A stretch of 44,782 bases of DNA from Clostridia bacterium (GTDB taxonomy: Bacteria > Bacillota > Clostridia > Christensenellales > Aristaeellaceae), in contig JAFQQU010000328.1 of assembly GCA_017410445.1 (NCBI GenBank), positions 1 to 44,782 on the forward strand, written 5' to 3'. Numbering within the stretch: the first letter of the stretch is position 1; each line of letters starts with the position of its first letter. The notes under the pieces are model-generated. The model was given only the letters and a program-made list of their open reading frames with translations. It did not search any database and was not told the DNA's origin. Below are positions 1 through 44,782 of the stretch, one piece after another. The position numbers were made by a program, and so were the translations under genes.

Positions 1-64
1 CTACTGCTTCATTCCAAACGGCAATAACGCCCGGGAGATCAGAAAGGGTAAACGGACGAATCAT
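1..64 (-). CDS. GNAT N-acetyltransferase, N-terminal fragment
   Basis: Only the first 21 codons are in the window; the gene runs off the left edge. The translation begins MIRPFTLSDLPGVIAVWNEA. This is the typical first strand and helix of GNAT acetyltransferases (IRPxTxxDLPxVxxLWNEA), which move an acetyl group from acetyl-CoA to an amine. The ATG at 64 has the ribosome site AAAGGAGG a few bases upstream. A good sigma-A promoter lies at 135-163. It is transcribed leftwards on its own, separated from the 658-residue gene by a hairpin at 191-229. The substrate cannot be told from this fragment. Confidence 0.6.
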   Translation of the reverse strand, partial: MIRPFTLSDLPGVIAVWNEAV

Positions 65-134
65 GGATGTGCGCCTCCTTTATTCCTGAGATTGGCGGCC
101 CGTCATGTCTGTCAGCAAAACAGGAAGTAACTAT

Positions 135-163
135 ATCATACCGGAATTCCGGCATAGCGTCAA
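135..163 (-). promoter_or_regulatory. sigma-A promoter of the GNAT gene, with a palindromic spacer
   Basis: Read on the minus strand, TTGACG (163-158) and TATGAT (140-135) are 17 bp apart. The spacer contains the perfect 12-bp palindrome CCGGAATTCCGG (141-152), directly next to the -10 box. That is a possible operator. Confidence 0.7.
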
Positions 164-190
164 CACAGGATGAGCTCTTTGATATCCATA

Positions 191-229
191 AACACCCCAT
201 CCACCAATGTAAACTGCGGATGGGGTGTT
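191..229 (-). terminator. terminator hairpin after the 658-residue gene
   Basis: The 12-bp perfect arms AACACCCCATCC (191-202) and GGATGGGGTGTT (218-229) enclose a 15-nt loop, 28 bp past the stop codon of the minus-strand gene ending at 258. The T tract is short (TTTAT), so it is intrinsic-terminator-like rather than textbook. Confidence 0.6.
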
Positions 230-257
230 CTCTTCAGTATGTTCTGCCGCGCACGGC

Positions 258-2234
258 TCAGAATTTCGGCGTCATCATATCGCGGTAGATATCCTGCGCA
301 ATCGCGCGGAAGTTCTGCTTGGAAGAGGTCTGCATGAGACTCTCGCCCCGCTCTTCAAGCATCAGCACCGTTGCAATCCACGCATTGACCCAGCCGGTTT
401 CAATCGACCACGCCGACCAGCCGACGTCCGCAGCGCTGCCCCAATACTCCCATTTCTCATAGTCAAAGCTCCGCATCCATGCGCCGTCCAGATACGGATA
501 CTTATCAGAGCGAACCTGTATGCGCAGCATGAAGTCCCGCAGCTTTTCATAGGCAGCCTTCACGCGCTCGCCTTTCAGCACCTGCGAAGCCTCCCACAGA
601 CCCAGCAGCGCCCAGTTGGTCGTATAGAGCATATCGGTTGCGGGATCGCCGTTTTCCTGAATGAGCGAGGCTTCCTCGGTTCCGTAACGCTCATTGGACT
701 GAGGCGGCGGATATTTGCCGAGCGACAATTCGCCGAATACATCCCTGATCGCTCCGCAGGGAACCTGATATTCAAGGAGCGCATCGACGGCCTGACAGAG
801 CCAGCGGCGGTGCTTATCGGTCGGATTGACCCGCATCAGGAAGCTGAGCGGAAGCAGCATGCGCGCAAGTTCGCCGGTCAGGCTGTTCTGCCACCGGAGC
901 TTATCCGGGAAAAGCTCCATCGCCTTTTCAATGGCGCGTTCGGCTTTAATCAGCAGCTCGTCAAGACCCGTCAGCTCATACATCCACAGGTTGACCGCCC
1001 ACTGATACGCCTGATAATGCGGCGCGACCAGATCTATTTCGTCATTATAGTAATCCAGCCAGCTCCCCTTGAAGGTCGCCTCGGACAGCGCGGACCTGCG
1101 CAAGCCGTTGCGGTCCGAAGTTCTCAGATTGGCCAGCACGCAGCGAAGGATCTTTTCATCCCACCGGCTCTCGCCCAGTATCTCCCGGGCGGCAAGCAGG
1201 CCCAGCAGCACGCGGGCGTTGTCATCTCCATAAAAAACAGGCTTGTCTTCAAACCAGTTAATCAGGCCATACAGCGGAGAATCCGGCTTATTCTGATAGA
1301 ATGCGCCGTCCTTGAGCGTATGCTCAATCAGGCCGACCGCCGTTTTTCTGTAATCGGGCATTCCGGTCTGCCGCCAGCCGAAGGCCATTTCCATGGCGGA
1401 CTCCCCCATACAGTCTGCACGCACGATATATCGCGCAAACTGTTTGCCCGTGCAGTCCATGGCCGATTCATAGCCCTCGAGAACCGAAACATCCGGCGAA
1501 GCGCGGGTAATCATATGATAATACATCCAATGCACATTCCGCTCGTAGGCAATGCGGAGCGCGTCGGACGAAAGCATCTGATCCGGACCGGATTCAACCG
1601 AGACGTCCGGCGTCCAGCGAAGATCAATCTTCCCCAGTCCCATCAGCTTCAGAATCTGCTGCCAGAGAACGCACCACCTCTTCGCCGGCGCATACCGACC
1701 GGTGATAAAATGAGACAGACAGGAAGTCGCCAGAAGCACATCCTGTTCCTCATCCAGCCAGTCCAGAATGACGTCCAGCTTTTCCGGGAGACCATACACC
1801 GCCGTATCATAGCCCGCAACCTTTGCCATACAGAGCATACCGGGCTTCTTTTCAAAATACGGCCGATGCCAACAGCCATTGAGCATAAGAATGGAGTTCT
1901 TCTCCATGCAGCCCATGAATCCGTCCGGCGCGACGAGCCGTTCAAACAGAATCGTTTCCGCTTCGCCGGTCTTCCTGCCCAGCACCTCGCAGGGATACTC
2001 GACATACAGCTTAAGCTTCTTTTTTCTCGCTGCCAGCAGCATTTCTTCGCTCAGGCAGAGAGCAGTGCGCGGATATCCGTCCGCCAGAGCAAAAACCGCC
2101 GTTCCTTCCTGCGCCATCTCAAGCGCCTGATCAATATTCTCCGCCAGAATCGGCTCATATCCCGATTCACGCAGCGCTCTCACCAAATCATTATCCGTCC
2201 GGGCGCAGAAAACTGCCGCGAGCTCTTTTTTCAT
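258..2234 (-). CDS. Unrecognised 658-residue protein, probable (alpha/alpha)-barrel with an N-terminal Rossmann-like domain
   Basis: I do not recognise this as a named family. Roughly the first 190 residues read like an alternating beta/alpha domain (MKKELAAVFCARTDND, then a run on whether a place holds a legitimate value), resembling ThuA or class-I amidotransferase-like domains fused to sugar enzymes. From about residue 200 it is helix-rich with many W, Y and D residues (for example YGDDNARVLLGLLAAREIL and WALLGLWEASQVL), as in six-hairpin glycosidases and polysaccharide lyases. There is no signal peptide, so it is cytoplasmic. The start ATG at 2234 has GAGAGGGG upstream. It lies 44 bp after a YhcH-family gene and shares its promoter, so it probably acts on an imported sugar or oligosaccharide. 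Function is inferred only from fold impression and context. Confidence 0.55.
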   Translation of the reverse strand: MKKELAAVFCARTDNDLVRALRESGYEPILAENIDQALEMAQEGTAVFALADGYPRTALCLSEEMLLAARKKKLKLYVEYPCEVLGRKTGEAETILFERLVAPDGFMGCMEKNSILMLNGCWHRPYFEKKPGMLCMAKVAGYDTAVYGLPEKLDVILDWLDEEQDVLLATSCLSHFITGRYAPAKRWCVLWQQILKLMGLGKIDLRWTPDVSVESGPDQMLSSDALRIAYERNVHWMYYHMITRASPDVSVLEGYESAMDCTGKQFARYIVRADCMGESAMEMAFGWRQTGMPDYRKTAVGLIEHTLKDGAFYQNKPDSPLYGLINWFEDKPVFYGDDNARVLLGLLAAREILGESRWDEKILRCVLANLRTSDRNGLRRSALSEATFKGSWLDYYNDEIDLVAPHYQAYQWAVNLWMYELTGLDELLIKAERAIEKAMELFPDKLRWQNSLTGELARMLLPLSFLMRVNPTDKHRRWLCQAVDALLEYQVPCGAIRDVFGELSLGKYPPPQSNERYGTEEASLIQENGDPATDMLYTTNWALLGLWEASQVLKGERVKAAYEKLRDFMLRIQVRSDKYPYLDGAWMRSFDYEKWEYWGSAADVGWSAWSIETGWVNAWIATVLMLEERGESLMQTSSKQNFRAIAQDIYRDMMTPKF

Positions 2235-2278
2235 CCCGGTTATCCCCTCTCATTACTCATACCGGATCATCATTCCAT

Positions 2279-2719
2279 TTACACCGGCACTTTAACCACT
2301 GCAACGCGATATCCGTCCGCCTCGCCGAAGCTCTGATGCGGCTCATGGGCGTCCTCCGGATACAGCACATAAAACTCGCCGCCGTGCACCGGAATCGGAG
2401 CGCCCTCGCCTTCCAGAAAGAGGACGTCCTTCTCTTCGTCATACGGCACGACCGTCTCGAGCTCCGGTGTGTGCGCCCACACGCACGCGCTGTGACCGGA
2501 GAAGAGATACTGAATATCGATGAACCGCCTGTGCGCTTCAAATCTGCCCGTTCCGGGCGCATGCGTCCTGACGTCGGAGATGACAACATACATTCCCCTG
2601 CTCAGCTCGTAGCGGCCGCAGGGCTTGTCCTCCGCATTCTTCAAAAAATCAAACGCTTCCTGAAACAGCGGATGCATCGCCTCGTATTTCTTCGCCTCAT
2701 TCAGCTTATCCAGAATCAT
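2279..2719 (-). CDS. YhcH/YjgK/YiaL (EbgC/NanQ-like) family protein
   Basis: The 146-residue protein begins MILDKLNEAKKYEAMHPLFQ and carries the family's core: a segment around residues 54-75 with HRRFIDIQYLFSG, and a C-terminal part with HEPHQ and KVPV. The family is a cupin-like beta-barrel. Members include the N-acetylneuraminate anomerase NanQ and the EbgC subunit of evolved beta-galactosidase, so a role as a sugar anomerase or mutarotase is likely. The ATG at 2719 was chosen because GGGAGG lies just upstream and because a consensus promoter at 2750-2778 rules out the longer upstream reading. It is the first gene of a two-gene operon with the 658-residue protein. Confidence 0.85.
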   Translation of the reverse strand: MILDKLNEAKKYEAMHPLFQEAFDFLKNAEDKPCGRYELSRGMYVVISDVRTHAPGTGRFEAHRRFIDIQYLFSGHSACVWAHTPELETVVPYDEEKDVLFLEGEGAPIPVHGGEFYVLYPEDAHEPHQSFGEADGYRVAVVKVPV

Positions 2720-2749
2720 GTCTGCATACCTCCCATCCTGTTTACACGA

Positions 2750-2778
2750 ATTGTAGCGAATTTCAAAGCATCTGTCAA
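2750..2778 (-). promoter_or_regulatory. sigma-A promoter of the YhcH operon
   Basis: On the minus strand, TTGACA (2778-2773), a 17-bp spacer, and TACAAT (2755-2750). This is close to perfect consensus. It faces away from the promoter of the HTH gene at 2810-2838, with about 30 bp between the two -35 boxes. Confidence 0.85.
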
Positions 2779-2809
2779 CAGAAAGTTCTGCCCGCTGCTT
2801 ATTGCCGTA

Positions 2810-2838
2810 TTGAACATTTTCTAGCATTATATTATAAT
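2810..2838 (+). promoter_or_regulatory. sigma-A promoter of the HTH regulator
   Basis: TTGAAC (2810-2815), a 17-bp spacer, and TATAAT (2833-2838). The ribosome site AAGGAG follows at 2858-2863. Confidence 0.85.
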
Positions 2839-2871
2839 GTATATATATCAAGTAGCGAAGGAGTGTGCGCA

Positions 2872-4377
2872 ATGGCCGGATACACGCCCAAGACCTTCGG
2901 AGCCGCTCTGAGCAGCCTGCTGAACAAATACAGCATGTCCGCCGCGACCGTATCCCGCATGCTTGGTCATAAGAGCCGGACCACGCTGCGCCGCATACTG
3001 ACGGACCAGTCCAACGCGGACAGCATGGAAAAATTCCTTCAGGATTTTCTGAAAATCCCGCTTCTTCCGCTGACCGACGACGAAATCGCAGAGCTCCGGC
3101 TGTCGCTCGACTACAGCCGCATGGGTCCGGTCGGCTTCCGCGCACAGGACGAAATGCGGCGGCTGATGAACGCGCCATCACGCAGCGGCATGGATGAAAT
3201 ATCCTTGCGCTGCATACAGACCGGCGAAGTCTTTCCCCTGTCTTCATTCCTGCATGAGCTCTCCCGGACCGCAAAGGTCCGTATGCTGATCATCAACTGC
3301 GGCACAAGCGCCCTCTTTGATGCGCTCAGCGGCTTCCTGACCGGTACATTCCATCCGGATTTCGCAATCGATCATTACTTCTTTCTGAACGACAATATCG
3401 CCCGGACGGCGCAGTTCATGGCCGATATCTACCCCATGCTCTGCATTCACCGGTACACGGCCTACGCCGTTCCTTCCCCGTCCCCTGACCGTCCGCCGTT
3501 CTATGCAATGACCGCTTCCGTCATCGCCTGCCGCGCAGAACGCCCGGACGGCAGCATCTATGAGTATCAGATCGGCTTCGATTCGCCGCTTCACGCACAG
3601 CTGCTTTGTTTTATCGCCCCCGGCGTTTTCGAATACTGGCAGAGTCTGATCGCGCCCAGCGTGCCCGTGAGGATTTCCGTCAAGACCTCCTCGCTGACCT
3701 CCGGCACGACGCTCAGGGAATACGCCGCGCTTCACAGCAGCTACCGGGAGCTTGAGAACAACCATGATATCTACATGCTCAAGCCGGGCCTGCATCCGGC
3801 TCTGATTCCGCCGGAGCTGCTCGAGGAGCCGTTTCTGGATGCGCTCCGCAAAAGCATATTCGGAAGCGATCCCGATTTTGACGCGCTCGCCTGCCAGCTA
3901 TACGAAATTCATGTACAGCGCTTCCGGAACATCTTCACGAAAAAGCGGGTAACGCACATCCTCATCCCGCCGGACAGCATGCAGCGCTTCCTGAAAGACG
4001 GCCTTCTGCCCGACCTCGGCGCTGCTATCCGCCCGCTCACCGTGTGGGAGCGCCGCACGATTCTCACCCACTGCCGGGATCAGGCGCGTGATAATCCGTA
4101 TTTCAATATCTACTTCCTTAAAGGAGAAATGGCCGACATCCGGCTGGAGGCCACCTGCTACGAGCAGACCGGCGTACTCTTCCACAGCTGCAGCAGGACC
4201 GACTACTTCGGCGGCGGGCACACGGACGCGCTGGTTGCTCTGGACGACTTCACCGCCCTCTTCTCCCGGTTCTTCCGTGAAACCCTTCTTCCCAATCATG
4301 CGCTCAGCGCAGGCCAGAGCGTGGCCGTTCTGAGCTCGATGCTCGACGCGCTGCCCAGTGAAGAAGCGGCCCTCTGA
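2872..4377 (+). CDS. HTH-domain protein, probable regulator of the divergent YhcH operon
   Basis: The N-terminal 60 or so residues read as a Cro/C1-type helix-turn-helix: FGAALSSLLNKYSMSAATVS followed by RMLGHKSRTTLRRIL. The remaining 440 residues are not a family I can name; they are soluble, with no membrane segment, and may be a ligand-sensing domain. The ATG at 2872 (501 residues) is preferred over an upstream GTG at 2863 because AAGGAG (2858-2863) overlaps the GTG and is 8 nt from the ATG. Divergent placement with back-to-back promoters suggests it controls the YhcH/658-residue operon; that is inference. It ends at a shared bidirectional terminator. Confidence 0.6.
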   Translation: MAGYTPKTFGAALSSLLNKYSMSAATVSRMLGHKSRTTLRRILTDQSNADSMEKFLQDFLKIPLLPLTDDEIAELRLSLDYSRMGPVGFRAQDEMRRLMNAPSRSGMDEISLRCIQTGEVFPLSSFLHELSRTAKVRMLIINCGTSALFDALSGFLTGTFHPDFAIDHYFFLNDNIARTAQFMADIYPMLCIHRYTAYAVPSPSPDRPPFYAMTASVIACRAERPDGSIYEYQIGFDSPLHAQLLCFIAPGVFEYWQSLIAPSVPVRISVKTSSLTSGTTLREYAALHSSYRELENNHDIYMLKPGLHPALIPPELLEEPFLDALRKSIFGSDPDFDALACQLYEIHVQRFRNIFTKKRVTHILIPPDSMQRFLKDGLLPDLGAAIRPLTVWERRTILTHCRDQARDNPYFNIYFLKGEMADIRLEATCYEQTGVLFHSCSRTDYFGGGHTDALVALDDFTALFSRFFRETLLPNHALSAGQSVAVLSSMLDALPSEEAAL

Positions 4378-4387
4378 TCCATACGAA

Positions 4388-4436
4388 AAGGCATCCGCGC
4401 CCGGAGTGATCCGGATACGGATGCCCTTGTTTTTTG
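4388..4436. terminator. bidirectional terminator between the HTH gene and ddl
   Basis: Arms GGCATCCG (4390-4397) and CGGATGCC (4418-4425). The plus side is followed by TTGTTTTTT; the minus side is followed by TTTTCG. It serves both convergent transcripts. Confidence 0.85.
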
Positions 4437-4457
4437 CTGATATTGCGTCCGGCCGGA

Positions 4458-5654
4458 TCAGCGCTTCGCGCCCTTGCTGCCGGAGATAACGGTTCTCAAG
4501 ATGGTGGAATCGTAGGAGAAGACGCTCTTGTTGCGCTCGCTCCACGCAGCCAGCGCGCACTCGACCATCTCGTTGACCATATCCGGGAAGGAAACGCCGA
4601 CGGCTTCCCACAGATAGAAGGCCAGAGAGCCGGGGATAACATTGATCTCGCCGACATACAGCTTATCCGCCGCCTTATCCAGCAGATAGTCGATGCGGAC
4701 GACGCCCTTGCAGTCCAGCGCGCGGAAGATCTCCTTGGTCAGCTGCTTGACCTCGGCGGTCTTCTCCTCGCTGATGGGCGCGGGGATTCTGCGCTTAAGG
4801 GAAGTCATGCCCTTGCTCGCGCCGCCCTTGGCGCTGCGGGTGTACTTGCTGTCGAAGTCCAGCAGCTCGTCGCTGTCCCAGCGGACAGGCATCTCGGTTT
4901 CAGAAGCGCGTACTTCGCCGGCATAGCCCATGGCGGAGCAGTTGATCTCGTCCAGGTCGCTGACGCCCTGCTCGATCAGGATGCGGCGGTCATAGGACGC
5001 GGCTACATCAATGGCATGGGACAGGGATTCGCGGTCGTTGGCGCGGCTGATGCCGATGGAGGAGCCCAGGTTGGCGGGTTTTACGAACATCGGATAGCTC
5101 ATGGCCGCCTCGGCGCGGTTCAGAACGTCGATGTGGTTCTTTTCCCACTCAGTGCGGTCTACCCAGATATCCGGGAGCACCGGGAAGCCGCAGCCGCGGA
5201 ACAGCTGCTTCATGGCGATCTTATCCATGCCGACCGCGCAGCCCAGAACGCCCGCGGAAGTATAGGGAACATTCCACAGCTCCAGCATGCCCTGCAGGGT
5301 GCCGTCCTCGCCGTTCATGCCGTGCATGACGGGCATGACGACGTCGATGCTCGCCAGAATGTTTCTGCCGCCGCCGAACAGCTTTTTCTTGTCCGTCGGA
5401 TAGTCCATCAGCAGGAGCTTGCCTTCCTCAGCAAACGGAAGAACGCGCGTAACGCGGTCCGCGGAGAAGTTGGTGTAGAACTTGGTATCCTTCAGCGCTT
5501 CGCCGATATACCACTTGCCGTCCCGCGCGATATAGATCACGGTGACGTTCATCTGCGCCTTTTCCGCCGCCTGCACAGCCTGCAGACCGGAGATAATCGA
5601 AACGTCGTGTTCACAGGTACGGCTGCCAAAGATCACTGCAAGATTTACTTTCAT
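4458..5654 (-). CDS. ddl: D-alanine--D-alanine ligase
   Basis: ATP-grasp enzyme joining two D-alanines for peptidoglycan precursors, in the cytoplasm. Family marks seen: GSRTCEHDVSIISG near the N-terminus with the catalytic Glu of EHDVS; HGMNGEDGTLQGMLE around residue 115; MDKIAMK; the KPANLGSSIGIS nucleotide-loop segment; and EINVIPGS near the C-terminus for Mg2+/substrate binding. Length 398 is above the usual 300-370. The extra length includes about ten more residues in the omega-loop region (after DFDSKY) than E. coli DdlB by mental alignment. It is the last gene of the hydrolase-murF-ddl operon, 15 bp after murF, with GGAGG before the ATG. The pairing with MurF supports Ddl function. Confidence 0.93.
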   Translation of the reverse strand: MKVNLAVIFGSRTCEHDVSIISGLQAVQAAEKAQMNVTVIYIARDGKWYIGEALKDTKFYTNFSADRVTRVLPFAEEGKLLLMDYPTDKKKLFGGGRNILASIDVVMPVMHGMNGEDGTLQGMLELWNVPYTSAGVLGCAVGMDKIAMKQLFRGCGFPVLPDIWVDRTEWEKNHIDVLNRAEAAMSYPMFVKPANLGSSIGISRANDRESLSHAIDVAASYDRRILIEQGVSDLDEINCSAMGYAGEVRASETEMPVRWDSDELLDFDSKYTRSAKGGASKGMTSLKRRIPAPISEEKTAEVKQLTKEIFRALDCKGVVRIDYLLDKAADKLYVGEINVIPGSLAFYLWEAVGVSFPDMVNEMVECALAAWSERNKSVFSYDSTILRTVISGSKGAKR

Positions 5655-5669
5655 GCTATACTGCCTCCG

Positions 5670-7259
5670 CTATTGCTTCTCGGTATAATTGTCCGGAAGA
5701 TCGTTTTCAAACAGAATCGTGTCGCCCGGCTGGCCGATCTGGCCGATGACGGCCGTCGCTTCGTCCAGGCTGCTGACTACGTAGATTTTATCCTGCGCCA
5801 TGCCGCCGTTGAGCAGGCCCTCAACGATGGGCGCAGTGTGCTTTTTGCCGATCAGGATCGCGATATCGCACGCATAGGCCATCTGCGCACCGAAGCGGCG
5901 GTTGATCTCATCCTCCTGCTCGCCCTGCTCCACCATGCCCGGCGTCACGACCACATGACGGCCCGGGAAGCCGGAGAGCACGTCCAGCGCTGCCTTCGCG
6001 CCGACCGGGTTGGAGTTGAACGCATCGTCGATGACGGTCACGCCAGCGCCGGGAATCAGCTGAAGCCGATGCTCGACCGGCTTGATCTTGCCGACGCCGC
6101 GGGCGATCTGCTCCATGGTCAGGCCCAGCTGCCGGGCCAGCGAACAGGCAAGAACGATGTTCTGGATGTTGTGTCTGCCCAGCAGGCGGGTCGTGCAGGT
6201 GACCTTCTCACCCAGGCTGTTTCTCAGAACGAAGGTGCTGCCCTCGGGACCGACTTCGATGTCGTCCGCCCGCATGTCCAGCAGCGCGCCCTTGAGGCCC
6301 GCGCGGTATTTCTTGACCTTTGCCCGCTCATACAGCTTGTCAACCTCGCCGCCGTCCGCCGCAAAGAACGCCATGCCGTCCGCCGGCAGGCCCTCGATCA
6401 GCTCGAACTTGGTATCGGCTACCTTATCGACGCTTCCGAAGGTTTCCAGATGCTGCGCGCCGACCGAGGTGATCATGCCGTATCCGGGATGCACCAGATC
6501 GACCAGCTCTTTGATATCGCCCACATGGCGCGCGCCCATTTCCGCGAGGAACACCTGATGATGGTCCGCCAGCTGTTCGCGGATGACCCGGGTCAGACCC
6601 ATGGGCGTGTTGAAGCTGGAGGGCGTGGCCAGCACGTCGTATTTCTCCTCCAGAATGGTGGCAAGGATGAACTTGGTGGACGTCTTTCCGTAGCTGCCGG
6701 TGATGCCGATCTTGATGAGATCGGTGCGCGCGTCCAGCTTCTTCTTGGCGTCGTTGAGATAGTAATTCGAGATCGCCTTCTCAACCGGCTGCATCAGATA
6801 GCCCGCAGCCAGCGTCAGATACGGGACGCCCACGAACAGGAACACGCCCGGAAGCCCGATCAGATTCAGAATCAAGCCGCCCAGCACGGCAACCAGCGCA
6901 ACCGCCGCATACAGCCGCTTCATGCGCGCCGTATACACCAGCGGCTTTTTCTCCTTCACCGAGTGCAGGCTCCTGTCCAGCAGGAACGCGCCCGCCGAGA
7001 AACCGATCAGCGTCAGTATGCCGCTGACCATCCACCGGGCCTCGCCCACGAACAGGCTCAGGAACAGCCCGAGCACATAATACGCCGCGCCCGCGCCAAC
7101 GCCGATATTGAGCGTCCAGCCCAGATGCTTCTCGCTGTGCTTCTTCAGCCAGCGGATGTAGCCGTCCAGCTGATAGCTCTCCAGCTGGAACATGTGAAGA
7201 TAGTATCTGGCGACCAGAACCGATGCGAGCACCGGGATCGCAGTCATGACAATATTCAA
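5670..7259 (-). CDS. murF: MurF-type ligase (UDP-MurNAc-tripeptide--D-Ala-D-Ala ligase) with N-terminal membrane domain
   Basis: Adds D-Ala-D-Ala to the UDP-MurNAc tripeptide. The first 150 or so residues hold about four hydrophobic segments (residues 1-20, 47-70, 77-97, 115-150), so the enzyme is anchored to the inner membrane, unlike soluble E. coli MurF. The Mur-ligase core follows: ATP loop GITGSYGKTSTK near 187, then TPSSFNTPMGL, EMGARHVGDI, the GRHNIQN hinge, and HRLQ...DDAFNSNP of the C-terminal domain. The start is TTG at 7259: AGGAGG lies 7 nt upstream, and the next ATG (7247) is too far from any ribosome site. It lies between an alpha/beta hydrolase (25 bp gap) and ddl (15 bp gap). 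Confidence 0.9.
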   Translation of the reverse strand: MNIVMTAIPVLASVLVARYYLHMFQLESYQLDGYIRWLKKHSEKHLGWTLNIGVGAGAAYYVLGLFLSLFVGEARWMVSGILTLIGFSAGAFLLDRSLHSVKEKKPLVYTARMKRLYAAVALVAVLGGLILNLIGLPGVFLFVGVPYLTLAAGYLMQPVEKAISNYYLNDAKKKLDARTDLIKIGITGSYGKTSTKFILATILEEKYDVLATPSSFNTPMGLTRVIREQLADHHQVFLAEMGARHVGDIKELVDLVHPGYGMITSVGAQHLETFGSVDKVADTKFELIEGLPADGMAFFAADGGEVDKLYERAKVKKYRAGLKGALLDMRADDIEVGPEGSTFVLRNSLGEKVTCTTRLLGRHNIQNIVLACSLARQLGLTMEQIARGVGKIKPVEHRLQLIPGAGVTVIDDAFNSNPVGAKAALDVLSGFPGRHVVVTPGMVEQGEQEDEINRRFGAQMAYACDIAILIGKKHTAPIVEGLLNGGMAQDKIYVVSSLDEATAVIGQIGQPGDTILFENDLPDNYTEKQ

Positions 7260-7284
7260 ACCATTTCCTCCTAAACGGGCCGCA

Positions 7285-8061
7285 TCAGCCGATGAAGCTC
7301 CTCATGATGGCCTTGAACTCCGGATATTTATCCAGATAGGCAAAGTGTCCGCATCCGGGGAGCGTGACCAGCCCCGCATCCGGAATCTGCTTCTCCATCT
7401 CCTGCCCCATCCAGAGCGGCGTGGCGGTGTCGTCCTCGCCCCAGACCAGCAGCGTGGACGCTTTGATCTTCGGGAGGCACCCGGTCATGTCCTGACGGAG
7501 CACCTTGTTGAACGTCGCCCGCATGGACGGCGTCAGCGCCTTGTAATCGCTGGAGCCGTATTTCTGAATGAGCGCTTCCTGCCAGCGATCGATCCTCTTC
7601 TCTCCGAAGATCATTCTGACCGGCGCGGAGTGAATCAGCTTCTTCAGCTGCTGATAGCGGCTGCTTCTGGAGTTCTGCTGTGCGGTGTATTTCGGCGGGA
7701 GACCTGCGCAGCCGGTGAGAATCAGCCGGCCTACCAGCTCGGGCCGGGAAGACGCCAGCGCCAGCGTTACGCGCCCACCGTGCGAATGGCCCAGAACATC
7801 GCATCCGGCGATGTCCATCTGCTCGATGAACCGCGCGATCATCTCGGCATACTCGGTGGCCGACCAGGGCTCCGGCGGCTCGCTGCTGCGGCCGTGGCCC
7901 GGGAAATCAACCACATAAATCCGGTGCGTATCCTGAAAATCGCGGGTGACCGGCAGAAAGCTTTCGCATTTTCCGCCCCACCCATGCAGAAGCAGGAGCG
8001 GCCTGCCGGCCTCTCCGTGAACTTCATAATACATCTGAACGCCCATGGCTTCAAAAATCAT
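7285..8061 (-). CDS. alpha/beta-fold hydrolase, first gene of the murF-ddl operon
   Basis: 258 residues with a full catalytic triad in view: nucleophile Ser93 in GHSHGG, acid Asp210/211 in WGEDDTATP, and His239 in GCGHFAYLD. The oxyanion-hole motif LLLHGWGG is at 23-30. No signal peptide, so cytoplasmic. The substrate is not predictable; close linkage to murF and ddl suggests work on a peptidoglycan precursor or a related acyl ester/amide, but that is only context. The ribosome site GGGGAGGG precedes the ATG. A possible -10 (TACAAT on the minus strand, 8090-8085) lies upstream, but I see no convincing -35. Confidence 0.85.
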   Translation of the reverse strand: MIFEAMGVQMYYEVHGEAGRPLLLLHGWGGKCESFLPVTRDFQDTHRIYVVDFPGHGRSSEPPEPWSATEYAEMIARFIEQMDIAGCDVLGHSHGGRVTLALASSRPELVGRLILTGCAGLPPKYTAQQNSRSSRYQQLKKLIHSAPVRMIFGEKRIDRWQEALIQKYGSSDYKALTPSMRATFNKVLRQDMTGCLPKIKASTLLVWGEDDTATPLWMGQEMEKQIPDAGLVTLPGCGHFAYLDKYPEFKAIMRSFIG

Positions 8062-8178
8062 AGAAAGCAGCCCTCCCCGTATATATTGTAACCCACTTTC
8101 ATTAAAAAGGAAAGCATTTTTCTACAATTTATGGGCCTGCGCGCGGAAAACACGCCCATGAGCCGCCGGAAAACGCTG

Positions 8179-8979
8179 TCAGACCGGATATTCGCCCGAG
8201 AACACTGCCTCCGCCGGGCCGGTCATGTATACATGGTTATCCTCTTCGCTCCATTCGATCGTCAGCGCGCCGCCGGGCAGAACCACCTGCGCCGTGCGGT
8301 CTGCCAGACCCTCGACCACCGCCGCAACCAGCGTCGCGCAGGCGCCGCTGCCGCAGGCCATCGTCTCGCTGCTGCCGCGCTCCCATACGCGCACATGCAG
8401 CTTATCCCTCGCCTCGACGCGGGTGAACTCGACGTTCGTCCGCTCCGGGAAGAACTCATGATTCTCAACTGCCGGACCCAGTACATAGAAGCTGCCGTCT
8501 CCGGCCTCCTCCTCGAAGGTGATCGCATGCGGATTGCCCATGGACACGCAGGTGAAGTGAATCGTTCTTCCGCATATTTCCAGTTCCTTGCGCGAGGCGA
8601 TAATCCTCGGCTCGCCCATATCCGCGCGCGCAGCGACCGCCTTTCCGTTTTCAATCGTCATCGTCAGGTGCTTGAGGCCCGCGCCGGTCATAACGTCCAT
8701 CTCTTCCTTCCTGACCAGGCCGGAGTCGTGCAGGTATTTTCCGACGCACCGCAGGCCGTTTCCGCAGATCTGCGCCTCGCTGCCGTCGGCATTGAAGATG
8801 CGCATTCTCGCGTCAGCGCCCTCGCAGGGCTCGATCAGGATGAGGCCGTCCGCGCCGATGCCGACATGCTGTCTGGAAATCTCAATCGACAGCGCCGCCG
8901 GGTCTTCGGGGCAGGGCTGGGTAAAGGTATCCGCAAAAACGTAATCGTTGGACAGGCCGTGCATTTTGACAAATCTCAT
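8179..8979 (-). CDS. dapF: diaminopimelate epimerase
   Basis: Converts LL-diaminopimelate to the meso form for lysine and peptidoglycan synthesis. Both catalytic cysteines are present in their motifs: Cys72 in ICGNGLRC and Cys209 in ACGSGAC. The substrate-binding patches MGNPHAI and the start KMHGLSNDY also fit. Length 266 is normal. The ribosome site GGGAGG lies 9 nt before the ATG. The DUF362-ferredoxin gene lies upstream on the same strand with an 86-bp gap that contains two inverted repeats (9004-9026), so dapF may have its own control. Confidence 0.96.
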   Translation of the reverse strand: MRFVKMHGLSNDYVFADTFTQPCPEDPAALSIEISRQHVGIGADGLILIEPCEGADARMRIFNADGSEAQICGNGLRCVGKYLHDSGLVRKEEMDVMTGAGLKHLTMTIENGKAVAARADMGEPRIIASRKELEICGRTIHFTCVSMGNPHAITFEEEAGDGSFYVLGPAVENHEFFPERTNVEFTRVEARDKLHVRVWERGSSETMACGSGACATLVAAVVEGLADRTAQVVLPGGALTIEWSEEDNHVYMTGPAEAVFSGEYPV

Positions 8980-9003
8980 GTTTCTTCCTCCCGGTGTACT
9001 TTT

Positions 9004-9026
9004 GTTAATTCGTTAACACATATGTG
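9004..9026. repeat. two adjacent inverted repeats upstream of dapF
   Basis: GTTAATTCGTTAAC (9004-9017: arms GTTAA/TTAAC) shares its last C with the perfect 10-bp palindrome CACATATGTG (9017-9026). They lie 25-48 bp before the dapF start, where a promoter or operator would be. I could not identify clear -10/-35 boxes there. Confidence 0.45.
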
Positions 9027-9065
9027 CATGAAGTTAAGTTTTCATCGCGCTATAATGAATCCGTA

Positions 9066-10190
9066 TCACAGCTTCAGCATGCGGCGCACCTCAATGGCAT
9101 GCGCCGGACACATTTCCTGACAGCAGAAGCAGGAGATACAGCCCTTGGCCGTAAACTGCGCTTTTCTGTTTACGATCTTTATGATATGCGGCGGGCAGCT
9201 TTCCGCGCACTTGCCGCAGCCGATGCATTTTGCCTTGTCGAGCCGGGGCAGCGTGCGGAACACCCGCTTGAGGAAGCCTGACGCCGGGCCTCTCATGAAG
9301 CCGGGCAGCCTGCCGGTGAAATCCACGCCCGCACTGTCGGGCAGGACAAACGGCGGGTTTGCAGGCTCGGCCGCATCGCCCATCAGCGTAAGCTCTGCGG
9401 GATGATACCATCCGCGCTCCCTTGCGATGCGCAGCATGGCGACGTTCTCCGGCTTCAGGCCGATGAGCGAGGATGCATATGCGTCCTGCTCGAACGCATT
9501 GCGCGCCGCCATCGTCAGACCCATGTGCCGGACGGTTCCGCCGGTCGGGCCGTTGCCCTCCATGCAGTCGATGGCGTCCAGCACGGTGATGGCGGGGGCT
9601 ACGAATTTCGCCAGCTCGCAGAGCATATTGCTGAAGCCCTCCAGCTCCGGATGCCGGTAATGAAGCTCCGGCTTCTGAAGGCCCGGAACGCTGCCGAACA
9701 GATTCTTGACGCCGGCGGAGAGCATGGTCATGCTGTGGGTCTTGAGCTTGGCGACGTTGATGACGGCGTCCGCCTCGAGAATCGGCTCGATGATGTTGAA
9801 GGTGCGGTTTTCAAAGCCCTCCGGGCAGAACACCTGCTTCCAGCCGACATTATAGTTGAGCTCCGCTTCCCCGGCGAGCGCCTTCAGCCCGCTGACCGAG
9901 TAAATCGACGCGAGCATCGCAGGCGTGTACAGGCCGCCCGGGCTGTCCGCAACGACGATATCCGTTATGCCCATGCGCCTGAGCTTGCGGATGATGGCCA
10001 GCAGCAGCTCTGCGCGCGTCGTCACGGCGGTATCCGGCTTGCATCCGCGGACGAGATTGGGCTTGAGCAGCACGCGCATGCCGGGTTTTATGAGTTCGTC
10101 CGCCCGGACATGCTCAAAATGCCGTTCAACAGCCGCGTCCAGCAAATCCTGGCGGTATTCGGGCACTTTGCAGACCGATACGATTCCCAT
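9066..10190 (-). CDS. DUF362 domain protein with C-terminal 2x[4Fe-4S] ferredoxin
   Basis: The DUF362 part covers roughly residues 30-250 (LLKPNLVRG, VADSPGG, INVAKLKTHSMTMLSAGVKN, HM and GLTMAARN). The C-terminus has two 4Fe-4S motifs, CIGCGKCAESCP and CISCFCCQEMCP, both with CxxCxxCxxxCP spacing. Such proteins are common in anaerobes and are thought to be electron-transfer or iron-sulfur proteins, but no reaction is established. There is no signal peptide, so cytoplasmic. AAAGGA precedes the ATG at 10190. It is divergent from the esterase at 10234, with only 43 bp between start codons. Confidence 0.85.
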   Translation of the reverse strand: MGIVSVCKVPEYRQDLLDAAVERHFEHVRADELIKPGMRVLLKPNLVRGCKPDTAVTTRAELLLAIIRKLRRMGITDIVVADSPGGLYTPAMLASIYSVSGLKALAGEAELNYNVGWKQVFCPEGFENRTFNIIEPILEADAVINVAKLKTHSMTMLSAGVKNLFGSVPGLQKPELHYRHPELEGFSNMLCELAKFVAPAITVLDAIDCMEGNGPTGGTVRHMGLTMAARNAFEQDAYASSLIGLKPENVAMLRIARERGWYHPAELTLMGDAAEPANPPFVLPDSAGVDFTGRLPGFMRGPASGFLKRVFRTLPRLDKAKCIGCGKCAESCPPHIIKIVNRKAQFTAKGCISCFCCQEMCPAHAIEVRRMLKL

Positions 10191-10233
10191 CAGGTTTCAT
10201 CCTTTCAGAAAAAATAGAGGAGGTATTTCATTT

Positions 10234-11013
10234 ATGGCACTTCTTCATGTTGATTTTTCTTCGAGCGTCCTCGGCATGTGCGTCCAGATGGACGTCATCC
10301 TGCCCCAGAAGCCGACCGGCATGATCGGCGTGAACGACGCGGTCCGCTCCGGCAAGTATCCGACGCTCTATCTGCTGCACGGCATGAGCGACGATCATAC
10401 CATCTGGCAGCGCCGCACCTCCATCGAGCGCTACGCCACCGAGAAGGGCATCGCCGTGGTCATGCCCTGCGTGCACCTGTCCTGGTATACCGACATGCAC
10501 GTCGGCCTCAAATACTGGACCTACATTTCCGAGGAGCTGCCCGCCATCTGCCGCCAGTTCTTCCCGAACATGTCCGACAAGCGTGAGGACACCTGGGCGG
10601 CCGGCCTGTCCATGGGCGGATACGGCGCTATGAAGCTGGGTCTCAGGGCCAGCGATACCTTCTCCAAGGTCGTCTCCCTCTCCGGCGGTCTGGACGTCGT
10701 CACCCTGACCGAAAAGAGAATGATCAGCCAGAAGCCCTACTGGGAGAGCGTTTTCGGCCCCACCGAGAAGGTCAAGGGCTCCTTCAACGACCTGTTCGCC
10801 GCCGCCGAAGAGCTGAAGGCGTCCGGAAAGCCGCTGCCCGACGTCTATATGTGGTGCGGCACGTCCGACTTCCTGTACGATCAGAACGTCCGGATGCGCG
10901 AGCATCTCAAAAAGCTGGGCTACAACCTCACCTACACCGAGAGCCCCGGCGACCATCAGTGGAAATACTGGGACGAGCACATTCAGCTGGGTCTGAACTG
11001 GCTGACGAAGTAA
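10234..11013 (+). CDS. Esterase-D/CE1-like alpha/beta hydrolase
   Basis: 259 residues. The nucleophile elbow GLSMGGYG has Ser126, the acid is Asp212 in CGTSDFLYD, and the base is His241 in GDHQWKYW. The N-terminal strand set MQMDVILPQ and YPTLYLLHG fits the esterase-D / S-formylglutathione hydrolase / feruloyl-acetyl xylan esterase (CE1) group. No signal peptide is visible, so it would act on imported esters or acylated sugars. The ATG at 10234 follows AGAGGAGGT by 10 nt and gives MALLHVDFSS; the longer upstream reading crosses the divergent gene and is not used. It ends at its own terminator. Confidence 0.85.
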   Translation: MALLHVDFSSSVLGMCVQMDVILPQKPTGMIGVNDAVRSGKYPTLYLLHGMSDDHTIWQRRTSIERYATEKGIAVVMPCVHLSWYTDMHVGLKYWTYISEELPAICRQFFPNMSDKREDTWAAGLSMGGYGAMKLGLRASDTFSKVVSLSGGLDVVTLTEKRMISQKPYWESVFGPTEKVKGSFNDLFAAAEELKASGKPLPDVYMWCGTSDFLYDQNVRMREHLKKLGYNLTYTESPGDHQWKYWDEHIQLGLNWLTK

Positions 11014-11029
11014 ACGCTCACATTCTTCC

Positions 11030-11057
11030 GTCCTCCTCATTTCGGGGAGGACTTTCT
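11030..11057 (+). terminator. terminator after the esterase
   Basis: Arms GTCCTCC (11030-11036) and GGAGGAC (11046-11052), then TTTCTTAT. It lies between two convergent genes; the T tract is on the plus side only. Confidence 0.75.
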
Positions 11058-11512
11058 TATATTTCAATTCCCTCGGTGCGAAGCAGCGCGCGTTTGACCG
11101 GGATTCCTCCCGCATATCCGGTCATGGAGCCGTCCGCGCCGATAACCCTGTGGCAGGGAATGATGATCGGAACCGGGTTCCTGTGATTCGCCATGCCAAC
11201 TGCGCGGAACGCTTTGTCCCGGCCCACCGCGCGGGCAATGTCCCGGTAGGTGCGCGTTTCGCCGTACGGTATATCGCGCAGCGCTGCCCACACCGCCTGC
11301 TGAAACGGCGTGCCCGCAGGACGGACGGGCAGATCAAACGCCTTCCGCTTTCCCGCAAAATACTCGTTCAGCTGACGTACAGCCTCGCAAAGCACCCCGC
11401 AGGCGCGCTCCTCTTCCCCGCTTCCTCCGAATTCCAGCCGCACAATCGCGCCCGATTCCTCATGGAGCATAAGCGGGCCGATGGGGCTTATCATCCGCAT
11501 GCGGTGAATCAT
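11057..11512 (-). CDS. ogt: Methylated-DNA--protein-cysteine S-methyltransferase
   Basis: Suicide repair enzyme that moves the methyl group from O6-methylguanine in DNA to its own cysteine. The active site PCHRVIGADG has Cys120. The DNA-binding helix YRDIARAVG, the asparagine-hinge part NHRNPVPII, and GYAGGIPVKRALL are all present. Length 151 is typical of the single-domain Ogt/AGT form. The ATG at 11512 has GAGGAGG upstream; the longer open frame on this strand reads through the promoter region. A plausible -10 TATACT with weak -35 lies upstream on the minus strand. Confidence 0.95.
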   Translation of the reverse strand: MIHRMRMISPIGPLMLHEESGAIVRLEFGGSGEEERACGVLCEAVRQLNEYFAGKRKAFDLPVRPAGTPFQQAVWAALRDIPYGETRTYRDIARAVGRDKAFRAVGMANHRNPVPIIIPCHRVIGADGSMTGYAGGIPVKRALLRTEGIEI

Positions 11513-11627
11513 GTCCGCTTCCTCCTCATCAGAAGATGCATACCGGATATAGTATATCACAAATACAGTCCGGAATGAAGCAAAATCTTCGTGCGTATAC
11601 TCTCTCAGAGAGAAGGGAGGCGGACTT

Positions 11628-11915
11628 ATGCGAGACAACGACTCGCCGCACGGCGTCCGTCCGCACGGACTGACGCTGGAAGGGCGGCAGAAGGCGGTGA
11701 TCACGGGCGTTGAGGGCGTGGACAGCTTCAACGAGCAGATGGTGGTGCTGGCGACAACAGCCGGAACGCTCACATTGCTCGGAAATCAGCTGCACGTATC
11801 GAAGCTGAATCTGGAGGACGGTCAGCTGCTGGTCGACGGAGAGATCGCCGCGCTTGAATACGACGAGCGCAGCCGACCGGGCCGCGGGTCCCTGCTGACC
11901 CGTCTGTTCCGTTAG
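11628..11915 (+). CDS. yabP: Sporulation protein YabP
   Basis: 95 residues, with the family core LTLEGRQKAVITGVEGVDSF, ATTAGTLTLLGNQLHVSKLN and DGEIAALEY. YabP is made in the mother cell under sigma-E in Bacillus and is needed for spore cortex formation. It is followed after 3 bp by yabQ and then divIC, the same order as in B. subtilis. The ATG has GGGAGG upstream. This gene and its neighbour are the best evidence that the organism forms spores. Confidence 0.92.
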   Translation: MRDNDSPHGVRPHGLTLEGRQKAVITGVEGVDSFNEQMVVLATTAGTLTLLGNQLHVSKLNLEDGQLLVDGEIAALEYDERSRPGRGSLLTRLFR

Positions 11916-11918
11916 AGC

Positions 11919-12287
11919 ATGCTGTTTTATACCGTCGGTCAGAGCCGGATTTTCCTGACCATGCTGTATGCCGGGCTGGCCGTCGGGCTGTATGCCAGCC
12001 TTGATTCGGCGGCGCGGCGGCTGTTCCGGCCCGGCCCGGTCTTTTCGCTCTTGATGGATCTTCTCTTCGGTCTGATATCCGCCTGCATCACCTGCATTGC
12101 GCTGGTCGCCGCCGCAGACGGGGAGCTGAGGCTGTATTCGCTGATGGGCGTTCTCTCCGGCGCGCTGATTTACATGGGAACCATCGGTCCGCTGCTGAAG
12201 AGCGCCGGTTCCCTTCTGCTCCGGCCGCTGAATGCGCTGCTTGGGTGGATGAAACAAAGAAGTTTTCTCAAGAAATTGCTCCGGTGA
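11919..12287 (+). CDS. yabQ: Spore cortex biosynthesis protein YabQ
   Basis: 122 residues with three to four hydrophobic helices (about 5-28, 41-62, 70-95), as in YabQ, a membrane protein of the spore's outer forespore membrane required for cortex synthesis. The start ATG lies 3 bp after the yabP stop codon, so translation is probably coupled. The C-terminus is basic (WMKQRSFLKKLLR). Sequence similarity in this family is low, so the name rests partly on the yabP-yabQ-divIC order. Confidence 0.88.
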   Translation: MLFYTVGQSRIFLTMLYAGLAVGLYASLDSAARRLFRPGPVFSLLMDLLFGLISACITCIALVAAADGELRLYSLMGVLSGALIYMGTIGPLLKSAGSLLLRPLNALLGWMKQRSFLKKLLR

Positions 12288-12356
12288 TGCAGGATTCATT
12301 CCCTCCGTCATAGAATAGTCAATAGACAGAATGATTATCGGGAGGCGGTCTGACAT

Positions 12357-12638
12357 ATGCAGAATTTCCGCAAAATCAAGCCGCGCTTCTGGGTGATTCT
12401 TCTGTCCGTGCTGGCCGTCGTGTTCACGGCCGCTTATTCGTCCCAGCAGAGATACATCAACAGCCAGCGGGAGCGGATCGCAGCCCTCAACGAGCAGAAG
12501 ACCGCGCTGGCCGAAGAGAACGCAGTCCTTCAGCGAAAGATCGATTTCACCTATACGGACGAATACATCGAGCGCGAAGCCCGCAGCCGTCTGGGTCTGA
12601 TCAAGGAAGGCGAAATCCTGTACGAAACCACCGACTAA
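12357..12638 (+). CDS. divIC: Septum formation initiator, DivIC/FtsB family
   Basis: 93 residues: a short basic N-terminal tail, one membrane helix (about 12-30), then a coiled coil (INSQRERIAALNEQKTALAE) and the closing family segment EYIEREARSRLGLIKEGE. Works in the divisome with FtsL and DivIB to switch on septal peptidoglycan synthesis. It lies after yabQ, as in Bacillus. GGGAGG lies 11 nt before the ATG. Confidence 0.92.
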   Translation: MQNFRKIKPRFWVILLSVLAVVFTAAYSSQQRYINSQRERIAALNEQKTALAEENAVLQRKIDFTYTDEYIEREARSRLGLIKEGEILYETTD

Positions 12639-12660
12639 AACAATACCGATCGATTCATTC

Positions 12661-12690
12661 CGGCGCGGCGGCATTTCAGCCATCGCGCCG
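12661..12690 (+). terminator. weak hairpin between divIC and the Ppx/GppA gene
   Basis: Arms CGGCGCG (12661-12667) and CGCGCCG (12684-12690), followed by CTTGTATT. The T tract is poor, so this may attenuate rather than stop transcription. Confidence 0.4.
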
Positions 12691-12717
12691 CTTGTATTCC
12701 GCCGAGGAGGTTCATCC

Positions 12718-13623
12718 ATGCAAACCCGCACTTACGCCGCAATAGACATCGGCTCAAATTCCGTCCGCCTCATGGTCGCCCGCGCCGAAGGCGATAATCT
12801 GAACATTCTGACCACCGAGCGCTTCACCACCCGCCTGCTCAACGGCCTCAAAGACGGCTTCCTGACCGGCGACCCCGCCGAGCAGACGGCGCAGGCGGTT
12901 GCCGCGCATGCAGAAACCGCCCGCTCCATGGGCGCGCACGTCATCGAGGCGTTCGGAACAAGCGCGCTGAGAGATGCGAAAAACGGAAGCGGTTTCTGCG
13001 AATACGCTTCGTCCCTGAGCGGCGTGAACGTCATGATCATCTCGGGCGTTGAGGAAGCGCAGCTGGCCTATGCGGGCGCGGCGCCCCGCGGAAGCTGCGG
13101 CGTCATCGACATCGGCGGCGGCAGCACCGAGCTGATCATCGGTTCCGACGGGAAAATGCTCCGGGCGCACTCGGCTCAGATGGGCGCTGTTCGCCTGTGC
13201 AACATGCTGAGCGGCCGCCTGAACCCGGAAGAAATGGTCGCCCGCGCCAAGGAGGCGCTTCATGAAACCGTGCGCACCGTGTGCACTTCCTCGCCCGATA
13301 AATGGGTCGGCGTGGGCGGAACGATCACCAGCCTTGCCGCAATGACCAAAAAGGTCAGCAAATACACGCCGGGCGCCATTGAGGATTTCCCCATCACCGA
13401 AGATATCACATCCGACTGGCTGAGGCGCCTGTGCGGAATGCCCGTCGAAGAGCGGCGGGAGCTGATCGGCCTGACGCCCAACCGCGCGGACATCATCCCC
13501 TTCGGCGCGGCCATCCTGCTGGCCGTCATTCAGGAAACCGGCGCGGACCCCGTGCATGCCTGCGACCGGGACAACCTCGAGGGATACATCCGCAGCCGCC
13601 TCATGACCGGCTCCGATACGTAA
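12718..13623 (+). CDS. Ppx/GppA-family phosphatase
   Basis: 301 residues, the ASKHA-fold catalytic part only (E. coli Ppx and GppA are about 500). Motifs: phosphate-1 AIDIGSNSVRLMV near the start, FGTSALRDAKN, and phosphate-2 VIDIGGGSTELII around residue 136. Family members hydrolyse polyphosphate end groups and/or the 5' phosphate of pppGpp; which one cannot be told here. GAGGAGG precedes the ATG. It follows divIC, as in many Firmicutes. Confidence 0.9.
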   Translation: MQTRTYAAIDIGSNSVRLMVARAEGDNLNILTTERFTTRLLNGLKDGFLTGDPAEQTAQAVAAHAETARSMGAHVIEAFGTSALRDAKNGSGFCEYASSLSGVNVMIISGVEEAQLAYAGAAPRGSCGVIDIGGGSTELIIGSDGKMLRAHSAQMGAVRLCNMLSGRLNPEEMVARAKEALHETVRTVCTSSPDKWVGVGGTITSLAAMTKKVSKYTPGAIEDFPITEDITSDWLRRLCGMPVEERRELIGLTPNRADIIPFGAAILLAVIQETGADPVHACDRDNLEGYIRSRLMTGSDT

Positions 13624-13636
13624 AAAATTCAAAAAA

Positions 13637-13670
13637 GCATCCCGGGAGGGTTGATTTCTCCCCGGGATGC
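13637..13670. terminator. hairpin after the Ppx/GppA gene, overlapping the tRNA promoter
   Basis: Perfect 10-bp arms GCATCCCGGG (13637-13646) and CCCGGGATGC (13661-13670). On the plus strand it is followed by ATATATAATA with no T tract. On the minus strand it is followed by TTTTTT. The -35 of the tRNA promoter sits in the loop. Confidence 0.65.
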
Positions 13671-13679
13671 ATATATAAT
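13651..13679 (+). promoter_or_regulatory. sigma-A promoter of tRNA-Leu
   Basis: TTGATT (13651-13656), a 17-bp spacer, and TATAAT (13674-13679), 12 bp before the mature tRNA 5' end. The spacer includes the right arm of the upstream hairpin. Confidence 0.75.
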
Positions 13680-13690
13680 AGATATGTTAC

Positions 13691-13773
13691 GCCGGTGTGG
13701 CGGAATTGGCAGACGCACTTGACTCAAAATCAAGCGGGAAACCATGCCGGTTCGAGTCCGGCCACCGGCACCA
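13691..13773 (+). tRNA. tRNA-Leu, anticodon CAA
   Basis: Acceptor arms GCCGGTG and CACCGGC with discriminator A and encoded CCA (13771-13773). The anticodon stem CTTGA/TCAAG encloses the loop CTCAAAA, giving anticodon CAA for codon UUG. The T arm is GCCGG-TTCGAGT-CCGGC, and there is a long variable arm (CGGGAAACCAT), as expected for a class II leucine tRNA. It stands alone between its own promoter and terminator. Confidence 0.97.
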
Positions 13774-13775
13774 TA

Positions 13776-13828
13776 AACCCTGCCGCAGAACGATACATTC
13801 CGTATCTCCTGCGGCAGGGTTTTCTTTT
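13776..13828. terminator. terminator after tRNA-Leu, shared with the convergent AraC gene
   Basis: 13-bp arms AACCCTGCCGCAG (13776-13788) and CTGCGGCAGGGTT (13809-13821), then TTTTCTTTT on the plus strand. The same hairpin lies just past the stop of the minus-strand AraC gene. Confidence 0.9.
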
Positions 13829-13846
13829 ACTCTGATCGCTCCGGCG

Positions 13847-14605
13847 CTATATGCTCCTGCCCTGCTTGATTTCCTTCGGGGTGGTATCCAGATGCTTTTT
13901 CATCATCCTCCGCAGGAAGGAGGGCGAAGAAAAGTGCAGCATCTCGCAGATTTCTTCCAGCTTTTTTCCTTCCTGCATCAGCATCCGGGCATGGGACAGC
14001 CGGATTCTGTTCTTATAGTTGATCGGAGATTCTCCGACCGCCTCCCGGAATACTTCGTAAAACCGCGAAGGGCTCATATAGCACATCGCTGCCAGCTCCT
14101 CCACCCGGACCGACGCCGAATTCCACTGTCTGAGGTACTTCAGCGCAGGAAGAATCCGGTCAAGCGATGCATTTTCCTCCTTCTGCAGGAAGGGAGAAAT
14201 CGCGCTCAGAATCCGGTAGAAGGCGGCGATGCTTCCAAAGGATCCAACCTCATTCTGCGCTTCACACAATTCACCAAAGTCGTCCTTCAGGCCCGGCAGG
14301 CCGATTGCCTGCATCGAACGGTATTTCAGTGAAAAGTCGTCCGCCTCAAACTCCAGCCTGTCAAAAATTACGTCGTCTTCCGTAGTCCAGTGCGAAGCAT
14401 ACGGCAGTCCCTTCGGAATAAACCATACGTCGCCCGGACAGAGCCGAATCACCTTTCCCCCGTCATATTCCGCCCGGCATTCCCCTCTTATAATATAAGC
14501 AAGATGCGGCGACGGAAACCCGACATTTGTGCCCGCGCTGTAGCAGCCCGCCCTGATATGCCGGCTAGCCAGAAACCTGCAGAAATGCTCCTCTTCTCTC
14601 TTCAA
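13847..14605 (-). CDS. AraC-family transcriptional regulator
   Basis: 252 residues. The N-terminal cupin-like sensing domain (about 20-110) contains FPSPHLAYIIRG and LCPGDVWFIPKGLPYASHW. The C-terminal double helix-turn-helix (about 150-250) contains VRVEELAAMCYMSPSRFYEV and LEEICEMLHFSSPSFLRRM. Such proteins usually sense a sugar and activate nearby catabolic genes. The start is TTG at 14605: there is no ATG in the right place, GGAGGAGA lies 5 nt upstream, and the promoter at 14643-14671 excludes longer forms. It is divergent from the epimerase/Gfo operon, its likely target. Confidence 0.88.
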   Translation of the reverse strand: MKREEEHFCRFLASRHIRAGCYSAGTNVGFPSPHLAYIIRGECRAEYDGGKVIRLCPGDVWFIPKGLPYASHWTTEDDVIFDRLEFEADDFSLKYRSMQAIGLPGLKDDFGELCEAQNEVGSFGSIAAFYRILSAISPFLQKEENASLDRILPALKYLRQWNSASVRVEELAAMCYMSPSRFYEVFREAVGESPINYKNRIRLSHARMLMQEGKKLEEICEMLHFSSPSFLRRMMKKHLDTTPKEIKQGRSI

Positions 14606-14642
14606 CGCATTCTCCTCCGTAGAATTGTGCTCTTTTTCTGCG

Positions 14643-14671
14643 AGTATATCATCTTCAATTTCGCCTGTCAA
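14643..14671 (-). promoter_or_regulatory. consensus promoter of the AraC gene
   Basis: On the minus strand, TTGACA (14671-14666), 17 bp, TATACT (14648-14643). Confidence 0.85.
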
Positions 14672-14682
14672 CCAATTACAAT
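14654..14682 (+). promoter_or_regulatory. weak promoter of the epimerase operon, overlapping the AraC promoter
   Basis: TTCAAT (14654-14659), 17 bp, TACAAT (14677-14682). It has a good -10 but a poor -35, as expected for an activator-dependent promoter. It lies face-to-face over the AraC promoter. Confidence 0.5.
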
Positions 14683-14704
14683 AGAGCCAAAGGAGATGAA
14701 TGCA

Positions 14705-15700
14705 ATGAAAAGAGTTCTGGTTATCGGCGGCACCGGCACGATGGGCCGGTATCTGTGCCCCATTCTGGCCGGCAGGGGATATGAAGTGGACGCCATCGCC
14801 GGCGAGATCCGGAAGGATCAGCCCGGCATTCGCTACCATTTCGCCAACGCGCTCGACAATACCGTGCTGGAGACCTATCTGAAGAAGGGCTATGATGCGG
14901 TCGTGGACTTCATGTGGTACAGAGACGACCTGTACAGGAGCCGCTATAAGCTCTTTCTCGAGCATACGGGCCACTACTTTGTGCTCTCCTCCTACCGGGT
15001 ATACGCCGAAAGCGCCGCGCCGCTGACGGAACAGTCGCCCCGCCTTGCCGAAGCGCTGCCGGCGGACGACGTCTGGAAGCATTCCACAGGTTATGCCCAG
15101 ATCAAATGTGAAATGGAAGATCTTCTTCAGCAGTCGGACGGCAATAACTGGACCATTCTGCGTCCGACCGTGGTATACTGCCCCGGCCGCATGCCCCTTG
15201 TGACGTGGAGTAACAATGAAGTCGCGCTCCGCGCCTACGCGGGCAGAGAAATCGTGCTGCCGCGTGAAGCCATGGACAAAAAGACGACGATCGTCTGGGC
15301 CGAGGACGTGGCCCGCATGATCGCAGGGCTGATGTTCAAGCCCGAAACCAAAAAGGAAATCTACAATATCGCCACCTCCGAAACCACGACCTGGGGCGAA
15401 ATCCTGAACTGCTACGGCGAGCTGTTCGGCCTGAAGGCGCATCTGTGTGATACCGATGCATATTTTAAGATGATCTGCGGCGGCAGCACGGATCAGAACG
15501 TCATCAATCAGAGAAGATTTCTGCTGTATTATGATCGCTTGTACGACAGAAGCGTCGATAACAGCAAGGTTCTTGAGGCGGCCGGACTTAAGCAGAGCGA
15601 TCTCATGCCCATCCGCAAGGGACTTGAGCTCTCGATCGGAGGAATCATTCCCCAGTCCTTCGCCGATATGGATCAGTTTCTGGGAGGCATAAACCGATGA
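14705..15700 (+). CDS. NAD-dependent epimerase/dehydratase family protein
   Basis: 331 residues, an extended short-chain dehydrogenase fold. The nucleotide-binding loop GGTGTMG is at 8-14; the catalytic pair is seen as YAQIK (YxxxK); and VLSSYRVYAE is the usual strand before it. Closest in style to the CDP-abequose/UDP-glucose-epimerase-like proteins found in sugar operons; the substrate is unknown. AAAGGAG (14689-14695) favours the ATG at 14705 over the one at 14696 (no spacing). The stop overlaps the next ATG (ATGA at 15697-15700), so translation is coupled to the Gfo/Idh/MocA gene. Confidence 0.85.
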   Translation: MKRVLVIGGTGTMGRYLCPILAGRGYEVDAIAGEIRKDQPGIRYHFANALDNTVLETYLKKGYDAVVDFMWYRDDLYRSRYKLFLEHTGHYFVLSSYRVYAESAAPLTEQSPRLAEALPADDVWKHSTGYAQIKCEMEDLLQQSDGNNWTILRPTVVYCPGRMPLVTWSNNEVALRAYAGREIVLPREAMDKKTTIVWAEDVARMIAGLMFKPETKKEIYNIATSETTTWGEILNCYGELFGLKAHLCDTDAYFKMICGGSTDQNVINQRRFLLYYDRLYDRSVDNSKVLEAAGLKQSDLMPIRKGLELSIGGIIPQSFADMDQFLGGINR

Positions 15701-16737
15701 AGCGCGTAAAGGTAATTCAGATCGGCGTCGGCCACGACCACGCGAAGCCGAATTTCGACAGCATCGCATCCCTTCATGAGCTGTTCGACGTAGCGGGCCT
15801 CGTCCGCGTGCCGGGCGAAGAAGACATCAAGCCCGATTTCAGCAAATCCCATCCCGAGATTCCTCTGCTCTCTCTGGAGGAAGCGCTGAGCATTCCGGGG
15901 CTGGAAGCCGCCGTCATCGAGACCACGGATCTTGAGCTGGTGCGCTATGCGCGCATGGCGGCGGACCGGGGGCTGCACGTATTTATGGACAAGGCGGGCA
16001 GTCAGTCGGCAGAGGAATTCGAAAAAATGCTCGCATCGATCCACGAACACGGAAAAGTGTTCGGCATCGGCTATGTGCTCAGGTTCCACCCATTCATCAA
16101 CAGAACGCTCAAGGAAATAAGCGAAGGCAAGCTGGGCGAGGTGTATTCCGTCGAGGCGCACATGAGCCGCGACGACAAGGACGAAAAGCGCCGCTGGCTG
16201 GAGCAGTTTCAGGGCGGCATGACATATTTTCTGGGCTGCCACCTGATCGATCAGCTGTATGCCATCCTTGGCATCCCCGATGAGATCATTCCGCTGAACG
16301 CCTCCACTACGCCCGAAAAGAACAGCGCAGAGGACCTTGGCTTCACGGCGTTCCGCTATCCCAAGGGGATGAGCTTTATCAAGGTCTGCGGCGCGGAGCC
16401 CGGCGGTTTTGCCCGGCGGCAGATGGTGATCTGCGGCTCGCTGGGCACTGTTGAAATCCGGCCGCTGGAAGAGGACTTCAACGGGCTGCGCATCTCCAAA
16501 GCCCGCACATGGTTCCGCACCGATCCGGACACGCCGCTCAAGTGGGGCGATCCGGGCGTCGAGGAGCAGTGCGCTCCCTACAACCGGTACGACGCGATGT
16601 TTGAATCGTTCGCCCGCCGCATTCTGGAAGGACGTCCCTCCGAAAAAGAGGAGCTCATCCGCGAAGCGCGGGTTCATCGAATGATTCTTGCCGCCTGCGG
16701 CATGCCGTGCGATTTCAAGGGAGAAATCACGCTCTGA
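15697..16737 (+). CDS. Gfo/Idh/MocA-family oxidoreductase
   Basis: 346 residues. The Rossmann start KVIQIGVGHDH differs from the usual GxGxxG. The conserved Lys lies in MDKAGSQSAEEF, where the family normally has EKP. The C-terminal alpha/beta domain includes the segment GGMTYFLGCHLIDQLYAILG, with the usual H-D/H region for sugar binding. Likely oxidises or reduces a sugar, sugar acid or inositol with NAD(P). It forms a two-gene operon with the epimerase, divergent from the AraC regulator. Confidence 0.88.
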   Translation: MKRVKVIQIGVGHDHAKPNFDSIASLHELFDVAGLVRVPGEEDIKPDFSKSHPEIPLLSLEEALSIPGLEAAVIETTDLELVRYARMAADRGLHVFMDKAGSQSAEEFEKMLASIHEHGKVFGIGYVLRFHPFINRTLKEISEGKLGEVYSVEAHMSRDDKDEKRRWLEQFQGGMTYFLGCHLIDQLYAILGIPDEIIPLNASTTPEKNSAEDLGFTAFRYPKGMSFIKVCGAEPGGFARRQMVICGSLGTVEIRPLEEDFNGLRISKARTWFRTDPDTPLKWGDPGVEEQCAPYNRYDAMFESFARRILEGRPSEKEELIREARVHRMILAACGMPCDFKGEITL

Positions 16738-16810
16738 CCCTGCCCGCCGCGCGGCAACGCAGCAATATCATCATACAGCCCCTCATCGACCATACAAATG
16801 CTTCTTCACG

Positions 16811-16846
16811 GACGTCCGGCTCTTTTCACAGGGTCGGGCGTCTTTT
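16811..16846 (+). terminator. terminator of the epimerase operon
   Basis: Arms GACGTCCGGC (16811-16820) and GTCGGGCGTC (16832-16841) pair over 10 bp with two G-U pairs, then TTTTTC. The rest of the 245-bp gap 16738-16982 holds the next promoter and nothing else I can see. Confidence 0.7.
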
Positions 16847-16924
16847 TCACCCCACGCCGTTCCAACTTGTTCCGGCAGAACGAATTCATCTGCCCGCAGG
16901 CAACCGTCTGTTTTTGGATTTAGG

Positions 16925-16954
16925 TTGACATCGCCCGGCCCGAGGATGTATATT
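16925..16954 (+). promoter_or_regulatory. sigma-A promoter of the 400-residue gene
   Basis: TTGACA (16925-16930), an 18-bp spacer, TATATT (16949-16954). GGGAGG (16969-16974) follows. Confidence 0.7.
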
Positions 16955-16982
16955 TATAAAAAACATATGGGAGGCATGTACA

Positions 16983-18185
16983 GTGGCGTCTCATCCTCGC
17001 CTTGAATATATCGCCGACATTCATTCCCGGGTGCATTTCTGCCGCGGCGCGGCGCTGTTCCGGCTGCGCGGCGGAGAAGGGCGCATCGTCTGCCGCGACT
17101 GGTTTCCCGGAGTCAAAAAGCCCGCCAGTCCGTTCGTCGGCGGCGAAAACAAATCCTCGAACTATGATCTGTATCTGAACGGCGTGCCGCTCGTCAAAAC
17201 GCACATTCCCGACAGTGAGCTGAGAGCAGAAGTAGGACTGGGCTACGGCGACGGCCTTTCCAAGGAACCCGGCTGCCTCGCAGTGCGCGGGCGGCTGAAC
17301 GCAGGCTACGAAGGGCTCAAGCACTCATCAGACGTACTCGCCCCCTTTGTCGGGCTGCTCTCCTCGGGCCTCTATGCGGTGGCCGACTTCGATCTTTTTC
17401 AGGTGCGCCCCTCCGATAAGGATCACAGCTATTTCTGGGACGAGCCCGCAGAGGACAGCTACGAAAGCGAACTGCAGCTGGAGCGGGTCTACTGGTACAT
17501 CGGCGTCGTCGAACGGCATGATGCGCCGCGCTATATCATCCCCTCCCGCCGCGCTGCGGATTTCGATCCGGCGGCATTCGAAGCATACCGAAGCCGCATC
17601 TCCGAGGGCGACAGATTCCCCAGGGCGGTGGCGCTGTATCTGAACGGCGCGGTCACGCTGATGCTGGACGGCCATCACAAGGCGGCGGCTTGCGCAGCCG
17701 AGGGCGTGCCGGTCAGGACGCTTGTCATCTTCCATCTGGACGATGACAAAGCGCCGGAAGAGGCATACCTTTCCGGAAAGCGGCTGTACATGCACCACGG
17801 CATCGGCTATGAACGCTATCCCGGCCCGCTGACCATCCGTGACGGGCAGGACAACGAGCTGTGCCGGGTCTGCGGCGTCGACAAAATAAAGCTGTCGCCC
17901 GTAACGCCGGCTGACTCCGAAAAGACCGACTGGGGCCGAGTCAGCGACGAATTCCGCACCGAAAAATTCCGGAATTTCCCTTCGGACGCCGAATCCGGCA
18001 CCCATATCCCTCCGGACCGCATCCGCTCTCTCATGGAGGAGGAACGGAGCATCATCCCGGGAACGCGTCATTGGCGCGAGCGGCACATCACCGAGCTTCG
18101 GGCATATGCAAAGCGCTTCCCGGACAGCAAGCTCCTGTCCGTCACCGACCGGGCGTGGCTCAGCAGGCCGGACAGCGAATTCTGA
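16983..18185 (+). CDS. Unrecognised 400-residue protein with a ParB-like patch
   Basis: I do not recognise the whole protein. Around residues 215-250 it reads FPRAVALYLNGAVTLMLDGHHKAAACAAEGVPV, which resembles the DGHHR/GxHR box of ParB/sulfiredoxin-like domains; those bind DNA or nucleotides. The rest has no signal peptide or membrane helix and no other motif I can name. The start is GTG at 16983 with GGGAGG 8 nt upstream; the nearby ATG at 16976 is in another frame. It has its own promoter and stands before a secreted DUF2927 protein with no terminator between, so they may be co-transcribed. Function unknown. Confidence 0.6.
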   Translation: MASHPRLEYIADIHSRVHFCRGAALFRLRGGEGRIVCRDWFPGVKKPASPFVGGENKSSNYDLYLNGVPLVKTHIPDSELRAEVGLGYGDGLSKEPGCLAVRGRLNAGYEGLKHSSDVLAPFVGLLSSGLYAVADFDLFQVRPSDKDHSYFWDEPAEDSYESELQLERVYWYIGVVERHDAPRYIIPSRRAADFDPAAFEAYRSRISEGDRFPRAVALYLNGAVTLMLDGHHKAAACAAEGVPVRTLVIFHLDDDKAPEEAYLSGKRLYMHHGIGYERYPGPLTIRDGQDNELCRVCGVDKIKLSPVTPADSEKTDWGRVSDEFRTEKFRNFPSDAESGTHIPPDRIRSLMEEERSIIPGTRHWRERHITELRAYAKRFPDSKLLSVTDRAWLSRPDSEF

Positions 18186-18244
18186 AGCGGCGTCACCGGC
18201 GATATGCTCAACATATAAACTATATACTCATGGAGGGATCATCC

Positions 18245-18976
18245 ATGCGGAACCTGCTTTTCCGGGGACTGATTGTCCTGTTTATGCTGCTTCTCATCTC
18301 AGCAGGCGCGTATGCGGAAGCGCCCGGGGCGACTGCGCCCGCTCATTCTCCTCTGTATCATCCGGATTATCCGCCTGAACAGATCATTGAGTATTTCGAA
18401 GAAGTCGTGCTGGACATGGAGTACGCCGACGGCACGGGCGATGTCTCGCTGGTGCAGAAGTGGATTGCCCCGATGCGCTACCGGATTTACGGCTTCCCCA
18501 CCGACGAAGACCTTTCGATACTGACCGCCTTTTTTGATCAGCTGAACGCCCTCCCGGGCTTTCCGGGCATCTGCGCCGCCGGAGAGGAGGAGGCGGAAAA
18601 CGTAACGATCAGCTTCCTTGATCACGAGGGTTTCTATGCCGTTTTCTCCGACATGCTCGGAGGCGACAGCGCTTTCGGAGCCACCCGCTTCTGGTATTAC
18701 ACCGAAACCAACGACATCTACACGGCGAACATCGGCTACCGCACGGACGTCGGTCAGGCGGCCAGAAACTCCATTCTGATCGAGGAAATCGTCAACACGC
18801 TGGGCGTCAGCGACACCGTCCTGCGGACGGACAGCATCGTCTATCAGTATTCCGACGACAACACAGCGCTGAGCGACGTCGATCTGATCATTCTGAGCCT
18901 GCTTTACGATCCGGCGATCGAATGCGGCATGGATGCGGAGAGCTGCCGGGCAGTCATCCGGGAGCTGTATTACTGA
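18245..18976 (+). CDS. Secreted DUF2927-domain protein
   Basis: 243 residues. A signal peptide is clear: MRNLLFRGL, a hydrophobic run LIVLFMLLLISAGAYA, and a cleavage-like A-Y-A-E at about 25. The mature part fits DUF2927 by pattern: LVQKWIAPMRYRIYG, a central strand FYYTETNDIYTANI, the later IEEIVNTLGVSDTVL, and the closing LSDVDLIILSLLYDPAIECGM. In its class the last segment lies next to a metzincin-like helix, but no HExxH is visible here; IEEI sits where that helix would be. It acts outside the membrane; role unknown. GGAGGG precedes the ATG. Confidence 0.7.
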   Translation: MRNLLFRGLIVLFMLLLISAGAYAEAPGATAPAHSPLYHPDYPPEQIIEYFEEVVLDMEYADGTGDVSLVQKWIAPMRYRIYGFPTDEDLSILTAFFDQLNALPGFPGICAAGEEEAENVTISFLDHEGFYAVFSDMLGGDSAFGATRFWYYTETNDIYTANIGYRTDVGQAARNSILIEEIVNTLGVSDTVLRTDSIVYQYSDDNTALSDVDLIILSLLYDPAIECGMDAESCRAVIRELYY

Positions 18977-18990
18977 GAATCGTCCGAGCC

Positions 18991-19019
18991 TTGACGGGCG
19001 GGAGGGTTTGTGCTATCAT
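18991..19019 (+). promoter_or_regulatory. sigma-A promoter of the 78-residue Cys protein
   Basis: TTGACG (18991-18996), 17 bp, TATCAT (19014-19019). Confidence 0.75.
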
Positions 19020-19057
19020 CGGCAGTAACCTACACCGGCAGAACGGAGTGACAATTC

Positions 19058-19294
19058 ATGGAAATCAAGAGCATCCTCATCAAGGACACCACCCGCGAGG
19101 AGCGGGAACAGATCGTCGCCGAGTCCATCGGCAATATCGAATCGGCCTGCGACGGCTGCGCGCCCGGTCTGGTCGAGATGTATCAGGAATACATCGAGGG
19201 CCGCAAGGAACTGCGCCAGATCAACATGGAGTTCAACGCCCGCTATGTCTCCGGCGCGGAAGGACCCAAGCGCGGCGGCTGCATGATGGGCTGA
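19058..19294 (+). CDS. Small conserved-looking Cys protein of unknown function (78 residues)
   Basis: The protein starts MEIKSILIKDTTREEREQIV and holds the pair ACDGC (Cys31, Cys34), the segment EMYQEYIEGRKELRQINMEF, and a C-terminal GGCMMG (Cys75). It resembles a small family I have seen in Clostridia, sometimes mislabelled as a PurH fragment; the true function is unknown. Three cysteines could bind a metal. It has its own good promoter and a GGAG ribosome site, and a bidirectional terminator follows, so it is a real monocistronic gene. Confidence 0.7.
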   Translation: MEIKSILIKDTTREEREQIVAESIGNIESACDGCAPGLVEMYQEYIEGRKELRQINMEFNARYVSGAEGPKRGGCMMG

Positions 19295-19322
19295 GCCGCG
19301 CAAAAAACATCCTCAGGCACAG

Positions 19323-19362
19323 AAACAGCGCCCTGCCGCTTATTGGCAGAGCGCTGTTTTAT
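19323..19362. terminator. bidirectional terminator between the 78-residue gene and the DUF4299 gene
   Basis: Arms AAACAGCGCCCTGCC and GGCAGAGCGCTGTTT with a single mismatch, then TTTATGC on the plus side. On the minus side the stem itself ends in TTT. Confidence 0.7.
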
Positions 19363-19364
19363 GC

Positions 19365-20240
19365 TTATTCCTTGATTCCCGCGACCCGCTTAAGCTCCTC
19401 CAGCGGCAGCGCCTCAACGAGGAAGCAGTCGCCGTCGTAGCGTTCGCATCTGGATGCGTCCACCCGGTCGAGGAAGGCGTCGTAGTCCATCAGGGCGAAC
19501 AGCTTCTCCTCTTCGCTGTCCCAGAACCGGATTTCATAGGTATCGCAGACCAGCGGAACGCCAGTATCGGTATCGACGAAGCCGAAGGGCACCTGCGGAA
19601 TGCGCGGCAGGATGGTCGGCGTATCGGTCGGAAGCACGAAGCTGCCGATGATCTTTCCGCTGCGCTCGTAATACTGCGCCATAGCGTAGTACGCGTCCAC
19701 CATCTGCCGGTCATGGAGCCACGGGCCGAACTTTTCCGGATTGCGCAGAAACTCCCGCGCCTCCTCCTTGCCGACCGCCAGCTGCCAGACCGCCGAGGGC
19801 ATGGTCATGCTGCCGTCCTTCTCGCCCATGAAGACCCGCTCGGCCATCTCGATAATCATCCGGTCGTTGGTCTCCTGCACGCCCTCAAGTCCGGCCATGA
19901 AGGTATTAAGATCGGCCTTCTCTCCGCCCTCTTCAATGCCTGCATTCCAGAATTTTGCAATCCGCTCAACCGCTTCGTAAAAATCCCTGATTTCATCATT
20001 GGCGGAGGGCAGCGGCAGGCGCATTTCGACCTTGCGCTTCTCCCCTTCCTTCCATTCGACGCTGAAGCCGCGGCCGATGTGGTCCGGATGCCAGACGATG
20101 ATATCCCGCTCGCCCGTTTCGCCCGGAATGGTGCGCAGCCCGTCAAACGCGCCGTAAACCAGCTCCTCGCCCACAATCACCTCAAGCGGCAGAACTTTTT
20201 TCTTTGCCGCCGTCTGGCGGATAGTAATATCGATGCCCAT
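19365..20240 (-). CDS. DUF4299-like protein
   Basis: 291 residues, no signal peptide or membrane helix. The pattern MGIDITIRQ...KKVLPLEVIVGEELVYGAFDG, HPDHIGRGFSVEW, VEMRLPLPSANDEIRDFY, and a C-terminal DYDAFLDRV fits DUF4299, a family of unknown role found in Firmicutes. The match is by memory and not certain. The ATG at 20240 comes 2 bp after the stop of an XRE repressor (TAA GC ATG), so the two are translated from one message and the repressor probably controls this gene. Base composition is GC-rich like the host, unlike the XRE gene. Confidence 0.6.
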   Translation of the reverse strand: MGIDITIRQTAAKKKVLPLEVIVGEELVYGAFDGLRTIPGETGERDIIVWHPDHIGRGFSVEWKEGEKRKVEMRLPLPSANDEIRDFYEAVERIAKFWNAGIEEGGEKADLNTFMAGLEGVQETNDRMIIEMAERVFMGEKDGSMTMPSAVWQLAVGKEEAREFLRNPEKFGPWLHDRQMVDAYYAMAQYYERSGKIIGSFVLPTDTPTILPRIPQVPFGFVDTDTGVPLVCDTYEIRFWDSEEEKLFALMDYDAFLDRVDASRCERYDGDCFLVEALPLEELKRVAGIKE

Positions 20241-20242
20241 GC

Positions 20243-20467
20243 TTATGCTTCTCCTTTTCTTATGAAGTATTCTTCTCTGCACAGCAAATAGTCTGTCGAT
20301 ACATTCAGCACATCAGCCATGCGCACCAGCATCTTAAGACTCGGTTCTCTTGTCCCTTGCTCATAGCATTGGTACGTTCTTAATACTACGCCGATTGAAT
20401 CAGCCATTGTCTGCTGAGTCATTTGTCTGTTGATCCGTATCTCTCTAAGTCGCCTGCAAAAGCACAT
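20243..20467 (-). CDS. XRE-family HTH repressor
   Basis: 74 residues, almost entirely one Cro/C1-type helix-turn-helix: LREIRINRQMTQQTMADSIG, VVLRTYQCYEQGTREPSLKM, LVRMADVLNVSTDYLL. The ATG at 20467 has GGAGGG 6 nt upstream; an ATG at 20485 would lie before the ribosome site. It is read away from a Cys-rich micro-gene, across an intergenic region with two 17-bp operators, and is followed directly by the DUF4299 gene. It very likely represses both promoters. The DNA is richer in A/T than the neighbours, suggesting transfer. Confidence 0.88.
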   Translation of the reverse strand: MCFCRRLREIRINRQMTQQTMADSIGVVLRTYQCYEQGTREPSLKMLVRMADVLNVSTDYLLCREEYFIRKGEA

Positions 20468-20484
20468 AAATGACCCTCCAAGCA

Positions 20485-20513
20485 TTGACTACGTGCAAAT
20501 TGTACGCTATAAT
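20485..20513 (+). promoter_or_regulatory. promoter of the Cys-rich micro-gene
   Basis: TTGACT (20485-20490), 17-bp spacer, TATAAT (20508-20513). The whole spacer is operator 1. Confidence 0.85.
20491..20507. promoter_or_regulatory. operator 1 of the XRE repressor
   Basis: ACGTGCAAATTGTACGC, an imperfect copy of operator 2 (ACGTRCA-N3-TGTACGY). It fills exactly the spacer between the -35 and -10 of the plus promoter, so a bound repressor would block polymerase. Confidence 0.75.
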
Positions 20514-20527
20514 ACAAACGTCAACAA
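20499..20527 (-). promoter_or_regulatory. probable promoter of the XRE-DUF4299 operon
   Basis: On the minus strand, TTGTTG (20527-20522), 17 bp, TACAAT (20504-20499). The -10 lies inside operator 1 and the -35 touches operator 2. Confidence 0.6.
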
Positions 20528-20543
20528 CGTACATTTTGTACGT
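20527..20543. promoter_or_regulatory. operator 2 of the XRE repressor
   Basis: Perfect inverted repeat ACGTACA-TTT-TGTACGT (17 bp). Its centre is 36 bp from that of operator 1. It sits between the plus promoter and the ribosome site of the micro-gene. Confidence 0.8.
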
Positions 20544-20562
20544 AAGTCAGGAGAATCAGAAA

Positions 20563-20757
20563 ATGTATACAAAGAAAGCCGCCATTAACAATCCGAACAG
20601 ATGCCTTAATTGTATCCACTATCACCAGCACTATGTCAAAATATGCAGCGCGCCGGAGCGTTACAGCAAGTGCTTCTGCGGGCACTGCACAGCCAGAAAT
20701 GCTAAATCTGTCAGAGAAGACCGAACATGCGATGATTTCCGGCGAAAAACCGAATAA
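20563..20757 (+). CDS. Cys-rich micro-protein of 64 residues, unknown function
   Basis: The sequence holds seven cysteines (residues 14, 17, 28, 37, 39, 42, 56) and His19/21/23/41 in patterns such as RCLNCIHYHQHY and KCFCGHC, so it may bind zinc or an iron-sulfur cluster. AGGAG lies 8 nt before the ATG at 20563. The gene has a consensus promoter whose spacer is an operator for the divergent XRE repressor. A/T-rich compared with the surroundings. I do not recognise the family; small Cys proteins of this style occur on mobile elements. Confidence 0.7.
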   Translation: MYTKKAAINNPNRCLNCIHYHQHYVKICSAPERYSKCFCGHCTARNAKSVREDRTCDDFRRKTE

Positions 20758-20768
20758 CTCAAAAGCAG

Positions 20769-20818
20769 AAAAAATCTCCCGTCCGATCAGCTCTGTTAAA
20801 AGCTAATCAAACGGGAGA
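20769..20818 (-). terminator. strong terminator after the URO-D-like gene
   Basis: On the minus strand the arms at 20818-20801 and 20792-20775 form an 18-bp stem with G-U pairs, followed by TTTTTT (20774-20769). On the plus strand the G-U pairs become C-A mismatches, so the hairpin is built for the minus transcript. Confidence 0.88.
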
Positions 20819-20830
20819 AAGCAATTTATC

Positions 20831-22060
20831 CTATCTCTGAACCTCCTCCATCGCGATTTCCGCCCATCTCCACAGGCGGGCAGGATCGCGGCGGATGGTG
20901 CTGATGTCCTTGAGGATGAATTCAAGGCTGCGGTTATGCCGCCTGGCCGCGTCCATGGTTGCGCGCAGGTCGCGGCGGACAGCCTCCTCATCGAAGGAAT
21001 CGGTCGCAAGGAAGGCCGGATTGGGCTTGGCGCTCATGACCTTCCCCTCGGGCAGCGCTTCGGCGAAATGGTCCCGGTCGCTCCACGGGCTGCACGAAAT
21101 CTTGCGCACCTTCGGAAGCGCCGCCAGCACGTCCAACCGGTCGTCCAGCCGCTCGCAGCAGCCATAATAGATCGCGCCGAAATGCGGAAACACGCGCTTC
21201 ATGTATTCCACCTCAAACTCGCGCGTGATCTCCGGAGATACCGAGCTGAACAGCTGCGCAAGCCCGAACGCCCAGCCCTGTCCGGTCGTGCCGAATCCGC
21301 TTTCTCCCTCCGGCAGGTCGCTTAAGAAATTGTGAGAGCAGTGGGTCAGCGTGCCGGAGACGTCGTAAATCCCCTGCCGGTTGGCCGATTCGATCTGATG
21401 AAGAAGGCCTCTCGTCAGCTTCTCCATGATCGCGTGCATGAACTCCGGCCTATCCATCAGGTCGATATAGCAGCTCTCTACGCCGCGCCAGAAGCTGATC
21501 TTGTCCCACACGCCCAGATGCATCGATACGCCGCGCATCCGGTACGGAATGATCCCGCCGAAGATCACGTCCGCCTCCTCGCGGATCCGCTTCAGCGCCT
21601 CCCGGTCCAGCGTATACTCCGGCAGGCGGATCTGCGCCAGCGCTTCTTCGCTGTCCAGCACATCGTAAAGCCGGTGGCTGTAGGCGGTTGCGTTCCTGTC
21701 CGGCGCGATGACGTCTTCCTTGACCTCGAGGCCCCAGCCGCTGTCAGATACGGGCATGGGCAGCTGAATATAGGGCGTAAGCACCATGTCGACCGGCATA
21801 TGCCGCCAGCAATAGAGCTTCATCTTCAGCTCTTCCTCGACGCGGCGCCAGTATGCGTCCTCCGCCCGTCCGCTGAGCGCGCCGTCCGTATTGATCTCCT
21901 GCCAGCAGATCTGATCGATCAGCACCATGGGACGCGCCGGACGGCACTCGTTGTTGGCGGTCCACAGCCTGCGCTTTTCATCATGCACCGGCAGCGAAGC
22001 GGCCTCGGCATACTGCATGGCCAGCTCTCTCAGGATGGAAATGTCATTCGGCTTCAGCAT
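20831..22060 (-). CDS. URO-D-superfamily protein (uroporphyrinogen decarboxylase-like)
   Basis: 409 residues. Late motif HFGAIYYGCCERLDDRLD recalls the zinc/cofactor-binding HxC...C region of MtaA/CmuC-type methyltransferases in the URO-D fold, rather than true HemE, whose N-terminal RQAGR motif is missing. Members near sugar genes in Clostridia are common but uncharacterised. The ATG at 22060 follows GGGAGG; longer readings start in the intergenic hairpin region. It lies downstream of an FGGY kinase on the same strand with a 111-bp gap. Enzymatic role unknown; methyl transfer to a corrinoid protein is one option, but no corrinoid protein is nearby. Confidence 0.7.
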   Translation of the reverse strand: MLKPNDISILRELAMQYAEAASLPVHDEKRRLWTANNECRPARPMVLIDQICWQEINTDGALSGRAEDAYWRRVEEELKMKLYCWRHMPVDMVLTPYIQLPMPVSDSGWGLEVKEDVIAPDRNATAYSHRLYDVLDSEEALAQIRLPEYTLDREALKRIREEADVIFGGIIPYRMRGVSMHLGVWDKISFWRGVESCYIDLMDRPEFMHAIMEKLTRGLLHQIESANRQGIYDVSGTLTHCSHNFLSDLPEGESGFGTTGQGWAFGLAQLFSSVSPEITREFEVEYMKRVFPHFGAIYYGCCERLDDRLDVLAALPKVRKISCSPWSDRDHFAEALPEGKVMSAKPNPAFLATDSFDEEAVRRDLRATMDAARRHNRSLEFILKDISTIRRDPARLWRWAEIAMEEVQR

Positions 22061-22129
22061 ATTTTTTGTCCTCCCGCATGTTCTTTCCGCCGCGCGTGCG
22101 GCGCAGCGCCGGGGTATGAAGATCATTGA

Positions 22130-22163
22130 GCCCTCCCAGAGACGCATCCGTCCCGGGGAGGGC
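22130..22163. repeat. hairpin between the kinase and the URO-D-like gene
   Basis: Arms GCCCTCCC (22130-22137) and GGGAGGGC (22156-22163). The T-rich tail (GTTTCTCTTT) is on the plus side, where no gene ends. On the minus strand there is no T tract, so it may act as an RNA-processing or stability element. Confidence 0.5.
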
Positions 22164-22171
22164 GTTTCTCT

Positions 22172-23764
22172 TTACCGGATTGCCTTCACGGCCGCCTTTT
22201 CCGCCTCCAGCGCCTGCTCAAACCGCGCCGCATACATGTCCGCGCCCTGAACATCCGCCTCGTCCGGCTGCATAGTCACGCAGTTGGCGCCGGCAAATAC
22301 CTTCTCGGCCAGATAGCTCTCCAGCGTCTGTCCGGCCGCACCGTAAACCCGGTAGGCCGCCAGCAACGCCATGCCCCACGGGCCGCCCTCGCCGGCCGTC
22401 TCCATGACCGAAACCGGCGCGTTCAGCGCAGCTGCCAGCAGCTTCTGCGCCGTGCCGGGAGTCTTGAAATATCCGCCGTGGCCGAGCAGCGAGTCGATCT
22501 TCACCTGCTCCGCGCGGAGAATGCCCATGCCCATCTTCAGAGAAGTGACCGCGCCCAGCACCAGCGAGCGGGAGAAATTCGCAAACGTCAGCTGCGCTTC
22601 GGGTGTGCGGAGCGTCATCGGCCGTCCCTCGGACAGGCCGGTGGTGTGTTCACCGGAGAGATACGGCACGTTCACCACGCCGCCGCAGTCCTTTTCGCCC
22701 TGCATGGCCGAAGTGAAGATGGCTGTATAAATATCGCCCATAGATACTTTCAGGCCGGCTGCTTCGGCAAAGCCCTTCAGCATGCCCGCCCAGGCGTTTA
22801 TATCGCTGGTACAGTTGTTGCAGTGAACCATGGCGACCGGCTTGCCCGAGGGCGTCGTCACCATGTCGATTTCGGGATATACCTTCGACAGCGGCTTTTC
22901 GAGGACTACCATCGCAAATACGCTCGTACCCGCGGAGACATTGCCCGTGCGCACGGCCACCGCGTTGGTCGCGGCCATGCCGGTACCGGCGTCGCCCTCC
23001 GGCGGAGCCATGACCGCGCCGGGCTGAAGCGTTCCGGTCGGATCGAGCAGCTTCGCGCCCGCCTCAGTCAGTTCGCCCGCATCGCCGCCCGCCGGGAGCA
23101 CCTCCGGCAGGATATCTCTCAGCTTCCAGCCGAAGCCCCTGTCCGCGATATTCGCGTCGAACGCGTCCACTTTCGCCTGATCGTAATCATTGACCGCGCT
23201 GTCAATCGGGAACATGCCGCTGGCCTCGCCCACGCCCATCACATGCTTCCCGGTCAGTTTATAGTGAACATATCCGGCCAGCGTGGTCAGACGGGCAATG
23301 TCCTTCACATGCGCCTCGCCGTTCAGAATCGCCTGATACAGATGCGCGATGCTCCATCTCTGAGGAATGCTGAAGCCGAGCAGCGCCGTCAGCTCTTCCG
23401 CCGCCTGAGCGGTGATGGTATTTCGCCAGGTCCGGAATTCAGCCAGCTGATTTCCGTCTGCATCGAAGGGCAGATAGCCGTGCATCATGCCGGAAATGCC
23501 CAGACCGGCCAGCTTCGTGAGCTTCACGCCGTATTTCTCGAGAACATCCGCCGAAAGATTCGCATACGCCGCCTGAACGCCGGTCCATACCTCGTCCAGA
23601 TGGTAGGTCCATACGCCGTTTTCCAGCCGGTTGTCCCAGGTGAAGTCGCCGCTCGCAATGGGCGCATGATCCTCGCCGATCAATACCGCCTTGATTCTCG
23701 TCGAACCGAATTCAATGCCCAGCACCGCATTTCCCGCTTCAATCCACTTTGCCAGTTTCTGCAT
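22172..23764 (-). CDS. FGGY-family carbohydrate kinase
   Basis: 530 residues, ASKHA fold. The N-terminal phosphate loop is GIEFGSTRIKAVLIG at 15-29. The substrate-side segment is GLGISGMMHGYLPFD. The second phosphate loop is around GNVSAGTSVFAMV, and the adenosine loop around ETAGEGGPWGMALLAAY. It phosphorylates a sugar or polyol such as xylulose, ribulose or gluconate; the length is nearest the ribulokinase/xylulokinase groups. GGGAGGG lies 7 nt before the ATG at 23764. Operon with the URO-D-like gene downstream; divergent from a MATE exporter. Confidence 0.88.
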   Translation of the reverse strand: MQKLAKWIEAGNAVLGIEFGSTRIKAVLIGEDHAPIASGDFTWDNRLENGVWTYHLDEVWTGVQAAYANLSADVLEKYGVKLTKLAGLGISGMMHGYLPFDADGNQLAEFRTWRNTITAQAAEELTALLGFSIPQRWSIAHLYQAILNGEAHVKDIARLTTLAGYVHYKLTGKHVMGVGEASGMFPIDSAVNDYDQAKVDAFDANIADRGFGWKLRDILPEVLPAGGDAGELTEAGAKLLDPTGTLQPGAVMAPPEGDAGTGMAATNAVAVRTGNVSAGTSVFAMVVLEKPLSKVYPEIDMVTTPSGKPVAMVHCNNCTSDINAWAGMLKGFAEAAGLKVSMGDIYTAIFTSAMQGEKDCGGVVNVPYLSGEHTTGLSEGRPMTLRTPEAQLTFANFSRSLVLGAVTSLKMGMGILRAEQVKIDSLLGHGGYFKTPGTAQKLLAAALNAPVSVMETAGEGGPWGMALLAAYRVYGAAGQTLESYLAEKVFAGANCVTMQPDEADVQGADMYAARFEQALEAEKAAVKAIR

Positions 23765-23914
23765 ATCTCTGCCCTCCCATATTCTTCCGGCCGCACCGCC
23801 GCACAATTACGAATTACCGGTTTCTTATACTGATTGATTCGCCGCCGATAATTAACCTTCCTTCTTTATTCAATTCACATTTTGGCACATTTCCATAACG
23901 CAGACAATTGTCGG

Positions 23915-23943
23915 TTGACATAATCACAAAGTGGTGTTATATT
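23915..23943 (+). promoter_or_regulatory. sigma-A promoter of the MATE gene
   Basis: TTGACA (23915-23920), 17 bp, TATATT (23938-23943). It excludes the TTG start at 23942. Confidence 0.8.
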
Positions 23944-23968
23944 GGTAAAAAACCACAAAAGGCGGTGC

Positions 23969-25390
23969 ATGAAAATGGCTCGGCAAAAGCTGGATCTGAC
24001 GGACGAAAGACAATCCCCATATAAGGTCATACTGCTTCTGGCATGGCCGCTCTTCGTCGAACAGATCCTCTCCACCCTCGTTACTCTGGCCGATCAGGCC
24101 ATGGTCGGCTCCCTCGGCGTAAAGGCGACGGCTGCCGTCTCCATCTCAAACTCCTTTATCTTCCTGCTCAACGGCGTGGTCATCGCCATGGGCGTCGGCC
24201 TGACAGCCTATGTCGCCCGCAGCGTCGGCGCGAAGGACTATGAAGCGGCCAAAGCGTATATCCGCCATGCCTTCCTGCTGCTTCTGTTCATCGGCCTTCC
24301 GATGACGCTGATCGTCACCGCGCTGCACCGCATGATCCCGATGTGGATGGGCGCCGAGCCGGAAATCATGGACGACGCAGCCGCATACGTCCTCATTACC
24401 TCCCTCTTCCGCATCTTCACCATGGCCATGATGGTGCTCGGCTCGGTCTTCCGCGGCCGCGGCGATACCAAAACGCCCCTGCGCATCAACGTTCTGGCCA
24501 ACATTCTGAACGTCGTCGGCAACTATCTGCTCATCTATCCGAATCACACGATTCAGCTGGGCTCCCTGTCCATTCCGATGATCGGCGCAGGCATGGGCGT
24601 CCGCGGCGCAGCGCTGTCCACCGGCTTCTCCTGGTTGATCGGCGGCGGCCTGCTGGCCATCATGCTGTTCAAGAAGAAGGATCCCACTCAGATCTCCATC
24701 CGCGATTCCTTCAAGCCCGATTTCGCGCTCATCAAGCGCGTGGTCAAGCTGTCCATTCCCGCGATGCTTGAGCGCCTGTGCATGTCCGGCGCCGGCATCT
24801 TCGTGACCAAGACCATCGCAACGCTGGGTACGATCGCCGTCGCGGCAAACTCGGTCTATCTGAACGCCGAATCGATTTCCTACATGCCCGCCTTCGCCTT
24901 CGCCACCGCCGCCACCACGCTGGTCGGTCAGGCGCTGGGCGCGGGCAAGCCGGATCTGGCGAAAAAGTATACCTGGAGCACCATCAAGATCGGCTGCGGC
25001 CTGATGGTTCTGGCCGGCGTCGGCCTGTATGTGTTCGACGTGCCGCTGGTCCGCATCATCACGCAGGACCCCGACGCCGTCACGCTGGCCGCCGAATGCC
25101 TGCGCATCACCGCCTTCGTTCAGCCCATTCAGGCCGCTGCCTGGATCTTCGCGGGCGCGCTGCGCGGCGCGGGCGATACCAAGTGGCCCTTCTATATCAC
25201 CGCCGTCTGCAACTGGGGCATCCGCACGCTGGGCGCCATTCTGTGCATCAGCGTATTCCACATGGGCCTTCCGGCCGCCGTGCTGTGCACCTGCCTGGAC
25301 AACACCGGCCGCTGCCTGCTGACCTACCTGCGCTTCAGAAGCGGCAGATGGCAGCACGCCATTCAGGACAAGAAAGCACAGGCCGCCTGA
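23969..25390 (+). CDS. MATE-family efflux transporter
   Basis: 473 residues and about 12 membrane helices, in two halves (about 20-220 and 245-450). Halves begin KVILLLAWPLFVEQILSTLV and RVVKLSIPAMLERLCMSGA, the usual repeat of MATE exporters; the loops VGSLGVKATAAVSISNSF and FRGRGDTKTPLRIN are typical. Exports drugs or metabolites by Na+ or H+ antiport. Start ATG 23969 is 6 nt after AAAGG; the alternative ATG 23975 is possible. Ends with a strong terminator. Confidence 0.95.
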   Translation: MKMARQKLDLTDERQSPYKVILLLAWPLFVEQILSTLVTLADQAMVGSLGVKATAAVSISNSFIFLLNGVVIAMGVGLTAYVARSVGAKDYEAAKAYIRHAFLLLLFIGLPMTLIVTALHRMIPMWMGAEPEIMDDAAAYVLITSLFRIFTMAMMVLGSVFRGRGDTKTPLRINVLANILNVVGNYLLIYPNHTIQLGSLSIPMIGAGMGVRGAALSTGFSWLIGGGLLAIMLFKKKDPTQISIRDSFKPDFALIKRVVKLSIPAMLERLCMSGAGIFVTKTIATLGTIAVAANSVYLNAESISYMPAFAFATAATTLVGQALGAGKPDLAKKYTWSTIKIGCGLMVLAGVGLYVFDVPLVRIITQDPDAVTLAAECLRITAFVQPIQAAAWIFAGALRGAGDTKWPFYITAVCNWGIRTLGAILCISVFHMGLPAAVLCTCLDNTGRCLLTYLRFRSGRWQHAIQDKKAQAA

Positions 25391-25416
25391 TCCTGAGCAT
25401 CCATTAAACCCACCCG

Positions 25417-25450
25417 GCTCCCCGTCTTCCGAAAGGGCGGGGAGCTTTTT
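25417..25450 (+). terminator. terminator of the MATE gene
   Basis: Arms GCTCCCCG (25417-25424) and CGGGGAGC (25438-25445), then TTTTT. Confidence 0.9.
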
Positions 25451-25482
25451 CCGCCCGATTCTTCTGAGACAGGAGGGATAAA

Positions 25483-26172
25483 ATGATCTATCTCACCGGC
25501 GATACGCACGGCAGCTTCAGCCGACTCGAAGCATTCTGCTCCGAACGCCATACGTCCAAAGAGGACCTTCTCATCATTCTCGGCGACGCCGGATTCAACT
25601 TCTCCGGCGGGCTGCGGGATCACGACAAGAAGCGCTTTGTCTCCGCTCTTCCGGTCACCGTCCTCTGCATCCATGGAAACCACGAGCAGCGCCCCGACCG
25701 CATTCCCTCCTATTCAGAGGCTGAATGGCGCGGCGGAACCGTCTGGCGGGAGGAGATGTATCCGGATATCCTCTTCGCCAGAGACGGCGAAATCTACAAT
25801 CTGAACGGCAAAAGAGCGGCCGTCATCGGCGGCGCATACAGCGTCGACTGGATGTACCGCACCTACGGGCGCAGCTGGTGGCCGGATGAGCAGCCCTCGC
25901 CCTCTGTCCGGGAGCATGTCGAAGAGCAGCTTGAAAAGCAGGGCTGGCAGGTCGATTACATGCTCACGCACACCTGTCCTCTGCGCTACGAGCCGACCGA
26001 GGTGTTCATCCCTGGCCTTGATCAGAGCACGGTGGACAAATCCACCGAAGAATGGCTCGGGCAGATCGAACAGAAGCTGACGTATGAAAAATGGTTCTGC
26101 GGCCACTTCCACACGGAGAAGAAGATCGACCGGCTGGAATTCATGTATAACAATTACGCCGTCCTTGAATGA
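25483..26172 (+). CDS. Calcineurin-like metallophosphoesterase
   Basis: 229 residues with all five metal-binding blocks: GDTHG (6-10), GDAGFNF (34), GNHE (65-68), THTCP (about 163) and GHFHTE (about 207). It binds two metal ions and hydrolyses phosphoesters; the substrate is unknown (protein, nucleotide or cyclic nucleotide). No signal peptide. AGGAGGG precedes the ATG. No clear promoter was found between the MATE terminator and this gene, which leaves 30 bp; leak-through is possible. Confidence 0.9.
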   Translation: MIYLTGDTHGSFSRLEAFCSERHTSKEDLLIILGDAGFNFSGGLRDHDKKRFVSALPVTVLCIHGNHEQRPDRIPSYSEAEWRGGTVWREEMYPDILFARDGEIYNLNGKRAAVIGGAYSVDWMYRTYGRSWWPDEQPSPSVREHVEEQLEKQGWQVDYMLTHTCPLRYEPTEVFIPGLDQSTVDKSTEEWLGQIEQKLTYEKWFCGHFHTEKKIDRLEFMYNNYAVLE

Positions 26173-26215
26173 AAAACATCCCCGGAGCGCTCCAGACAGG
26201 AGTTCTCCGGGGATG
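26172..26215. terminator. terminator shared by the metallophosphoesterase and the DUF4358 gene
   Basis: 11-bp arms CATCCCCGGAG (26177-26187) and CTCCGGGGATG (26205-26215). TTTTTC follows on the minus strand; on the plus strand there is no T tract. Confidence 0.8.
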
Positions 26216-26250
26216 AAATGTATTGACTTGTTTTCTCGGAAAGCCGGCCT

Positions 26251-26730
26251 TTACTTGGTCGCCTTTTCGAAGATGGCCTTGATGCTGTCCATCTGCTCAG
26301 TGACGGCGAACAGGATGAAGCCGTCCTTCTCCAGCGTCTCGCTCTTCTGAACCAGCTCATACTGCGCCGGCAGATACATGCTCCAGGTTGCATCCAGCGC
26401 TTCCTTGCGCGCCTCGATCGCCTTCTTCACGTCCTCCATGCAGCCGTCCTTCACGCTCGCGATGAAAATCTCAGTCGCATGGACGTTCATCATCGGGAAC
26501 TTGCAGACATACGCGTTCACCCAGTCGGGCTTGATGCCGTACATGGCTTCGAGCGTCTCTCCGTCCAGATCCATAAGGGCGGGCAGCTTGTCGGCATTGG
26601 CTTCCATAAATTCCTTTTCAACCGAAGCGACCACCTCGGCGGGATCCTTCTTGGGCACGGCGCTCTGGCAGGCGGTCAGGGAGAAAATCAGAACAAGGGC
26701 GATAACAGCGGCAATCAGTCTCTTCATCAT
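26251..26730 (-). CDS. DUF4358 lipoprotein
   Basis: 159 residues. A lipoprotein signal is clear: basic MMKR, a hydrophobic run, and lipobox LTAC with Cys21. The mature part fits DUF4358: MDLDGETLEAMYGIKPDWVN, MMNVHATEIFIASVK, MEDVKKAIEARKEALDATW, and YLPAQYELVQ. It is anchored to the outer face of the cell membrane; role unknown. AAAGGAA lies 9 nt before the first of two ATG codons. Divergent from the Nudix gene. Confidence 0.9.
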   Translation of the reverse strand: MMKRLIAAVIALVLIFSLTACQSAVPKKDPAEVVASVEKEFMEANADKLPALMDLDGETLEAMYGIKPDWVNAYVCKFPMMNVHATEIFIASVKDGCMEDVKKAIEARKEALDATWSMYLPAQYELVQKSETLEKDGFILFAVTEQMDSIKAIFEKATK

Positions 26731-26805
26731 ATCGGTGGATTCCTTTCTGCGTTTCATTTCGCTTACACCAGTTCAGACGAAGGAAACGCCGTCCGGTTCC
26801 CCCTA

Positions 26806-26834
26806 TTGCATATCTTAACCAAATATGATATGCT
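26806..26834 (+). promoter_or_regulatory. promoter of the Nudix gene
   Basis: TTGCAT (26806-26811), 17 bp, TATGCT (26829-26834). Confidence 0.6.
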
Positions 26835-26859
26835 TTTCACATCATCGGGAGGTGAGCTG

Positions 26860-27321
26860 ATGGGTTATATCGAAAATCTCCGGGCAAAAATCGGCCACGA
26901 CTGCGTCATCCTGCCCGGCAGCGCCGTCATCATCCGGAACAAAGAAGGCAGGGTGCTCATGCAGCAGCGGAAATATCCGCACGGACGCTGGGCCCTTCCG
27001 GGCGGGCTGATGGAGCTGGGCGAATCCGCCGAGGAGACCGCCCGACGCGAAATCATGGAGGAAACCGGCCTTTCGCTAGGCGCGCTCACGCTTCTGGGCG
27101 TGTATTCGGGCAAGGGATACCTCTGCGAGGCGGCAAACGGAGATCAGTGGTACGTCGTGACCATCACCTACATCGCCGAATCCTACGAGGGAATTCCCCG
27201 GGTCAACGACGACGAATCGCTGGCCTTTGAATGGATTGATCCCGAATTTCTTCCCGAGAACACCGCAAAGACCCACCGCATCATGATCGGGGAATACCTC
27301 GAAAAACGAGGAACCCTCTGA
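26860..27321 (+). CDS. Nudix hydrolase
   Basis: 153 residues. The Nudix box Gx5Ex7REUxEExGU is complete from G49 to L71 (E55, R63-E64, E67-E68, G70). It binds Mg2+ and cleaves nucleoside-diphosphate-X bonds. The following segment LGVYSGKGYLCEAANGDQWY resembles the ADP-ribose/MutT-like sub-group, but the substrate is not certain. The ATG at 26860 follows GGGAGG by 7 nt; the longer upstream reading passes through the promoter and is not used. Confidence 0.92.
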   Translation: MGYIENLRAKIGHDCVILPGSAVIIRNKEGRVLMQQRKYPHGRWALPGGLMELGESAEETARREIMEETGLSLGALTLLGVYSGKGYLCEAANGDQWYVVTITYIAESYEGIPRVNDDESLAFEWIDPEFLPENTAKTHRIMIGEYLEKRGTL

Positions 27322-27364
27322 TTCATCCCGTTCAAAGAAGCCCTAAGCCTCCAAAAACGCATCG

Positions 27365-27397
27365 GCCGGCCTGTGAAGAATCACGGGCCGGCTTTCT
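27365..27397 (+). terminator. terminator of the Nudix gene
   Basis: 12-bp arms GCCGGCCTGTGA (27365-27376) and TCACGGGCCGGC (27381-27392), loop AGAA, then TTTCT. The next 117 bp to ktrA hold nothing else I can see. Confidence 0.8.
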
Positions 27398-27514
27398 GCA
27401 TATTGATTGGCGCGGAGCGCTCTCTTCCGCTCCGGTCAGTCGGATTCCTTTGGTCAGCATGTTATGCATATCGGATATCGCTTTGTCTTTCCCCGCATCA
27501 CGGCATCTCAGCGA

Positions 27515-28165
27515 TTATTTCAGTTTCGACAGTTTTTCCGTATTTGCAATCACAATCAGCTTTTCATCAGCTTGCAGCGGCGCATGAGGATCAATATCCA
27601 CGCTGACAGATTCTCCTTTGTGAATCGCCACAACATTGATGGAAAATCTCTTGCGCAGATTCAGCTCAACCAGATTCTTTTGAACCCACTCCGGCTTTAC
27701 ATTCAGTTCTATCACAGATACATTTTTCGCCAGAGAAACCATGTCCACAAACCCTGAACTGAGCAAATTCTTGGCCAAACGAATGCCGGATTCGTTTTCC
27801 GGGAACACAACCTTATCCGCACCGACGCGGGTGAGGATCTTCTGATGCATTTCATTGGCGCATTTGGCAATCACGGTCTTTACACCGATCTCCTTGCAGA
27901 GGGTTATCGCCATAACGCTGGCCTCCAGATTGTTGGCCATCGCGATGATCACCACATCCACATTGGAAATGCCAAGCTGACGGATGACATCGGGATCGGT
28001 GACGTCAGCGCATTTGCAGATCGGCAGTTCATCCGCAAATGCATTCACAATCCTTTCGTCAGAATCCACTGCAATCACTTCTGCACCGTTGATGACGAGT
28101 TCGCGGGCGGCAGCAATACCATACCGGCCCAAACCAAATACAGCATATGTTTTCTTCATATTCAA
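27515..28165 (-). CDS. ktrA: KtrA-type potassium uptake regulator (RCK)
   Basis: 216 residues. The N-terminal RCK_N Rossmann domain has GLGRYG (11-16) and ends its second strand in VIAVDSD, binding ATP/ADP or NAD. The C-terminal RCK_C domain (about 135-216; VIELNVKPEWVQKNLVELNL and HAPLQADEKLIVIA) in relatives binds c-di-AMP. Forms an octameric ring under KtrB and gates it. Start TTG at 28165 has AAGGAG 7 nt upstream; the ATG at 28159 is 13 nt away. Lies 12 bp after ktrB. A/T-richer than the window average. Confidence 0.93.
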   Translation of the reverse strand: MNMKKTYAVFGLGRYGIAAARELVINGAEVIAVDSDERIVNAFADELPICKCADVTDPDVIRQLGISNVDVVIIAMANNLEASVMAITLCKEIGVKTVIAKCANEMHQKILTRVGADKVVFPENESGIRLAKNLLSSGFVDMVSLAKNVSVIELNVKPEWVQKNLVELNLRKRFSINVVAIHKGESVSVDIDPHAPLQADEKLIVIANTEKLSKLK

Positions 28166-28177
28166 GGCAACGCTCCT

Positions 28178-29536
28178 TTATCCGACGCTAATCTCTTCTG
28201 TGGGATTCCTGACGATATTCTGATGCTTCTTTCCGGAATTCAGCGCGAGTGCTAGGGAAATCGGCCCCACTCTGCCAAGGTACATGGTTCCGATAATAAT
28301 CATCTTTCCTGCAGCATTCAGATGGGGCGTCAGATCCCGGGTCAGGCCCACCGTTGCGGTAGCGCTGACGGTCTCAAAAAGGATATCCAGCACATCAGCG
28401 CCGGAGACAGCGGAAAGCAAAATGGTGGATATAAACATAACGGAAAACGACATCAGCGTAACAGCCGCAGCTTTGCTGACCGCCTGCCTGGAAATATTGC
28501 GGTTGAACATGGAGACATCCTGCTTGTTCTGAATCGTTGCAATCGCCGATACCACCAAAACAGCAACGGTCACCGTTTTGATACCGCCTGCAGTACCAAC
28601 AGGAGATCCGCCAACAAACATCAGCAGCAGACAAAGAACGGAGGAAGCATTGGTCAGATCTTTCTGCGAGATGGTTGCAAAACCGGCCGTTCTCGTGGTA
28701 ACCGACTGGAACAGCGAAACCTGGATTTTATCGAACGCAGACAGATTTCCTATGGTCAGCGGATTGCTATACTCAAACACGAAGATCAGAATTCCGCCGC
28801 CAAAGATCAGAATCAATGTCGAGACAATAGCGATTTTGCTATGCAGGGAGAGATTCCGGAAACTCCTGCGTCTCATCACAGCAGTTCCTCTGCCGAGCCA
28901 TATCACATCCCACCACACAATATATCCGATGCCGCCCAGAATAATCAGCAGGCTGGTGACGGTGTTAATGAGAGGATTTGTTGCATAGCTGCACAGGCTG
29001 TTCTCCGCGATGATATCAATACCGGCATTGCAAAAGGCTGAGACGGATGTAAACAAGGATATCCATATCCCCCTCAGGCCAAACTCCGGAACAAATACCG
29101 TCATGTAAAGCAGCGCGCCGATTCCCTCCACCAGGAAGGTGCCCGAGATCACCCGTTTAACGAAGCGTACAATACCTGAAAGACTGTTCAGATTAAATGC
29201 ATCCTGGAGAAGGAGCCGGTCGCCGATGCCCATGCGCTTGTGCAGCAGAATCATCAGCGCAGACATGATCGTAATGACTCCTAATCCTCCCACCTGAATC
29301 AGCACCAAGATAACCGCCTGACCGAAGACGCTCCATGTGGTTACTGTGGGCAGTGTTACAAGTCCGGTTACGCAGGCTGCAGTTGTCGAAGTAAACAAGG
29401 CGTCCAGATAGGGCACCGCTTCGCCGCTTGCAGAACTGACCGGCAAGGACAGCAGCAGGCTTCCTATAAGGATCACCGACAGAAAACTCAGCATGATCAT
29501 ATGCGTTGTGGAAAGAGAGAATTTCTTTTTTATCAT
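28178..29536 (-). CDS. ktrB: KtrB/TrkH-type potassium transporter
   Basis: 452 residues, a membrane protein with four M1-P-M2 repeats. The four selectivity-filter segments are all visible: TTAACVTGLVT, SAFCNAGIDI, TTRTAGFAT and SATATVGLTRD, each with its key glycine. The intramembrane gate SPVGTAGGIKT follows repeat 3. It takes up K+ with Na+ under KtrA control. Start ATG 29536 with AAGGTG 6 nt upstream; a GTG at 29545 overlaps that site. The leader upstream (29537-29655) is long and can fold. The ktrBA pair is A/T-richer than its neighbours. Confidence 0.95.
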   Translation of the reverse strand: MIKKKFSLSTTHMIMLSFLSVILIGSLLLSLPVSSASGEAVPYLDALFTSTTAACVTGLVTLPTVTTWSVFGQAVILVLIQVGGLGVITIMSALMILLHKRMGIGDRLLLQDAFNLNSLSGIVRFVKRVISGTFLVEGIGALLYMTVFVPEFGLRGIWISLFTSVSAFCNAGIDIIAENSLCSYATNPLINTVTSLLIILGGIGYIVWWDVIWLGRGTAVMRRRSFRNLSLHSKIAIVSTLILIFGGGILIFVFEYSNPLTIGNLSAFDKIQVSLFQSVTTRTAGFATISQKDLTNASSVLCLLLMFVGGSPVGTAGGIKTVTVAVLVVSAIATIQNKQDVSMFNRNISRQAVSKAAAVTLMSFSVMFISTILLSAVSGADVLDILFETVSATATVGLTRDLTPHLNAAGKMIIIGTMYLGRVGPISLALALNSGKKHQNIVRNPTEEISVG

Positions 29537-29537
29537 A

Positions 29538-29643
29538 AGCAGCACCTTGTTGTGTTAATCAGGTTTCGGTTCCGGAATATCCTGCTGATTCCCTCCCAAT
29601 AAGTACAGAAAAGCCGAAGTGCCTCTGCTTTCACCTGATACAC
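29538..29643 (-). ncRNA. Structured 5' leader of ktrBA, candidate cis-regulatory RNA
   Basis: Minus-strand RNA of about 120 nt from a perfect promoter. Elements found by eye: a closing stem P1, GUGU+AUCAGGU (29643-29633) with ACCUGAU+ACAC (29564-29552, 2-nt bulge); a hairpin P2 (29629-29605) with UUCGG in its loop; a hairpin P3, GGAAU/AUUCC (29592-29574); and CCGAA (29569-29565) able to pair with the P2 loop as a 5-bp pseudoknot. The ribosome-site region AAGGUGCUGCU (29548-29538) could instead pair with AGCAG...CACUU of P2. It does not fit the ydaO c-di-AMP motif that I recall. K+, Na+ or c-di-AMP would be sensible signals. Not folded by program. Confidence 0.45.
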
Positions 29644-29662
29644 CTTCTTTGAATGTCCGATT

Positions 29663-29691
29663 ATTATATCGGGTTTCACTTTGATTGTCAA
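29663..29691 (-). promoter_or_regulatory. perfect consensus promoter of ktrBA
   Basis: On the minus strand, TTGACA (29691-29686), 17 bp, TATAAT (29668-29663). Confidence 0.92.
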
Positions 29692-29794
29692 CGCCTCCGG
29701 CAAAGGGCATCCTTTATCGCGCAGCTTCAGGTTTTATCGGTCTGTCTTGTACTTATTCTCACGCGCCCCTTCTTATGCGCATGCATCGTACAGA

Positions 29795-29825
29795 CCGGCC
29801 GCACCCATACAAATCCTGCGGCCGG
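29795..29825 (-). terminator. hairpin after the GH36-like gene, probable terminator
   Basis: 9-bp arms CCGGCCGCA (29795-29803) and TGCGGCCGG (29817-29825) lie 20 bp past the stop. No clear T tract on either side, so confidence is limited. Confidence 0.4.
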
Positions 29826-29844
29826 CTGCCCTTTGCCCGGTCGG

Positions 29845-31863
29845 TTATTCCTCCGCCTCATACCGGACAAACGCATATGCCCGCGGCTTTCCGGTTCTGA
29901 ACCCGGCAAACCCGTTCCCGACTTCAACAGCAGCTTTCTCATCGTTGCTCCGGATCATCTCAAGCCTGATCTTTTTCCCCTTCCAGCCGGGCATCGTAAA
30001 GGCGAACCCGCTCTCCTCCGTCCATTCCCGGAACAGAATCAGATAGCCGCTGCCCTCGCCCGTCGCAACATCGAACCCGGTGAAGCTCCTGCCGTCCGGC
30101 TTCCTTCCGATGGGCCGGACGTCGCCCCGCGCGATTCTCTCCTGATGCGGCTTATATGCAGAGATGATTCCCTTCAGCCGCGCCGCATCCGATTCTTCCA
30201 GATGACTCATCTCCATCCAGACGAGCGGGCTGGCCGCCATAGTCACGGCGAAGAGATAATCCATATCGTAATTCTTCGGCGCAAGCGGGTCATCTTCCGG
30301 ATACTTATCATGATTGCGCGCGCGGTTCAGGCATTCAAACTGCATCTTGCCCGCCGGAATATACCTCGACAGCTCCCACAGATTCTTCAGCGTGTTGTGC
30401 GGATAATAGCTGCCGAAATCCGTATACCGGTTCTCGACGAACAGGTTGCCATGCTCCCTGTAATACAGCTGCCCCAGCCTGATTTCCGCCGTGATGTCCT
30501 GATTGACGCAGATTCTTCCGCCGCTCTCCCGGTTCAGCGTTTCCAGAAGACGCAGATAATTGCGCTCGCATTTCTTGTTGCGGATTTTCACGCCGTCCAG
30601 CTTGAACCGGCGGATACCCAGCTCCCGGTAAAACCCCAGCAGCACGTCTGCGTCCTTCCGCCAGTTGGCAAAATCGCCCGACGAATCCGGCGAGAACCAC
30701 AGGCCCATCTCAATCCCGAATCCGGCGGCATAGTCGGCCAAAGGCTTCAATCCCTCCGGGAACTTACCCTCATTCACCTTCCAGAAATCGGGATCGGCCT
30801 CGTAATATCCTTCCCATATTTTGCTCTTCACCAGCGCGGAATTGGCCGTCTGTCCCTTCTGCCAGCCGTCGTCAATCTGAACGACCTGCACGCCCAGCTC
30901 AGCCGCCCGCTCAATCTCCTTCATCATGAACTCATGGCAGACCGCCTTGTCCTGATTGCGGTCGCCCCAGGTGTTCGAAAGAACGCGCACATGATCGCCC
31001 GCATGCCACATCGCGCGGTACAGCCTGCGCCATTCCGCGTCCAGCTCATCCGCCTTACCGACCAGTACGGTCGAACCGTATGCATAAACGCCGTCCGCAT
31101 CCAGTTCCTGTCCGTTCAGGCCGTTTCCGAGCAGCTGAACAACGCTGTTTTTCTGAATGCGCAGATCGCTCCCGCCGCGGCCCAGCATGCTCGTCCTTGT
31201 CGGCGATTCCTTGACCAGCATCACGGCATTTCCGTCCATCCGGTCGCCGATGACAAAGAGATTGCCCTGCGCCTCGTCCGAGCCCCAGCCGTGATTGTAG
31301 ACCGGGCGCGTCCATTCGCGCAGCAGCGTGTCGTTCCGGTCGGTCTTGTCGATCAACTCAATCTCCTTCAGGTCATAATGTCCCTTCGGAAGATTGATCA
31401 GGTCGATCGCGTCCGCCGGAGCAAACGCGCCCGGTTTCCTAGCGGAATACGCATCTTCCGTTCCGCTGTACGCCATGGCTTCAGCCTCGTCCGCACGCCA
31501 TACGCCGCTGCCCGCGGCCGTCACGCGCATATGAACGGCTGCAATTCCCGGATATACCTCAAACACCCGCTCAACATATTCGCCCTTTTTCCGCTTCCAG
31601 ACAAGCTTCACCGCCATGTGCCGGTCGGAGAGTCCCTCATGATTCCCATCGCCCGCGCCGCCGTGCCAGCCCTCCTTCCCGAAATAGTTCGGGACGGTCA
31701 TCTCCTCTCCATCCTGCGCCCATACCTTGCCGCTCTGCTTGTCCGTCAGACTCAGCGGAGTGATTCCCCATTCATCAATGCGGATTTTCCGCTCAATCAG
31801 GGAATTGCCGATGGTGAGAAGGCCGTTTTCAATCGAAAAATAGCAGTCTTTATAATAATTCAT
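29845..31863 (-). CDS. GH36-like alpha-galactosidase family glycosidase
   Basis: 672 residues. An N-terminal beta-sandwich (about 1-280) is followed by a (beta/alpha)8 barrel with GH36/GH27-clan marks: VVQIDDGWQ (Asp331-Asp332), MGLWFSPDSSGD (about 386), FKLDGVKI with the likely nucleophile Asp423, and VNQDITAEIR with Asp456 as a possible acid/base. The C-terminal domain is a small beta-sheet. No signal peptide, so it acts on imported oligosaccharides, perhaps raffinose-type or other alpha-galactosides. The usual KWDMN of classic GH36 is changed to FKLDG, so specificity may differ. GAGGGG before the ATG. Follows the NagB-like gene, with a hairpin between. Confidence 0.78.
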   Translation of the reverse strand: MNYYKDCYFSIENGLLTIGNSLIERKIRIDEWGITPLSLTDKQSGKVWAQDGEEMTVPNYFGKEGWHGGAGDGNHEGLSDRHMAVKLVWKRKKGEYVERVFEVYPGIAAVHMRVTAAGSGVWRADEAEAMAYSGTEDAYSARKPGAFAPADAIDLINLPKGHYDLKEIELIDKTDRNDTLLREWTRPVYNHGWGSDEAQGNLFVIGDRMDGNAVMLVKESPTRTSMLGRGGSDLRIQKNSVVQLLGNGLNGQELDADGVYAYGSTVLVGKADELDAEWRRLYRAMWHAGDHVRVLSNTWGDRNQDKAVCHEFMMKEIERAAELGVQVVQIDDGWQKGQTANSALVKSKIWEGYYEADPDFWKVNEGKFPEGLKPLADYAAGFGIEMGLWFSPDSSGDFANWRKDADVLLGFYRELGIRRFKLDGVKIRNKKCERNYLRLLETLNRESGGRICVNQDITAEIRLGQLYYREHGNLFVENRYTDFGSYYPHNTLKNLWELSRYIPAGKMQFECLNRARNHDKYPEDDPLAPKNYDMDYLFAVTMAASPLVWMEMSHLEESDAARLKGIISAYKPHQERIARGDVRPIGRKPDGRSFTGFDVATGEGSGYLILFREWTEESGFAFTMPGWKGKKIRLEMIRSNDEKAAVEVGNGFAGFRTGKPRAYAFVRYEAEE

Positions 31864-31880
31864 TCTTGCCCCTCCTCATG

Positions 31881-31909
31881 AAAAATGCCCGGAGAACAAC
31901 GCCCCGGGC
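31881..31909 (-). terminator. hairpin with T tract between the NagB-like and GH36-like genes
   Basis: On the minus strand, arms GCCCGG (31909-31904) and CCGGGC (31892-31887) are followed by ATTTTT. It probably reduces, not stops, read-through into the GH36-like gene, for which no separate promoter was found. Confidence 0.6.
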
Positions 31910-31924
31910 AGCGAATATGCGGCT

Positions 31925-32872
31925 TTAGTTGCACTCGGCCTCCAGCGGACCGGCCAGTTCCTTGTGGAAGAAGAGCTTGCCGGGCAGCGTGGGCATGAAG
32001 GTGGAGGGAATCCACATGTCCGGGCCGTACCTAAGCGTCGTCCAGAAGGACAGGCCCTGCCACTGCATGCCGCGGGAAAGGATGCCGTCGCAGCCGCCGA
32101 TGGCATAGTCCGCCTGCATGAACAGGCCCGGGCCGATGGTATTCGCCCGAGCGGGCACCAGAGTGGTTCTCGATTTGAAGCTGGTGATGGCGTTCTGCTC
32201 AATGGTCAGCGGATGAAGCTTCGCGCCCAGCCGGTAGGGCTGCGCCTTCCATTCCTCAACCGAGTTAAACTCCGCCGCGAAGTGCGGCTCCCAGAATGCG
32301 ATGTGGCACATTCTGCCGATGCCGTATACCAGAACCAGCTTCGCGCCGCGCTTTTTAAGCTCCGCAATCTTTCCGGGATAGGTCGGAAGGTTCGCCTTTG
32401 TCGCAAAATTGCGCTGTGCGGGCGGGACGGTATTCTCACCCAAGGGATTGAACAGCGCCTGCTCCATGGCGTTCTGGAAGGCGGCCGGATTGTCGGAAGA
32501 GAGCGTATTTCCCTCGCCGTCGGACCATTCGTCCATGTTGAAGGTGGTCACATGGTCGCATTTTACTTCCCATGCCTTCAGGAAGAAGGTGACCCATTTA
32601 TACATGCCCATCGGGCCGACCGGAAGAATCAGGGCGATTTCCTGATTTCTCTCGCGCGCCTTTCGGATTTCAAGGGCGATTTCATGGCCCATCAGAGTAT
32701 CGAAATCGGACAGGTTCTCGCACATCACAGGGGTGAAATTCTCATTCCAGTGCGCCTGACGGTCAAGCACATCGTCCGGCGTGCCGATACATGCGTCGAT
32801 TTTATCGAGATCCCAGCCTGCGGGAAAGAAATTCTCCAGCAGAGAGCCCTTCATCGTATCCATCAGATTCAT
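31925..32872 (-). CDS. NagB-like protein (glucosamine-6-phosphate deaminase/isomerase superfamily), divergent
   Basis: 315 residues, longer than NagB (about 240-266). Core signs: [12 protein letters not shown] for phosphate binding; TTFNMDEW with Asp114-Glu115, equal to the DE of NagB; and [13 protein letters not shown] with His190 and Glu195. Where NagB has GxGxDGHIAFNEP, the Asp is Met188, so the ring-opening Asp is missing while His and Glu remain. It may catalyse a related isomerisation/deamination or act on another sugar phosphate. Strong promoter upstream; GGGGAGG before the ATG. Divergent from a PIG-L deacetylase, which fits amino-sugar metabolism. Confidence 0.8.
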
Positions 32873-32903
32873 TCAATCGCCTCCCCGGTTTATCTCTGCC
32901 GCC

Positions 32904-32932
32904 ATTATATCATGCGCCGGAGAAAATATCAA
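32904..32932 (-). promoter_or_regulatory. promoter of the NagB-like gene
   Basis: On the minus strand, TTGATA (32932-32927), 17 bp, TATAAT (32909-32904). Its -35 abuts that of the PIG-L gene. Confidence 0.85.
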
Positions 32933-32961
32933 TTGCAAAGCGCAAGTAAAGATAGTATAAT
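32933..32961 (+). promoter_or_regulatory. promoter of the PIG-L deacetylase gene
   Basis: TTGCAA (32933-32938), 17 bp, TATAAT (32956-32961). Confidence 0.85.
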
Positions 32962-33016
32962 GTAAATATGATTTCGGTAAAATCCCAGAAAATTCATTTC
33001 CGGAAGGAGACATATT

Positions 33017-33736
33017 ATGAACGTTCTCGTCGTTACCTGTCATCCCGACGATATGGAAATCGGCTGCGGCGGCACGCTGGCGCGCTATGTTCAGCAGGGG
33101 CATAACGTTACCTTCTGCCACTGTGCAAACGGCAATCTCGGCCATGTCATCATCCGTCCCGAAGAGCTGGGCCCGATGCGCATAGAAGAAGCGCGGCGAG
33201 GCGCGGAAAAGCTCGGCATTACCGACGTCATCACCCTCAATGTGGGCGATCTGTATGTCGATCACCGCGATCAGAAGCAGGTGGAAGCGATGACGGAGAT
33301 CGTTCGCCGCGTGAACCCGGACGTCATCATCACACATGACCCGGAGGACTATATGAAGGATCACAGAGAAGTGAGCCTTCTGGTGTTCGACGCCAGCTTC
33401 TCGGCGACTGTCCCGCATTTTGCCGAGGGAGGCAGTCCGTTTACCGGCATTTTCGCGCCGATTTTCTATATGGACACGCTGGCCGGCGTCAATTTCCAGC
33501 CGGAATACTATGTCAATATCACCGACACCATCGAGCAGAAGCTGGAAGCGCTTGACTGCCACGACAGCCAGATTAAGTGGATGCGGGATCATGATAATGT
33601 GGATTTCCTCGACATGGTCCGCACCTGCGCCAAATACCGCGGCTATCAGAGCGGCGTCGCCTACGCAGAAGGCTTCAAGATCTGCAAGGTCTATCCCCGC
33701 ATGACCACAAAGCGCCTCCTGCCGCTGGACGACTGA
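33017..33736 (+). CDS. PIG-L/LmbE-family deacetylase
   Basis: 239 residues. The zinc site is in view: HPDD at 9-12 and the later HDPEDYMKDHREV (His116), as in GlcNAc-PI, mycothiol and chitobiose deacetylases. It removes acetyl groups from N-acetylglucosamine-type sugars in the cytoplasm. GGAAGGAG before the ATG. Its promoter stands back to back with that of the NagB-like gene, so the two products may handle the same amino sugar. Followed by repeat-rich intergenic DNA. Confidence 0.92.
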   Translation: MNVLVVTCHPDDMEIGCGGTLARYVQQGHNVTFCHCANGNLGHVIIRPEELGPMRIEEARRGAEKLGITDVITLNVGDLYVDHRDQKQVEAMTEIVRRVNPDVIITHDPEDYMKDHREVSLLVFDASFSATVPHFAEGGSPFTGIFAPIFYMDTLAGVNFQPEYYVNITDTIEQKLEALDCHDSQIKWMRDHDNVDFLDMVRTCAKYRGYQSGVAYAEGFKICKVYPRMTTKRLLPLDD

Positions 33737-33836
33737 CGGGATGCGAACGTAAAAAGCGTTCCCCCGCCGCGCGGCGCTGCGCCTTCCCGCCGGACTGCTC
33801 CGCACAAACATAACCCGCGTGAGCGAAGCGGGGATT

Positions 33837-33859
33837 CTTAAGGGCATCATGCCCTTAAG
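33837..33859. repeat. 11-bp inverted repeat
   Basis: CTTAAGGGCAT (33837-33847) and ATGCCCTTAAG (33849-33859) around a single C. It lies between GAGCGAAGCGG and GCCGCCGGAGGC. Confidence 0.8.
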
Positions 33860-34328
33860 CCGCCGGAGGCACGTACCCCTCTCATCGCTCGCCGCACAAA
33901 GCCCTCATCGTCTGCGCCTGTCAGCCGCCGCGCACAGAAGATCGTACGAGACGAACGCCCTCAGTCAGAACTCTCATCGCATGGGAGCAATAGCGCGGCG
34001 GCCCTGTAACTGCGCGTCCGCGAAATTCACGGTCAGAACCGGGAATTTCACGGCTCCGACGAAGGACGAACGGAGTTCGCCCGAGGAGGAACGCGCACAC
34101 CGCCTCCCGCGCAAAAGTTCACAGTCCGCAGAAAAAGCCGCCTCCCGTGCATACATTGACGACAGGCAACAACAGCCGCCGCACCGACTGATTTACGCAA
34201 GCCCGCCCTTCGGATTCCCCGCACGCCGGGTGAATCCGTTTTTTTCTGGGATCAATTTCTTTATCGCAGAAGTCCGGAAACAGATACCATTCATCCGCTG
34301 CCGCCTCCATCACTTATTTTCCCTATCA

Positions 34329-34378
34329 CGACTCCCTCAGTCACCTTCGGCGACAGCTCCCTCAGAGAGGGAGCCTTG
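34329..34378. repeat. Clostridial dispersed hairpin repeat
   Basis: Read on the minus strand it is GGCTCCCTC-TCT-GAGGGAGCT, then GTCGCCGAAGGTGAC, then TGAGGGAGT. I know this arrangement from dispersed repeats in many gut Firmicutes genomes. It ends about 60 bp upstream of the ECF sigma promoter. Confidence 0.65.
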
Positions 34379-34438
34379 GGAAGAGAACACCCCACCTCCT
34401 AAGAAATTCCGTAAAAAAGCAATTTTCCCGCGCAAATG

Positions 34439-34466
34439 TGTAACGTTTTCCCCTTTTCCCCGTCTC
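34439..34466 (+). promoter_or_regulatory. ECF-type autoregulatory promoter
   Basis: TGTAAC (34439-34444), a 16-bp spacer, CGTCTC (34461-34466). This is the ECF form (AAC at -35, CGTC at -10) and lies just before the ECF sigma gene, so the sigma factor probably makes its own message. Confidence 0.75.
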
Positions 34467-34490
34467 ATTGTTGAAAAGGAGGTGAGAGGA

Positions 34491-34979
34491 ATGGATTTTC
34501 AGGAAATCTACGAGACATGTTATCCGCTGGTGTATGCGTTTCTTCTGAAGCAGTGCTCGGATCCTCATCTGGCCGAGGAACTGACGCAGGATACCTTCTG
34601 CCGCGCGCTGAAGGCCATCGACTCCTTCAAGGGCGACTGCCGGCTGGAAACATGGCTGTGCCAGATCGCAAAAAACGCCTGGATTTCCGAATGCCGCCGA
34701 AGAAAGCGCCTCTCTCCCCTGACCGGACGCGAAATCGCCCATCCCGATTCCGATCCCGCCGCGCGCATGGAAACCTCAGAAGGCGCCATGGAGGTGCTGC
34801 GCGCCGCGCATGAACTGGACGAAGCCGCCAAGGAGGTCTTTCTCCTGCGCACCTGCGGTGAGCGGGATTTTGCCTCCATCGGAGAGCTGTTCGGAAAGAG
34901 CGCATCATGGGCCCGCGTCACCTATCACCGGGCCAAACTCCGTGTCCTTGAGACCATCCGTGAAAAGGAGGGAAAATGA
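34491..34979 (+). CDS. ECF-family RNA polymerase sigma factor
   Basis: 162 residues. Region 2 (about 1-70) contains YPLVYAFLLKQCSDPHLAEE, LTQDTFCRALKAIDSF and WLCQIAKNAWIS. Region 4 (about 105-155) contains LDEAAKEVFLLRTCGERDFA and SIGELFGKSASWARVTYHRA. Directs polymerase to promoters like the one in front of it, in answer to a surface signal. AAAAGGAGG before the ATG. Its stop is followed with no gap by the ATG of an anti-sigma gene. Confidence 0.92.
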   Translation: MDFQEIYETCYPLVYAFLLKQCSDPHLAEELTQDTFCRALKAIDSFKGDCRLETWLCQIAKNAWISECRRRKRLSPLTGREIAHPDSDPAARMETSEGAMEVLRAAHELDEAAKEVFLLRTCGERDFASIGELFGKSASWARVTYHRAKLRVLETIREKEGK

Positions 34980-35732
34980 ATGAATCCCTGTAAGATCACC
35001 GAAGACCTTCTGCCGCTGTATGTGGAGGGCACCTGTAACCCCGGCAGCCGGGAGTATGTGGAAGAACACGTAAAAGCCTGCCCGAAGTGCCAAGCCCTGC
35101 TTGATTCGATGAAGGAATCCGTCGAAATCGACATCCCGAAGCAGGACGCGAAGAAGAGTTTCCGCCGCCTCTCCGCATTCCTCGTCCGCCGCCGCGTGCT
35201 GACCATCACGCTGTGCGTGCTGCTCTCGCTGGCCGGACTGACCGTCGCGCTGTGGCACCCTCTCATTCAACCTCAGCTCTTTCATACAAGGTATTTCCTG
35301 CTGAGCGACATCGACGCGCAGTTCTCCCGGCTGTCCGACGGCAGCATATACGCCCGATTTACCTATACCGGAGACGAGCATACGACGCCTGCCTCCGGCA
35401 TCTCATATGGAAGAGACGGAAATTATCATATCTCTTTCCAGTATCAGCCCTTCTACGACTTCATACTCCCGGCCGATCCCGGCTACACCCGGGAAGCCAT
35501 CATCCACACAGCCGAGTCCGAATATGTTTACAACCATATGATGACCCACGCCGTCAGTTTCACACTGATCGGCGCAGACGGCGAACGCCTCATCTGGAAA
35601 GAGGGCGACGAGCTGCCGCCCGCAGGGGAAGAGGGTGAAGCCCTGCTGCGCGCCAAAATCGAATCCGGCTATTGCATTCCCGTCGAGGAATGGCGCAGGA
35701 GGCTCGAATCGGGCGAAATCGAGTTCGGCTAA
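34980..35732 (+). CDS. Zinc-finger anti-sigma factor, copy 1
   Basis: 250 residues. The N-terminal anti-sigma zinc finger is NPCKITEDLLPLYVEGTC with His30-x3-Cys34-x2-Cys37 (HVKACPKC). One membrane helix is at about 73-92, followed by an outside domain of about 155 residues with LSDGSIYARFTYTGDE and LIGADGERLIWKEGDELP. It should hold the ECF sigma factor at the membrane until a signal arrives. The start codon directly follows the sigma stop. It is a paralogue of the next gene. Confidence 0.88.
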   Translation: MNPCKITEDLLPLYVEGTCNPGSREYVEEHVKACPKCQALLDSMKESVEIDIPKQDAKKSFRRLSAFLVRRRVLTITLCVLLSLAGLTVALWHPLIQPQLFHTRYFLLSDIDAQFSRLSDGSIYARFTYTGDEHTTPASGISYGRDGNYHISFQYQPFYDFILPADPGYTREAIIHTAESEYVYNHMMTHAVSFTLIGADGERLIWKEGDELPPAGEEGEALLRAKIESGYCIPVEEWRRRLESGEIEFG

Positions 35733-35750
35733 TCCGGAAGGAGGAAAACC

Positions 35751-36515
35751 ATGAAAAACTGCGATATTACCCGGGATCTTCTGCCGCTGTATATCGATTC
35801 CTCCTGCTCCGAGGACAGCCGGGAATTCGTCGATACGCATATGGCCGGATGCGACGCCTGCCGCGCCGTCCACGCTGCGGCCAGCAAGACCGTCCGGACC
35901 GTGCTCGCGGACAAAAAGGTTAAAAAGAGCTTCACCCGGTTCCGCCGGAAAACTCGGATTAAAAAGACGCTGCTGATTCTCCTGTGCATCGTCCTCTGTT
36001 TGACCGCTTTGGGCTTCGCGCTCTGGCCTCCAGTCTGGGACTATCTGACACGTCCTCACCTCTGCCGTACAGAACCGGTTGAGACGAAGGTCTGTCGTCT
36101 CTCGGACGGCAGTATATACATATCCCTCCGTTATACCGAGGAGGACGTCTATATCTGTTATGCAGGCTCATGGAACGATTCTAAACAAGAAGGCACGCTG
36201 ACCCTCTCCATGCAGCATGAAAAGCTGCTTGATCTGACCAGACCGGGACTGAATGAAGACCGCTCCTTCCCGTTTGTTATCATCACCGATGAATCCGCTG
36301 AACTATACAACCTGAAGGAGTCACGGGAACTGTGGAAGACCAGTATGCCCTACACCGAACCGCCTTATTCCAAGGTCGTTCTGATCGGTTCAGACGGCGA
36401 ACGCGTCATCTGGCAGGAGGACGACGATATTCCGGACGCTGATGAATATACAGAAAGATATCTTCAGCAGTGTATCGATGAAGGCCGTCTGATTCTCAAT
36501 GACGCCGCTCAATAA
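35751..36515 (+). CDS. Zinc-finger anti-sigma factor, copy 2
   Basis: 254 residues with the same plan as copy 1: CDITRDLLPLYIDSSC, His30-x3-Cys34-x2-Cys37 (HMAGCDAC), a helix at about 72-92, and an outside domain with the shared blocks LSDGSIYISLRYTEED and LIGSDGERVIWQEDDDIP. The zinc residues are at identical positions, so this is a tandem duplication that has since diverged. The outer domains differ most in the middle, hinting at a different signal. GGAAGGAGG before the ATG; 18 bp after copy 1. Confidence 0.88.
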   Translation: MKNCDITRDLLPLYIDSSCSEDSREFVDTHMAGCDACRAVHAAASKTVRTVLADKKVKKSFTRFRRKTRIKKTLLILLCIVLCLTALGFALWPPVWDYLTRPHLCRTEPVETKVCRLSDGSIYISLRYTEEDVYICYAGSWNDSKQEGTLTLSMQHEKLLDLTRPGLNEDRSFPFVIITDESAELYNLKESRELWKTSMPYTEPPYSKVVLIGSDGERVIWQEDDDIPDADEYTERYLQQCIDEGRLILNDAAQ

Positions 36516-36530
36516 TCCTTATATGCACAA

Positions 36531-36568
36531 ACCCGCCCGCACAGGATTTCACTCCCGTGCGGACGGGT
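36531..36568. terminator. terminator between the anti-sigma operon and the convergent GNAT gene
   Basis: 12-bp arms ACCCGCCCGCAC (36531-36542) and GTGCGGACGGGT (36557-36568) with one mismatch; short T runs on both sides (CGTTTC and TTTG). Confidence 0.7.
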
Positions 36569-36585
36569 CGTTTCATATTCTGATC

Positions 36586-37161
36586 TCAGCCCAAAATCCG
36601 TTCATAGCCCAGCCGACACATCCGGTAATGATGCTGGTATTTTCCCTTCTGCCCGGCTTCAAGCGCTTCTCTCTCGACAAGCTCAAACCCCAGCTTCTCC
36701 CACATGCGGCAGGAGCGGACATTGTAATCGTCGCACAGACAGTGTATGACCTCCGTCCCGTCCTCAAAGGCAAACCCGGTGAGCAGACGCACCGCAGCCG
36801 TCCCGAATCCCTTCCCCCAGTACGCCTTCTCGCCGATGCAGATATCAATCCGCCGCACGTCCGTTCCGGGCGGATACATTGAAAGAACCGATGCAAGGTT
36901 CATCCGCTGCAGCCAGCATTCACCAATGGGCACGCCGTCCGCCTCAATCAGGAAACAGTGCGCGTTCCGGGAAACGCCCCCGTATATCGCCCGGACCGCC
37001 TCTTCGTCATAGGCGGAGACGTCGTCCTCCTCGACCCAGTAAAGCACCTCGGGATCGGCATTCCACCGGTACAGAAGCGGCAGATGCCCGTCGGTCAGCG
37101 GCCGGAGCACAAGCCCGTTTTCTCCCCTCAGCGTGACGCCGTGCGATGTGATGACGCTCAT
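36586..37161 (-). CDS. GNAT-family N-acetyltransferase (RimJ/RimL-like)
   Basis: 191 residues. Core signs: LRPLTDGHLPLLYRWNADPEV, GECWLQRMN, the acetyl-CoA loop GEKAYWGKGFGTAAVRLLTGFAF, and CDDYNVRSCRMWEKLGFELV. The substrate may be a ribosomal protein, an amino-sugar or a drug. ATG at 37161 is 6 nt after GAGGGGGA; the ATG at 37167 has no spacing. It lies downstream of the kduI terminator, on the same strand as the uronate genes. Confidence 0.88.
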   Translation of the reverse strand: MSVITSHGVTLRGENGLVLRPLTDGHLPLLYRWNADPEVLYWVEEDDVSAYDEEAVRAIYGGVSRNAHCFLIEADGVPIGECWLQRMNLASVLSMYPPGTDVRRIDICIGEKAYWGKGFGTAAVRLLTGFAFEDGTEVIHCLCDDYNVRSCRMWEKLGFELVEREALEAGQKGKYQHHYRMCRLGYERILG

Positions 37162-37180
37162 CCTCATTCCCCCTCATCGG

Positions 37181-37219
37181 AAAACAGCCGGAACCGACCG
37201 CATCGGTCAGTCCCGGCTG
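37181..37219 (-). terminator. terminator of the uronate operon
   Basis: On the minus strand a 16-bp stem (37219-37204 with 37200-37185, loop ATG) is followed by TTTT (37184-37181). Confidence 0.88.
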
Positions 37220-37243
37220 AATGGTCTTAAGTTTCGCCGAAGA

Positions 37244-38086
37244 TTACTTCAGGCTGGTGGTGGCCAGGTTGTCCATATCGTCGAACGCCTGGTTCTCGCC
37301 GCCCATGGCCCAGATGAAGGTGTAGTTGCTGGTGCCAGCGCCGCTGTGGATGGACCAGGAGGGGCTGATGACGGCCTGACCCTCGGTCATGACGATGTGG
37401 CGGGTCTCGGTGGGCTCGCCCATGAAGTGGAATACGACGTTGCCCTCGGGAATCTCGAAGTAGGTGTAAACCTCCATGCGGCGCTCATGGGTATGGGCGG
37501 GCATGGTGTTCCATACGCTGCCGGGCTCGAGCATGGTCAGGCCCATGCTCAGCTGGCAGGTGGGCAGTACGGAGGGATGGATGAACTGGCAGATGGTGCG
37601 CTTGTTGCTGGTCTCAGCAGCGCCGAGAGGACGCTTCACCGCATCGGCGAAGGTCAGATAGCGGTTCTCATAGGAGCAGTGCGCCGGAGCGGATACCATG
37701 TAGAACTTGGCGGGCTTGTCCGCGCAGTCGCTCTTGAAGGTAACGCACTTCGCGCCGCGGGTGATGTACAGGCAATCCTTGTAGTTCATGTGGTACTCGA
37801 CGCCGTCAACGGTGATGACTCCTTCGCCGCCCAGATTGAAGATGCCCATTTCACGGCGCTCGAGGAAGTAGGTGACGCCGAAGGTGGCCCATACGTCCAT
37901 GCCCTTCTCGAGGTTGACTTCTTCGGTGGTGGGCATGCAGCCCAGGGTGACCATGCGGTCTACATGGCTGTAAACGCCGACGACTTCGTTGGCGACGTAC
38001 AGGTTCTCAATCAGGAACTCCTTGCGGACTTCTTCGGTGGTGTAGCGCTTGAAATCTTTCTGGTTGCAGGAATAACGAATGTCCAT
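37244..38086 (-). CDS. kduI: 5-dehydro-4-deoxy-D-glucuronate isomerase
   Basis: 280 residues. Converts 5-keto-4-deoxyuronate (DKI) to 2,5-diketo-3-deoxygluconate in pectin and glycosaminoglycan breakdown. Zinc ligands His198 and His200 (PAHTHERR), Glu205 and His247 (WSIHSGAG) match E. coli His196, His198, Glu203 and His245. Length is right. Third gene of a minus-strand run of heparinase-like lyase, KdgF cupin and KduI, with a 104-bp gap before it and a strong terminator after it. Confidence 0.96.
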   Translation of the reverse strand: MDIRYSCNQKDFKRYTTEEVRKEFLIENLYVANEVVGVYSHVDRMVTLGCMPTTEEVNLEKGMDVWATFGVTYFLERREMGIFNLGGEGVITVDGVEYHMNYKDCLYITRGAKCVTFKSDCADKPAKFYMVSAPAHCSYENRYLTFADAVKRPLGAAETSNKRTICQFIHPSVLPTCQLSMGLTMLEPGSVWNTMPAHTHERRMEVYTYFEIPEGNVVFHFMGEPTETRHIVMTEGQAVISPSWSIHSGAGTSNYTFIWAMGGENQAFDDMDNLATTSLK

Positions 38087-38190
38087 AAAGCAAAATCCTC
38101 CATAAAAATATATTGTAGTTGATTAAACCCCGAATCAGCGCGCCGGACAGGACCCGGCACTCCGTCTGCCCAATTCCGTTTTCTTCCGGA

Positions 38191-38526
38191 TTACTTCTTC
38201 AGGAAGTCCTCGCGGATGGGCGTGAAGATATCGACGACCACGGAGCCGTCCTCCAGCGACAGCGTGCCGTGCTCCACATTGGGCGCAACATACAGGCTGT
38301 CTCCGGCCTTTACGACCTGCTTCTCATCGCCTACAGTGAATTCGAAAGAACCCTTGGCGATGTAGCTGATCTGCTCATGGGGATGAACGTGCGCCGAGCC
38401 GACGCCGCCCTTCTTCATCGTCACTTCGACCATCATCAGCTTGCCGCCGTATTTGAGAATCTTCCGGCTGACGCCGCCGCCCAGATCTTCCGTCTGAACC
38501 TGTTCGTTGAAACCAAATGCGCTCAT
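38191..38526 (-). CDS. kdgF: KdgF-type cupin
   Basis: 111 residues, a single cupin barrel. Metal ligands are visible in HVHPHEQ (His46, His48, and Glu51/Gln52) and VEHG (His86), in line with KdgF, which opens the ring of unsaturated uronates made by polysaccharide lyases to give the linear keto sugar for KduI. AAAAGGAG lies before the ATG at 38526; the upstream ATG at 38559 overlaps the preceding gene's stop and is not used. Lies 29 bp after the lyase gene. Confidence 0.85.
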   Translation of the reverse strand: MSAFGFNEQVQTEDLGGGVSRKILKYGGKLMMVEVTMKKGGVGSAHVHPHEQISYIAKGSFEFTVGDEKQVVKAGDSLYVAPNVEHGTLSLEDGSVVVDIFTPIREDFLKK

Positions 38527-38555
38527 GTGCCCATCTCCTTTTCCATATAGTTTCA

Positions 38556-40559
38556 TCATTCCGCCTCGCCGACGGTGAACACATGCTTAACCGGTTCGCC
38601 GCCGAAGAGGAATTGAGCCGTTACCGTGCCGCCCGAAATCTCAATGGACGGCTTTTCGATTTTCTTTCCTCCGCGCTCGAGCGCGAAGATATTGGCAAAC
38701 ACGATATCGTCCGAATCGGTCGCCCGGCGGATGAAATAGGTGAGCGTTTCCGAAGTCGGATTGCCCGGGCCCTCGGCATAGACAGCCAAGGATTCCGCAG
38801 AACAGGCCGAATACACCGAGAATCTGCCCGCCGGCCCTTCCCAGGAGGACCCGACCAGCCCGTCCGCCTCAAAGCCGCGCGCGTTCTTCATGAATCCGAC
38901 CGGCGCGCTGTCTCCGAGCTTCACCGGCTTTTTCTCCGCCTCATGCTCGGTACATGCGCCGACGGGATGAATCACCCAGTCCACCTGACGGCCCTTCGCG
39001 CCCCGTACCCGGAACGCCTCAAGGAAATATCCGTCCGTATGCAGCACCGTGCGCCGCATGAGGACGTCCTTATAGGCTTCCTCGTCCCACTGGCTGATGA
39101 TGAAGCTGTCCAGCTCCGGCGCCGGACCGCGCCAGTCGGCCTCCGCCTCAATGAGCGTCGTCGAGCCGCATTTTTCATAGCGGACCGTGCGTCCGTCGCA
39201 GGGCGGCTGATTCTGGGCGTTGATGGAAACCGTATTGTGCGTAAAGGTGTTTTTGTAGTAGCCGTAATGATGCGGCGCGCCGTAGTGCACCGTGCTCAGA
39301 TCGGTCATGACCGGGTTCATGTCGCAGGCAAAGTGCAGGCCGAGCTTGTCGTAATGATCGTGCTCCCCGCCGTATCTGCCGTGGCGCATCATCAGATACT
39401 GCCGCTTGTCCGTTCCGCGCATGACGGTCAGGCCGGAGCCGCAGTCGTTGTGGTAGTCGTTCAGCTCCGGCGGACCGGCCGGCTCGATTTCGTCCGCGCC
39501 GAGCAGCATGGCCGTCAGCCCGCCGCGCGGAATCTCGGAGTAAATCGCGTTCAGCATGCCGGCAAATTCGCTGTCCCCGTAGAGCCGGTATCCGAATTCA
39601 TAATAGGGAAACAGACCGCGGAACATCCTCGTCGGGTGACAGTCGCCCATCAGCGGCGCGGAATAGTCCGGCTGAAGCACCTTCAGCGCCATTTTGAGCA
39701 TCCTCCGGTACTGCGGCAGATGCCTGAGCCCGTATTCCGTGTGAAGCGCCATGCGCTCATAGGCGATGAAGGAGCGCAGCGCGTAGAAGTGATAGCCGAA
39801 GGTTGCCTCGAACCACAGGGAGTCCGAAAGCAGCGCATGCTCGAGCTGATAGCGGAGGCCGTATTTGCTGTTCAGCGCAAACTCAATAAAATCTCTGCGC
39901 CCGATAGCCAGACCGGTCATGCCGACGCCCGCGCTGATGATCACCTCGTGGTTATGCAGCTGATCCTTTCGGTTCTTCATCAGCAGCTCGCAGCCGGGGA
40001 TAAACAGATCGTTTTCGATGTGCGCGCGCTCTTCGTCCGTCAGCGTATCGCGGATCAGATCATAGCCGCGCGCCATGTCCTGAAAATAGCTGGCGTCGTC
40101 CAGCGTCTGCGCGTCCATGCGGCCGCCGTTGTTATACGGGATGCCGCCGTGCTCTTCGTAGTTTTCGTAGTTGTCCGCAAAGCCGATCAGAATTTCCCGG
40201 CTCAGCAGGCGGTATTTCTCATCGTCCGTCAGCAGCCAGATGAGCGCCGCGGCATACGATGTATCGCACATGCGGTCGTTCACACAGGCCCACCATGCGC
40301 CCAGATACGGCTCGCCCGAAACCACCTTTCCGCATTTGGGGCAGGTGTATTCGTGCTCGTTGGTATAGTCGAACGTCAGGTTGGCCGCGCAGTCCGGGCA
40401 GGCAAAATACAGCGGCCACGTACCCATGCCGGTTTTCTGAATGCGCACGCCGTGATCGACAGCCGCGCTGCACCGGCCGTACAGTTCCTTTAGAACCGAC
40501 GGATCCTCTTTCGCCCGTTTCCGCAGCTTTTCGATCTCTTCCCGGGTAAACAGGACCAT
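38556..40559 (-). CDS. Heparinase II/III-family polysaccharide lyase-like protein with an internal zinc ribbon
   Basis: 667 residues. An (alpha/alpha) toroid (about 90-330) is followed by a C-terminal beta-sandwich with the family signature YGGEHDHYDKLGLHFAC (about 395). QLHNHEVIISAGVG carries the His next to the active-site cleft. Unusual: CPDC (54-57) and CPKC (73-76) near the N-terminus form a zinc-ribbon-like pair. No signal peptide, so it acts inside on imported oligosaccharides. Neighbours KdgF and KduI process the unsaturated uronate a lyase would make, which supports this role. The CAZy family is not assigned. GGAGGG before the ATG. Confidence 0.82.
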   Translation of the reverse strand: MVLFTREEIEKLRKRAKEDPSVLKELYGRCSAAVDHGVRIQKTGMGTWPLYFACPDCAANLTFDYTNEHEYTCPKCGKVVSGEPYLGAWWACVNDRMCDTSYAAALIWLLTDDEKYRLLSREILIGFADNYENYEEHGGIPYNNGGRMDAQTLDDASYFQDMARGYDLIRDTLTDEERAHIENDLFIPGCELLMKNRKDQLHNHEVIISAGVGMTGLAIGRRDFIEFALNSKYGLRYQLEHALLSDSLWFEATFGYHFYALRSFIAYERMALHTEYGLRHLPQYRRMLKMALKVLQPDYSAPLMGDCHPTRMFRGLFPYYEFGYRLYGDSEFAGMLNAIYSEIPRGGLTAMLLGADEIEPAGPPELNDYHNDCGSGLTVMRGTDKRQYLMMRHGRYGGEHDHYDKLGLHFACDMNPVMTDLSTVHYGAPHHYGYYKNTFTHNTVSINAQNQPPCDGRTVRYEKCGSTTLIEAEADWRGPAPELDSFIISQWDEEAYKDVLMRRTVLHTDGYFLEAFRVRGAKGRQVDWVIHPVGACTEHEAEKKPVKLGDSAPVGFMKNARGFEADGLVGSSWEGPAGRFSVYSACSAESLAVYAEGPGNPTSETLTYFIRRATDSDDIVFANIFALERGGKKIEKPSIEISGGTVTAQFLFGGEPVKHVFTVGEAE

Positions 40560-40788
40560 CCTGCCATCCCTCCGATCAAAACAGATCATACAGATATACA
40601 TTATCACATCGGTCATTTCTTTTCAAGTGGAAAATGTCCAAATCAGGCATTCAACCTCAGCGGCGCCGGAATATTTGCCCCGTTCCCCGAAAACAAATTG
40701 CCCTGCCCGGAAAAACATGATATGATGAACAGCAGAGGGCTCATGTTCAAAAAACGCCTGCCCATCGGCACAAAGGAGGTTTCAGTCA
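40560..40788. other. Intergenic region between the lyase and GH127 genes
   Basis: A divergent promoter region of 229 bp. The plus-strand promoter is at 40698-40726. A minus-strand -35 (TTGAAA) is visible around 40621-40626, but the -10 is poor. Nothing else found. Confidence 0.4.
40698..40726 (+). promoter_or_regulatory. promoter of the GH127 gene
   Basis: TTGCCC (40698-40703), 17 bp, TATGAT (40721-40726). Confidence 0.7.
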
Positions 40789-42686
40789 ATGATCCGTCCC
40801 ATCGAAGTCAACCGGCCGCTGACCGGCTCCGTCCGCATCGACGATCCCTTCTGGTCTCCCAAGCTCAGAACCTTCTTCGATATCACCCTGCCCGACAGCT
40901 TCGACAAACTCGAGCAGGACGGCGCCATTGAAAACTACGAAAACCTGATCGCCGGAAATCTCAATACCCACAAAGCCTGCCCCTGGCATGACGGTCTGCT
41001 GCTCGAAACCATCCGCGGCGCATCCGACTATCTCATGCGCGGCGAGCAGAGCGAAGATCTCATCCGCCGGATCGACCGCTACGCCGAAATCATCGAGCGC
41101 GCGCAGCTCTCCTCCGGAAGCGGCTACCTCTCCACCTTCACGCAGCTCGACCGTCCGCATCAGCGCTACGGTGAAAACGGCGGCAGCATCCTCTGGCAGC
41201 ACGACCTCTACAACAACGGCTGTCTCTTCGAAGCCGGCGTTCACTACTACCGCGCCACCGGCAAAATGACCCTGCTCGAATGCGCGCTGCGAAGCGCAAA
41301 CGATCTGTGCATGACCATCGGCGAGCCGCCGAAAAAATGGATCGTGCCCGGCCATTCTCTGCCCGAATATGCGCTGATTGAGCTGTATGAACTGCTCATG
41401 GACGAGCCGGATATCTCCCAGAGGACCTCCGTGCCCGTCCTCCCGGCAGAATATCTGCGCCTTGCCCATTTCTGGATCCGCGGACGCGGAAAGCATGAAC
41501 ACCGGACCAACCATCCGCAGTATATGGGCGAATACGCGCAGGACCATGCGCCGATTGAAAAGCAGTTTCAGGCCGTGGGCCACGCCGTGCGCGCCACGCT
41601 CTTCTATACCGGCGTCACCCGTCTCGCCATGCTGGAGGGCAGCGGCGAGCTGCTTGCCGCCTCCAAGCGCCTGTGGAAAAATGTGACCGAACGCAAGCTG
41701 CACGTCAACGGCGGCGTGGGCGCGACCCATTTCGAAGAAAAATTCGGCGAGGATTACGACCTGCCCAACTCCGCATACCTTGAGACCTGCGCCACCGTCG
41801 GCCTCATCTTCTGGGCAGAATCGCTCAGCCGCGCCACCGGTCATGCGGAATACTATGACGTCATCGAGCGCGCTCTGTACAATCTGATGCTCTCCTCCGT
41901 CTCCCTGCAGGGCGACGCCTATTTCTACCGCAATCCCCTGACCTCCGACGGAAACGATCACCGCTGGGCCTGGCACGGCTGCCCCTGCTGCCCTCCGATG
42001 ATTCACAAGACCTTCGGCATGTTTGACAAATTCATCTATGCGCAGGATCCCTTCGGCCTGTTCGTCAATCTCTATGCCGGCGGCACGGCGGAAGCGGAAT
42101 TCGACTGGGGTTTCGTCCGCATCCGGTCCCATGCCTCCCTTCCCCGCCATTTTACTCATTCCATTCAGGTGGAACACGCCGATATGCCCTTCCTCATGCG
42201 CCTGCGCATTCCCGGCTGGACGAGCGGTAAGGCCGTTATTCAGATCAACGGCGAGACGATACAGCCTGAACTCATGAACGGATATGCCGTTCTGCGCGTA
42301 AAGCAGGGCGACAACATCCTCTTCATGGAGCCGCTCTCGCCCCGCCGCATTGAAGCGCACCCCTATGTCCGCCACGACCGCGGCTGCGTCGCCATCGCAT
42401 ACGGCCACTCGTCTACTGCGTCGAGGGCGTGGACAACAAGGGAAAATCCGACTTCACGCTGGCCAGAGACCCCGCCTTCTCCCTGGAAGATCGGCCTGAT
42501 CTGCTCGGCGGCGTGACCGTCATCCACGCGGATACGGCGGAAGGCAGGCGCATCACCGCCCTTCCGCTCTACGCATGGGACAACCGCACCGCCGGTCAGA
42601 TGCGCGTGTGGCTCAGGCAGGCGGATAAGCCCGACACATGGGATACCGAGGGCTGGGCCGGAAAGCTGTACCGGGATTACATATAA
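40789..42686 (+). pseudogene. GH127 beta-L-arabinofuranosidase, frameshifted near 42405
   Basis: Removes terminal beta-L-arabinofuranose, as on plant glycoproteins and pectins. The first 539 codons read well: Glu332 and Cys334 (LETCATVG), Cys400 and Cys401 (CPCCPPM) match the zinc ligands Glu338, Cys340, Cys417 and Cys418 of HypBA1, and Glu317 is the likely acid/base. After GGC at 42403-42405 the frame breaks. Adding one C to the CC at 42405-42406 restores GPLVYCVEGVDN, the family's usual C-terminal strand, and the +1 frame then runs to the stop at 42684-42686. The catalytic part is intact, so it is either a recent pseudogene or an assembly/sequencing error. No signal peptide. Confidence 0.88.
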
Positions 42687-42733
42687 GAAGCCGCCGCCCC
42701 ACTTTCCCCGCGAGCGGACTCCCTTCTACCCGC

Positions 42734-42762
42734 TTGCATGCCCCGCTGAAATATGTTATGAT
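42734..42762 (+). promoter_or_regulatory. promoter of the GH2 gene
   Basis: TTGCAT (42734-42739), 17 bp, TATGAT (42757-42762). Almost the same sequence arrangement as the GH127 promoter. Confidence 0.8.
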
Positions 42763-42794
42763 TATCACAACTCCAAAAAAATTCAGGAGGCTGA

Positions 42795-44782
<1,988 letters not shown>

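Follow-up and report, generated by a model that had tools for sequence, protein, structure and literature searches.

A phage-type two-operator XRE switch with a divergent cysteine-rich gene in an uncultured Clostridia bacterium

The right operator of the lambda CI/Cro switch serves overlapping, opposed promoters through graded operators, one of which abuts the −35 element of the weak promoter. In the CI-MOR switches of TP901-1 and phi13, a repressor acts on several palindromic sites between divergent lytic and lysogenic promoters, an operator overlaps the lytic promoter, and the first lytic gene encodes a small modulator or antirepressor (PMC8516035). XRE regulators are also found in Streptomyces paired with DUF397, a small protein of unknown function, and these pairs were once proposed to be toxin-antitoxin systems (PMC10364602, PMC6262351).

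Here we describe an XRE gene and a divergent cysteine-rich (Cys-rich) gene in a contig of an uncultured Clostridia bacterium; the whole stretch of DNA that was analysed, 44,782 bp, is referred to as the window. Like the lambda right operator, the locus has overlapping, opposed promoters and graded sites, one abutting the −35 element of the weaker, candidate promoter, but it has two sites instead of three, and its Cro position contains no further HTH repressor. With CI-MOR it shares divergent promoters, palindromic sites, an operator lying on a promoter and a small first gene. It differs from CI-MOR in having only two sites, one of them (O1) in the promoter spacer, in the length of its repressor (only 74 aa), and in its lytic-side protein: MOR is described as a small repressor (PMC8516035), whereas the Cys-rich protein gave no HTH match in the libraries searched. 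On the lytic side, where lambda CI/Cro and TP901-1 CI-MOR have a small HTH regulator, none was detected at the window, and because of this the switch is not a member of the CI-MOR group despite its like logic. The RstR repressors of CTX-type filamentous phages (NF041951) are likewise short, single-domain HTH proteins, and NF041951 is the best NCBIfam match of the window XRE (E 2.7e-20), with a score, 72.7 bits, that falls under the curated cut-off of 80. As in the XRE-DUF397 pairs, the XRE protein has a small partner of unknown function; DUF397, however, is encoded downstream of XRE, whereas the window has a Cys-rich partner in divergent orientation and gave no match to DUF397.

Operators, promoters and neighbouring genes at the locus

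The features of the locus are as follows.
19365-20240, minus strand: DUF4299 gene (PF14132, 53.1 bits against a gathering cut-off of 31), beginning 2 bp past the XRE stop codon
20243-20467, minus strand: XRE gene, encoding a 74-aa HTH repressor of the XRE/Cro-CI type that lacks an S24 domain (HTH_3, 1e-12)
20485-20490, plus strand: −35 hexamer of the Cys-rich promoter, TTGACT
20491-20507: operator O1, ACGTGCA-AAT-TGTACGC, an imperfect palindrome that has the same promoter position in viral loci
20499-20527, minus strand: candidate XRE promoter TTGTTG-17-TACAAT, weak, a consensus match only
20508-20513, plus strand: −10 hexamer of the Cys-rich promoter, TATAAT
20527-20543: operator O2, ACGTACA-TTT-TGTACGT, a perfect 17-bp inverted repeat
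20563-20757, plus strand: Cys-rich gene (P0004) encoding a 64-aa protein with seven Cys, under the switched promoter, with an SD-like AGGAG upstream

An earlier note on this DNA had named the three genes as DUF4299, an XRE gene and a seven-Cys 64-aa protein, and had described a perfect palindrome with an imperfect copy 36 bp away that forms a promoter spacer; all of this can be read in the sequence. The TTGACT/TATAAT promoter agrees with the consensus at 11 of 12 positions and is the sole promoter-like match in the intergenic region. Its 17-bp spacer is exactly O1 (offset 0), and O2 lies downstream of O1, between the promoter and the start codon of the Cys-rich gene, at a centre-to-centre distance of 36 bp. 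The candidate XRE promoter (−35, TTGTTG, 20522-20527; −10, TACAAT, 20499-20504) shares the operator DNA, its −10 falling within O1 and its −35 touching O2, and the XRE gene has the Shine-Dalgarno sequence GGAGGG. Taken by itself the O1 palindrome is not significant (p 0.35 against dinucleotide shuffles), and the occurrence of a second O1 copy 36 bp away is (16 of 19 matches; 0 of 200 shuffles). An exact search for ACGTRCA-N3-TGTACGY finds O1 and O2 and nothing else in the window, with no further copy across the 3.42-Mb assembly (331 contigs).

The start of DUF4299 lies so close to the XRE stop codon that co-transcription is likely, and XRE and DUF4299 might accordingly form a functional operon whose operators set DUF4299 expression, the Cys-rich ORF being a bystander or spurious. 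We give this explanation very little credence, as the pairing with DUF4299 is seen at this locus only, the strong promoter is directed toward the Cys-rich gene, and the Cys-rich ORF is one member of a conserved family. Five DUF4299 homologues from elsewhere score above the cut-off (L021-L023, L104, L105) and none of them has an adjacent XRE gene, DUF4299 is absent from the other XRE/Cys-rich pairs examined, and base composition shifts at the XRE end, from 42-45% GC in the XRE-Cys region to about 60% around it, DUF4299 included. The link to DUF4299, to which the earlier note had described the switch as joined, is therefore positional and incidental, and DUF4299 is not a conserved partner. No close DUF4299 relatives were found among the sampled members of the bacterial family. 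At its C-terminus the XRE protein is shorter than its phage relatives, and this, together with the 2-bp gap, points to a probable recombination scar at the XRE/DUF4299 junction, by which DUF4299 would have come under the repressor promoter; DUF4299 would then be a neighbouring gene that came to follow the repressor directly.

The locus does not lie in a phage genome: its neighbours are chromosomal (DUF2927, FGGY kinase, MatE, Ppx-GppA and TrkH), and no phage structural or integration gene was recognised among the window ORFs tested. No clear empty site emerged when flank synteny was compared by way of the gene at 20831-22147. A 78-aa protein with Cys near its middle and near its end (CDGC ... 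GGCMMG) and no Pfam match is encoded at 19058-19294.

Viral loci with the same switch geometry

A scan of IMG/VR viral contigs with the window XRE retrieved three loci (L106-L108), and a second scan with an XRE alignment as query retrieved 72, of which 46 (L109-L154) were analysed; the non-redundant set comprises 38 promoters, from 37 viral loci and the window. The promoter spacer is 17 bp in 34 of the 38 loci (window included), the centre of O1 coincides exactly with that of the spacer in 27, and a second copy of O1 stands at 35-40 bp in 37 (36 of the 37 viral loci), with p<=0.05 in 36. O2 is the better palindrome of the two in 28 of the 38 loci and the reverse holds in 4. The window has the layout of the L106-L154 subfamily in each respect: divergent XRE, operator in the spacer, 11/12 promoter, offset 0 and 36 bp. 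The window, L107 and L108 have near-identical promoters (window, TTGACT-ACGTGCAAATTGTACGC-TATAAT; L107, TTGACT-ACGCACAAAGTGTACGC-TAAAAT; L108, TTGACT-ATGTGCAAATTGTACGT-TATAAT), the divergent promoters and operators of L106-L108 all closely resemble those of the window, and the recognition segment LRTYQCYE of the window XRE is common to the XRE proteins of these three phage loci. XRE and operator sequences covary significantly; the recognition helix does so to the same degree (r 0.55) as the rest of the protein (r 0.56), and the covariation is therefore no proof of contact. No −35 element of the XRE promoter is conserved across loci.

The divergent gene is a member of the Cys-rich family in 16 of the 37 viral loci by profile (L127 weakly), including L107 (E 3e-15), and in L108 a Cys-rich gene of the L043 type starts before the contig ends. 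ORF6N is the first divergent gene in L113 and L139, and by resemblance in L148, and the remaining viral slots hold other small proteins. Genes for Bro-N, Rha and an S24 repressor lie nearby in L106, L108 and L107. L107 and L108 also have a third operator-like palindrome, upstream of O1 near the XRE ribosome-binding site, which is missing from the window. One viral contig, IMGVR_UViG_3300006217_001606, contains two such XRE switches with differing operators (L116 and L140).

The layout at the window is thus not a product of chance. The phage-like arrangement that the earlier note had proposed from this one locus recurs, in its promoter/operator geometry and XRE subfamily, in IMG/VR contigs, often with a Cys-rich relative as the first divergent gene. 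Because both the geometry and the Cys-rich family recur in viral loci, a phage-like reading of layout and likely ancestry is well supported.

The cysteine-rich family and its chromosomal pairs

Used as a single query, the window Cys-rich protein found no match in 59 relatives, phage records or viral contigs, and one weak relative (L029) in 391 genomes of the class. The family was assembled by profile searches begun from L029, its relatives being reached by the family profile only. A 27-row alignment gives the motif C-x2-C-x4-QHY-...-GHC-...-C, in which C-x2-C, HY, GHC and the last C (four Cys and two His) are the invariants of the family. The window protein keeps every invariant alignment position (C14, C17, Q22, H23, Y24, G40, H41, C42 and C56) and matches the profile, of which it is itself one seed row, with E 4e-15. 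The family has no convincing match in Pfam or PHROGs and no sequence match in PDB, and two members tested had none in NCBIfam. The structure predicted for the window protein is modest (pLDDT 69), with a hairpin after the CxxC, and has no PDB fold match. In two loci (L036 1282-1992, minus strand, and L054 3552-4277, plus strand) the Cys-rich domain is fused between two XRE-type HTH regions, the C-terminal one seen by Pfam and the N-terminal one by the XRE profile (E 2e-4); structure prediction for the fusion is of low confidence apart from the C-terminal HTH. The same genomes encode a paralogue of the fusion (L041/L066) that is interrupted by an in-frame stop ahead of the last HTH. Several chromosomal Cys-rich proteins (L063-L065, L067, L069, L070 and L089) are extended at the C-terminus by a conserved segment of the type FVSKEYLSKELLQYxLNLELLPEI.

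Outside the window, a divergent XRE gene lies about 100 bp from the Cys-rich gene in 15 family loci, near-duplicates such as L064/L065 included. Two operators at fixed spacing are present in 13 of the 15. In 12 (11 by palindrome test and L085 by sequence reading) one palindrome occupies the promoter spacer, mostly shifted by 2 bp, and a second copy stands 25 bp upstream; L043 has the window-type geometry, at 37 bp, and the two-operator geometry could not be fitted to L038 and L081. Of 14 family members that lack a divergent XRE, not one has this geometry. Operator sequences vary by locus (ATATCGG, TTACTCA, TTAACCTG, AGAGTT, ACCGG, TGACACA and others), and the common feature is therefore geometry, not sequence. 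In L081 the HTH neighbour of the Cys-rich gene is of a different type, and the promoter regions of L080 and L081 carry AGGAGTAA repeats in place of palindromes. L071 (3890-4000) has a Cys-rich gene with a strong upstream palindrome, TTTGACACAAATTGTGTCAAA, and no adjacent XRE; its repressor may be encoded elsewhere.

Members of the Oscillospiraceae and their relatives have stand-alone pairs, as does one genome of the family to which the window belongs (L055, L058, L063-L070 and L089), and the pair neighbours examined are varied chromosomal genes. Such pairs would suit the explanation that the locus is a simple chromosomal autoregulated pair, in which XRE represses its own and the divergent promoter and from which phages took copies out of their hosts. 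We think this unlikely, because the chromosomal pairs have the 25-bp geometry and an XRE of another clade, whereas the window has 36 bp and an XRE of the viral subfamily; the split places the window on the viral side with support of 99/94, and no supported grouping fixes its position within that side.

The earlier note had also raised a defence, stress or toxin-control role. A pair of small genes that includes one for an autoregulating HTH protein would fit a toxin-antitoxin or abortive-infection module, with the Cys-rich protein or DUF4299 as the toxic component and XRE as antitoxin or repressor, and DUF4299, which has no known function, is noted in a T6SS-linked variable region of Campylobacter jejuni (PMC8285248). 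Such a module seems highly improbable here, given that no toxin or defence family was matched, that many Cys-rich genes have no XRE partner and that DUF4299 does not travel with XRE. PADLOC returned generic HTH hits for XRE only from the window proteins, with no system-specific match, and the suggestion of the note finds no support.

A proposed mechanism and its implications

Taken together, our findings indicate that the locus is a real, non-random switch of phage type to which DUF4299 is incidental. We consider it likely to be the early-control core (lysis-lysogeny type) of a temperate phage, stranded on the chromosome of an uncultured member of the Bacillota, with the Cys-rich product as a likely modulator of the repressor. 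The short XRE protein would be that repressor, with O2 as its strong site and O1 as its weaker one. Bound to O1, between the −35 and −10 hexamers, it would exclude RNA polymerase and shut the strong plus-strand promoter; bound to O2, at about +7 to +23, just past the start point, it would further block the Cys-rich promoter. From O2, which would be centred at about −43 of the XRE promoter, it may also stimulate XRE synthesis, which O1 may limit. The placing of the XRE −10 and −35 elements in and against the operators may explain both the imperfection of O1 and the possible help from O2, which would be similar to the help that CI gives to PRM of lambda.

The Cys-rich product sits where other such phages have ORF6N or another early protein. 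This slot, the fusion to HTH domains and the four Cys and two His invariant in the family suggest that it is most likely a metal-binding modulator, an antirepressor or co-regulator, of XRE. The two proteins need not cooperate, given that over half of the viral slots hold another gene and that some Cys-rich genes stand apart from any XRE gene. It is possible, and we propose it tentatively, that XRE repressors are modulated in response to metal or redox state by the Cys-rich proteins, which would then form a new family of modulators common to the phage switches of Bacillota and the chromosomal pairs. Literature searches found no report of a divergent XRE/Cys-rich switch.

The logic of the switch is already familiar, and its new elements are the Cys-rich family and the rule of geometry: one operator lies exactly in the promoter spacer, and the distance to a second is 35-40 bp in phage loci or 25 bp in chromosomal pairs. 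As this rule holds over many operator sequences, it offers a simple means of assigning operators to the XRE repressors of gut Bacillota. The undescribed Cys/His protein family seems to be a recurrent early gene of gut-Bacillota phages and is found fused to HTH domains. If its members do modulate XRE repressors in response to metal or redox state, that state would be read directly by a control region of the lysis-lysogeny type.
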